Below are positions 1-40,721 of a DNA stretch of 40,721 nucleotides, piece after piece (within the stretch, counting starts at the first letter, position 1; each line of letters begins with the position of its first letter). The notes beneath the pieces were generated by a model. It was given only the letters and a program-made list of their open reading frames with translations, did no database searches and was not told the origin of the DNA. The stretch spans positions 1 to 40,721 of IMG/VR virus record IMGVR_UViG_3300025009_000224. The stretch is one strand, 5' to 3'. The DNA comes from a virus. The position numbers and the translations under genes were made by a program.

Positions 1-60
1 CATAAAAATAAAGATGACTATATGAATACAATATTGAGTATTTTAGGAAATTCAATATAA
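1..60 (+). CDS. 3' end of a truncated gene
   Basis: The first frame is open from the first base for 19 codons and ends in TAA. The start lies upstream of the window. The remnant ends in LGNSI and is too short to assign. It sits 32 bases upstream of the next gene, as expected in the same operon. Confidence 0.5.
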   Translation, partial: HKNKDDYMNTILSILGNSI

Positions 61-92
61 ACTATTAAAATACATTGGAAGGAGAAAATTAA

Positions 93-467
93 ATGAAAAA
101 ACAAAATGAAGATAAATACCTGCCATGTACAAAGAAAGACTTTAGAAAATATTGGTGTGATCCAGAATCTAACTTCCCAGAGATGCAGACATTTGAAGTT
201 GTTAGACCACTTACTGAAAAAGAGAAATCTGATTTTACTAAAGGTGAAGATTTTGATTATAATGAAGAAATGTATTTAATTAGAAATAATAATGGTGATG
301 AGCGTGAAGTCTTTGATGTAGAAATTCTTAGTGAATATGAAATAGATTCAGAAACATGGAGATGCTGTGTAATAAGTCTATTAGAAAGCATGGAAGGTGA
401 CGATGAAAATATTATGGAATTTATAAAAGAATGTAGAATTGAACAGTATGTCAAAAAACATTATTAG
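93..467 (+). CDS. hypothetical phage protein, 124 aa
   Basis: The ATG lies 8 bases after a strong GGAAGGAG site (77-84). The product is acidic overall with a basic C-terminal end (VKKHY). I recognise no domain, signal peptide or membrane segment. It is first in a run of same-strand small genes. Function unknown. Confidence 0.8.
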   Translation: MKKQNEDKYLPCTKKDFRKYWCDPESNFPEMQTFEVVRPLTEKEKSDFTKGEDFDYNEEMYLIRNNNGDEREVFDVEILSEYEIDSETWRCCVISLLESMEGDDENIMEFIKECRIEQYVKKHY

Positions 468-483
468 AAAGAAGGAAATAGTT

Positions 484-837
484 ATGATATTAAACAATGA
501 AGAATTAATTAAATTAAAGGTTTTGATTCTTGGTAAATTAGACGAAGAAGATAATGATAATTGTATGAAATGCACACCTGAAATCCCATGTTGTGGTTTA
601 ATTAGTGTATGTAATAGGTATGGTTCATTTAATTTTGTAGATGGGGCAGAGGATATGGTTAGAGATTTGTTTGATACTATTGAAAGTTTGAAAGATGAAT
701 TGTTTAATGCGAGAATAATTGATAATTGCGTAAACTGTAAAAGAAGTGATAGGAAATTAGAAAGATGTCGTTTAGAAGGGGATGAGGAATTGGAATGTCT
801 TTCAGACAATTATAGTTGGCATATTAGAAGAAAATAA
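484..837 (+). CDS. Cys-rich hypothetical protein, 117 aa
   Basis: I place the start at ATG 484, just after AGAAGGAAA, rather than at an in-frame start 45 bases upstream that would overlap the previous gene without a ribosome binding site. The product has Cys27-x2-Cys30, a CysCys pair at 36-37 and Cys43, and a second Cys cluster near the C-terminus (CVNC and further Cys). This suggests one or two structural zinc sites. No named family recognised. Confidence 0.75.
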   Translation: MILNNEELIKLKVLILGKLDEEDNDNCMKCTPEIPCCGLISVCNRYGSFNFVDGAEDMVRDLFDTIESLKDELFNARIIDNCVNCKRSDRKLERCRLEGDEELECLSDNYSWHIRRK

Positions 838-880
838 GTGGAATAAAGCAATTAAATGACTATTTGAAAGGATGAAAAAT

Positions 881-1225
881 ATGTATAAGAAATTATTAAA
901 TAAAGGATTTAAACCTTATTATTATACTAATGATGATTTCCTAACCTCAACATCGTGCAAAAGTAGATTATTTTACACTTTTAAAGTTAATAACGAAGAT
1001 TTAATAAATTCTATATTAAATGTACTAAATAAATATAACGATTATTTCAATATTTTACTAGAGCCAAATTTAGTAACTTGGATTGAAATTGATGAATTTT
1101 TAGAATCATTTTGGTGGTATTTTTACAATACAGATAAAGATAATATTGAAATTACTTCGGAAGAAATGGGGAGAATATTAGAAATATTACCTAATAAATT
1201 TATATTTGAACATAAAGATTGGTAG
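881..1225 (+). CDS. hypothetical protein, 114 aa
   Basis: ATG 881 lies 8 bases after GAAAGGA (866-872). An in-frame ATG at 872 overlaps the ribosome binding site itself and is less likely. The product is rich in Tyr, Phe and Trp (SFWWYF about two thirds along) with no clear membrane segment. The upstream site is one of several exact copies of ATTTGAAAGGA used before genes in this window. Function unknown. Confidence 0.75.
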   Translation: MYKKLLNKGFKPYYYTNDDFLTSTSCKSRLFYTFKVNNEDLINSILNVLNKYNDYFNILLEPNLVTWIEIDEFLESFWWYFYNTDKDNIEITSEEMGRILEILPNKFIFEHKDW

Positions 1226-1276
1226 ATAATATCTATGTTTTATTCTAATGGGAAGGAGGGAGTAATTATATGATAT

Positions 1277-1483
1277 TTGAGGGGGATTGCCATTGGGTTA
1301 TGTATTGGTATTGGAGGAATGTTTTTATCATCTAAATTTTATCAAGATATTTTAATATTAAAAGCAGAAAGTAAAGATAAAACGCCTGAAAAATTAGGTA
1401 AAAAATTCTATTATATTGTCCCAGAAGAAGAATATGTAGATATGGAAATTGCTTATTTAACTAAAAAGAATGAAGGTGATTAA
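1277..1483 (+). CDS. small membrane protein, apparent frameshift at its start
   Basis: As written, the frame opens with TTG 1277, which is 15 bases from its AAGGAGGG site (1254-1261). A much better placed ATG (1270, spacing 8) is in another frame that dies after 21 codons. Removing one G from the five-G run at 1281-1285 joins ATG 1270 to this frame and gives M-I-F-E-G-I-A-I-G-L, a normal small membrane protein. The N-terminus is a Gly/Ile-rich hydrophobic segment followed by a charged tail. It abuts the next gene (stop 1481-1483, start 1484). Function unknown. Confidence 0.6.
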   Translation: MRGIAIGLCIGIGGMFLSSKFYQDILILKAESKDKTPEKLGKKFYYIVPEEEYVDMEIAYLTKKNEGD

Positions 1484-1813
1484 ATGATTAACTTGTATCT
1501 TGATGATCTTAGACCTTGCCCTGATAATTTCACTCTAGCAAAGAACGCTCTAGAATGCCGATTCTTACTATTAGAAAACAAAGTTAATACATTATCTCTC
1601 GACCATGATCTTGGCGATATAGACGCTGAGACAGGTTATGACTTATGCAAGTGGTTAATTGAAGCAGGACAATATAATCAAAATATTTACCCTAAAGTTA
1701 TTTATCTTCATACTGCTAATGGTGTTGGTAGAGACAACATGTTTAAACTGCTTGAGAGATATAAACCAGATTGGGTTAAATTACATCATGGGCCTATGCC
1801 TAACAATGATTAA
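1484..1813 (+). CDS. cyclic-phosphate-processing receiver-like (cREC) protein
   Basis: This 109-aa protein has the layout of the receiver-fold family known as the cyclic-phosphate processing receiver domain. An N-terminal strand ends in LDDLRP (Asp7, Asp8), a central strand ends in SLDHDLGD (Asp40, His41, Asp42), then TGYDLCKWL, and a late His-rich strand (KVIYLHTANGVGRDNM). The family is predicted, from knowledge of its relatives, to act on cyclic-phosphate nucleotide or RNA ends. It lacks an output domain, so it is not a classical response regulator. It starts directly after the previous stop, which implies translational coupling. In a phage it could take part in RNA-end repair or in countering nucleotide signalling; that part is inference. 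Confidence 0.7.
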   Translation: MINLYLDDLRPCPDNFTLAKNALECRFLLLENKVNTLSLDHDLGDIDAETGYDLCKWLIEAGQYNQNIYPKVIYLHTANGVGRDNMFKLLERYKPDWVKLHHGPMPNND

Positions 1814-1847
1814 TAAATTGTAAAATAAAATTTAGGATGTGAGTTGA

Positions 1848-2501
1848 ATGAAAAAACCAATTATTGCTTTAATAATATTAGGAGCATTATTTGCAACAAA
1901 TATCTATATGAAATATCACAATCTATCAGTGCCAAAACCTATACCAACTGAACAAGTGCAACTAAGAGATTATCAAAAAGATATTGAAAGAACAGCAGAA
2001 TTAAAGAAGATGCAAAATCCAACTCTAATCCAAAATGAATTAAGGAAAATAGGTGAAATCACTTCTCTTAAAGGTAAATATAATTATTTCAGCAAAATAA
2101 CTAATAAAGATAAATTCTTTGATAAATTTACACTAAGAGAAATAACTCTAAACTTTGAGTATAATTATGGAATTGGCATCAACAGTCTTGAATACATAAG
2201 AGTTGTAAAAATAGAAGATGGAAAAGTTTACATAAACATCCCTAAGAATCGAATCCAACTCATTTATATTGAACAAAATACTCAAAACTCTAAAATTATT
2301 GATGGTAAGAAGATGTTTATGTTTGATCAATTTAGTCCATCTGATACTCAAATATTATTTGCACAAGCACAGCAAAATGTTGTTAATGCGATTGGAAAAG
2401 ATAATAAATTGTTTGATACTGCTATGGTTAATTTGCAAGATATGGTAGAAGGATTGGTCTTAGGTTTAGGGTATGAAAAAGTTGTGTTTGAGATTATATA
2501 A
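1848..2501 (+). CDS. DUF4230-like membrane-anchored protein
   Basis: The 217-aa product has an N-terminal signal anchor (about residues 4-20, two lysines before a hydrophobic run), so the rest should lie outside the membrane. The body resembles DUF4230: a strand-rich region with LTTLKGKY-like and GIGINSLEYIRV segments, IxVYINIPKNRI, and a C-terminal helix pair containing AQAQQNVVNAIGK and a closing hydrophobic strand. DUF4230 has no known biochemical role. The assignment rests on pattern recall. Confidence 0.6.
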   Translation: MKKPIIALIILGALFATNIYMKYHNLSVPKPIPTEQVQLRDYQKDIERTAELKKMQNPTLIQNELRKIGEITSLKGKYNYFSKITNKDKFFDKFTLREITLNFEYNYGIGINSLEYIRVVKIEDGKVYINIPKNRIQLIYIEQNTQNSKIIDGKKMFMFDQFSPSDTQILFAQAQQNVVNAIGKDNKLFDTAMVNLQDMVEGLVLGLGYEKVVFEII

Positions 2502-2528
2502 TAAATAAATTTAAGGAGTGTGAAAATT

Positions 2529-2633
2529 ATGTTTGCAGTATTAATTATTATATCAGTAAATGTATTTATTGCGTATCGGTGGATTAGGAAAAATCCAAAT
2601 GGGTATACGGGTAAAAAGATGGTGAGGAGGTAA
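2529..2633 (+). CDS. single-pass membrane peptide, 34 aa
   Basis: ATG 2529 follows AAGGAGTG (2513-2520) at spacing 8. The first 16 residues are hydrophobic (FAVLIIISVNVFIAY), followed by a basic tail ending in KKMVRR, which predicts one membrane helix with a cytoplasmic basic end. The stop is directly in the ribosome binding region of the next gene. Function unknown. Confidence 0.6.
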   Translation: MFAVLIIISVNVFIAYRWIRKNPNGYTGKKMVRR

Positions 2634-2638
2634 TAAAT

Positions 2639-2863
2639 ATGAGTAAAATAATTGATTTTTCTTCATCTCAAAATAATAGAGAAACAAATTGGATTGGCGA
2701 GAGATGTAATAACATTCTAAACACAATTATTTTAGATAATTCATTAACTCAAAGTGAGAGATGCGCTGTAGTATTAATACTTCAAGATTTTTGTAGTAAT
2801 TATTTAGCAGATCATTTATTTCCTGATAAAGATTATGAGAAATATAAGAATGAGGAGAAATAA
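2639..2863 (+). CDS. hypothetical protein, 74 aa
   Basis: ATG 2639 lies 8 bases after GAGGAGG (2624-2630). The product is soluble and mostly helical, with three Cys that do not form a zinc motif and a charged C-terminus (KYKNEEK). No family recognised. Confidence 0.75.
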   Translation: MSKIIDFSSSQNNRETNWIGERCNNILNTIILDNSLTQSERCAVVLILQDFCSNYLADHLFPDKDYEKYKNEEK

Positions 2864-2901
2864 TAAAAAGCAATATTTTGAAGATAGAAAGGAGTAAAGA
2901 T

Positions 2902-3312
2902 ATGATAGTTAGATGTGAGTCTCAAAATGACAATAGGGATTATTACATAATCAATGACGCTAACAATCTTGATGAGCTAAAGAATTATGCTGATAAGAAT
3001 TTACCAATTAAATGTTTAAAAATCAGTGAGACCAAATTAAGAAGAATTTTCCTTGATATAGGAATTGAAGTAAATGTGTATCTAAATAATTATTTATGGT
3101 ATTCGGATGTCACAAGCTATTATTACTTAATGAGCGAAGATCAAGCTGAAGAAATAGAAAAAGCTAATTGTACTAATTGTTACAATAATACTGAATGGGC
3201 AGGATGTTTTAGAGGATATAAAAAAGGGGAAGGAATGAAGTTTTTTAACTATAAGGAAAAATTATTAAAAAATGCTAGAAAGGGATTCTTTAGTTGGTTG
3301 TTTAATAATTAA
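2902..3312 (+). CDS. hypothetical protein with a C-terminal Cys cluster, 136 aa
   Basis: I choose ATG 2902, seven bases after AGAAAGGAG (2886-2894). An in-frame TTG at 2878 is upstream of that site. Mixed alpha/beta N-terminal part, then a Cys-x2-Cys pair and a third Cys (ANCTNC, WAGC), and a basic tail ending in WLFNN. Function unknown. Confidence 0.75.
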   Translation: MIVRCESQNDNRDYYIINDANNLDELKNYADKNLPIKCLKISETKLRRIFLDIGIEVNVYLNNYLWYSDVTSYYYLMSEDQAEEIEKANCTNCYNNTEWAGCFRGYKKGEGMKFFNYKEKLLKNARKGFFSWLFNN

Positions 3313-3351
3313 ATTAAATACAGATATTCTTTGATAGAGAGGATGCTGAAA

Positions 3352-3711
3352 ATGGAATTAAAATATTTAAGTGAAAATTGTCTTGGATGCAAATGTAGAA
3401 CATGTAAATCAACATACAAATCAGACGACAATTCATCTTGCTATACGTGGTGTGAAGAGGAATGCAAAGGAGAAGAACCTCTTGATTTTAGACCAGATAA
3501 AGAGTGCTATGAATTAATGGATAATTATTGCGAGTATATTCATGTTGAATGTGAATATATAGTTGTCTGTAAAAATTATGATGGAGTATGTGCTAAAGAT
3601 ATGTTGGGTAATTATTTTAGAACAGAAGGATATTTACCTGAAGATATTTTAGCAAGAATTAAGCAATATGAAGAGAAGGAGAAGAAAAATAAAGAATTGG
3701 AATCTATTTAA
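3352..3711 (+). CDS. Cys-rich putative zinc-binding protein, 119 aa
   Basis: Start at ATG 3352, eight bases after GAGAGGA (3337-3343); two in-frame starts upstream lack that spacing. The N-terminal 40 residues carry seven Cys (10, 13, 15, 18, 30, 34, 38), which suggests one or two zinc sites. More Cys occur in the middle. The C-terminus is a Lys/Glu-rich helix. It is the last gene before the 489-base gap. No named family. Confidence 0.75.
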   Translation: MELKYLSENCLGCKCRTCKSTYKSDDNSSCYTWCEEECKGEEPLDFRPDKECYELMDNYCEYIHVECEYIVVCKNYDGVCAKDMLGNYFRTEGYLPEDILARIKQYEEKEKKNKELESI

Positions 3712-3716
3712 AAAAT

Positions 3717-3784
3717 ACAAATGGAAAATACAAAAAGGTAAAGGAGTTGCCACACCATAAATCCTTAAGGTATTTTCCATTTGT
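3717..3784 (+). ncRNA. putative structured RNA: 15-bp perfect stem, third diverged copy of the element at 10243/32378
   Basis: The arms at 3717-3731 and 3770-3784 are perfectly complementary over 15 bases and enclose 38 bases. An inner 5-bp helix is possible (AAGGA 3741-3745 with TCCTT 3762-3766). The loop holds GTTGCCACA and, just before the right arm, TAAGG. These match the TTGCTAyA and TAAGGG core of the two other elements, with 11 extra bases between. No U-run follows, so it does not look like an intrinsic terminator. Confidence 0.45.
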
Positions 3785-3822
3785 AAGAATAGTGTAACAC
3801 GGATACCATTAAATGTGAATAG

Positions 3823-3993
3823 GAAATTAATGTAATTATTGTTAATCCATTAAGGCTATTATGTTGCTTTAATATTCATAACTTTAAATTGTTACAAATG
3901 AATGGTAAATACAATACTTTTTATTGTAAATGGTGTGATGAGAAATTAATACAAAAAGTTAAATGTAAAGAAAATGTAAAGAGATTTAATTAG
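3823..3993 (+). pseudogene. small DUF1660-like zinc-binding gene lacking a usable start
   Basis: The frame is open from 3823 to TAG 3991-3993 but has no ATG, GTG or TTG before an internal ATG at 3898. The translation contains NPLRLLCC, then NIHNF, then YCKWCDEKL. This is the Cys-His-Cys-x2-Cys layout of short phage zinc proteins such as DUF1660. An ATG at 3830 follows AGGAAA (3821-3826) in the neighbouring frame and meets TAA at once. One extra base after it would restore M-x-I-I-V-N-P-L. So this is either a decayed gene, an assembly indel, or an ATT start. Confidence 0.4.
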
Positions 3994-3995
3994 AA

Positions 3996-4070
3996 TTATT
4001 TGTTCAAGTAATAAATCAACATACCTATAAATGGAGTAGCAATAATTACCAAACCTAAAATTATAATCAC
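3996..4070 (-). CDS. possible minus-strand membrane peptide, 24 aa
   Basis: On the - strand a GTG-started frame encodes a strongly hydrophobic peptide (MIIILGLVIIATPFIG then MLIYYLNK), a plausible single membrane helix. No convincing ribosome binding site precedes it. It would be the only minus-strand gene here, and a minus-strand terminator lies upstream of it. It may be chance, since AT-rich DNA readily encodes Ile/Leu runs. Confidence 0.2.
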   Translation of the reverse strand: MIIILGLVIIATPFIGMLIYYLNK

Positions 4071-4091
4071 AATTCTTCTAATATCCTAATT

Positions 4092-4119
4092 AAAAAGACC
4101 CTGCCCATAAAAGCAAGGT
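4092..4119 (-). terminator. possible intrinsic terminator reading leftward
   Basis: Read on the - strand, ACCTTGC (4119-4113) pairs with GCAGGGT (4104-4098) through a 7-bp stem with one U-G pair. It is followed by C and five Ts. In the + direction the same stem has a C-A mismatch and no T-run. No minus-strand gene is seen to its right, so its client is unknown. Confidence 0.3.
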
Positions 4120-4200
4120 TGGATGTAGGACGAGAATGAATTTAGTACGAGATTATCATATCCAGATAATTAATAATTATACATAAAGAGGAGCAAAACA

Positions 4201-4416
4201 ATGAAATGTATTAAGGAAAGTTGTAGAATGCCATATATGTCAGGAAATACTGGATTTTGCAACGAACTAGAAACTTTTATTTTTGGTAGTGAAGCAGAAT
4301 GTCCTCTGCCAGATAAGATTTTGCAACTTGAAAAACAATTAAGGGAATATAATTGTATTATGGATAAGGTGATTGTTTATCATGCAAAAAATGGTGAGAA
4401 AGGTGATGTAAATTAA
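4201..4416 (+). CDS. MKCI-family Cys-rich protein, copy 1, 71 aa
   Basis: ATG 4201 follows AAGAGGAG (4186-4193). This is the first of three paralogues in 1.6 kb that begin MKCI and share Cys3, Cys8, Cys20 and Cys33/34, followed by a C-terminal helix (here residues 36-55). The four Cys suggest a small zinc-binding head with a helical tail. The stop overlaps the next start by one base (TAATG). Function unknown. Confidence 0.8.
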   Translation: MKCIKESCRMPYMSGNTGFCNELETFIFGSEAECPLPDKILQLEKQLREYNCIMDKVIVYHAKNGEKGDVN

Positions 4417-4793
4417 TGAATGATGTAATACAGTATAAGTGTCCAGAATGTGGCGAATATGGAGCATCTAAATCATGGGACGAAGAAACAATAAAACATT
4501 ATGATGAAAGTGAACATGATTGTGTTTTATCAATTACAACAAGTAAAAATGATTGTGAATTTTATTGTCCTAATTGTAAATCGCTTATTGATGGAAAGGA
4601 TATAAAAACTGATGAAGAATTAATAAAACCATCAAATATTATTAAGGAAAAGATTGAAGAAATATTAATGGAATATATGGATGGTACTTATAAAGGATTT
4701 GATGGAGAAAATTTAATAGACAATATTAATGTTTGTTCTTTAAGAGACGATTTAATTAAATTATTTGATGAAATGAATAAGGAGGAATTATAA
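4416..4793 (+). CDS. zinc-ribbon protein, 125 aa
   Basis: Translation is coupled to the previous gene through TAATG. Two Cys-x2-Cys knuckles (Cys9/Cys12 in CPECGEYG and Cys51/Cys54 in CPNCKS) flank a strand-rich segment, as in a zinc ribbon. Two extra Cys (36, 47) lie between. The C-terminal half is acidic and helical. The DNA, RNA or protein partner cannot be told from the sequence. Confidence 0.8.
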   Translation: MNDVIQYKCPECGEYGASKSWDEETIKHYDESEHDCVLSITTSKNDCEFYCPNCKSLIDGKDIKTDEELIKPSNIIKEKIEEILMEYMDGTYKGFDGENLIDNINVCSLRDDLIKLFDEMNKEEL

Positions 4794-4795
4794 TA

Positions 4796-5137
4796 ATGGA
4801 AGGATTTAAAATAAACTGTACTAAGTGTAATGCAGATGAAACAGAATTATATGAGAAAAATATTTATGATAATTTAAAAATAATTGGATATGATATTTAT
4901 TTTGTCTGCAATGAATGCCAATGGGAAGAATTATTTAAAGAAATAAGATACCCAGTAGAAGAAGTTGTAGATATGAAAATCATTAAAATCATTGTAAATA
5001 AGTTACCTAAAAATTGTAGCTTGTGCACTTTGCACGAAGATGAATATTGTAAAATTAAAGGTAGTGTAATTGGTTCAGAATGGGTTGATTTATATTCTGA
5101 TTTTAGAGATGGTGATTGCCCTTTAGAGATTGAATAA
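4796..5137 (+). CDS. two-module Cys-rich protein, 113 aa
   Basis: The start at ATG 4796 follows AAGGAGGAATTATAATA closely. The N-terminal zinc ribbon uses Cys8/Cys11 and Cys38/Cys41. A second module starts at about residue 70 (LPKNCSLC) with Cys74, Cys77, Cys85 and Cys108 and ends RDGDCPLE, a layout common in small phage Cys proteins. It looks like a fusion of two small zinc modules. Function unknown. Confidence 0.8.
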   Translation: MEGFKINCTKCNADETELYEKNIYDNLKIIGYDIYFVCNECQWEELFKEIRYPVEEVVDMKIIKIIVNKLPKNCSLCTLHEDEYCKIKGSVIGSEWVDLYSDFRDGDCPLEIE

Positions 5138-5161
5138 AATAATAAATAAGGAGTGATAAGG

Positions 5162-5392
5162 ATGAAATGCATAGGTGCGAAATGTCCTAGTATATTTGAA
5201 TCAGACGGTAAAAAGTGGTGTAATGTGCTAAATTATTATGTTTGGAATGATAGTGAATGTAAATTGCCTAATAAAATTAGAGAAATTAGGGATGAATTAT
5301 TGAGGAAATGTGAGTTGTTAGAAACTATTTTAGAGGTTGATTGTGTTAAAGATTTGGATAAATTAATTGATTTGATAGATGAAGCAACATGA
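5162..5392 (+). CDS. MKCI-family Cys-rich protein, copy 2, 76 aa
   Basis: ATG 5162 lies 8 bases after AAGGAG (5148-5153); the in-frame GTG 5153 overlaps that site. Cys3, Cys8, Cys20 and Cys33 match copies 1 and 3 exactly. The tail is a long helix with hydrophobic repeats (residues 36-70), possibly a coiled coil. The stop overlaps the next gene (ATGA). Confidence 0.8.
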   Translation: MKCIGAKCPSIFESDGKKWCNVLNYYVWNDSECKLPNKIREIRDELLRKCELLETILEVDCVKDLDKLIDLIDEAT

Positions 5393-5580
5393 TTAAACTT
5401 AATCCTTATTCTTGGCAAGATGCTGAATATTGGTTTGAAGATGAATCAGAAGTATTTGAGTTTATGAAAGCGAATGAAGATATGATTATTAAATATTCTT
5501 TAGAAAATGGAATGACGATTAGGGATGGGATTAAATATTTGTTTAGGGTGAGAGGGTGTAATAGTGAAATGTATAGGTGA
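5389..5580 (+). CDS. hypothetical protein, 63 aa
   Basis: It overlaps the upstream stop by four bases (ATGA), so it is probably translationally coupled. The product is aromatic-rich (YSWQDAEYWFEDE) and ends in RGCNSEMYR. It also overlaps the following GTG-started gene by 17 bases. No family recognised. Confidence 0.7.
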   Translation: MIKLNPYSWQDAEYWFEDESEVFEFMKANEDMIIKYSLENGMTIRDGIKYLFRVRGCNSEMYR

Positions 5581-5776
5581 AAAATGTTTGGAGTATTATG
5601 AGGGAACATTTAGATTTTATTGTAGATTAATGGGTTATCCGGTTAATTTAGAATCTAATTGTTTAATTAGCAAATATATTCAAAGAGAAAAAGATAGACT
5701 GGCTGATTTATTTAAATTAGAAGATATTATAAGTGAATTAAAAATTTTACGAGACTGCAATGAAGAAAAGATTTAA
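5564..5776 (+). CDS. MKCI-family Cys-rich protein, copy 3, 70 aa
   Basis: The start is GTG 5564, seven bases after GAGGG (5552-5556). The choice is supported by exact alignment of M-K-C-I-G-E-K-C with copy 2 and by conserved Cys3, Cys8, Cys20 and Cys33. The tail is helical. It lies inside the end of the previous gene. Confidence 0.8.
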   Translation: MKCIGEKCLEYYEGTFRFYCRLMGYPVNLESNCLISKYIQREKDRLADLFKLEDIISELKILRDCNEEKI

Positions 5777-5817
5777 TCAGTTAAAGAATGTATTTTAAAG
5801 AAAAGGAGGGAATTAAT

Positions 5818-6078
5818 TTGTATATGGGCAGAAAAGCAGATTATGCAATGATGGTATTATATACTGTAGGTTCAGATATAAGAAGGGTACTTAGAAAGAT
5901 ATTAGGATATTGTGATTATTGTAATAAGTATTTTCTTTATCCTAAAAAAAGACATATGAATACCATGTATGAAAATGAAGAATCAAATTACTGTACTTGT
6001 TGTGAAGAATGTTTTGATCATATAGAAGAATACTGGTCAGAATGTTGGAAGGAATATAATAATAGTAGAGGATGTTAA
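5818..6078 (+). CDS. Cys-rich hypothetical protein, 86 aa, TTG start
   Basis: TTG 5818 is seven bases after AAAGGAGGG. An in-frame ATG at 5788 precedes the ribosome binding site and is unlikely. A short helical N-terminus is followed by Cys32/Cys35 (YCDYC) and a Cys59, 61, 62, 65 cluster, which suggests a zinc-ribbon-like fold. Function unknown. Confidence 0.75.
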   Translation: MYMGRKADYAMMVLYTVGSDIRRVLRKILGYCDYCNKYFLYPKKRHMNTMYENEESNYCTCCEECFDHIEEYWSECWKEYNNSRGC

Positions 6079-6117
6079 GGTATCCTAGCAAATCAGAATT
6101 TGAAAGGAAGTTAAAGA

Positions 6118-6315
6118 ATGAGCAAACCACTAATTGAATTAATATTCCCCGAATCTGGAGATTGGGAAGTATTGAGAATGAATTTAGGAGAAGATTTTAA
6201 ACATGAAGGGCACTCAATTCCTAACGGGGCATGGATTAAGTTGTTAGAAATATTGGGTTATGAAGTTGAAGTAAAATATATTTCTGATGAAGATATGGAG
6301 CATGAGAGATATTGA
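6118..6315 (+). CDS. hypothetical protein, 65 aa
   Basis: The gene follows ATTTGAAAGGA (6098-6108), with a spacing of 9 to ATG 6118. The acidic product has a mixed fold (GDWEVLRMNLG, GAWIKLLEILGYEVEV). No recognised domain. Confidence 0.75.
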   Translation: MSKPLIELIFPESGDWEVLRMNLGEDFKHEGHSIPNGAWIKLLEILGYEVEVKYISDEDMEHERY

Positions 6316-6362
6316 GTTCATTTCAAAGAGAAGATTTATCGAATTACGAAAGGAGCATAAAT

Positions 6363-6560
6363 ATGACAAGAACTATAGATTATGCTAAATGTCCTAAATG
6401 TGGTAAGAAATTTGAAATGGGATTCAATAATTATTGGATGTCTTCAGCTTTTGGAGAATATTCATTCGGTCATACCAGTCATACATGTGAAGATTGTGGA
6501 ACTAAGTTTAATATGACTGTTAAGAAGCAAATCGTGTTTAATGCAAAAATAATAAAATAA
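6363..6560 (+). CDS. zinc-ribbon protein, 65 aa
   Basis: ATG 6363 lies seven bases after GAAAGGAG (6348-6355). The longer reading frame overlapping the previous gene has no ribosome binding site. Classic two-knuckle zinc ribbon: Cys10/Cys13 (CPKCGKKF) and Cys42/Cys45 (CEDCGTKF). It is essentially all ribbon, so it probably binds nucleic acid or a host protein. The target is unknown. Confidence 0.8.
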   Translation: MTRTIDYAKCPKCGKKFEMGFNNYWMSSAFGEYSFGHTSHTCEDCGTKFNMTVKKQIVFNAKIIK

Positions 6561-6576
6561 AAGGAATGTGAACATA

Positions 6577-7662
6577 TTGAAAAGAAAAACAATAAACGCT
6601 GTAATAACTAAGAAAATTAATGAGTGGTTAGAAAGTATAGATGATCCCACGGTAAAGCAAAAGATTAAAAAGGATATTATTGTAACTGGTGGTTGCATTA
6701 CCTCAATGCTATTAAATGAAGATGTTAATGATTTTGATATCTATTTTAAGACAAAAGAAAGTGTAAAAGTAATCTCTCAATATTATTGCGATAAATTCAA
6801 TGAAAGCAACAACACAAAAACAAATAAACTAGGTAGACCATATCGCGCATGGGTACTTGATGGAACTGATGTGGAAGCATGGAAAGAAGATAGAAAATTA
6901 TTATCAGAATTTGCATTTGATTATAAGGATATAAAATATAAAGATGTAAAAGACTGGGTTTATTCTGAAGAAGATGAAAATAGATATACATATTTACAAG
7001 TTTCAGGTATGTTACTAAATACTTCTCTTGATAGAATTAAGATTATGATTAATTCAGATGGAATTGCAGAGGATAGTGATTCAGTAGCAGATAATGCAGA
7101 ATATAATATTGATACATATTTAGATGCTTTGAGTGGCGGAGATAATATTTCTGCTGAAGAATTGGAGGAGAAAGAAAATAAGACAAAATATAAACCAATA
7201 TTCTTATCAACAAACGCAATTACTTTATCTAATAAAATTCAATTAATTATAAGATTTTATGGTGAACCAGATGTAATTCACGAAAACTATGATTTTGTAC
7301 ACGCTACAAATTATTGGACTTATGCAACTGGAACAGTATTAAATCAAAGAGCATTGGAGTCAATTTTAAATAAAGAATTGTTTTATATTGGTTCAAAATA
7401 TCCAATTTGCAGTTTAGTTAGAACAAGAAAGTTCATAAAGAGAGGTTGGCAAATTAACGCAGGGCAATATGTAAAAATATCTTTTCAAATTAGCAAATTA
7501 GATTTAGAGAATATCTATGTGTTGGAAGATCAGCTTGTAGGAGTAGATAGTATTTATTTCTTAAATTTTATTAATGCGTTAAAAACAAAACATATAAAAA
7601 ATAATGATTTTGTATTGACTCAAGATTATTTAACTACTGTGATTGATAAAATATTTGGTTAA
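6577..7662 (+). CDS. nucleotidyltransferase-fold protein
   Basis: About 361 aa from TTG 6577, which sits 10 bases after AAAGGAA; GTG 6568 is too close to that site. Residues 37-58 carry the signature of the polymerase-beta nucleotidyltransferase fold: a GlyGly pair (38-39) then Asp52-x-Asp54 in NDFDIYF. The later part contains many strands and a His/Tyr-rich segment (HENYDFVHATNYW). Relatives add nucleotides to RNA ends or to small molecules. The substrate here is not predictable. Confidence in the fold is fair, in the reaction low. Confidence 0.65.
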   Translation: MKRKTINAVITKKINEWLESIDDPTVKQKIKKDIIVTGGCITSMLLNEDVNDFDIYFKTKESVKVISQYYCDKFNESNNTKTNKLGRPYRAWVLDGTDVEAWKEDRKLLSEFAFDYKDIKYKDVKDWVYSEEDENRYTYLQVSGMLLNTSLDRIKIMINSDGIAEDSDSVADNAEYNIDTYLDALSGGDNISAEELEEKENKTKYKPIFLSTNAITLSNKIQLIIRFYGEPDVIHENYDFVHATNYWTYATGTVLNQRALESILNKELFYIGSKYPICSLVRTRKFIKRGWQINAGQYVKISFQISKLDLENIYVLEDQLVGVDSIYFLNFINALKTKHIKNNDFVLTQDYLTTVIDKIFG

Positions 7663-7706
7663 TTAATCCTTCGAGTTTGTGATTTCCAAGGAAGGAAGTG
7701 AAATAA

Positions 7707-7940
7707 ATGTCTATAGAAATTATAGGTCAACCAGAAGGTGAAATAGAGGTTAAAAGATTTTATCTTTCAGGATTGCAAATAAATGTTACATGCCCTGAAT
7801 GCGGGGACTCATATCTATGGGAAAATTATTTGAGTTATCCAGATATAAATATACCAATAGATTTAGGTTTGGCGTGTCATGAATGTGACTACAATTGGAC
7901 TGAACAGATAATATTAAACGTAAGTGTAGAGTTGGTTTGA
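7707..7940 (+). CDS. zinc-ribbon protein, 77 aa
   Basis: It follows GGAAGGAAGTG. Knuckles at Cys29/Cys32 (CPECGDSY) and Cys57/Cys60 (CHECDYNW) sit inside an all-beta sequence. It is the last gene before the ligase promoter. Function unknown. Confidence 0.8.
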   Translation: MSIEIIGQPEGEIEVKRFYLSGLQINVTCPECGDSYLWENYLSYPDINIPIDLGLACHECDYNWTEQIILNVSVELV

Positions 7941-7967
7941 TATTCATAAATTAATAAATAAAATTAT

Positions 7968-7997
7968 TTGACAATGACCTTGTTTGTATGGTATATT
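7968..7997 (+). promoter_or_regulatory. vegetative promoter with extended -10 before ligA
   Basis: TTGACA (7968-7973) and TATATT (7992-7997) are 18 bases apart, with TGG directly before the -10 (TGn extended -10). TGACCT (7976-7981) and AGGTCA (8015-8020) form widely spaced inverted half sites around the start region and could be an operator. Confidence 0.7.
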
Positions 7998-8050
7998 ATG
8001 TATAGGAGCAAATGAGGTCAAATTTTTATTAGAAAGAAGGCGAGATTGGA

Positions 8051-10015
8051 ATGGAAAATATTCAAAGAATTCAAACCCTTGTTAAAGAACTAAATTTGGC
8101 TTGTGACGCTTATTATGTCAAAGATAATCCAATCATGTCAGACAAAATTTATGACTCAATGTACGATGAATTAACGGCCTTAGAATTAAAAACAAACTAC
8201 ATATTATCCTCATCGCCAACTCAAAAAGTTCAAGGGAAAGTTTTAGATTCATTAAAAAAAGTACAACACACTGAACCAATGTTATCTGCTGAAAAATCAA
8301 AAGATATTAATGATGTAATTAAATTTATGGGTAATCAGGATTGTGTTTTGTCTTGGAAATTAGATGGGCTGACGCTAGTTTTAAAATACAACGAAGGTAA
8401 ACTCCAAAAAGCTGTCACTAGAGGTGGTGGAGACGAAGGGGAAGATGTTACTCACACTGTAAAAACATTCTCCAATGTTCCACTCTCAATTGATTATGCT
8501 GGATATTTAGAAATTCGTGGCGAAGGTATGGTTGCTTATAGTGATTTTGAAAGAATTAATAATGAAGTAATTGCTAAAGGCGATGAGCCATATAAGAGTC
8601 CTAGAAATCTAGCAGCAGGATCAGTTAGGCAACTTGATTCAAATATATCTAGAGCAAGGAATTTAATGTTTGTTTCTTTCGGTATTGTTAAGTGCGATGA
8701 ATGGTTTATGCATAAGATGAATCAATTTATGTTTTTGAAGTCATTAGGATTTGATGTTGTCGAACATGTTTTAGTAACTAAAAATGAAATTGCTTCATTT
8801 GTGAACATATTTGAATCAAAATTAGAAATACTACCATATCTTACTGATGGATTAATTATTGAAATCGATGATATTGTTTATGGAAAGGCGCAAGGATTTA
8901 CAGGACATCATACCAAAAATCTATACGCGATGAAATGGAATGACGATAGTTTTGAAACAACATTTAAACACGTTGAGCTAAACACAACAAGAACTGGTAT
9001 GGTATCTTTGACAGCTATTTATGATTCTGTTGATCTTGATGGGGCAAATAATACAAGAGCAAGTTTGCATAATTATGATATCTATGAAGATTTTAAATTA
9101 GGTGTTGGTGATACATTAACTATTTATCGTGCCAATGGGGTTATTCCTCAAGTGGAAGATAATCTAACACGTTCAGGGACATATAAAATTGATATGAAAT
9201 GTCCTTCGTGCGGTGGTGATATTGTAATTAGAGCACCTAAAGAGGCAAGATTCTTATTCTGCGATAATGAAGATTGCCCTGCACAATTGGTTAATAAATT
9301 TGTTCACTTTTGTTCAAAAAGTGGCATGAATATTGATGGATTTTCTGATGCAGGAATTGAATTGTTTATCAATGAAGGATTCTTAAAAAACTTTGCTGAT
9401 ATTTACAAACTTGAACAGTATAAAAGCAAAATAGTTAAACTTGAGGGTTGGGGTACAAAAAGCTACAATAAATTGATTCAAGCAATTGAAAAATCAAAGA
9501 CGGTTAAGATGGAGAATTTTCTTTTTTCACTTGGTATAAAGAATGTTGGTTTAGGAGGAGCAAAAAGGCTGACACAACATTTTAATAATGACATTAATAA
9601 ACTATTTGATGCAGTTGAAAGTCATTATAATTTTAGTAAGATAGTTGACTTTGGTGATATTACTGCTCAATCAGTCAACGACTATTTTAATAAACCACAA
9701 CATAATAATGTGATTAGTGAATTGATGGATTATATTAAATTTAAGAAAGAAGAAAAGAAAGGAGTAGTTAATATGGATGGAATTTTTACAGGAAAGAAGC
9801 TATATTGCACTGGCTCGTTCGAATCACACAAGAAGGAAGAATTAAAAAGTATTATAGAAGGTTTAGGTGGAGAATTTGGTTCAGGTTACGCAAAGTCATT
9901 GGACTATTTGGTAGTAGGGAAATTGAAAGGTTCCTCCAAAGAGGCAAAAGCATTAAAAGATGGAGTGCCTATTCTTACAGAAGATAAGTTTTTAGAAATG
10001 ATAGGAAGGAAATAA
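8051..10015 (+). CDS. ligA: NAD-dependent DNA ligase
   Basis: At 654 aa this is close to the normal length of bacterial LigA and appears complete. Domain Ia (about 1-70) binds NMN. The adenylation domain has the active-site Lys103 in KLDG, followed by TRGGGDEGEDVT and EIRGEG. An OB fold follows, then a Cys4 zinc finger (about residues 384-409, CPSC and CDNEDCP), helix-hairpin-helix repeats (LEGWGTKS, LGIKNVGLGGAK) and a C-terminal BRCT domain (about 575-654). It seals 3'-OH/5'-phosphate nicks using NAD+ in phage DNA replication, repair or recombination. It has its own promoter at 7968. The next gene starts two bases after its stop. Confidence 0.97.
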   Translation: MENIQRIQTLVKELNLACDAYYVKDNPIMSDKIYDSMYDELTALELKTNYILSSSPTQKVQGKVLDSLKKVQHTEPMLSAEKSKDINDVIKFMGNQDCVLSWKLDGLTLVLKYNEGKLQKAVTRGGGDEGEDVTHTVKTFSNVPLSIDYAGYLEIRGEGMVAYSDFERINNEVIAKGDEPYKSPRNLAAGSVRQLDSNISRARNLMFVSFGIVKCDEWFMHKMNQFMFLKSLGFDVVEHVLVTKNEIASFVNIFESKLEILPYLTDGLIIEIDDIVYGKAQGFTGHHTKNLYAMKWNDDSFETTFKHVELNTTRTGMVSLTAIYDSVDLDGANNTRASLHNYDIYEDFKLGVGDTLTIYRANGVIPQVEDNLTRSGTYKIDMKCPSCGGDIVIRAPKEARFLFCDNEDCPAQLVNKFVHFCSKSGMNIDGFSDAGIELFINEGFLKNFADIYKLEQYKSKIVKLEGWGTKSYNKLIQAIEKSKTVKMENFLFSLGIKNVGLGGAKRLTQHFNNDINKLFDAVESHYNFSKIVDFGDITAQSVNDYFNKPQHNNVISELMDYIKFKKEEKKGVVNMDGIFTGKKLYCTGSFESHKKEELKSIIEGLGGEFGSGYAKSLDYLVVGKLKGSSKEAKALKDGVPILTEDKFLEMIGRK

Positions 10016-10017
10016 TC

Positions 10018-10224
10018 ATGAAGAAAATTTATAAATATCAACTTACAACAGGATTAAATGAATTAGAAATGCCAAATACAAAAATTTTAAATGTCATTAA
10101 TCAAGGGAGAATACCTACTTTATATGCAGGATGGGATATCGAAGACAACATTGTTGAAAATAGTGAATATCTTAATACAATTACAGATGGCATGTTTGTG
10201 TGGCATATATTTATTCAGAAATAG
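10018..10224 (+). CDS. DUF7352-like small phage protein, 68 aa
   Basis: It starts two bases after the ligase stop, so it is cotranscribed and probably coupled. The pattern KKIYKYQL, IEMP-like ELEMPNTKILNV, then QGRIPTLYAGWD and finally FVWHIF matches the small phage family DUF7352, of unknown function. Confidence 0.7.
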   Translation: MKKIYKYQLTTGLNELEMPNTKILNVINQGRIPTLYAGWDIEDNIVENSEYLNTITDGMFVWHIFIQK

Positions 10225-10242
10225 AGAAATGTTTAAAAATAG

Positions 10243-10281
10243 GAATCCGTAAATCATTGCTATATAAGGGTTTACGGATTC
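10243..10281 (+). ncRNA. putative conserved structured RNA element, copy A
   Basis: A perfect 11-bp stem (10243-10253 with 10271-10281) encloses 17 bases. The stretch from TTGCTATATAAGGG into the right arm matches copy B (at 32378) in 18 of 21 positions. Two of the three differences fall in the stem and keep pairing through matching changes in the other arm. No U-run follows. It lies in the leader of the gene at 10336. A second small hairpin (TTCGA/TCGAA) follows at 10291-10304. Confidence 0.5.
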
Positions 10282-10335
10282 GTAAAATACTTCGAAATAT
10301 CGAATTTATAGGATTAAGAAAAGGTGGTTAAAATT

Positions 10336-10545
10336 ATGCTAACAATAGACTTCAAAGGAATTGTAAAATGTGACGAGTCTGCTGAGTGGTTTGCAGAAGA
10401 TAAAGATGGAAAAATTATAGATGAAGATTTTCTAAGTGGTATAGATAATTATTTGGAGTCTTTGGGAATTGATATTACACATGAGGGCGAAGAAATAGAG
10501 GTGATTATTAAAATAAGAGATAGAGAGGAAGATCAAAAATGGTAA
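10336..10545 (+). CDS. hypothetical protein, 69 aa
   Basis: ATG 10336 follows AAAGGTGG (10320-10327) at spacing 8. The product is acidic alpha/beta (IKIRDREED at its end). It is preceded by an untranslated leader carrying structured RNA copy A. It overlaps the next gene by seven bases. Function unknown. Confidence 0.75.
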   Translation: MLTIDFKGIVKCDESAEWFAEDKDGKIIDEDFLSGIDNYLESLGIDITHEGEEIEVIIKIRDREEDQKW

Positions 10546-10799
10546 GTATGACATTCGAAAAAGCAGAATTAGATGTTAGTAAATTTGAGGCAAATAGAGA
10601 ATATAGGATAGAATTTAATTCAAAGGAATATGGACATACCATAATTCATAAAGCATTTGTTAAAAGTGTAGATATTGAATCAAATACTATTGAATTTGAA
10701 CCTCTTCCAGAAAATAAAAAACAAGAAGAGTTTAATGGAGGATTTTCATTTACTATAAATGATTTAGAAGGAAATACAGTATTAAAAGTGGATAGATAA
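10539..10799 (+). CDS. hypothetical beta-rich protein, 86 aa
   Basis: ATG 10539 lies seven bases after GAGAGGAAG inside the end of the previous gene, so the pair is probably coupled. Alternating charged and hydrophobic residues suggest a small all-beta fold. No named family. Confidence 0.75.
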   Translation: MVSMTFEKAELDVSKFEANREYRIEFNSKEYGHTIIHKAFVKSVDIESNTIEFEPLPENKKQEEFNGGFSFTINDLEGNTVLKVDR

Positions 10800-10834
10800 A
10801 ACATTAAATCACCAATTTGAAAGGAGATTATAAA

Positions 10835-11044
10835 ATGGATTTTGATAATATGACAAGAGAAGAATTGTTAGACGTTTTAAAAGAAAGTTATATGAAATTA
10901 ATTCGCCCAATACCAAATGATCAAACGTTTAAAGTTGGTAATTATTACAGAGGTGAACAAACAGGTGATGACGAGATTGAAATACATGGATACGCAATTA
11001 GATACCTAACATTTGACGAAACTGACAAATATTTTAGAGAGTAA
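10835..11044 (+). CDS. hypothetical protein, 69 aa
   Basis: ATG 10835 is seven bases after AAAGGAGA, which belongs to the exact repeat ATTTGAAAGGA at 10815-10825. The N-terminus is a helix typical of small phage proteins (TREELLDVLKESY), followed by strands (FKVGNYYRGEQ). Function unknown. Confidence 0.75.
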   Translation: MDFDNMTREELLDVLKESYMKLIRPIPNDQTFKVGNYYRGEQTGDDEIEIHGYAIRYLTFDETDKYFRE

Positions 11045-11085
11045 TTAAAATACAAAATTCCTCGGACAAAGAAAGGAAAATAAAT

Positions 11086-11235
11086 ATGAACAGACTATCA
11101 TATATTCTACTTACTTTAATCTTTTGCATTTTCGTTTCCATAGGATGTATAACAGGCGATATTGCAATTGGTTGTTTACTTATGCTTGGAATGCTATTTT
11201 CAGTGATTATAGGTGTTTTAGAAAGGAAGATTTAA
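11086..11235 (+). CDS. two-helix membrane protein, 49 aa
   Basis: ATG 11086 follows AGAAAGGAAA. Two hydrophobic segments (about residues 5-21 and 26-44) are separated by a short loop and the protein ends in LERKI. The first segment contains VSIGC, but a lipobox reading is less likely given the second helix. The end of the gene holds the ribosome binding site of the next one. Confidence 0.65.
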   Translation: MNRLSYILLTLIFCIFVSIGCITGDIAIGCLLMLGMLFSVIIGVLERKI

Positions 11236-11237
11236 CA

Positions 11238-11477
11238 ATGACAAAAACAGAAATTCTACTATATGGAGCATTATTGGAAAGTGATATGTATAGTGATGGA
11301 TATGGATCTACCGATGAAGATACGGAATTATTACAAAGGGCGTTAAAGAAAATATATGGTATCACAGAAGGATGTTCTAGAGATATCTTAGAAAAAGCAG
11401 AAGAACAAATGAAAAGTGATTTGAAAGATTTGGTTATAGAATTTAGAAGTAAGATGGAAGAGTATTTAAACGTATAA
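11238..11477 (+). CDS. hypothetical helical protein, 79 aa
   Basis: ATG 11238 follows GAAAGGAAG. A longer in-frame start at 11124 would run antiphase through the membrane-protein gene and is rejected. The product is acidic and helical (ILEKAEEQMKSDLKDLVIEF). Function unknown. Confidence 0.75.
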   Translation: MTKTEILLYGALLESDMYSDGYGSTDEDTELLQRALKKIYGITEGCSRDILEKAEEQMKSDLKDLVIEFRSKMEEYLNV

Positions 11478-11496
11478 TAGAAAGGAGATAATTCTA

Positions 11497-11718
11497 ATGA
11501 TTAAATATTATTGGAAAATTATTATGAGAAATGGCAATAGTTATTATATTGAATCGGAAGTAAATAATATTGAAGAACTTATTAAAAATAGTTTCAGTCC
11601 AGTATCTCAAGATAGTTTTGCTGTATTTACTCTACATAATTATAGTTCTTCAGCACAAGAAAATAAAATATTGATTAGATATTCTGAAGTTTCAGAGATA
11701 TTATGGAATGGAAAGTAA
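11497..11718 (+). CDS. hypothetical phage protein, 73 aa
   Basis: It follows AGAAAGGAGA. The sequence YYWKIIMRNGNSYYIES then a C-terminal ILIRYSEVSEIL resembles small uncharacterised beta-fold proteins common in Bacillota phages. No function is known for them. Confidence 0.8.
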   Translation: MIKYYWKIIMRNGNSYYIESEVNNIEELIKNSFSPVSQDSFAVFTLHNYSSSAQENKILIRYSEVSEILWNGK

Positions 11719-11762
11719 AAGAACTATTTGATGTCAAATAAAAATAAAGAGGAGAATGAATA

Positions 11763-12245
11763 ATGAGTAAAAATGAAATTTCCATTGCAACTGTAAAACA
11801 AATTACCAAAGAAGAATTGCAAAAATATGTAACAGGCAACTTTACGGAAAATAATATAAGGAAAACAATTCAAGAACAATTAGCTAAATCTGGGGAAAAT
11901 ATAGTGTTTAAACAATTAGGTTTAAGAATGGATTCATGGAGTCACAAATGGGAGTTAGATAGTTATGGTAGTCTGAGCCAAATGGTGAAGAAAAGCGAAT
12001 CACTTATCAATGATGTTGGAGGTGGGGTAATTCAAGAAATTATTAAGGAGGTAACTCCTGAAGATGTTATTGCTTCACTAACCCAAAAGAATATACAATC
12101 ATTAAAAAAGATTTACAGAGAAACTTTATTTGCATATTTTGAAAACGAAGTTAGAAATCTTGCGATGGAACATGGTAAGGAGCAAGCTAAAACATTATTT
12201 ATGAAACATTTATATGAGGAAGAAAATAATTCCGAGCAAATTTAA
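11763..12245 (+). CDS. hypothetical protein, 160 aa
   Basis: It follows GAGGAGAATGAATA. Mostly helical, with an N-terminal segment listing ISIATVKQITKEELQKY and a C-terminal helix rich in Glu and Lys. No catalytic motif and no membrane segment. Function unknown. Confidence 0.8.
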   Translation: MSKNEISIATVKQITKEELQKYVTGNFTENNIRKTIQEQLAKSGENIVFKQLGLRMDSWSHKWELDSYGSLSQMVKKSESLINDVGGGVIQEIIKEVTPEDVIASLTQKNIQSLKKIYRETLFAYFENEVRNLAMEHGKEQAKTLFMKHLYEEENNSEQI

Positions 12246-12279
12246 CTTTTAATTGCTTTAGAAAGGAGTAAATATAAAA

Positions 12280-12474
12280 ATGTATACACATAGTTGTTTT
12301 AATAAACCTAATAATATCGAAATTAAAACTGACAATAAACAAAAATGGAAAGTTGAAGTGTATAAAGAAGAATTGGGTAGATATGAAATGAGTAACTATC
12401 TTACATTTCTTGCAGAATTTAATACTGAGTATTGTCCTTTTTGTGGTGGGAAGTTAATAGGAATAGACCTTTAA
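12280..12474 (+). CDS. small zinc-ribbon-like protein, 64 aa
   Basis: It follows GAAAGGAG. A single C-terminal knuckle (Cys52/Cys55 in YCPFCGGKLIG) pairs with a possible N-terminal His4/Cys6 site. Proteins of this outline are common in phage accessory regions. Function unknown. Confidence 0.75.
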   Translation: MYTHSCFNKPNNIEIKTDNKQKWKVEVYKEELGRYEMSNYLTFLAEFNTEYCPFCGGKLIGIDL

Positions 12475-12507
12475 AATTATGGTTTTAATGGGAGGAGATT
12501 TTTATAA

Positions 12508-12690
12508 ATGAATAATGAACTGCAAGAATTGAGAAACACTAATACAGAAAAAATTATGAAACTTATTGATGATAAGATTAATCTAAGATTGGCACTAGAA
12601 TGTTTAAAAGATGAATATGTTCAATATGTCATTGTAATGAATATGACGATAATGAAGAATGTGCTTATTGTTATGCTAAAAGAGTATTAA
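12508..12690 (+). CDS. small gene, probably frameshifted; true product likely a zinc protein ending at 12710
   Basis: The frame starts at ATG 12508 after GGGAGGAG. After about residue 40 (KDEYVQY) its composition turns to Met/Ile/Val-rich and it stops at 12690. From 12627 the neighbouring frame reads CHCNEYDDNEECAYCYAKRVL and ends at TAA 12708-12710, two bases before the next start. One extra T near 12627 would join the two into a 67-residue Cys4 zinc protein. I take the joined product as the real gene. Confidence 0.65.
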   Translation: MNNELQELRNTNTEKIMKLIDDKINLRLALECLKDEYVQYVIVMNMTIMKNVLIVMLKEY

Positions 12691-12712
12691 AAGAAACGAG
12701 GGATAAATAAAA

Positions 12713-13027
12713 ATGATTAGTTGTAGAAAGTGCGAACATTATCAACCTAAAGATTTAACAAGATTTACTTTATTAGAAAAATGTCAAAGTGTGAGTGGAT
12801 TTTGTACGGATTCTAATAATCCTGATTTTAATGAATATGCAAGAAGTTTTGGCAGGGGAATTGGTAGAATTGAATCATACATAACCCCTAAATGGTGCGC
12901 CAAAAGAAAGAATCCTAAGTCAACTGAAGAATATTATAGTGAAGAAGAAATTAGAGAGTTTGTCAAAGAAAGAAAATTAATTGAATTTATAAGACAGATG
13001 AGATCTGGTGGCATTCGTTGGTACTAA
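12713..13027 (+). CDS. Cys-rich hypothetical protein, 104 aa
   Basis: The N-terminal two thirds carry Cys4, Cys7, Cys24, Cys31 and Cys62, beginning SCRKCEHY, which suggests a small zinc module. The C-terminal part is a charged helix (SEEEIREFVKERKL). It starts two bases after the end of the preceding restored frame. Confidence 0.8.
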   Translation: MISCRKCEHYQPKDLTRFTLLEKCQSVSGFCTDSNNPDFNEYARSFGRGIGRIESYITPKWCAKRKNPKSTEEYYSEEEIREFVKERKLIEFIRQMRSGGIRWY

Positions 13028-13063
13028 TCCAACGAAAAGAACATTTGAAAGGATGTAAAAAAA

Positions 13064-13264
13064 TTGGATTACGTTGATCGAATAGAAAAATTAAAGGAAA
13101 GATTCAGTGAAGAAGACGATAAAGAATGGACGGATGAGGAAATAATTCAGGCGTGTGTAGCGGTTGTATACAATGGAGTTTTCAAAAAAAGATGGAATGT
13201 AAACATTACTAGTGGTAAAAAAATAAAAGTAAAAAATGATAAAAAGGAGTTTAATTATGACTAG
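13064..13264 (+). CDS. hypothetical protein, 66 aa, TTG start
   Basis: TTG 13064 lies 10 bases after GGA of an ATTTGAAAGGA copy (13043-13053). The ATG at 13053 is followed at once by a stop. A helical N-terminal half is followed by a Lys-rich tail. It overlaps the next gene by eight bases. Function unknown. Confidence 0.65.
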   Translation: MDYVDRIEKLKERFSEEDDKEWTDEEIIQACVAVVYNGVFKKRWNVNITSGKKIKVKNDKKEFNYD

Positions 13265-13397
13265 AGGGCAGGGTATAAGAAAAGCAATAATACTTATAAA
13301 TAAATTAAAAAGTATTGAAGGACTTTCAAAAGATACAATGTTAGAAATTGATGAAATTATTGAACATCTTGAATTTGTATCTCAGTTTTATCTCTAA
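13257..13397 (+). CDS. small helical protein, 46 aa
   Basis: ATG 13257 follows AAAAAGGAG within the end of the previous gene. The product is a basic N-terminus followed by amphipathic helices (KLKSIEGLSKDTMLEIDEII). Function unknown. Confidence 0.6.
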   Translation: MTRGQGIRKAIILINKLKSIEGLSKDTMLEIDEIIEHLEFVSQFYL

Positions 13398-13444
13398 TTA
13401 ACTATCGAAATCTGACATTCAAATGGTTTAGAAAGGAATTTATA

Positions 13445-13795
13445 ATGAACAATGAAGAATTATTTAGAAGAGAGTATTTAGGAAAACTATATGAACCATT
13501 AAAATGTTGTTCAGGAGCATATGAATTATGGATTGATTATGAATATAATTGTGAAATGTTTGATAGAGATATTTGTCACGGAGGGCTAGATAGTCAAGGG
13601 TTTACTAAGCCAACAAATACTCATGAATTAAGAGAAATTAATCAAAATGCAAATTATCTTAGAGATAAAGTTTGGATGAGAGCAAAGGAATTGGCAATAT
13701 TTGATTTTAAAGATTTTAATGATGCCAGAAGGTATGTAAATAAGTTAACTTGGAAAGGGATTCAAGAAGAGTATCAAAGATTATGCGTACGATGA
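13445..13795 (+). CDS. hypothetical protein, 116 aa
   Basis: It follows AGAAAGGAATTTATA. It contains several Cys (CC at residues 20-21, then two more) and a His in DICHGGLDS, but no clean zinc motif. The second half is helical. No family recognised. Confidence 0.8.
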   Translation: MNNEELFRREYLGKLYEPLKCCSGAYELWIDYEYNCEMFDRDICHGGLDSQGFTKPTNTHELREINQNANYLRDKVWMRAKELAIFDFKDFNDARRYVNKLTWKGIQEEYQRLCVR

Positions 13796-13849
13796 AAATT
13801 ACCTTTGAACGTATTGAAATAATAAAGTGAAAGAAAGAAGGATAAATAA

Positions 13850-14185
13850 ATGAGTTACAAAATTGGAGAAGAAATTGGATTTAAAGATGATTTTGCAATT
13901 GAATCAGCTTTTGGTGGAAATAAACTTCAAGTCAAACAAGGAGATAAAGGATTTATAGATAGTAGAGGCATGATTCATTATACTACTGGTCAGGCAAGGG
14001 GCAAGATTCATAGTTTAAGCAAAGAGATTGAAGTTAATGGATATGACCATACAAGTATTGCTAAGTTAATTTTTAAGAGATTAAATAACCAATATGGTAT
14101 TAAAAGTGATTTTCTTGAGGATTATGAAATTAGTGAAAAAGATTTTATTGGAGAGATTGAAGATATTTTAAGCGACATTTTATAG
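13850..14185 (+). CDS. hypothetical conserved phage protein, 111 aa
   Basis: It follows AAGAAGGAT. The N-terminal half is beta-rich and resembles a small SH3-like barrel (KIGEEIGFKDDF, VKQGDKGFIDS). The C-terminal half is helical (TSIAKLIFKRLNNQYG, FIGEIEDILSDIL). It looks like a widespread Bacillota phage family without known function. Confidence 0.8.
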   Translation: MSYKIGEEIGFKDDFAIESAFGGNKLQVKQGDKGFIDSRGMIHYTTGQARGKIHSLSKEIEVNGYDHTSIAKLIFKRLNNQYGIKSDFLEDYEISEKDFIGEIEDILSDIL

Positions 14186-14204
14186 AAAGTAGGTAATTAA
14201 CAAG

Positions 14205-14687
14205 ATGATTACTAAAGAATTTCTTAAAGCAATTAACCCTAAAAGTAATCCATATAACCCAAAATACTCCCAAGGCACATATACATTCTTGCATAAAAAT
14301 ATAAACAAAGATATTAAAATTTATTTTAAAAATAGAAATAATATAACTGGTAATATTATAACTTTTAATATAAGAGCAATAAAATATTATTCAACTCAAA
14401 TATACTTTATGTACAAAACAGATTATAAATGGCAAGGGATTTCATGGTTTAAAATTATGAGCAATAAATATGAAACTATGGACTATTCAAGTCTTGAAAT
14501 GAAAGAATTTGAGGATATTACTGATTGGTTTTGCAGTGAATATATTAAAATTGGAAGATGTTTATTTGATATAGAACATATTAATTTCTTACTTGGTGAA
14601 AATCATAATTATGTTGGCGAAAAGAATAGGTTTGAAACTGTTGATGGGATTAAAAAATGTAAATGGTGTGGAAAGGTTGTTGAATAA
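14205..14687 (+). CDS. hypothetical protein with C-terminal zinc knuckle, 160 aa
   Basis: A strand-rich N-terminal domain with many Tyr and Lys is followed by a terminal CKWCGK knuckle (Cys152/Cys155). His residues around 127-137 may complete the zinc site. Function unknown. Confidence 0.75.
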   Translation: MITKEFLKAINPKSNPYNPKYSQGTYTFLHKNINKDIKIYFKNRNNITGNIITFNIRAIKYYSTQIYFMYKTDYKWQGISWFKIMSNKYETMDYSSLEMKEFEDITDWFCSEYIKIGRCLFDIEHINFLLGENHNYVGEKNRFETVDGIKKCKWCGKVVE

Positions 14688-14688
14688 T

Positions 14689-15189
14689 ATGGAAAGATAT
14701 TTTGAGATAACAAAACAATCAAATTTATACAATCAGTATATGGAATATAAAGACAATCAAAAAGTAATGTATAATATCTCAAAAGAGTTTATGGATACTC
14801 AAGGAATTGAAACTAATGAATATGCAAATCAAAACGACAAATTTTATATTGTACCTACTGAAAAAGATTTGGATAAATTTAGTAAATCTTTATGCAAGTC
14901 TGTTGGAGAAGGATTAATGGCATTTAAAGTCAGTTCAAAGGCAGGAAAAGCATGGGTTAAAACTTTAGAAGATAAACAAGTCAAGATCAAACATAAACCA
15001 TATGTAGGATTTAGCTTTAGAAATTGTTTAGGCAAGAATCGCTCAAGAATATTTGCTATTGATAGTGTGGTTTATTGTTCATTTGAAAATGAATATGATT
15101 TTGAAGATACTCCAGAGGGGTTTGTAGAACTAAAAGCAAGTGAGTTTTGGAAAATTGTTGAGGATTATGAAGGGAGAAATAAAGAATGA
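14689..15189 (+). CDS. hypothetical protein, 166 aa
   Basis: I choose ATG 14689, which follows GAAAGG just after the previous stop. The longer in-frame start at 14593 would lie inside the previous gene. TTG 14680 is possible but too near the ribosome binding site. Alpha/beta composition, no known motif. Its end overlaps the next start (ATGA). Confidence 0.75.
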   Translation: MERYFEITKQSNLYNQYMEYKDNQKVMYNISKEFMDTQGIETNEYANQNDKFYIVPTEKDLDKFSKSLCKSVGEGLMAFKVSSKAGKAWVKTLEDKQVKIKHKPYVGFSFRNCLGKNRSRIFAIDSVVYCSFENEYDFEDTPEGFVELKASEFWKIVEDYEGRNKE

Positions 15190-15386
15190 CCAAAGGTGAA
15201 TTGAACTATGCAATTCGTCAAGCATTAAATGTATTTGATGAATGGAATGATGTCACAGGAGCAATACCAAAGGGTATAAGTTGGTATTATGAAGCGCAAG
15301 CATGTATTGAAGATGCTGTGAGAATTGGAGCGAAAATTGCTATTCAAGGAATGGATGCTGATTTGAGTGAGATTTTAAATAAATAG
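15186..15386 (+). CDS. hypothetical phage protein, 66 aa
   Basis: It is coupled to the upstream gene by a four-base overlap. Helical, with conserved-looking GAIPKGISWYYEAQACIEDAV, resembling small uncharacterised phage proteins. Function unknown. Confidence 0.75.
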   Translation: MTKGELNYAIRQALNVFDEWNDVTGAIPKGISWYYEAQACIEDAVRIGAKIAIQGMDADLSEILNK

Positions 15387-15434
15387 CTTGAAACGAATCA
15401 ATTATAGGAAATTAAATAGGAGGGAAATAACTAA

Positions 15435-15998
15435 TTGGCATTTCTTAACGAATACATAATTAAAGGAGAAATTACTGAAATACATTTTCAGAAAAAGAAA
15501 GAATTAGGTTTTTGTGTTATTGATACTGAAGACCTACAAAAATTAATAGAATTTGATATGACATGGTTTCCACATTTTAATTATTCAAATAAAAAATACT
15601 ACATTCATGCAAATATTAACTTGGTTAAGGGTAGAGGAAATAAATATAAAAACTCAACTATAAGTTTACAAACTTTTCTAGTAGGAACAAGGACAGGGAG
15701 TAAAAAGATTAGGATTATTGTAGATCATATTGACCACGATACTTTTAATAATAGAAAAGAAAATTTGAGGATAATTACCAATCAGGAAAATTCAGTATAT
15801 CGAAAAAGTAAAAACTCTAATAATAAATCGGGGTATCGGAATGTTAGTAAACGAGATAAGTGGTGGATAGTCCAGTTACAAATAGAAGGTAAAAATACTA
15901 CACTTAAAAAGTTTCCTCTAGATCAATTAAAGGAAGCTGGAGCGTATGCTGAAAAGATGCGTGAGAAATATTATGGTGAATTTGCCGGAGGCACTTAA
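15435..15998 (+). CDS. HNH homing endonuclease with AP2 DNA-binding domain
   Basis: This 187-aa protein starts with TTG 15435 after AGGAGGG. Residues 97-121 form the HNH core (VDHIDHDTFNNRKENLR, with the following NQEN), where His98 and His101 lie in the catalytic and metal-binding region. Residues 132-185 form an AP2-type DNA-binding domain (SGYRNVSKRDKWW and a closing helix). Such free-standing homing endonucleases cut related phage genomes lacking them and spread by repair. It is surrounded by small genes with no intron evident. Confidence 0.88.
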   Translation: MAFLNEYIIKGEITEIHFQKKKELGFCVIDTEDLQKLIEFDMTWFPHFNYSNKKYYIHANINLVKGRGNKYKNSTISLQTFLVGTRTGSKKIRIIVDHIDHDTFNNRKENLRIITNQENSVYRKSKNSNNKSGYRNVSKRDKWWIVQLQIEGKNTTLKKFPLDQLKEAGAYAEKMREKYYGEFAGGT

Positions 15999-16051
15999 TA
16001 CATAAGTCAAATAAAAAACTGAATTCATGAGATGAAAGGAGTCAAAATAAA

Positions 16052-16207
16052 ATGTTGCAAGTAGATAGTTTGTATGAAACTAAAACAGAAATTGATGGTA
16101 AATGGGTAATTGCAAGACTAATTAAAGATTCATTTTTAAATAGATTCAAAGATGCTATTCAAATTATATTAGGCAATGCTGAAGCAGTTAAATTTTATAA
16201 ACAATAA
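16052..16207 (+). CDS. hypothetical protein, 51 aa
   Basis: ATG 16052 follows GAAAGGAG. The product has a short beta hairpin (YETKTEIDGKWVIARL) followed by a helix. Its end contains the ribosome binding site of the next gene. Function unknown. Confidence 0.6.
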   Translation: MLQVDSLYETKTEIDGKWVIARLIKDSFLNRFKDAIQIILGNAEAVKFYKQ

Positions 16208-16220
16208 AGGAGAATTGAAA

Positions 16221-16400
16221 ATGGAAGTTGTTATTACGAATAAAAATATGAGTGTTGTAAATGCAAAGAAATCAATGCAATTTGATTGCCCTAATTGTGA
16301 CCATAATCAAATTACAAAAGCATGGAATTACACACATAATTATTGTCCTCATTGTGGAGCAAAAGTGATTTGGAATATAGAACCATCTGAAATATTTTGA
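16221..16400 (+). CDS. zinc-ribbon protein, 59 aa
   Basis: ATG 16221 is eight bases after AAAGGAG; a longer in-frame start overlaps the previous gene. It has two knuckles, Cys23/Cys26 (CPNCDHNQ) and Cys42/Cys45 (CPHCGAKV). It is almost entirely ribbon. Function unknown. Confidence 0.8.
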   Translation: MEVVITNKNMSVVNAKKSMQFDCPNCDHNQITKAWNYTHNYCPHCGAKVIWNIEPSEIF

Positions 16401-16427
16401 CATCAAAAGAAAAGGAGGAATAAAAAT

Positions 16428-16601
16428 ATGGATTTACAAACTAAAAACTCTCTTAAATCTAGTCTTGCAATTTTATTGGCAGTTGAAACCCTAGAATATG
16501 AAAATCAAAATTATTTGTCTGGAGACAACAGGAGTAGATCATTGGCGAAAATTGAACTTATTAAAGATATGATAAATGACATCAATGAAAATATTAAGTA
16601 A
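16428..16601 (+). CDS. hypothetical helical protein, 57 aa
   Basis: ATG 16428 follows AAAAGGAGG at a good distance. Two amphipathic helices (SLKSSLAILLAVETLEYE and IELIKDMINDINENIK) with a polar loop between suggest a helical hairpin. Function unknown. Confidence 0.65.
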   Translation: MDLQTKNSLKSSLAILLAVETLEYENQNYLSGDNRSRSLAKIELIKDMINDINENIK

Positions 16602-16650
16602 ATGAAAAAAGAATTTGATTCTATAAAATTTAAGAAAGTAGGATATCAAA

Positions 16651-16872
16651 ATGGCAAAATTGTATAAAGTAGAAATGTATATATTAGATCCAAATGATTA
16701 TTATAGTTGTTTTGACAATATTATTGCTGACTGTGAGAATGCGACAGATATTTATTTTAGATGTTTCAATGAGCAGGAGGCTGAAGTGGAATGGGATGAT
16801 GGTATAAACCTTAATCAAAGAGATTGTACATTGGAAAGTCATCGAAACTATTTTAAGAAAGTAGGAAAATAA
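16651..16872 (+). CDS. hypothetical protein, 73 aa
   Basis: It starts after AGAAAGTAGG. A beta-rich N-terminus (KLYKVEMYILD) is followed by Cys residues at irregular spacing and an acidic middle. It stops two bases before the next start. Function unknown. Confidence 0.75.
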   Translation: MAKLYKVEMYILDPNDYYSCFDNIIADCENATDIYFRCFNEQEAEVEWDDGINLNQRDCTLESHRNYFKKVGK

Positions 16873-16874
16873 TT

Positions 16875-17162
16875 ATGGCAAAGTATCGTAAGAAACCAGA
16901 AATAATTGAAGCAATTACATTTGACGAGTTTTTAGAATATGGAAGAAACAATGGAGAAAATATAGTATGTGATATGCCGTGGTCATTTAGCTATAATGGG
17001 TATCCTATTACACATGAAAACGATGAATGCTATTTAATTCTTACACTAAATGAAACATATAGATTCACGCCACAAGACATGTTAATTATAGATTCACATG
17101 GTAAAATACGTCCGTGTGGATTAGATACATTTGAGAAGATGTACGACTTAGTTGTAGAATAA
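16875..17162 (+). CDS. phage PGDWI-type conserved protein, 95 aa
   Basis: The opening KYRKKPEIIEAITF and closing MLIIDSHGKIRPCGLDTFEKMYDLV match the common small phage family that reads YRKKPVVIEA..GDWII..GE.YPCKPDIFEKTYE. The family is widespread in phages of Bacillota and has no known function. Confidence 0.75.
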   Translation: MAKYRKKPEIIEAITFDEFLEYGRNNGENIVCDMPWSFSYNGYPITHENDECYLILTLNETYRFTPQDMLIIDSHGKIRPCGLDTFEKMYDLVVE

Positions 17163-17187
17163 CCCAATGACAGAGGAGTATGATGGG

Positions 17188-17370
17188 ATGTCAATATATA
17201 CAACGAAAAATGTCACATATTTTTCAATTATAGATAATGATGAAAATGAAATCATTTTAATACAAAAGACTTGTTGGGATTGTGTGCAACGAATTGGAGA
17301 AGAGTGTGGCATTGACGGTCATGAAGTTTATATGGATAGTGAAATATGTAGTAGTTTTGAAGAATCTTAA
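17188..17370 (+). CDS. hypothetical protein, 60 aa
   Basis: ATG 17188 is nine bases after GAGGAG (17173-17178). The upstream in-frame ATG 17167 has no ribosome binding site. A beta-rich N-terminus is followed by Cys residues (CWDC, EECG, EIC). Function unknown. Confidence 0.7.
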   Translation: MSIYTTKNVTYFSIIDNDENEIILIQKTCWDCVQRIGEECGIDGHEVYMDSEICSSFEES

Positions 17371-17384
17371 AGGAGTTTGATTCG

Positions 17385-17585
17385 ATGTTTAAAATAATTT
17401 GTAGCACATGTAGTAATGAAGTTAATTTAATTAAACCAGAAGACGAGGAAGAACGTACATATGATGAAGATGATGGTTGGTATGTTACTGAAGAAAAATT
17501 AAGTAAATTTGATTTTCATGGTGAACATGATCAAATTTGGATAACTTGTAACGCTTGTGACACAAGGGTTTGGATGTTCACATAA
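17385..17585 (+). CDS. zinc-ribbon protein, 66 aa
   Basis: It follows AAAGGAG. Cys6/Cys9 (CSTCSNEV) and Cys55/Cys58 (CNACDTRVW) bracket a very acidic insert. Typical small phage zinc ribbon with unknown partner. Confidence 0.78.
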   Translation: MFKIICSTCSNEVNLIKPEDEEERTYDEDDGWYVTEEKLSKFDFHGEHDQIWITCNACDTRVWMFT

Positions 17586-17625
17586 TCACATAAATCTCAT
17601 ATTTGAAAGGTAGAAGGGAATGATT

Positions 17626-17868
17626 ATGATAACATTTAACGAAGATACAGAAGTAGAAATAAATATATATAAATGGAATGGTGAAGATCAGGTTGATATT
17701 GAAATTGATTATGGAGGATTTAGTTCGTTAGAATTGTCAACTTCTTCAATGAAAGAAGCAGACATATTTATCAGAGCGTTAAAACGAGCAGTTGTAAAAG
17801 TAAATAAGTACAAAGTTAATGAGGATGGAACTGTTGATGGGAATGGGACAATAGACAGAATCATATAA
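17626..17868 (+). CDS. hypothetical protein, 80 aa
   Basis: Either ATG 17620 or ATG 17626 can be used. I prefer 17626, six bases after GAAGGGA. The product is alternating acidic beta strands followed by a helix (KEADIFIRALKRAV). Function unknown. Confidence 0.72.
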   Translation: MITFNEDTEVEINIYKWNGEDQVDIEIDYGGFSSLELSTSSMKEADIFIRALKRAVVKVNKYKVNEDGTVDGNGTIDRII

Positions 17869-17914
17869 TATGAAACCACTGTTTTAATCTATAATATAAA
17901 AGGAGATTAATAAA

Positions 17915-18214
17915 TTGGGATATATAATAACCAAAGCAGGTAAAAAGATAGAAGTAGATAATGAAGAAGAGGTAATTGCTGAGAATGTAGTCCTAATTAG
18001 TTATGATGCTATATTAAAAGATAATTATGTAATTAATATTTTTAAAAAAAATATGTGGGAAAAGGGTTCTGGTTCAGAATTTGTAACTGAAATTATAATA
18101 GAGCATAAACCAAATAATGAGGAAATAATGTATCATATGGTTCAAAATGGTGTGAATCGAGCTAGTGGTTATGCCTCTATTGATAAAATTAAAGTGTTGG
18201 ATTTTAAGGATTAA
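17915..18214 (+). CDS. hypothetical protein, 99 aa, TTG start
   Basis: TTG 17915 follows AAAAGGAGA. Beta-rich with a C-terminal IDKIKVLDF strand. No motif or membrane segment. It lies just upstream of the VbhA-like gene. Function unknown. Confidence 0.72.
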   Translation: MGYIITKAGKKIEVDNEEEVIAENVVLISYDAILKDNYVINIFKKNMWEKGSGSEFVTEIIIEHKPNNEEIMYHMVQNGVNRASGYASIDKIKVLDFKD

Positions 18215-18229
18215 GGAATTAATAAAAAT

Positions 18230-18397
18230 ATGAATAAGCATGACAAAATAATCTCAAACATTAAAGCATCTATGGCAATTGAAGGATTAAAACCTAGCGA
18301 ATATGCTTTGAGTTTAATTGAACAGTATGCAAACGGAAAAATTACTGTAGAAGAATTTATAAGTAAGATTAAAGAGAAGCATAATATTGAAAATTAA
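18230..18397 (+). CDS. VbhA-type antitoxin without a Fic toxin partner, 55 aa
   Basis: The 55-residue product matches the VbhA antitoxin fold: a first helix with SMAIEGLKPSEYA, then a helix ending in EQYANG, then KITVEEFISKIK. Residues 14-19 (S-M-A-I-E-G) fit the inhibitory motif (S/T)xxxE(G/N) with which such antitoxins block the ATP site of Fic AMP-transferases. No Fic protein (HPFx(D/E)GNGR) is encoded in the window, so the gene is an orphan here. ATG 18230 follows AAGGAA at spacing 12. A phage could use it to neutralise host Fic toxins; that is inference. Confidence 0.72.
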   Translation: MNKHDKIISNIKASMAIEGLKPSEYALSLIEQYANGKITVEEFISKIKEKHNIEN

Positions 18398-18421
18398 AAA
18401 TGCTATTTGAAAGGAGGATTT

Positions 18422-18685
18422 ATGCAAGAAGACATTATTTACGTTGTTTATTTTGATGGAAAAAGATATGAAAAAGAAGGATTAAAGATTGCTTACCTAA
18501 ATAAAAGTTATGCAAAGCAAATTATTACTACTGAAGCAAAGAATAAGGCCAAGGATAAATATGATGAAGAGGTTACAAGTAAGACGTTTAAATATTGGTA
18601 TGAATTAACTGAAGAACTACAAAAAGTGCTAATTAATAAAATGAAAGAAAGATTTACGATTGTAAAATATAAACCGTGTTTATAA
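18422..18685 (+). CDS. hypothetical protein, 87 aa
   Basis: ATG 18422 follows AAAGGAGG, part of an ATTTGAAAGGA copy (18405-18415). Beta strands (IIYVVYFDGKRYE) are followed by Lys-rich helices. Directly downstream of the VbhA-like gene. It carries no Fic motif and its function is unknown. Confidence 0.75.
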   Translation: MQEDIIYVVYFDGKRYEKEGLKIAYLNKSYAKQIITTEAKNKAKDKYDEEVTSKTFKYWYELTEELQKVLINKMKERFTIVKYKPCL

Positions 18686-18732
18686 ATCGGGATTAAACAC
18701 AATATTGATGTATTAGAAAGGAAATAATTGTT

Positions 18733-18993
18733 ATGAATATAAGAAAAGACTTATTTAAGATTTTTCAAGATAATAAAGATCAATACGACTTATATGAAAA
18801 AGTAATAATCTTTATTGAAAAAGCAATAGAGGATACAAAAGGAGAAGAGAATGCAGAATTTTATCATACAGCAAACATATTATTAGATAGTATAAATAAT
18901 GCAGGATGGGAAGATCGCCACTCTCAACAAATTCAATCATTGTGGGATATTCGAAATAAGATTACGAGTAAATATTATAAATATTTATATTAG
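18733..18993 (+). CDS. hypothetical helical protein, 86 aa
   Basis: It follows GAAAGGAAATAATTGTT. Helical with a charged surface; no motif. Last gene before the operator-controlled promoter at 19026. Function unknown. Confidence 0.72.
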   Translation: MNIRKDLFKIFQDNKDQYDLYEKVIIFIEKAIEDTKGEENAEFYHTANILLDSINNAGWEDRHSQQIQSLWDIRNKITSKYYKYLY

Positions 18994-19025
18994 CTTAAAA
19001 TCCAAATTTGCAAGTAAAATAAATA

Positions 19026-19070
19026 TTGTAATTCTGCAATAACTAAGATATAATTATTGTAGGATTACAA
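19026..19070 (+). promoter_or_regulatory. promoter covered by a 17-bp inverted repeat (operator)
   Basis: TTGTAA (19026-19031) and TATAAT (19049-19054) are 17 bases apart. Left arm 19026-19042 and right arm 19054-19070 are inverted copies of TTGTAATyCTrCAATAA matching at 15 of 17 positions, separated by 11 bases. The repeat covers the -35 and flanks the -10, as for a repressor site. Transcription would start inside the right arm, so it is more likely a DNA operator than an RNA hairpin. Confidence 0.6.
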
Positions 19071-19094
19071 AATAAGAAAAGAGTTGATACACAT

Positions 19095-20417
19095 ATGGGC
19101 AGTTCGCTCGCAGGTGATTCACAATTAAATTTTTTCCCAACGGAAACTTGGGAGACATATCGTTTACTAGGTTTACTTGGTAGAATCGATATTGATTATT
19201 ATAAGAAAAGTTATTTAAAAGAATACTACACAGAAAAAGGAATATATCAAGAAATTGCAATGAGGTCACTCGACAACCAAGTACCTATTGAATACTCATA
19301 TTTTGACAAATGGTTAAATGATAAAGATTATGAGAAAATTAAGCAATATTGTGAATTTACATTGGGATATGGAGATAAATTTCCTATTACAGTTTTTGAT
19401 GGTTTTGCAGGAAATGGTGATTTTTTAGATGTATTTAAGTCATTTATTCCTAAGAAAAATAATAGTAATGATTTTTTATTAATTGCTAATGAACTAGAAG
19501 AAGGAAGATTTAGGACAATACAATCCAATAAAAACATTGATTATTGTTACAATTCTTCATTTGAAGAGTTAAAAGAAATTCCAAAATCTTCAATCTCATT
19601 AATGTTGCTGAATCCTCCATATGGCATAACTAACGGTCAGAGGAATGTCAAGAATTACATTTCTCAAATCCTTAAAAGAAATTTAATTTATAATCATCCT
19701 TCTTCAAAAGATTACAAAACAGGATACATAGCATTTGTTATCCGTAAAGATGATTTTCTAGATTCTCTAGACATATTATCCAAAAACTTTGATATCCTTA
19801 AAAACTCAATCTATAAAACTAATCCAGAAGAATATGCTAAATTTAAACAATATATTTTTGTAGCTCATCTTAAACGCCATCCCTATGACCTATCTAATAC
19901 CTTACAAGCAATGGACTTCCAGAAACAGTACAATGAAGTAAAAGCAATCATCGAATCTGAACCAGAATTCAACCTCAGACAATACAATACTTATCAATCC
20001 ATGAATTATCCTTACATTGATTATGATACTGCAAAAGAAAATAATAAATATATTAAATCTCCTACTACTCACATTAGCAAAAATGATTCTATATGGAAAT
20101 GGGTTAAAGGTATTACTGAATTAAAAGATTTGGGTGAAGAAAAATTAGTTGTTCCCAAACCATTAAAATTAGGAGAAATAAGCAATCTCCTTGCATCTGG
20201 AATGATTAATGGAGAAATATCATTAGAAGATGGTACTGGTAGACATGTTGCTATTGGTGGCACTAAAAGTATTGAGAAAAAAGAAGTAAGTAAATACAAA
20301 GATGATAATGGTGAAAGTTTTACAGAGACAAAAATTATCAAAATGAGTTTGCCTTATCTTAATATTTTATGCTCCGATAACGGTAAATTAGTAATTAAAG
20401 AGTTAGGAGGAGAGTAA
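19095..20417 (+). CDS. adenine-specific DNA methyltransferase (DUF6094-like, NPPY type)
   Basis: The 440-aa product has the class I methyltransferase core: FDGFAGNGDFL (101-111) binds S-adenosylmethionine, acidic residues at 133-136 end the second strand, and NPPYG (173-177) is the catalytic loop for N6-adenine methylation. The N-terminal FFPTETW recalls the YYPTP lead-in of DUF6094 proteins. A later strand reads FVIRKDDFL. The C-terminal 150 residues are an accessory region that could recognise DNA. No separate restriction gene is seen. It shares an operon with the DEAH helicase starting four bases after its stop, behind an operator-like promoter. Genomic self-modification against host restriction is a reasonable inference; the target site is unknown. 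Confidence 0.8.
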   Translation: MGSSLAGDSQLNFFPTETWETYRLLGLLGRIDIDYYKKSYLKEYYTEKGIYQEIAMRSLDNQVPIEYSYFDKWLNDKDYEKIKQYCEFTLGYGDKFPITVFDGFAGNGDFLDVFKSFIPKKNNSNDFLLIANELEEGRFRTIQSNKNIDYCYNSSFEELKEIPKSSISLMLLNPPYGITNGQRNVKNYISQILKRNLIYNHPSSKDYKTGYIAFVIRKDDFLDSLDILSKNFDILKNSIYKTNPEEYAKFKQYIFVAHLKRHPYDLSNTLQAMDFQKQYNEVKAIIESEPEFNLRQYNTYQSMNYPYIDYDTAKENNKYIKSPTTHISKNDSIWKWVKGITELKDLGEEKLVVPKPLKLGEISNLLASGMINGEISLEDGTGRHVAIGGTKSIEKKEVSKYKDDNGESFTETKIIKMSLPYLNILCSDNGKLVIKELGGE

Positions 20418-20421
20418 TAAT

Positions 20422-22995
20422 TTGATACCATATCTTAGAACAACAGATAAAAATACAATAAATTGTAATGCTGATTTAATAATTTTAGATTCAAATGAAC
20501 CAATATTAATTTCTCTATGTGATTTACATATCAAAAATAGAAAAATATGTGCTGATATTATCTCTCATTCTTATTCAATTACATTAAGAGATAGAGAAGA
20601 TATATTCTTTGAACAAACATTGTATGGCAGAGAAAATCATTACAGATATAAATCAGATAGAATGGAAAATGACTTAACTCATACAATTATTTATAACACA
20701 AAGATTAATGATTATTGTATTAATTGGAATAATGAAGATAAGAATGAGATTATCACAAAGTATTTAAGGAATATTCATTATTTGCCCGTGACTAGTGAAA
20801 TTGTGGGTATGATTTTAGATAAATATGAAGTAGAGAAAGCAAAATATAAATACGGAAGTTATGGTTGTGTAGAAGAATGTACTGTTTATACTAATAATCA
20901 TATGTATACTAATTTAAAAGTGTATAAAATTAATGTAACTTGGTTTAAACAGAGTTTAAATGCTTTGACTTTAGTTGGATATGCAGAAGATTTTGATTGG
21001 AATGAAATTGACGATATTGAATCGTACATTTTTAAATTTTTACAACCTATTAAGGAACGATTAAAGCAGAATGTTAGAGTTTTGTTTGATCCTAAGAATA
21101 TTAATCAGAAAATGTTTGAAGGTAAAATGAAACCATTTGAAGGTCAAGTTCCAATTATTCAAGCAGGATTAGAGGTTTTGAAAAGAAGTAGGTTTGTTTA
21201 TTTGGCTTGTACCCAGGGGTTCGGGAAGAGCTTAAGTGCAGCAAAAATTAACCATTGTCACTTATATCAAAAGAAACAAAATTATGTTACTTTGATTATG
21301 GCTCCTGCAATTACATTATCTCAATGGAAAGATGAGATTAAAAATAGTATTGGTGATAAAATTAATATTTACACAATCAAGAAAACATCTGAATTTATTA
21401 ATATTTATAATAAAACTCATTTACAATTTGATAGACCAACATATTTCCTTGTTGGAAAAGAAACGTTTAAATTAGATGCAAAAAGAGTTTCTGGAATCAA
21501 TATTAGAACAATGGAAATAAAGTATAAAAAAGAAGTACAAAGTGGAGGATATTATAGTTATTCTCAAATCAAAGAAATCAAAGAGAAGATTACTATCGCA
21601 TGTTGCCCAGACTGTGGTAGACCATTGCAGAACGAATTAAGGAAAAAGGAAGATGTATTTTTTACAGCAAAAGATTTTGAAGGTAATCCTAAGAAAAGTA
21701 ATTATAAATGTTCAAATTGTGATGCAGTTTTATGGCAATCTACATATGACAAGACAAAGAAAAGTAGTTTAATAAGATTTATTAAAACTAAGAATATTCA
21801 TTTTGATTCTGTCGGGATCGACGAAGCACATCAGAACAGAAATGGAGAATCGATTATCGGTAATTCTACTAGGACATTATTTAATTATGCTAAGAAAATA
21901 TTGTTGCTCAGTGGTTCCAGTAACTCAGGATATAGTTCAAGTTTCCACAGTTTATTATTGGGATTAATACCAAATAAACTCAAAGCAAATGATGTTATGG
22001 AAATGGAAAAATTTATTAAGACTTATGGAACATTAATGGCAGTCTCTAAAAAGAAAGATGGAGAATACTATCGTTCAGGTCGTAGTGAAATTAAAGATAG
22101 CGAATTCAAGGAGATAGAAGGCGTGAATCCAATTTGCTTTGCTAAATACTTAGTTGAGAACTATATTTTTGCCACTTTAGACGATCTAGGAAAGGATTTG
22201 CCTGACTTAAATGAGTTCTATGTACCTATCAGTCAAACAGATGAAATGGAACGCTTAGAGAGGCATTTATGGGGAGAGATTAAGTCAGCAAACGCTTTCA
22301 ATGCTAAAATGTACGAAGATTCTATTGTAAAACATTATATTAATAATCCTTTTGACTGGAATTCTATTCCTATTAATCGTGGTGAAGAAAGTTATAAAGA
22401 AGTTCAACCAAGATGTATTAATGATTGTATTTTACCTAAAGAACAAAAATTATTAGATATTGTATTGCAAGAGGTATCAGAAGGAAGGAAATGTTGCGTC
22501 TATGTTGACTTTAATAATGGTGGAGAATATATGCAATCAGATACAATTGCAAAAAGAATCGAGTCTTTATTAATCAAAAATAATATTCGGTGTTTTACAC
22601 TTAGGACATCAGTGGCTACTTATGATCGAAAAGAATTATTGGACAAGAAAAAAGACGATTTTCAAGTATTAATTACGAATGCAAAATTAGTGGAAGTGGG
22701 ATTAAATCTTACATACTTATCCAGCTTTATAAATTTCATGCCATCTTATCATTATGAAACTGTTGCTCAGAGTAATAGGCGTGGTTATAGAGCTAATAGT
22801 ACATTAGAAAATAGGATTTATCATCTTTATTATGAAAATAGTTGTGAGAATGGAATTATTAAGAGATATCAACGCAAAATGGCAGAAGCACAAGCAATTG
22901 AAGGTAAATTTGACGCTTGTTTGGAAGATGATGATTCTATAAGAACTGCTAGTAAATTAGGGAAAAAGATCAATGAGGGAGTCGGCATAAAGTAA
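20422..22995 (+). CDS. large SF2 DEAH-box helicase/translocase with inserted zinc ribbon
   Basis: It is 857 aa from TTG 20422, nine bases after GGAGGAG. Motif I is CTQGFGKS (Lys269), motif II is IDEAH (467-470), motif III-like is LLLSGSS, and the C-terminal RecA lobe ends in motif VI QSNRRGYR (783-790). A four-Cys ribbon (CCPDCG about 394-398 and CSNC about 430-433) is inserted between motifs I and II. The N-terminal 250 residues are unlike known domains. This outline fits SNF2/type-III-like translocases that accompany methyltransferases in modification or anti-restriction modules. It probably works with the upstream methyltransferase. A role in replication is an alternative. Confidence 0.82.
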   Translation: MIPYLRTTDKNTINCNADLIILDSNEPILISLCDLHIKNRKICADIISHSYSITLRDREDIFFEQTLYGRENHYRYKSDRMENDLTHTIIYNTKINDYCINWNNEDKNEIITKYLRNIHYLPVTSEIVGMILDKYEVEKAKYKYGSYGCVEECTVYTNNHMYTNLKVYKINVTWFKQSLNALTLVGYAEDFDWNEIDDIESYIFKFLQPIKERLKQNVRVLFDPKNINQKMFEGKMKPFEGQVPIIQAGLEVLKRSRFVYLACTQGFGKSLSAAKINHCHLYQKKQNYVTLIMAPAITLSQWKDEIKNSIGDKINIYTIKKTSEFINIYNKTHLQFDRPTYFLVGKETFKLDAKRVSGINIRTMEIKYKKEVQSGGYYSYSQIKEIKEKITIACCPDCGRPLQNELRKKEDVFFTAKDFEGNPKKSNYKCSNCDAVLWQSTYDKTKKSSLIRFIKTKNIHFDSVGIDEAHQNRNGESIIGNSTRTLFNYAKKILLLSGSSNSGYSSSFHSLLLGLIPNKLKANDVMEMEKFIKTYGTLMAVSKKKDGEYYRSGRSEIKDSEFKEIEGVNPICFAKYLVENYIFATLDDLGKDLPDLNEFYVPISQTDEMERLERHLWGEIKSANAFNAKMYEDSIVKHYINNPFDWNSIPINRGEESYKEVQPRCINDCILPKEQKLLDIVLQEVSEGRKCCVYVDFNNGGEYMQSDTIAKRIESLLIKNNIRCFTLRTSVATYDRKELLDKKKDDFQVLITNAKLVEVGLNLTYLSSFINFMPSYHYETVAQSNRRGYRANSTLENRIYHLYYENSCENGIIKRYQRKMAEAQAIEGKFDACLEDDDSIRTASKLGKKINEGVGIK

Positions 22996-23007
22996 GAAAT
23001 AAAAATA

Positions 23008-23036
23008 TTGACATTTATAATCAAATAATGTATAAT
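23008..23036 (+). promoter_or_regulatory. perfect consensus vegetative promoter with -10 dyad
   Basis: TTGACA (23008-23013) and TATAAT (23031-23036) are 17 bases apart, matching consensus fully. The -10 lies in the palindrome ATGTATA-atc-TATACAT (23028-23044), a possible repressor site. It drives the lipoprotein gene and the genes after it. Confidence 0.8.
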
Positions 23037-23083
23037 CTATACATAGGACAAAAGATAAAAACAAAAAGGAGGAAGCAGACCAA

Positions 23084-23368
23084 ATGAAAAAGTTACTTAT
23101 CACATCAATCATTCCAATCCTTATATTATCGGGCTGTGGTGCAAAATCTAATCAAATTCAAAAACCTCAAACACAACAATCTCAAGATGATGAAGAAATG
23201 GGTTGGTTTGAAGATGAAGTTTTGGATCTTGATGATTGGGGAGAAAGCAAACACAAAAAAGTCAAACCTAAGAGTGATACAAGCACTTCTAACTTGACAA
23301 AACAATCTGCTAATACTAAATCACCTACTGTTAAATCTAAGGCTGTTACAACTAAAAAGAAGAGTTAA
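23084..23368 (+). CDS. small phage lipoprotein
   Basis: The 94-aa product has a type II signal peptide: a basic start (MKK), a hydrophobic core (residues 4-15) and lipobox LSGC with Cys18 as the lipidated residue. The mature part is acidic in the middle (DDEEMGWFEDEVLDLDDW) and Lys/Thr/Ser-rich at the end, probably disordered and outside the membrane. It is first behind a perfect promoter, so it should be abundantly expressed. Short phage lipoproteins such as T5 Llp and TP-J34 Ltp block superinfection. The same role is inferred here, without sequence similarity to either. Confidence 0.8.
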   Translation: MKKLLITSIIPILILSGCGAKSNQIQKPQTQQSQDDEEMGWFEDEVLDLDDWGESKHKKVKPKSDTSTSNLTKQSANTKSPTVKSKAVTTKKKS

Positions 23369-23444
23369 AGGATGTGATAATAAGTTTTATCAAGAGTTCT
23401 AATCAAATAAATTATTAAAAATAAAATGAGAGAAGGAATACATA

Positions 23445-24038
23445 ATGGAAAAATTTAATTTAGAAAAACATTGGGATAAATTTATCAAGGGACTCGTAAC
23501 CGTAAACTGCAAAACAGAAGAATTAGCAAAGGAATTTCTGTCACATTGCCATAATGAAGGAATTAAATGGTCTGATGGAGATAGTTTAATATCTCAAAAT
23601 GAATGGAATAACTACAAGTCAAAAACTTGTTATTGGGGAGATAGTGGAATATCTTACTCTGAAATTTATGATTATAATGTAAGAAATAATAATGTTGTAG
23701 AATTTGTAAGACTTACTCAACCAGAAACAAAAGAAAAAGTCATGAATCCTATAGAATTCTTTGAAAGCATTGTATCTTCACAATTATCATCTCAAATGAA
23801 TCAAGAAACTATAAAAAATGCGGTATTCACACTAAATAATTATCCTCCAACAACCACATCTAAAGAAATTATCGAAGTAATTTATCACAATAAAGAAACA
23901 ATCGTCCTAATTAAAGCAGATAGCAGATATTATAAAGGCGTTGTCAGTTGCCATTATCAAGATATATATAATAAAGAAGAAGGATTTAAAAGAGCATATG
24001 ATAAAGCTAGGGAGAATCAGAAGGGAGGGAAATATTAA
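23445..24038 (+). CDS. hypothetical protein, 197 aa
   Basis: It follows AGAAGGAATACATA. The first 75 residues (VNCKTEELAKEFLSHCHNEGIKW, SKTCYWGDSG) resemble an N-terminal module seen in many small phage proteins of unknown function. The second half is a separate alpha/beta segment. The stop overlaps the next start (TAATG). Confidence 0.8.
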   Translation: MEKFNLEKHWDKFIKGLVTVNCKTEELAKEFLSHCHNEGIKWSDGDSLISQNEWNNYKSKTCYWGDSGISYSEIYDYNVRNNNVVEFVRLTQPETKEKVMNPIEFFESIVSSQLSSQMNQETIKNAVFTLNNYPPTTTSKEIIEVIYHNKETIVLIKADSRYYKGVVSCHYQDIYNKEEGFKRAYDKARENQKGGKY

Positions 24039-24211
24039 TGAAAATAAAAATCATTAAAAACAAACCTTCTATTGATGGCTCAAGTGATAAATATATTGGT
24101 CAAATTTTCAATGCAAAATATGAAAAAGATGGAGATATTTCAATAACTGAAGGAAAGTTATGTGCAATGACAATATATAATGGGGAATATGAGATTGTTG
24201 AGGAGCGATGA
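24038..24211 (+). CDS. hypothetical beta-rich protein, 57 aa
   Basis: It is coupled to the previous gene through TAATG, with GGGAGGG upstream. The product is small and strand-rich (KIKIIKNKPS, CAMTIYNGEYEIVEE). The end overlaps the next gene by four bases. Function unknown. Confidence 0.68.
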   Translation: MKIKIIKNKPSIDGSSDKYIGQIFNAKYEKDGDISITEGKLCAMTIYNGEYEIVEER

Positions 24212-24534
24212 ATAATATGGATATCTTAAATCTACACGATCATGTCTATGACACTTACACTAATAAAGTAAAAGGCAATAAACTGCTTACATATGAAATG
24301 GTACAGCGAAAATTAACTCGTAATTATCATTTATCCAAAAAAGTAAAACTTGGTTCACAAGAATTATGTCTCTACGGATGCTTAACATTTCTAGTAGGAG
24401 AAAATTGTGTCTTATGGTTAAAGAATTATATTGGAACTGATACCTCTTGGTTTGTTAAGGATATGAAGAAATATGAGAAACTCAATGAACAATTAGGCAT
24501 TGACAATAATGCAAAAGAATTAAAGTTTGACTAA
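24208..24534 (+). CDS. hypothetical protein, 108 aa
   Basis: It overlaps the previous stop (ATGA). The GGAG site lies very close to ATG 24208, so ATG 24217 may be the actual start. Basic N-terminal half (KLTRNYHLSKKVKLG) and a Cys/Trp-rich middle. Function unknown. Confidence 0.75.
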   Translation: MNNMDILNLHDHVYDTYTNKVKGNKLLTYEMVQRKLTRNYHLSKKVKLGSQELCLYGCLTFLVGENCVLWLKNYIGTDTSWFVKDMKKYEKLNEQLGIDNNAKELKFD

Positions 24535-24574
24535 ATACTAAAATAATATATAATGAAAGAGAGGAATAAAACAA

Positions 24575-25108
24575 TTGGGTAATATGAATAAAATCATGAT
24601 GCTTAAAGCAAATAGTCCTGCGATACATAAATTAGGTGATATTGGTAGAAAATGTGACGATAAAATTAGGATTCATTCGGAAGATGATACACATTACATA
24701 GGAAGTTTCGAAGAAGGTTATGGATTTATTGATGTTAAATTTAATAAGTCAGATTGTAGGCCATTAACCCAAGCAGAGCGAGAAAAGCTAAATGGCTGTT
24801 GGTATGGTATTAATGGTAATCCTTTATATAGAATTTATGTAGACGAAGAAGGAAATATTGTTAATGGTAAGACTAAAACAATCAAAGGTATTATCAGAAA
24901 AGTTACTGATTTATTAGGCAAAGACAAACATAATGGTTTTATCAATTTATTAGTAGAGTTCGGTGAAGACATTCAGTTAGGTAGAAGTATAATATTAATG
25001 ACTGGTGAAGGTGCTATTACTACATCAAGAGTAACTAAAGTAGATATTCATGAAAAGCAATATATAATTAATACAAATAATAGTATTTATTATATTGAGG
25101 TGGCTTAA
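24575..25108 (+). CDS. hypothetical protein, 177 aa, TTG start
   Basis: TTG 24575 follows GAGGA at spacing 9. ATG 24584 is too far from the site. Largely beta with a basic middle (KTKTIKGIIRKV). No known domain. The stop overlaps the next start (TAATG). Confidence 0.75.
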   Translation: MGNMNKIMMLKANSPAIHKLGDIGRKCDDKIRIHSEDDTHYIGSFEEGYGFIDVKFNKSDCRPLTQAEREKLNGCWYGINGNPLYRIYVDEEGNIVNGKTKTIKGIIRKVTDLLGKDKHNGFINLLVEFGEDIQLGRSIILMTGEGAITTSRVTKVDIHEKQYIINTNNSIYYIEVA

Positions 25109-25257
25109 TGGCTGAAAAGATTATAGCATATTTCAAACAAGAAGCAGATAAGGAAGTAGCAAGAAAAGCGAAAGCAAAAGAGCAAGATATATCAGGATAC
25201 ATAATTGGTAGCGTTTATAAAGCACAAAAGAGACGAAAAAGATATATGGGGAGGTAG
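25108..25257 (+). CDS. basic small protein, 49 aa
   Basis: It is coupled through TAATG. A Lys/Arg/Ala-rich helix (EADKEVARKAKAKEQ) is followed by a strongly basic end (KRRKRYMGR), which suggests nucleic-acid or ribosome contact. Function unknown. Confidence 0.65.
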   Translation: MAEKIIAYFKQEADKEVARKAKAKEQDISGYIIGSVYKAQKRRKRYMGR

Positions 25258-25306
25258 TGAGTATTATAGACAAATAAATTAACTCAATTAAAGGATGTGT
25301 AAAAAT

Positions 25307-25399
25307 ATGACATTGTACTGGGTTGTATGGTTTACAGGTGGAGCTATAGGGATATTAGGAGGAATATATTGCTTGTATTATACAATTAAATACCTATAG
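25307..25399 (+). CDS. single-pass membrane peptide, 30 aa
   Basis: ATG 25307 follows AAAGGATG. One hydrophobic, Gly/Ile-rich segment spans most of the peptide (WFTGGAIGILGGIYCLYY). Possible membrane effector or chance frame. The good ribosome binding site favours a real gene. Confidence 0.5.
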   Translation: MTLYWVVWFTGGAIGILGGIYCLYYTIKYL

Positions 25400-25433
25400 A
25401 TTTAAGAATTTACAGGAAAGGAGGATAGTTTCT

Positions 25434-25628
25434 ATGGGGAGGAAAATGACTAAGAAAAAATTAATAGATTTACTACAGAATGATAGTTCTCCTGATAATA
25501 CGCCAGTAAATATAACTTTAGAATGTACTAATAATGATGAGTGTATTGTTGGTGAAGTCATAGGTGTAACATATGAAACAAAATATAAAGAAATAACTTT
25601 AAATGGCACTTATGCAGAAGAATATTAA
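25434..25628 (+). CDS. hypothetical protein, 64 aa
   Basis: It follows AAGGAGGA. ATG 25446 with its own GGGAGG is an alternative start. A helix (KKKLIDLLQN) is followed by beta strands, a layout seen in small phage proteins. Function unknown. Confidence 0.75.
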   Translation: MGRKMTKKKLIDLLQNDSSPDNTPVNITLECTNNDECIVGEVIGVTYETKYKEITLNGTYAEEY

Positions 25629-25645
25629 AGGGAGGAAATAAACAA

Positions 25646-26050
25646 ATGCTTACAAAACCAGAAGATGGATGGAGTAACCTACAAATTGAAGATTTCTCAG
25701 AAAGAGCAAGTTATATGACCGACATTCCAAACGAATGTTTAAATGTTTTCATTAATGCTCTGCAAAATAATACTCCTGCTGTAGTTTTCTTTGATGCGGA
25801 GGGTTGGGATTTCCATTTGGTTGCATCATATTATTGTAGTTATATTATTGTGGATAAAGATGATGCAAAATTATTTACGGTTAAAAAGAATATTTATGCA
25901 CTTGCAAAAGAATTATATGATGATATTAACAATAATCTTGATGATTGGACTAATTGGTATTTAGATAAAAATGATACTAAGGAAGAAAGAAGTGAGTATA
26001 GGAAAGGACTAGAAACTAAATTAAGTCAATTAAATATGGAGATTAGTTGA
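25646..26050 (+). CDS. hypothetical protein, 134 aa
   Basis: It follows AAAGGGAGGAAATAAACAA. Alpha/beta with aromatic-rich strands (AVVFFDAEGWDFHLVASYYC) and a charged helical C-terminus. No motif recognised. Confidence 0.8.
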   Translation: MLTKPEDGWSNLQIEDFSERASYMTDIPNECLNVFINALQNNTPAVVFFDAEGWDFHLVASYYCSYIIVDKDDAKLFTVKKNIYALAKELYDDINNNLDDWTNWYLDKNDTKEERSEYRKGLETKLSQLNMEIS

Positions 26051-26066
26051 GAAGGAGAGTGTTAAT

Positions 26067-26519
26067 ATGTTAATGTCTGTACAAGTGGTTTCAGGAATGA
26101 CTCTTTTGGGTGTTATGGGTGCAGGATATTTTTTAATTAAATCCGTAGGTGAAAAGAAGAAATCAAAAAAGAAAATCATTATCCCACATTATAGCCTACC
26201 ACAAGAAAGAATTAAAATATCTAAAGATGAAGTTAAAAGTAGTAGTGCATTTGTCAACACTTCAAATACAAACAGAAGTCCACAACCTTCAAGAAATACT
26301 ACACCTACTCGTAAGAGCAACAACTATTTTGAAGACGACAGTCTATTAAATAATGCAATAGGAATTGGAATTATTAATAGTTCTGTATCTGATAGTCATA
26401 AACATTCGTATGATCATTCATATAATCACCATGACTCACATGATTCTGGTTCTTATAGTTCATATGACTCTGGTGGAAGTTATGACTCAGGTGGTTGTGA
26501 TTGTGGAGGGTGTGATTGA
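26067..26519 (+). CDS. membrane-anchored protein with His/Ser/Gly/Cys-rich tail, 150 aa
   Basis: It follows AGAAGGAGAGTG. An N-terminal hydrophobic helix (about residues 6-24) is followed by a Lys-rich patch and a Ser/Thr/Asn linker. The last 40 residues are low complexity, with HKHSYDHSYNHHDSHDS and repeated SYDSGG, ending in CDCGGCD. The tail looks suited to bind metal ions. The next gene overlaps its stop. Confidence 0.78.
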   Translation: MLMSVQVVSGMTLLGVMGAGYFLIKSVGEKKKSKKKIIIPHYSLPQERIKISKDEVKSSSAFVNTSNTNRSPQPSRNTTPTRKSNNYFEDDSLLNNAIGIGIINSSVSDSHKHSYDHSYNHHDSHDSGSYSSYDSGGSYDSGGCDCGGCD

Positions 26520-26710
26520 TGGCAAGATTTACAGATGAAGATATGAAAAAATATACTTTGATTAAGTCTGAAGATAAAAAAGGCTGTTTAATGTGTTATA
26601 ACCATACAGAATATATTGATTATATTTGTGAAGGTAGAATGTGTAGTACTGAATGTTCAGAAGCATTTTATAAAATAATGGATCAATCGTCATGTGTTGA
26701 TGAGCTGTAG
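26519..26710 (+). CDS. Cys-rich putative zinc protein, 63 aa
   Basis: ATG 26519 overlaps the previous stop (TGATG), seven bases after GGAGGG. Cys23/Cys26 (CLMC) and Cys37, Cys42, Cys46 resemble an MYM/FCS-type finger with helical end (CSEAFYKIM). Function unknown. Confidence 0.75.
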   Translation: MARFTDEDMKKYTLIKSEDKKGCLMCYNHTEYIDYICEGRMCSTECSEAFYKIMDQSSCVDEL

Positions 26711-26756
26711 TTTTAATGGAATACAAAATAAATAATATTAAAAGGAGAGAAATAAA

Positions 26757-27167
26757 ATGGATACAAAATTAATATTAGACTTTCTTAGTAAATTAGGAGA
26801 ACAGGTTAGTTCTACAGGGCAGGAAGTATTTAAAATTTATATACAACAATCTTATGTGGATGGAATATCATCATTAATTTGGGCATCAGTGTTATTTCTA
26901 ATATTTATTGTGGGGTGTGGTATCATAGGTTTTTCTTTAATGTCTAAAGGTAAAAAATTAAATATGAAAGATTTTTATTCTAAAAATGATTTTGAGGAAG
27001 AAAAAATTGCCTATATGGGCATTGGAATTGCATTTATTACAATAGGATGTCTTCTTTTCTTAATAATTGGAATGTCGGAATTAACAGATGGGATTAAACA
27101 TTTAATCAACCCTCAATATTATGCTTTGCAAGATTTAACCAATGCTGTTAAAAGTGCGATAAAGTAA
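26757..27167 (+). CDS. two-pass membrane protein, 136 aa
   Basis: It follows AAAAGGAGAGAAATAAA. Two membrane helices (about residues 38-61 and 86-106) are separated by a charged loop of 25 residues. N- and C-terminal amphipathic helices flank them. Topology alone would allow a holin, but no lysis gene is adjacent, so I leave it unassigned. Confidence 0.8.
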   Translation: MDTKLILDFLSKLGEQVSSTGQEVFKIYIQQSYVDGISSLIWASVLFLIFIVGCGIIGFSLMSKGKKLNMKDFYSKNDFEEEKIAYMGIGIAFITIGCLLFLIIGMSELTDGIKHLINPQYYALQDLTNAVKSAIK

Positions 27168-27217
27168 ATGGAAGTTTAAATCTATTTGATGGTATTAAAG
27201 AAAGGAAGAAAATATTA

Positions 27218-27721
27218 ATGACAAATCAAGAACAAAAAACAATTGATAAATTATACCAATTAATGGCAGACATCCAAAAAGAGAATAATGAATTCAAAAA
27301 ACAAGTAAATGATCTCACAATTAAAATGAATACAAAAGTAGAAAGTAAACATCTTCCTATTACTTTGGAACAAGATATTTTATTGGTAGCACAACAATCA
27401 ATTCAAAAAGCAATCCAAGAATCTATGACTAAATACGACAGTCCTTTAATTAAACTTGTTTCGTCTGTAATTAATGAACATTCAACAGAGTTGAAGCAAA
27501 TTATTTCAGATAGTTTTAATGAGGTAATTAAGAAGGAAGATTTCAAACAATCAATTATTGCAGGATTTTCACATAAAATTGCTAGGGCAATTATCAGTAA
27601 TAATGATGGATTATTTGACAAAGTTGGCAATGAATTAAAACAAGATGCTGTATTTAAATCTAAAATGGCATTGGCTGTAGCAAATATTGTAAATGAGTGT
27701 TTAGAAGGAGGGAGTAAATAA
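27218..27721 (+). CDS. hypothetical coiled-coil protein, 167 aa
   Basis: It follows AGAAAGGAAG. The first 40 residues form a likely coiled coil (KLYQLMADIQKENNEFKKQV) followed by helical domains. No enzyme motif. The next gene starts one base after its stop. Confidence 0.8.
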   Translation: MTNQEQKTIDKLYQLMADIQKENNEFKKQVNDLTIKMNTKVESKHLPITLEQDILLVAQQSIQKAIQESMTKYDSPLIKLVSSVINEHSTELKQIISDSFNEVIKKEDFKQSIIAGFSHKIARAIISNNDGLFDKVGNELKQDAVFKSKMALAVANIVNECLEGGSK

Positions 27722-27722
27722 A

Positions 27723-27956
27723 TTGAGTTCATTCAGAAAAGAATTTAATACATATACTTTGGAAGAATTAAAAGATAATGAATCTGGTTTTGCTATTAAA
27801 GAATCATTTATTCCTGAAGATGAAGTTAAAAGTATGCTTGATTCAATAGAAAATGGTGTTAATATTATCAAAGAAGGATTAGAGAGTATTAAAGGATTGA
27901 GTGAAATTGATAATATTTATACCATAGTAAAATTGTTATCTGATAAATTATATTAA
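27723..27956 (+). CDS. hypothetical protein, 77 aa, TTG start
   Basis: TTG 27723 follows GGAGGGAGTAAATAAA in the end of the previous gene. Acidic and helical (EVKSMLDSIENGVNIIKEGLE). Function unknown. Confidence 0.72.
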   Translation: MSSFRKEFNTYTLEELKDNESGFAIKESFIPEDEVKSMLDSIENGVNIIKEGLESIKGLSEIDNIYTIVKLLSDKLY

Positions 27957-27972
27957 TTCAGGGAAAGTTTTA

Positions 27973-28056
27973 ATGGAAGGAGGTGATGATATATATGATT
28001 GTAATTTAACATACATAAAAAATATTTATCAGTATATTTTAAGAATAAAAATATAG
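27973..28056 (+). other. short frame containing a perfect Shine-Dalgarno and a 4-codon minigene
   Basis: A 27-codon frame from ATG 27973 has a weak site upstream (GGGAAAG). Inside it AAGGAGGTGAT (27977-27987) is the full complement of the 16S 3' end, followed seven bases later by ATG 27995 and the frame ATG-ATT-GTA-ATT-TAA. Either the four-codon minigene or the 27-residue peptide is translated, or a gene start has decayed here. Confidence 0.4.
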
Positions 28057-28077
28057 CAAAAGAAAGAGGTAATAAAA

Positions 28078-28404
28078 ATGTTTAATAAATTAATTGAAAT
28101 GGTAATATCAAATCCTAAATTAGCAAAACCAATGGTAAGTGAATTAGTTGATCAATACAAACCACTATTATATGGAGTTGCTGAAGAGTTATTTAATATC
28201 TATAAAGATTATGCTAACAATACTGAATATTTTAGCACTACCGCAATTGCTAAAAAGAATCAATATGATGCTTATGTCAATGTAGGATTTTCAGATGAGC
28301 AATCTATGAGTTTAGTGTTGAATGATGCTAAGAAATTAGAAGATAGGTTGAATAAATTGGGTTCAGGTGTTATTATGAAAAACTATATCGTATTTTCAAA
28401 CTAG
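28078..28404 (+). CDS. hypothetical protein, 108 aa, C-terminus possibly frameshifted
   Basis: It follows AAAGAGGTAATAAAA. Helical, with a UBA-like segment typical of phage proteins (YVNVGFSDEQSMSLVL). The frame ends VIMKNYIVFSN. One extra A in the run at 28378-28382 would carry it on as KKLYRIFKLGRAQML into the frame ending at 28559. The first 90 residues are firm, the end uncertain. Confidence 0.75.
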   Translation: MFNKLIEMVISNPKLAKPMVSELVDQYKPLLYGVAEELFNIYKDYANNTEYFSTTAIAKKNQYDAYVNVGFSDEQSMSLVLNDAKKLEDRLNKLGSGVIMKNYIVFSN

Positions 28405-28415
28405 GTCGAGCGCAA

Positions 28416-28559
28416 ATGTTGGCAATGTTTAAAAATCACATATATCAATATATTTGTAACGATGATAAAGATTATATTGATGCTATTATTAAACAGTCAA
28501 AGGAAGATCCAGAAATGAAAGGATTCTTGGATATTTTGATTAAGAAAGAAGGATTGTAA
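28416..28559 (+). CDS. hypothetical protein, 47 aa, or continuation of the previous gene
   Basis: From ATG 28416 the frame encodes a helical acidic peptide ending LIKKEGL, with the next gene starting one base after the stop. No ribosome binding site precedes the ATG. The same frame is open further upstream with gene-like codons, so it may be the C-terminal part of the preceding gene split by a one-base indel. Confidence 0.5.
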   Translation: MLAMFKNHIYQYICNDDKDYIDAIIKQSKEDPEMKGFLDILIKKEGL

Positions 28560-28560
28560 A

Positions 28561-29223
28561 ATGGATGTTAATTTATTTTCATTAATTGTAAAAAAATTAG
28601 GTGATTCAGATTTAGACGATTTTTCGTATACAAAAGACGGTAAAATTTATGGGTTCAAGGAGGTTGGAGATGATAGTTGGGACGATCAAGGAAAATATCA
28701 ATACAAATATGAAGAAGGTCAACTAATGGAAATGGACGATAAATATGTAGAAGTTCAATTATTTCCGTTCGGAGTAACACGTTCCGTGTCAAGAAGTGGT
28801 TCATATTTTTCAGATTATTACTATGGGAAAGATGAATACGAAATGTTTGAAATTACATCAATTGAGATTCCAGAGGTTATTATTCCTGCTCATATGGAAG
28901 ATAAATGGAATAAGCTTAAAATTGATTTAAATAATATTATTGATGAAGAGGAGGAAAATAAAAAGAGAATTGAGGCTGAAAGAATTAAATTAGAAGAAGA
29001 TGCTAAAGCAGAAAAAGATAGATTGACTAAACTTTATCCTATGAACAATAATGATATAATTAAATTAGTAAATAAGAGTTTAAAAAAGAAAGGGTTGGAG
29101 AAATTTACGTTACAAGATATGCGAAAAGAGTATTTTGACATTGTAGTAAAAAAGAAACTTGAAAGTCAGGAATGGATTGATTATCATAGGGGTTTACAAG
29201 AATTACAAAAGGAAGGCGAATAA
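28561..29223 (+). CDS. hypothetical protein with central coiled coil, 220 aa
   Basis: It follows AAGAAGGATT. A beta-rich N-terminal 110 residues are followed by a Glu/Lys coiled coil (about 120-155, EEENKKRIEAERIKLEEDA) and a helical C-terminal domain. The stop overlaps the next start (TAATG). Function unknown. Confidence 0.8.
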   Translation: MDVNLFSLIVKKLGDSDLDDFSYTKDGKIYGFKEVGDDSWDDQGKYQYKYEEGQLMEMDDKYVEVQLFPFGVTRSVSRSGSYFSDYYYGKDEYEMFEITSIEIPEVIIPAHMEDKWNKLKIDLNNIIDEEEENKKRIEAERIKLEEDAKAEKDRLTKLYPMNNNDIIKLVNKSLKKKGLEKFTLQDMRKEYFDIVVKKKLESQEWIDYHRGLQELQKEGE

Positions 29224-29414
29224 TGAAAGAATTAATAATTCTAGACAGTGGCAAATATGAAGTTGTTTTAGACCAAACAGATGGTAAATTTAATTTCCAT
29301 GCTTTACGATATGGTGAAAAATGGAGGGAATTAACAGGAGATAATTTAGTTCTTGTTATGTTTAATAAAATTCAGGATTTGGAAGATAAATTATTAGTAT
29401 ATGGAATTAAATAA
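29223..29414 (+). CDS. hypothetical protein, 63 aa
   Basis: It is coupled by TAATG to the previous gene. A beta hairpin (KYEVVLDQTDGKFNFHALRYG) is followed by a helix. It resembles small phage proteins without known role. Confidence 0.75.
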   Translation: MKELIILDSGKYEVVLDQTDGKFNFHALRYGEKWRELTGDNLVLVMFNKIQDLEDKLLVYGIK

Positions 29415-29449
29415 ATATAATTAATTACATAGAAAGGAGAGAATTAATA

Positions 29450-29629
29450 ATGGATTTAAAGAAAGCCCTAGCAACAAAAGGTGGAGTCATACATATCGCA
29501 TATCTAAAATCCAACATGAGTTTATGTTTACAATATGTTGGTGAAGATATACAAAATATTCAAGATAAGAACGTTACTTGTAAAAGATGTTTAAAGGCAT
29601 ATGCAAAAATAGAAGGGAATGGTGAATAA
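29450..29629 (+). CDS. small zinc-finger phage protein, 59 aa
   Basis: ATG 29450 follows GAAAGGAGAG. The pattern His15, Cys26, then VTCKRCLKA (Cys44/Cys47) matches a common small phage finger protein layout. It is the last gene before the promoter at 29654. Function unknown. Confidence 0.7.
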   Translation: MDLKKALATKGGVIHIAYLKSNMSLCLQYVGEDIQNIQDKNVTCKRCLKAYAKIEGNGE

Positions 29630-29653
29630 GTTAAATATAAAAATAAAAATATG

Positions 29654-29682
29654 TTGACATAAAGTTGTGAAAATGTTATACT
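29654..29682 (+). promoter_or_regulatory. vegetative promoter with extended -10
   Basis: TTGACA (29654-29659) and TATACT (29677-29682) are 17 bases apart, with TGT before the -10. The flanks AAATAAAAATATG and TATTAAGTAG closely match the promoter at 32550, so the two look like copies of one phage promoter. Confidence 0.75.
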
Positions 29683-29727
29683 TATTAAGTAGAGAAATTA
29701 CATATTACATAGAAAAGAGGTGAAAAA

Positions 29728-29985
29728 ATGAAGGATTTTGTAGTCGGAAGATCGGAGGGAATCGTTTATACAAATAATAATTTATTGTATAAGCAATTTA
29801 CTAAGGATAATCAATTATTTAAACCTAAAAAGAAAGGTGAGATACATATGGATTTTATTAATAAAATGGTAGAAAAGATCAAAGACGCTAAAAATGATGC
29901 AGAAATTAAAGAAGTATTGAGTGAAGTATATTTTAACACACAATATGATTCTGCAATTAGAGCAGAATTTGATAATAATTTCTAA
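29728..29985 (+). CDS. hypothetical protein, 85 aa, possible second internal start
   Basis: ATG 29728 follows AAAAGAGGTG and the gene has its own promoter, so it is probably well expressed. An in-frame ATG at 29848 is preceded by AAGAAAGGTGAG and would give a 46-residue helical form. Residues 1-40 are basic. Function unknown. Confidence 0.72.
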   Translation: MKDFVVGRSEGIVYTNNNLLYKQFTKDNQLFKPKKKGEIHMDFINKMVEKIKDAKNDAEIKEVLSEVYFNTQYDSAIRAEFDNNF

Positions 29986-30016
29986 TTATAAAATAAATCG
30001 AGGTGATAAAAATTAA

Positions 30017-30580
30017 TTGAGTTTCAACAGACCTAAAAACGAAACAGAAACACATTTTCTATTAAAAGAAATATCTAAATACATATTATTCGGTTGGGGT
30101 TATAAGATGTTAGCTACAGAGGTAGGTGGCATGTGGAATTTAGATATTGGCAAAAAGAGAAAAGAAATCATTGATTGTGTTGGAATTAAAAAGGTTAGAA
30201 TAGCACCAAGGAAATTTCATTATGATATGAAGGGTATAGAAGCAAAAGCAAGTCTGAGTGACTTTAAGAATGGATTTTGCTGTGCTCCTGCAATGAGTTA
30301 CATAATTTGTCCTGTTAATGTTATTCCAATTGAATTAATACCAAAAGATATTGGATTGATTGAAGTGGATCTTGATAACTTTGAGTTAAAGAAGTATTCT
30401 CAGAAGATTTCTGATATGAAAGGTGTTGCATTAGTTCGAAGGGCAAAGAAGCGAATTGATTCTAGGTTTAAATCAGAAGAAGCATATAGAAAATGGTGTG
30501 AAAAGTGTTTAGAAAGAGTTGCTTATAGAAGTAGTAGTGAATTATTGTTTTGGAGGAATTATATAGAGTTTAGTAAATAG
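30017..30580 (+). CDS. MmcB-like PD-(D/E)XK nuclease-fold protein
   Basis: 187 aa from TTG 30017 after GAGGTGAT. The fold signature is Asp53 (EIIDCVGI), then Glu75-x-Lys77 (GIEAKASLSDFKNGF), with a later PVNVIPIELIPKDIGLIEVD strand. This matches MmcB-like proteins that carry a restriction-endonuclease-like fold and act in DNA repair. The catalytic triad appears intact. Binding or cutting DNA ends is the likely role, and the target is unknown. Confidence 0.72.
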   Translation: MSFNRPKNETETHFLLKEISKYILFGWGYKMLATEVGGMWNLDIGKKRKEIIDCVGIKKVRIAPRKFHYDMKGIEAKASLSDFKNGFCCAPAMSYIICPVNVIPIELIPKDIGLIEVDLDNFELKKYSQKISDMKGVALVRRAKKRIDSRFKSEEAYRKWCEKCLERVAYRSSSELLFWRNYIEFSK

Positions 30581-30616
30581 AATTATAAAAATAAATATAT
30601 TGGAGGGATTAAATTA

Positions 30617-30835
30617 ATGAATGATAGTTTAGAAATACTTGAAGAAATTAAAGAATACATAAATAAACATTATAAAGCATATTGTTGTGGTTACACAGAA
30701 CTTAGATCAGAAGGAAACGGAAATGATGTATTTAGTGACGGTTGTAGCAATGGAGAGGCATGGGCATTATATTCTATCGGAAATATTATTGGAATGGAAT
30801 TAGAAGAACCAGAAGAAAGTGATGATGAATATTAA
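30617..30835 (+). CDS. conserved phage hypothetical protein, 72 aa
   Basis: It follows TTGGAGGGATTAAATTA. The segment YCCGYTELRSEGNGNDVF then GEAWALYSIGNIIGMELEEPE resembles a widespread small phage family of unknown function. Strongly acidic end. Confidence 0.78.
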   Translation: MNDSLEILEEIKEYINKHYKAYCCGYTELRSEGNGNDVFSDGCSNGEAWALYSIGNIIGMELEEPEESDDEY

Positions 30836-30892
30836 TCAGTTCAAAGTTTAGTTTTCTAGGACATAAAAATAAAAATATTAGGAGGAATCAAA

Positions 30893-31159
30893 ATGAATTT
30901 AACAAGCGAGAATTTAATTAATTGTTTTGAAATGGCTAAGGCAAAAAGTATGAATTATGTGGCAGTTCTTATTGAGATGGAAGGTTTTGATAGGCCAGAG
31001 GTAATTATTAATCCACTTTTAAATTTTGATAAAAAATTCAAATATTATCTCGATGCCTATGATGAGAATTTAAATCATAAACACGCTCCAGGAATTAAGA
31101 TTGTTGGTTTTACGTATAGTAATAATTTTGAAGATATTGAATTTGAATTAATGCTGTAA
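30893..31159 (+). CDS. conserved phage hypothetical protein, 88 aa
   Basis: It follows AGGAGGAATCAAA. The core VAVLIEMEGFDRPEVIINP, then KFKYYLDAYDENL and IKIVGFTYS, matches a small family recurrent in Clostridium and Bacillus phages. No function is known. Confidence 0.78.
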   Translation: MNLTSENLINCFEMAKAKSMNYVAVLIEMEGFDRPEVIINPLLNFDKKFKYYLDAYDENLNHKHAPGIKIVGFTYSNNFEDIEFELML

Positions 31160-31171
31160 AGGAGGTAAACT

Positions 31172-31555
31172 GTGGAACTAAATATAAAAACCTTAGAACA
31201 TGAAACTATAGTTTGGGCATGTGCATATAATGAAGATAATAATTATGATTATTCGCATTTAAAACAATTACCAATACGAGGAATGATTCTGGATAAATAT
31301 AAGGCAGAAATTGATAAACCAAAATATAGTAGTTGGGTATTCGCTCCAATTAATAAAAAAGGTGAAATGATTAAAAGCAAGGTAGTGGATGTGTATTCTA
31401 GACACTATGCAAATACATATGAGGAATGTGTTGAAGTCTATAATGGATTAGTTCAAATGAGAATTGATAGATTGAATGAGATTATTACTGAGTGTGAAAC
31501 GCATAAAATAAAACTTAATAAAGTAAGCAGTTATTTTAAGGAGGTGATAAATTGA
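31172..31555 (+). CDS. hypothetical protein, 127 aa, GTG start
   Basis: GTG 31172 follows AAAGGAGGT. Alpha/beta with a central SSWVFAPINKKGEM segment and a long C-terminal helix. It overlaps the next gene by four bases (TTGA). Confidence 0.75.
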   Translation: MELNIKTLEHETIVWACAYNEDNNYDYSHLKQLPIRGMILDKYKAEIDKPKYSSWVFAPINKKGEMIKSKVVDVYSRHYANTYEECVEVYNGLVQMRIDRLNEIITECETHKIKLNKVSSYFKEVIN

Positions 31556-31728
31556 GAAAAGTAAGATTCCTCAAAGACTTTAATTCATTTAAGAAAGATA
31601 CGTATCGAGTTATTATGGAAGAAACTGCATTGCATTATCGCATTCAAGTTAATTTAGATGGTGATAAGTTGTATTGGATTCATAAGTCAGATTGTGAGGA
31701 TATTTATCAAGTAGTAGAGAGGAGTTAG
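31552..31728 (+). CDS. hypothetical protein, 58 aa, TTG start
   Basis: TTG 31552 follows AAGGAGGTGAT, a near-perfect site, and overlaps the previous stop. Basic beta-rich product (RKVRFLKDFNSFKKDTYRV). Its end holds GAGAGGAG for the next gene. Function unknown. Confidence 0.68.
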   Translation: MRKVRFLKDFNSFKKDTYRVIMEETALHYRIQVNLDGDKLYWIHKSDCEDIYQVVERS

Positions 31729-31737
31729 ATATTAAAA

Positions 31738-32064
31738 GTGAAAAGAGAATTCATTGGTGTGGGTATGAAAGTAATACCTCATTCAAAAAGTTATGGTGGT
31801 TTAAAAAATAGTTCTATTTGGCAAAGTGCAAAAAATAAGAATCAACCGTATCTATTTGTTTCTAGAATTCAAAGTGATAAAATTATTCTAAACGATGACA
31901 TTGATGATGAGTTTGGCGATTTCTTCCTACCAGAAGATTTTGAACCATACATAGAAGAAAGAGAGAGTGTTAAAATGAGCAATTATAATAAAGGTGATCT
32001 AGTTCGGGTGGTTGATGGTAGTTATTCTCTGACAATTGAGATTTTCGTCATTCCTATGGAGTAG
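31738..32064 (+). CDS. two-module protein, second module broken by an apparent frameshift
   Basis: GTG 31738 follows GAGAGGAG. Residues 1-75 (VGMKVIPHSKSYGGL, YLFVSRIQ, FFLPEDFEPY) form a conserved-looking small beta domain. From residue 80 a KOW-like domain begins (NYNKGDLVRVVDGSYSLTIE) and ends abruptly in IFVIPME. In the neighbouring frame from 32040 the text DFRHSYGVELTGRDFEIL continues that domain naturally. One missing base at about 32040 would explain this. The second module may also be started separately at ATG 31975. Confidence 0.7.
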   Translation: MKREFIGVGMKVIPHSKSYGGLKNSSIWQSAKNKNQPYLFVSRIQSDKIILNDDIDDEFGDFFLPEDFEPYIEERESVKMSNYNKGDLVRVVDGSYSLTIEIFVIPME

Positions 32065-32066
32065 AA

Positions 32067-32339
32067 TTGACAGGTAGGGATTTTGAAATATTACATACAG
32101 AATTAAAACTACCATCAACAGATAAAGATCAATTCAATACCATGATTTTAAAAGCAAAAGATATTGGTCAGATCGTGTATACTCAAGAACGAATGGTTAA
32201 ACCAGTCGAAAAAGTAGTGCCAGAAGTTGAAAATGTTATTCAAAATATTACAATTAATATTACAATTGATTCAAAAACAGATATTAATGATTTTGTGAAA
32301 GAATTGTCATCAAAAATGAAGAATTTAGGCAATTATTAG
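32067..32339 (+). CDS. C-terminal part of the preceding KOW-like gene
   Basis: The frame is open from 32040. The TTG at 32067 has no ribosome binding site. The start of its product, LTGRDFEILHTELKLPS, is the expected continuation of SYSLTIE in small KOW-like phage proteins. It is followed by an Ile/Val-rich linker and a helix (DINDFVKELSSKMKNLG). I read it as the rest of the upstream gene rather than an independent one. Confidence 0.6.
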   Translation: MTGRDFEILHTELKLPSTDKDQFNTMILKAKDIGQIVYTQERMVKPVEKVVPEVENVIQNITINITIDSKTDINDFVKELSSKMKNLGNY

Positions 32340-32456
32340 ACCCTCAAGAAATTTTCATTTTATGGGGTTATGCTTAAAATGACCATAAACTCAAATTTTC
32401 AATAAAATCAGTAAAATAGTCCTGTAACTGTTGCTACATAAGGGTTTGTGGTCATT
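32340..32456 (+). ncRNA. putative conserved structured RNA element, copy B
   Basis: Arms 32378-32392 and 32442-32456 pair over 15 bases with two G-U pairs around a 49-base loop. The stretch TTGCTACATAAGGG plus the start of the right arm matches copy A in 18 of 21 positions, with stem changes that keep pairing. Upstream, CATTTTA (32356-32362) can pair with TAAAATG (32375-32381), which overlaps the left arm by four bases, so the two helices compete. ACCC at 32340-32343 can pair with the GGGGT loop of that hairpin. No U-run follows. Confidence 0.5.
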
Positions 32457-32474
32457 AAATAGGCGTAAATAATT

Positions 32475-32543
32475 ATGTTATATATGCTATCCTTTAAAAG
32501 TGGAATTTTATTTGGTTTGGTTTTTATTAGAAGTAAGAAATAA
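32475..32543 (+). CDS. possible membrane peptide, 22 aa
   Basis: ATG 32475 opens a 22-codon frame with a hydrophobic core (GILFGLVFI) and a basic end (RSKK). The upstream site (AGGCG) is weak, and it ends just before the -35 of the next promoter. Could be chance. Confidence 0.2.
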   Translation: MLYMLSFKSGILFGLVFIRSKK

Positions 32544-32549
32544 AATATG

Positions 32550-32578
32550 TTGACATGGAGATTTGATTATGTTATAAT
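32550..32578 (+). promoter_or_regulatory. strong vegetative promoter for the replication operon
   Basis: TTGACA (32550-32555) and TATAAT (32573-32578) are 17 bases apart, with TGT in front of the -10 (extended). The upstream AGTAAGAAATAAAATATG recalls that of the promoter at 23008. The downstream TATTAAGTGG recalls 29654. Confidence 0.82.
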
Positions 32579-32626
32579 TATTAAGTGGTTAAAAATAAAT
32601 AATATTTTAGAGAAAGGATTGATTGG

Positions 32627-32701
32627 TTGAAAAACAAAGGTAACTGTTGGAAACCTGTTAAGAAAAATAAATCTCCACCTTCTTTCAATATATTTTTATA
32701 A
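32627..32701 (+). CDS. leader peptide, 24 aa
   Basis: TTG 32627 lies eight bases after AGAAAGGA, shortly downstream of the promoter. The product starts MKNKGNCWKPVKKNK and ends SPPSFNIFL; it is basic with adjacent Cys and Trp. Codons 18-22 overlap the left arm of a hairpin whose right arm is the ribosome binding site of the next gene. This fits a regulatory leader rather than a working protein. Confidence 0.55.
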   Translation: MKNKGNCWKPVKKNKSPPSFNIFL

Positions 32702-32751
32702 GATCATGTGCATTAAATAATTAAATAATAAAATAAATTATTGAAAGAAGG
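32678..32751 (+). promoter_or_regulatory. hairpin that can hide the ribosome binding site of the ssDNA-binding-like gene
   Basis: CCTTCTTTCAATA (32678-32690) is the perfect complement of TATTGAAAGAAGG (32739-32751), with further AT pairs inside. The right arm is the ribosome binding site of ATG 32762 and the left arm lies inside the leader peptide frame. A ribosome on the leader would open the hairpin and allow translation of the next gene. Confidence 0.55.
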
Positions 32752-32761
32752 AATACATAAT

Positions 32762-33961
32762 ATGGCAAAGAAAGAAGATAAAAAACCACTAAAAAAAGGG
32801 CAATCATCGTTTCAATTAATCGGAGAAGCTAAACTATCAGACTTTACATTTAAAATGGATGAGACTACTACAAAATCTGATTGGGTTTGGAATAAACTAA
32901 ATCTTGGGGTGGATTGTGGTGGTGGCAATGTTGTCTATGCTGACTTAATGGGTGGATATGGTTCTGAAAGAGATAATATTCTCTATGTGCACGGTGTAAA
33001 AAAGAATGATAAAGATAAAGATGTTGACGATTATAAAAATCAGTTTACAATTGCTTGGGAAGATAGATTTGACGAAGAAATTCTTGAAACTATCGGCAAT
33101 CAATGTTTTATTACAGTTGGACTAGAAAAGGATATTAAAGAAAAAACATTTGCAAAAACTTTCTTATCACCATATGATGCCATTGAATATATACAAGAAC
33201 ATCTGAAAAACGGAATGGTTGTTAATATTAAAGGTGACTACGTATACAAAACATATCAAGACTCAACTCAGGCGGTAAAAGAAATTACGAGTATATTTTT
33301 ATCAAAGGTTGATGATCCATCAAAATACAAAGCAGTATTCACCCAAACCATTCTTCTTGATAAAGATAGTGTTGGTAAACTAGATAAAGAAAAAGCTATT
33401 TACCCTATCTATGCTAAGGTTGTAGATTATGTAAAAGAATATGATGGCAAGTTGGTAAAACAAAATATCGCATTTGATAAAATATTTGAACTTGAAGTGG
33501 ATAAAGTTAAACCAGAAAATACTAAGAAATTCCTTGATAAAGTTTTAAAAGTAAAGAAAGATATCACAGAAGTTACTATTGAGGGAGATATTATTGAAGG
33601 TCAATCTTTAGTTAATATCACTGAGTCAGATATTCCTGCTGACATCATGGAACTTATTGATATGGGTGCTTATACTATGGAAGACGCTATTAATAAACTA
33701 GCCGTAGGTGGAAGTAAGGAAAAGAAAATGGTGATTCGTAGACCTGCAATCAAAATGGTTGGAGAAGATGACAATAAAAAACCTATAATTCTAAAAACAG
33801 AAGGTCAATATAAGGATGAGGACTTACTTTTTGACTTCATGATTAAAAAAGAAGAGTCAGAAGAAAGCGATGCAGAAAACAATGAAGAAGAGGAAAAAGA
33901 CGAAGAAGATTTGTCTTGGATGGATGCATTAGATGAAGAAAACGGAGAAAATCAAGAGTAA
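32762..33961 (+). CDS. putative single-stranded DNA-binding protein
   Basis: The 399-aa product starts at ATG 32762 (AGAAGG upstream); an in-frame TTG at 32741 lies inside the ribosome binding site. A Lys-rich start leads to a long beta-rich domain (GEAKLSDFTFKM, LNLGVDCGGGNVVYADL) and a strongly acidic tail of about 45 residues ending EEDLSWMDALDEENGENQE. A large beta domain with an acidic C-terminal tail, placed first in a replication operon just before a RecA-like ATPase, suggests an SSB-type protein. I do not recognise a specific family. Its DLSWMD motif recurs at the C-terminus of the RecB-like nuclease. Confidence 0.55.
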   Translation: MAKKEDKKPLKKGQSSFQLIGEAKLSDFTFKMDETTTKSDWVWNKLNLGVDCGGGNVVYADLMGGYGSERDNILYVHGVKKNDKDKDVDDYKNQFTIAWEDRFDEEILETIGNQCFITVGLEKDIKEKTFAKTFLSPYDAIEYIQEHLKNGMVVNIKGDYVYKTYQDSTQAVKEITSIFLSKVDDPSKYKAVFTQTILLDKDSVGKLDKEKAIYPIYAKVVDYVKEYDGKLVKQNIAFDKIFELEVDKVKPENTKKFLDKVLKVKKDITEVTIEGDIIEGQSLVNITESDIPADIMELIDMGAYTMEDAINKLAVGGSKEKKMVIRRPAIKMVGEDDNKKPIILKTEGQYKDEDLLFDFMIKKEESEESDAENNEEEEKDEEDLSWMDALDEENGENQE

Positions 33962-33980
33962 TAATCGAGAGTAATAAACA

Positions 33981-34008
33981 AAGGAGAGGGAGTTAAACCT
34001 CTCTCCTT
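33981..34008 (+). other. intergenic hairpin with SD-like arm, copy 1
   Basis: AAGGAGAGGG (33981-33990) pairs with CTCTCTCCTT (33999-34008) with one G-U pair and an eight-base loop holding TTAA. No U-run follows. A similar hairpin lies in the next intergenic gap (35196-35218). Possible mRNA processing or stability element, or decoy ribosome site. Confidence 0.5.
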
Positions 34009-34046
34009 ACCAATGAAAATAAAATAGTTGAAAGAAGGTAAACTTT

Positions 34047-35186
34047 TTGGCAGAGAGAAAATTTGGTAAGAAGAACATTATTAAGGTAGATCCTTTAGCA
34101 TATAACTTAGGTTTAATTGGACTAAGTGGTATTGGTAAAACCACACTCGCAAAAGAGGTGTGTGAGGAACTCGTAGGAGAAGATGGTTATATTATTGCCA
34201 ACGTAGGTAGAGAGGATGGAATTGATGCAATCGCTGGTGCGATATATGAGGATATTCCAGATTGGGATACTTTTGAGGAATTTACAACAGATATCATAGA
34301 AAATAAGTTAACAGATTATAAGGATTTAAAGGTTATAGTATGGGATACCATTGATGAATTAATTCGCATTGCAGAACCAGAGGCTATTAGACTTTCTAAT
34401 AAAGATCAATACGGAAAAAAAGACCCTAAGATTGTTAAGACAATTAATGGAGCTTGGGGTGGTTTTGGTAAAGGTGAAATATATACTATTGACATGATTA
34501 TGGGGGTACTATGGGAGTTAAAAAGAGTTGGAGTGGCTATGTTTTTAGTTGGTCATACAAAAGAAAGAACAATGACAGATGCAGTATCAGGTACTGAGTA
34601 CAATATTATTACAACGAATATGCAACTTAATTATTTTACTGCACTAAAAACAAAATTACATATTCTTGGTGTAGCAAGCATTGATAGAGAAATTGTTATG
34701 GAAAAGACTGGCAAGAAAGATTTAGCAGGGAAAGACAAAATTAAAGGTCATGTAAAAAATGAAAGTAGGAAAATTACTTTCAGAGATGACAATTTTAATG
34801 TAGATTCAAAATCAAGATTTTCTGAAATCATAGATTCAATTGAGTTTAATTCATCAGATTTTATCAAAGCTGTTGAGGATGCCATTAAAATTGAACACGA
34901 TAAACAATCTGGAAATAAGTCAATTGAAGAAACAAAAGTAGAACAAGCAGTAGAAAAAGATAAGGTTGTAGAAAAAAATGTCTCTGAAAAGAAAGAAGAA
35001 CTTGCAGGTTTAGAAGTAGAAAAACTTGTAGCAATGATTACTAGTTTTGTAAAAATAAACAAATCAAATTCTGAAATTTTAAAACCACTGCTCCTAAAAA
35101 GTAAAGAGTTAGGATATGTAAACCCTACAAAAGTTGATAATTTAGAACATGCAAATATATTATTTGATTTGATAGATGGTAAATAA
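34047..35186 (+). CDS. Sak4-like RecA-family recombination ATPase
   Basis: 379 aa from TTG 34047, after GAAAGAAGG. Walker A is GLSGIGKT (25-32) and Walker B is VIVWDTID (Asp101). VGHTKE follows in the sensor position. The compact RecA core of about 240 residues matches the Sak4 group of phage single-strand annealing/RecA-like proteins. A Lys/Glu-rich linker (about 285-325) leads to a small C-terminal helical domain. Placement after an SSB-like gene fits the way Sak4 proteins pair with SSB. Confidence 0.78.
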   Translation: MAERKFGKKNIIKVDPLAYNLGLIGLSGIGKTTLAKEVCEELVGEDGYIIANVGREDGIDAIAGAIYEDIPDWDTFEEFTTDIIENKLTDYKDLKVIVWDTIDELIRIAEPEAIRLSNKDQYGKKDPKIVKTINGAWGGFGKGEIYTIDMIMGVLWELKRVGVAMFLVGHTKERTMTDAVSGTEYNIITTNMQLNYFTALKTKLHILGVASIDREIVMEKTGKKDLAGKDKIKGHVKNESRKITFRDDNFNVDSKSRFSEIIDSIEFNSSDFIKAVEDAIKIEHDKQSGNKSIEETKVEQAVEKDKVVEKNVSEKKEELAGLEVEKLVAMITSFVKINKSNSEILKPLLLKSKELGYVNPTKVDNLEHANILFDLIDGK

Positions 35187-35195
35187 ATAATAAAT

Positions 35196-35218
35196 GGGAG
35201 GGAATTAATTTTCCTCCC
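35196..35218 (+). other. intergenic hairpin with SD-like arm, copy 2
   Basis: GGGAGGGAA (35196-35204) pairs with TTTCCTCCC (35210-35218) with one G-U pair and a five-base loop. It closely resembles the hairpin at 33981 in purine-rich left arm, TTAA near the loop and position between two replication genes. No U-run follows. Confidence 0.5.
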
Positions 35219-35245
35219 TAAACTTACAATTAGAGGTGAGAGAGT

Positions 35246-35701
35246 ATGACTGTTAAACCTAGAAAAGACCAAGATTGGATTGATCTTTATGAGTATGTTA
35301 AAAAAGAAATTATGGAATATACTCCTGATATAAAATTACCAAAGTATATAATATTAAGATTAAAAGGTCTTGCGTCAGGGCAATTCCTAGCAAACAAGAA
35401 GCAAACTCCTATGTGTAGTTATGAATTTAAAACTATTTTATATACTTTTAAGTTATGTAGACCAAATATATTAGTCGGTTTTAGAACCAATAATACCAAG
35501 TTTACAGATGAAAAGCACAAATTCAATTATGCAATGGTTATTATCGAAGGAAATATTAATGATATGGTAATAAGATTAAGAAATGCTGAAAATGCAAAAA
35601 CAAAAGCTGAGAATATAGATATGGAAAATATTTATCATGAGGGAGCAGAATATCAACCTAAGACTAAAAAACTAAGTTACACATTAGAAGATTTATGGTA
35701 A
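35246..35701 (+). CDS. hypothetical protein of the replication operon, 151 aa
   Basis: It follows AGAGGTGAGAGAGT. Basic, alpha/beta, with an N-terminal helical part (DWIDLYEYVKKEIMEY) and a C-terminal YTLEDLW. No catalytic motif. Position between the RecA-like ATPase and the DnaB-type helicase suggests a replication accessory such as a loader, but nothing in the sequence proves it. Confidence 0.75.
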   Translation: MTVKPRKDQDWIDLYEYVKKEIMEYTPDIKLPKYIILRLKGLASGQFLANKKQTPMCSYEFKTILYTFKLCRPNILVGFRTNNTKFTDEKHKFNYAMVIIEGNINDMVIRLRNAENAKTKAENIDMENIYHEGAEYQPKTKKLSYTLEDLW

Positions 35702-35709
35702 AAAGGTAG

Positions 35710-37230
35710 GTGACAACTATTACTCAAACTAACAAGACAAAAGATACAAAGTTAACTCCATTTGAAGAGGAATTATTAAAATCAAGTAAGAAAATAAGAG
35801 AATACAAAAAAGCATGTGAAGCAAACATAGTGAGTATCCTTTGGAAAAACCATGATCTGTATTATACATACGATAATTTAAAACTTGCAAATTTTACAGA
35901 AAATGTTTGGAAGGTTTATTGGCAGATAGGTTACGACATAGTAATCAAAGAAAAAAAGCAAGTGCTTGACGACATAACTGTAGGACTATATCTAGAAAAG
36001 CACTTGAAGTTAAAAGAACAATATGAAAAATATAAAGGTTATGAAACAATTGAAAATGCAAAAGCATATGTGAAGACCGAAAATATGGATGGATATATTA
36101 ATGAACTTCATAAATGGAATGCTGTATTAGATTTATTAAAAAGAAAATTTCCTATTTTCGATAGAATTAGTGATTTTGTAGATATGACATCTGAACAAAT
36201 ATATGACGAGTTCGAAGCAGTATTGAATCATGTTTTTGTTAACGTTGAAGGTGATGATATTACCCATGATATTTCTGATGGTTTAGATGAATTAATCGAA
36301 GAACTAGATCAAGGAATGGCGGTAGGTTTACCTTTGCATAATACACCAACGCTAAATAAAGAAGTTGGCGGTAATCTTGAAGGAAATATTACTCTTGTCG
36401 GTGGACTTAGTGGTGTTGGTAAAACCGCACTTAGCAGGATTTTAATTCTTCCAAGTATATTAGAACATAAAGAAAAAATAGTCATAATGATAAACGAAGA
36501 AGGTAAAAAGAAATGGCAACGTGAATTTTTGGTTTGGGTAGCTAATAATATCTTCAAAGAAGATTTACAAAAATATATCGTCCGAGATGGTAGATATAAA
36601 CCAGAAGTAAAAGCACTACTTAAGAAATGTTCTGAATGGGTTAAGCAATATAAAAACACAATTATACTAAAACCATTCACTCAATATACTACAGCGAAGG
36701 CTATTAAAACAATAAAAAAGTATGCTAGTATGGGTGTAAAATACTTCATGTTAGATACATATAAAGCAGATTCTAAGGCATCAAGCAGTGAGTCATTTTG
36801 GTTCAGTATGCAACAAAATATGGTTGAAATTAATGATGTGATTAAATCAGAAGCGAAGAATGTACATATTTGGATTACATTTCAATTAAGTAAAGGTAGT
36901 TCAAAACAAAGATACTATGATCAAGACAATATAGGTATGGCAAAGAATATTATTGACGTTGCATCAACTTGTTTGATGATTAGAAAGGTATTTGAAGATG
37001 AAATAGAGGGAGGTAAGCGCGAGTTAGATGTTTACAGGAAAGAAAAAAGACAAGGTAATACCGAATCACAAATTCCTGTAAAATTAAAGAAAGGTAAAAA
37101 CTATCAGATTATATTTATTGTTAAGAATCGCGAAGGTAGTACAAATGATTATCAGATCGTTGTGGAGCACGACCTTTCAAGAAACACATACAAAGAGGTT
37201 GGTTATACAGTAGTTCCAGTAGATTTCTAA
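35710..37230 (+). CDS. DnaB-type replicative helicase
   Basis: 506 aa from GTG 35710. An N-terminal helical domain (about 1-180) is followed by a RecA-like helicase core with Walker A GGLSGVGKT (231-239). The loop MINEEGKKKWQRE carries the catalytic Glu of H1a. Walker B is YFMLDTYK, and QLSKGS follows at the H3 region. The C-terminal strands NREG and VEHDLSRNTY resemble DnaB family ends. It unwinds DNA at the fork with the primase encoded next. Confidence 0.85.
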   Translation: MTTITQTNKTKDTKLTPFEEELLKSSKKIREYKKACEANIVSILWKNHDLYYTYDNLKLANFTENVWKVYWQIGYDIVIKEKKQVLDDITVGLYLEKHLKLKEQYEKYKGYETIENAKAYVKTENMDGYINELHKWNAVLDLLKRKFPIFDRISDFVDMTSEQIYDEFEAVLNHVFVNVEGDDITHDISDGLDELIEELDQGMAVGLPLHNTPTLNKEVGGNLEGNITLVGGLSGVGKTALSRILILPSILEHKEKIVIMINEEGKKKWQREFLVWVANNIFKEDLQKYIVRDGRYKPEVKALLKKCSEWVKQYKNTIILKPFTQYTTAKAIKTIKKYASMGVKYFMLDTYKADSKASSSESFWFSMQQNMVEINDVIKSEAKNVHIWITFQLSKGSSKQRYYDQDNIGMAKNIIDVASTCLMIRKVFEDEIEGGKRELDVYRKEKRQGNTESQIPVKLKKGKNYQIIFIVKNREGSTNDYQIVVEHDLSRNTYKEVGYTVVPVDF

Positions 37231-37245
37231 AAAGGGGATGGTGAT

Positions 37246-38313
37246 ATGACAGCAAATGAACTTATCCAGTACATTATTGATAATGACAAAATTTTAAATA
37301 TACTTGAAGACTTAGGTTGTCATCATCTTAAGGAATACGGCAAGGAATATAGGTGTGGATTACCTACTCATTCAAGCAAGGATGCTATTTCGATTAAAAA
37401 AGAAACGCTTAAAACTAAAGTATTTCAATCTAATAGTAATATTATTAGAGGCAATATATTTACACTATGTCAAACTATCAAAAATTATTCGTTTTCAGAA
37501 GCTAATAGATATATACACAATCTATTTGGCCTTGAATATAAATTCAAATTCAATAAAAAGAACGATACTGATTTTAAAGACCCATTAGAAATTTTCAAGA
37601 AGGTAAAAAAGAAAAAGTATACAGATATAAATAATTTAGATGTAATAAACGAAGACTGTTTGAGCGAGTATATACCATACATCCATATAGAATGGGTTAG
37701 AGAAGATGGTATTATGCCTTGGACATCAAAAGTATTTAATATTGGATATAGTGTAAATAAAAAGAGAATAGTTATTCCTCATCGGTATTGGAGTGGAGAA
37801 AAAAATGATTATGTAGGTGTTATAGGTAGAACAGTAATTAAAGAATGGGAGATGTTAGATATACCAAAATATTTCCCATTAAAAAACTTCCCTAAGAGCA
37901 TGAATATCTATGGACTACAAGAGAATTATCAAACCATACAAGAAACAGGATATTGTGTTCTGTACGAGGCAGAAAAGAGCGTTTTAAAGCGTCATAGTAG
38001 GAATGATGGTACTGGTGTTGCTGTGTGTTGTCATGATATCTCAGATGAACAGGTAAAGATCCTAATTGGGTTAAATGTTGATGTAGTTATTGCTTTTGAT
38101 AAGGGAATTTCAATAGAACATATAAGAAGTGCCTGTGATCGTTTTTATGGTATTAGGACTGTATATTACATATATGATAAATATGGTTTGCTTGAGGATA
38201 AGATGAGTCCTGCGGATACAACTAATCGTTTTTACAACTATTTGTTTAAATACAAAACTCTTTATGACGAAACGGAACATAAAACACATATGAAATATTT
38301 AGAAAGTAGGTAA
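37246..38313 (+). CDS. DnaG-type DNA primase
   Basis: 355 aa following AAAGGGGATGG. The N-terminal zinc-binding region is CHC2-like but irregular: Cys25, His26/27, Cys37 (CGLPTHSS) and His42. A Toprim domain follows, with Glu241 in VLYEAEKS (the usual Toprim Glu) and an acidic VVIAFDKG (Asp285). At this length it lacks the C-terminal helicase-binding domain of bacterial DnaG. It lays RNA primers for the polymerase encoded downstream. Confidence 0.8.
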   Translation: MTANELIQYIIDNDKILNILEDLGCHHLKEYGKEYRCGLPTHSSKDAISIKKETLKTKVFQSNSNIIRGNIFTLCQTIKNYSFSEANRYIHNLFGLEYKFKFNKKNDTDFKDPLEIFKKVKKKKYTDINNLDVINEDCLSEYIPYIHIEWVREDGIMPWTSKVFNIGYSVNKKRIVIPHRYWSGEKNDYVGVIGRTVIKEWEMLDIPKYFPLKNFPKSMNIYGLQENYQTIQETGYCVLYEAEKSVLKRHSRNDGTGVAVCCHDISDEQVKILIGLNVDVVIAFDKGISIEHIRSACDRFYGIRTVYYIYDKYGLLEDKMSPADTTNRFYNYLFKYKTLYDETEHKTHMKYLESR

Positions 38314-38322
38314 TCAATTTAA

Positions 38323-39159
38323 GTGTATAATATTAATCTAGAATTAGAGAGCAGAATTGATAGAGAAAAATATATCGGAAAAATATTCGAATCAAAACAT
38401 TATGGTGAATTTTCAGTTAAAGGCGTATACGGAAAAGACAGAACTGGCACGAAAACTTACGTATGTGAATTTGTAAAAACAAAATACCAATCAATAGTTA
38501 CTGCTGGAAATATTAATAAAGGAAATGCAAAAGATTTATTATTGCCAAGTATTTATAATCATGGATATATAGGAAACTTTTATAATAATGTAAGGGAGTT
38601 GAAGTCCTATGTAACATGGGTAAATATGCTAAAAAGAGTATACAGTAAAGACGAGTTAGTTAAAAATCCTACTTATATTGATGCTTTTATAAATGAACGT
38701 TGGCATTGTTTTAAAAATTTTAATGAAGATTATAGCAAAATACTAGGCGTTGATAAAATTATTGAATATCCTAATATAAAATTTTGCTTAGACAAAGATA
38801 TAATTACAGATACGAAAACTTATAGTTTAAATAATTGCTGTTTTATTCCAGAACAAATAAATAATATTTTTATTAATAAGCAAATTACAAATACTGCAGG
38901 GTATGAGGGTACTTATTATTTAGAAGATGATCTTGTGTATATTTCTGCTGTAAAATATAAAGGTAAGAAAATAAGTCTTGGTAGATTTTTAGATGTAAGA
39001 GAAGCATATGAAAAATATCATATCAAAAAGAAAGAGATACTTTTATTATATTTGAAAGATTTTTATTGGATAGACAGTAAAATTAAAAATGCTTGTTTAA
39101 ACAAATTAGAAAGACAGTATACCCAAACAATAAATAATAATATAAAGGTGGTTATATAG
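38323..39159 (+). CDS. homing-endonuclease-like protein with AP2 DNA-binding domain
   Basis: 278 aa from GTG 38323, with only a weak ribosome binding site. Residues about 90-135 (SYVTWVNMLKRVYSKDE, then YIDAFINERWHCFKNFNED) match the W-x-x-MLKRCY...CEEWxxFxNF module of phage homing-type DNA-binding proteins. Residues about 190-250 (AGYEGTYYLEDDLVYI, LGRFLDVREAYEKYH) form an AP2-like domain similar to that of the HNH protein at 15435. It breaks up the primase-nuclease-polymerase order, as expected of an inserted free-standing homing gene. The catalytic residues are not clear. Confidence 0.7.
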   Translation: MYNINLELESRIDREKYIGKIFESKHYGEFSVKGVYGKDRTGTKTYVCEFVKTKYQSIVTAGNINKGNAKDLLLPSIYNHGYIGNFYNNVRELKSYVTWVNMLKRVYSKDELVKNPTYIDAFINERWHCFKNFNEDYSKILGVDKIIEYPNIKFCLDKDIITDTKTYSLNNCCFIPEQINNIFINKQITNTAGYEGTYYLEDDLVYISAVKYKGKKISLGRFLDVREAYEKYHIKKKEILLLYLKDFYWIDSKIKNACLNKLERQYTQTINNNIKVVI

Positions 39160-40292
39160 TGGCTCGAAAAACAGGCGAAGAATTAGAAAAACTAAAAAAG
39201 AAATATAATGTTCACCAACTCTGGAGTTGGAGTAGATATAATTGTTATAAAAATTCAGTATACGAATTCTATCTTAAATACATAGCAAAAGTAAAAGAAG
39301 ACAGAGATGATGGTATTTATGGGGTAAGTGGTAATGCGTGTCATGGAATTCTAGAGAAATTCTACTCTAAGGAAATCGAATATGAAGATATGCTACAAGA
39401 ATATGAAAACGTATTATTTACATTCAATGCAGGAGAGTTAAAATATGATAGGACTAATGAAGAAAAAAATAATAATATTGCTAATAAGTATGAATCATGT
39501 CTAAGACATTTCTTCCAAAATCATAAAGTTATTAATAACAAAAAAGTAGAAATAGAAAAATTTATTATTGTAAAAGTTAATAATTTTATATTTCAAGGCT
39601 ATATTGACTTTATCCACAAAGAAGACGGTTATTTTATTATCACGGATTGGAAAACTTCAAGCATATATACAGGTAAAAAAATAGACAAAGAAAAAGGACA
39701 GTTGGTTTTATATGCCGAAGCTTTAATACAGCTTGGAGTACCTTTAGAAAAGATAAAAATAAGATGGGATTTCCTAAAATATGTAATTGTAGAAGTGCAA
39801 CAGGCGAATGAAAAAATAGTTGAGAGGAATATTGCGAGGAACGAGATTGGGTCTAGTTTAAAATCAAACGCTAAGATGTGGCTCAAAAAAGCGAAATGTT
39901 ACTCAGACGAAGAAATTGAATCATATTTAGAGTTATTAGTTATGACAAATGATATAAATAGTTTGCCAGAAGACATAAAAATAAAATACAAACTCAGTGA
40001 CTGTTATGTTTATATACCATTCTCACAAGAAGAAATTAAGAAACTCAAGGCAGATATTGTAGATGCTATTGTAGATATTGGCAAAAAAGAATGTGAATAT
40101 ATGAAAACTAAAGATGAAAATGTATGGTGGGAAGAAGTAACTGATTCTGAATCATACTTCTTTGCAAATCTGAGTGGATATAGTGCAAACTTGCATAAAC
40201 CATATGCTGTTTATTTAGAAAAGAGAAAATATTTTAGTTCGGCAGATAATAAAAAGGATGAAGACGATTTAAGTTGGATGGATAACCTATGA
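39159..40292 (+). CDS. RecB/Cas4-like PD-(D/E)XK nuclease
   Basis: 377 aa from GTG 39159, overlapping the previous stop by one base. Early SWSRYNCYKN helix and GNACHGILEKFY are typical of the RecB-nuclease family. The catalytic set is Asp150 (GYIDFI), Asp163-x-Lys165 (TDWKTSS) and Gln about 182 before LVLYAEAL. No four-Cys iron-sulfur cluster is seen. The protein ends DEDDLSWMDNL, sharing the DLSWMD peptide with the ssDNA-binding-like protein, perhaps a docking tail. It likely resects or processes DNA ends in phage recombination. Confidence 0.82.
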   Translation: MARKTGEELEKLKKKYNVHQLWSWSRYNCYKNSVYEFYLKYIAKVKEDRDDGIYGVSGNACHGILEKFYSKEIEYEDMLQEYENVLFTFNAGELKYDRTNEEKNNNIANKYESCLRHFFQNHKVINNKKVEIEKFIIVKVNNFIFQGYIDFIHKEDGYFIITDWKTSSIYTGKKIDKEKGQLVLYAEALIQLGVPLEKIKIRWDFLKYVIVEVQQANEKIVERNIARNEIGSSLKSNAKMWLKKAKCYSDEEIESYLELLVMTNDINSLPEDIKIKYKLSDCYVYIPFSQEEIKKLKADIVDAIVDIGKKECEYMKTKDENVWWEEVTDSESYFFANLSGYSANLHKPYAVYLEKRKYFSSADNKKDEDDLSWMDNL

Positions 40293-40310
40293 GATTAGGA
40301 GGATTATAAT

Positions 40311-40721
40311 TTGATAGAGAATTATGTAAGATACCACGTTCATGACGATACAAGCAATTGCAATGGTTATTCTGATTCTTGTACTAGTTATAAAGAGTAT
40401 ATCAAACTTGCTAAAAAAGAAAAATGTAAAGCATTAGCGTTTTCTAACCACGGAGGAATGTACGATTGGATAAAAAAGAAACAGGATTGTGATAAAGCAG
40501 GAATTAAATACATACATGGTATTGAATCATATATGTGTACTAAATATGAATCAGACGAAAGAGGATATCATATAGGGTTATATGCCAAGAATTATAATGG
40601 AGTATTAGAATTAAATACTTTAAATTCTAAATCTACCTCTAAGGGAAAACTTGAGAACAAAACAGATAGGCATATGTATTATAATCCTAGAATATCGTTT
40701 GAAGACTTAATGAATACAAGC
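40311..40721 (+). CDS. DNA polymerase III alpha subunit, N-terminal PHP domain (cut by window end)
   Basis: TTG 40311 lies eight bases after AGGAGG, and 137 codons are present. The start YVRYHVHDDTSN (His9, His11, Asp12) and ALAFSNHGGMYDW (His47), followed by GIKYIHGIESY, are the PHP-domain metal-binding motifs of bacterial C-family replicative polymerases. The polymerase fingers, palm and the rest lie beyond the window. It completes the operon of SSB-like, RecA-like, helicase, primase, nuclease and polymerase genes. Confidence 0.88.
   Translation, partial: MIENYVRYHVHDDTSNCNGYSDSCTSYKEYIKLAKKEKCKALAFSNHGGMYDWIKKKQDCDKAGIKYIHGIESYMCTKYESDERGYHIGLYAKNYNGVLELNTLNSKSTSKGKLENKTDRHMYYNPRISFEDLMNTS

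Follow-up and report, generated by a model that had tools for sequence, protein, structure and literature searches.

Three copies of an inverted repeat in the window

The window, a 40.7-kb virus record (40,721 nt, 28.8% GC) that is itself a fragment, holds three copies of an inverted repeat once paralogues are counted (A, B and E, all on the plus strand), not two. Copy A (10243..10281) contains the 11-bp hairpin described by the first-pass annotation, an uninterrupted stem of 10243-10253 with 10271-10281 around a 17-nt loop; no other inverted repeat in the window passes the threshold, which makes this one the strongest there, and its folding z is -5.7. The 21-mer that copy A was said to share with a second site is real, as the stretches at 10257-10277 and 32431-32451 are identical at 18 of 21 positions, giving 2 matches against 0.01 expected in shuffles, and both of the pair differences named between the two copies, G-C against A-U and U-A against U-G, are present. 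Neither copy is followed by a U-run and no terminator-like site occurs at B, in agreement with the claim that these are not intrinsic terminators. Rewritten around a 7-bp centre, GCTATAT, copy A reads as a DNA palindrome with 16-bp arms that match at 14 of 16 positions and with an inner 23-bp site at 10251-10273. In the stretch on its 3′ side (10282..10309), the best ATRAAA-like box is GTAAAAT at +8, one helical turn nearer than the +18 position typical of the family described below, and +18 itself holds merely a weak dyad, TCGAAA-TATCGA-ATTTAT, which we read as weaker than the family box. By its sequence, copy A is thus an atypical family member, with longer outer arms, GTAAAAT at +8 and a weak box at +18, and in an exact scan of viral contigs it recurs only in L016/L143.

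Copy B (TAACTGTT-GCTACAT-AAGGGTTT, 32425..32447) lies 5′ of a replication and recombination operon and is followed at +17 by a promoter-like box, GTAAAT (32465..32470), that reads ATAAAT in most orthologues and stands at +18 in L007. Further downstream come a sigma-70 promoter matching the consensus at 12/12 positions (TTGACA-17-TATAAT, 32550..32578), conserved in relatives, and the operon itself (32762..40292, plus strand), which encodes a phrog_2367 protein, a Sak4-like annealing protein, a MerR-type HTH protein, a DnaB-like helicase and further genes in the order found in Thomasclavelia phage TR-TP1 and Bacillus phage Goe12. Copy B also folds strongly (z -5.6), through a stem of 32378-32392 with 32442-32456 around a loop of about 49 nt. 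The hairpins of A and B are thus not the same object: the likeness claimed for them stands for the shared 21-mer and fails for the hairpin, as position 32378 marks only the far left arm of B, and TCCTGTAACTG, which adjoins the shared 21-mer of B, does not pair with the right arm. That far left arm, AATGACCATAAACTC (32378..32392, plus strand), is an inverted partial copy of B's own right half about 50 bp upstream of it, seen in the window at 32340-32490 and in aligned relatives, so the pairing there has an explanation at the DNA level. Among 10 distinct orthologue sequences, the long stem is kept in 8 and lost in L004 and L015, and none shows a two-sided change that keeps a pair, all changes being one-sided. 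In L004 and L015, the inverted partial copy is replaced by a stretch with ATATACAGG that is able to pair with CCTGTA instead.

Two further features were noted around this operon. In one relative (L138:1-240), the place occupied by copy B in other contigs, immediately 5′ of the promoter, holds the end of a TnpB gene of IS605 type; the idea that copy B derives from an IS605 element was dropped, the conserved block having no sharp downstream border in other contigs. The operon leader (window 32600-32762), conserved in relatives, contains a conserved small ORF with a TTG start at 32627 (MKNKGNCWKPVKKNKSPPSFNIFL*). The last stretch of this ORF, CCTTCTTTCAAT (32678-32689), is complementary at all 12 positions to ATTGAAAGAAGG (32740-32751), which forms the Shine-Dalgarno region of the gene that follows. 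With a fold z of -2.1, the leader looks from its sequence like a case of translational attenuation by a leader peptide.

Copy E (TAACGCTT-GTGACAC-AAGGGTTT, 17549..17571) was found by a scan for AAACCCTT/AAGGGTTT-type arms with any centre. It is intergenic and carries the full module, with a different centre and with the box ATAAAT-ctcata-TTTGAA at exactly +18 (17590..17607, plus strand), followed by the ribosome site GAAAGG and a gene from about 17620, yet it does not fold (z +0.35).

The site is dispersed among large groundwater phages

An exact scan of viral contigs with the shared element returned 16 loci, and 14 of these are copy B, in a conserved block 5′ of the perfect sigma-70 promoter and the replication operon, with upstream genes that differ; the sixteenth locus, in L002, lies inside a coding region and looks like a chance match. 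A shorter 17-mer yielded 79 stretches, mostly on contigs that have proteins in common with the window or with its large relatives. Among these stretches are two more families of sites, C (CCCTGTAACCCTTGCTACATAAGGGTTTC) and D (AAAGTGTTGCTATATAAGGGTTT), from the same groundwater phages. Family D sites occur 68-78 nt downstream of tyrosine recombinase genes; these genes differ between L180/L214 and L182, as do the downstream neighbours. Matches from a 15-mer contig scan were mostly chance and were discarded. The half-site AAGGGTTT, extended to AAGGGTTTCAGG in several copies, recurs in dispersed intergenic copies across large groundwater phages that are distantly related to SPbeta, with about ten sites in G048 (142.8 kb), about six in G027 (150 kb), the three in the window and others in G007 and G001. 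The intergenic conservation claimed for the element therefore exceeds chance and extends to related phages. A literature search for the core sequence gave no match.

A wider class of palindromes, AACCCTTG-N5-TAAGGGTT, abounds in unrelated phages, with more than 120 stretches at least in viral contigs L273-L389, and 97 of 110 among the matches listed lie outside long ORFs; terminators explain only part of them. Because this class is common with any centre in unrelated phages, a loop shared there is no evidence of kinship, and we rejected the 17-mer matches in such phages as instances of a conserved loop.

A promoter-like box stands at a fixed distance from the palindrome

When 28 distinct loci were oriented by their genes, ATRAAW (with at most one mismatch) followed the right arm at a distance of exactly 18 bp in 19, compared with about 2 of 28 at other offsets, a box and offset first noticed by eye on part of these same 28 sites. 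A scan of G048 that was independent of arm sequence, accepting any arm matching at 7/8 positions and centre lengths of 4 to 11, also peaked at a centre of 7 and an offset of 18 (8 sites, against a mean of 0.76). Sites read afterwards repeat the box, as at G052 15242 (ATGAAA-gaggta-TTTTAT) and G054 3921 (ATGAAA-gacgaa-GTTTAA). The box is often followed by N6-TTT, with a ribosome site within a few tens of bases, and this fixed spacing to a promoter-like box before a ribosome site puts the likely transcript downstream of the palindrome. The ATRAAA box appears to behave like a -10 element and, if it is one, the centre of the palindrome would lie near -42. Class II activators such as lambda OR2 have this geometry, with a palindrome near -42 of the promoter, and the likeness would hold if the box is the -10 element.

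ATRAAA-N6-TTT (also AAATATCGATTTTAT) is found on its own as well, with no palindrome, 38-50 nt before start codons in G048, G007, G012 and L140-L142, and is a candidate for a general promoter element of these phages. G007 encodes a YonO-like RNA polymerase (3291-7005) that occupies two open frames; an insertion may have split it. A search with sigma-70 region 4 for a phage sigma factor gave one match over the cut-off, in G007 only.

MrpR homologues in site-bearing phages

Among named phages, the nearest are Thomasclavelia phages TR-TP1/TP2 (42% in DnaB) and Bacillus Spbetaviruses (29%), which have the same replication gene order. In SPbeta, the master repressor MrpR (YopR) binds the SPBRE repeat in ten promoter regions, one of them that of yorE, with which the replication operon begins (PMC10516654). 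Homologues of MrpR are encoded by the largest of the site-bearing contigs, and we found them in G007, G013, G027, G048, G005, G016 and G040, the last from another metagenome and fetched by the DNA motif alone before its homologue was found by profile, and a YopQ homologue adjoins the MrpR homologue in G007, G016, G027 and G048, as in SPbeta. A profile of three of these homologues matches PDB 8A0A (MrpR) at 7e-26, YopR entries at 2e-25 and PDB 9rd5/9rgl, named only ‘Core-binding domain-containing protein’, at 2e-41. Since the HxxR motif is missing from them, the phage homologues look, like MrpR, unable to recombine.

Among palindrome-selected contigs outside the family and longer than 40 kb, an MrpR homologue is present in 3/3 with the exact +18 box and in 2/27 that lack it (Fisher p 0.0025), a test limited by the length of the contigs and by prior knowledge of the box. 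The 17-mer scan gave 41 other contigs, of lower average length, and no such homologue is present in them; nor was one detected in G001 or G012, both site-bearing fragments longer than 110 kb. The window, also a fragment, contains no MrpR gene. Two unrelated contigs (G056 and G070, that is, L310 and L295) combine the palindrome with an MrpR homologue and lack the box at +18, and their promoters may have another geometry.

Comparison with SPBRE and other known elements

The element resembles SPBRE in several respects. It is a repeat in several intergenic regions per SPbeta-like genome (about ten in G048 and three in the window), dispersed over promoter regions that include that of the replication operon; its dyad has a 7-bp centre; and MrpR homologues stand next to YopQ in phages that carry the sites. 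The position of copy B is syntenic with the yorE promoter region of SPbeta, a place bound by MrpR. The most symmetric SPBRE copies of Goe12 can be read, in our own reading, as ATACA-N7-TGTAT, again with a 7-bp centre. The sequence differs, however: the element is not identified by the SPBRE sequence (ACAAANAATATGTAT), the half-site is TGTAT in SPBRE and AAGGGTTT here, and Goe12 contains no good AAGGGTTT palindrome. The placement differs as well, as SPBRE overlaps the -10 element whereas the element here is about 18 bp upstream of the ATRAAA box. Judged by these features, the element would act in the manner of SPBRE while differing from it in sequence, and its half-site AAGGGTTT is new. Inverted half-sites around a 6-8 bp centre are also shared with tyrosine recombinase sites such as loxP, dif and the lambda core sites, from which the element differs in having many promoter-linked copies, centres that vary within a genome and a candidate binder lacking catalytic residues.

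Alternative readings

The first-pass annotation took the element to be a structured RNA on the strength of covariation between two copies, and copies A and B do fold strongly, B with a 15-bp stem that most orthologues keep. Across the 28 distinct loci, however, the inner arms pair no better than in column shuffles (0.866 against 0.870) and the outer arms barely differ (0.469 against 0.440), although with Watson-Crick pairs only the outer-arm value is 0.384 against 0.317, reached by 11/1000 shuffles. Hardly any variation is seen in the right half, AAGGGTTT, whereas the left half varies without compensation, departures being one-sided, and neither copy E nor the other paralogues pair beyond column composition. 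Homologues thus exist in related phages, as proposed, but their stem changes do not keep pairing beyond shuffles, and the covariation is not borne out. Rfam at gathering threshold gave no match for the window and nine loci, so that the element shares with phage and bacterial leader RNAs in Rfam an intergenic hairpin before genes, and differs from them in lacking both an Rfam match and covariation. With no two-sided changes at B, two orthologues without the stem and a position upstream of the likely start site, an RNA element is very unlikely even for copies A and B, and the element in all likelihood acts at the level of DNA. When only two copies are compared, a DNA palindrome in which one half-site is conserved and the other drifts can mimic RNA covariation. 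Intrinsic terminators or chance hairpins are less plausible still, to the point of being negligible: about one third of the AACCCTTG-N5-TAAGGGTT matches in unrelated phages are followed by T-runs, but A, B and E are not, B has no terminator match, and both sequence and spacing are conserved. For the copies in the window, their sequence already refutes the terminator reading.

If the site is DNA, its binder could still be another protein. We consider it unlikely that the element is a core or regulatory site of an active tyrosine recombinase of YomM, YopP or XerC type, even though a 7-bp centre between arms of 8-12 bp fits the geometry of such enzymes, copies in L180/L214 and L182 lie close downstream of recombinase genes, and Phage_integrase matches 7 of the 131 genes that flank palindromes of the wider class. 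Recombination partners would have an identical crossover centre, and here the centres differ within one genome, so that such sites could not recombine together; the sites also stand at many promoters with a fixed spacing to the box, and G013, G012, G015 and others have no PF00589 match. A short XerC-like recombinase was rejected as the binder, being carried by only 3/117 loci. Another activator of middle or late genes, not MrpR-like, might act from -42 with an alternative sigma factor or a YonO-type polymerase. The rigid 18-bp spacing, the occurrence of the box alone before start codons and the YonO-like polymerase of G007 would suit this idea, but MrpR homologues co-occur with the sites, MrpR sites of SPbeta lie at the syntenic operon and no candidate activator was found across contigs, which makes it a decidedly improbable account.

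A putative operator/promoter module of MrpR-like regulators

Dispersed intergenic sites with a conserved half-site, a free centre, a fixed spacing to the box, nearby ribosome sites and the co-occurrence of MrpR homologues lead us to favor the view that the element is probably an operator/promoter module of an MrpR-like regulator of tyrosine-recombinase fold in large SPbeta-like phages, with the MrpR-like protein itself a reasonably likely binder. Several observations weigh against this MrpR operator: the half-site and the placement are not those of SPBRE; the window and the site-bearing G001 and G012 yield no MrpR; copy A has GTAAAAT at +8 and just TCGAAA at +18; neither box nor MrpR accompanies the majority of AAACCCTT palindromes in unrelated phages; and the phages encode other DNA-binding proteins, namely YopP/YomM-type recombinases and MerR-type HTH proteins. 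As an MrpR operator, the element would be double-stranded DNA forming part of a regulated phage promoter, before small genes and before the replication operon. A dimeric protein would occupy two half-sites with the core AAGGGTTT flanking a 7-bp centre of little sequence importance, with the palindrome 18 bp (17 in B) upstream of the -10-like ATRAAA box and its centre near -42. The candidate for this protein is the phage's MrpR-like protein, with a tyrosine-recombinase fold and lost catalytic residues, which by extension from MrpR may hold the promoters off in the lysogen. Given the strict geometry, the MrpR-like protein may instead contact RNA polymerase, and activation is possible.

There is an even chance, in our estimate, that these phages use a previously undescribed regulon code, AAACCCTT-N7-AAGGGTTT, 18 bp, ATRAAA-N6-TTT, read by catalytically dead MrpR-like regulators across several large-phage lineages (G007/G013, G027, G048, G040, G052 and G054), with a rigid geometry suggestive of RNA polymerase contact, not simple blocking. 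The repressor MrpR, which has the build of a tyrosine recombinase, has been studied well, and SPbeta's own operator is the only one that we found described for it in the literature. The element may offer a second readable operator code for the MrpR family in large uncultured phages and, if this is true, the lysogeny regulons of such phages would become predictable from sequence.
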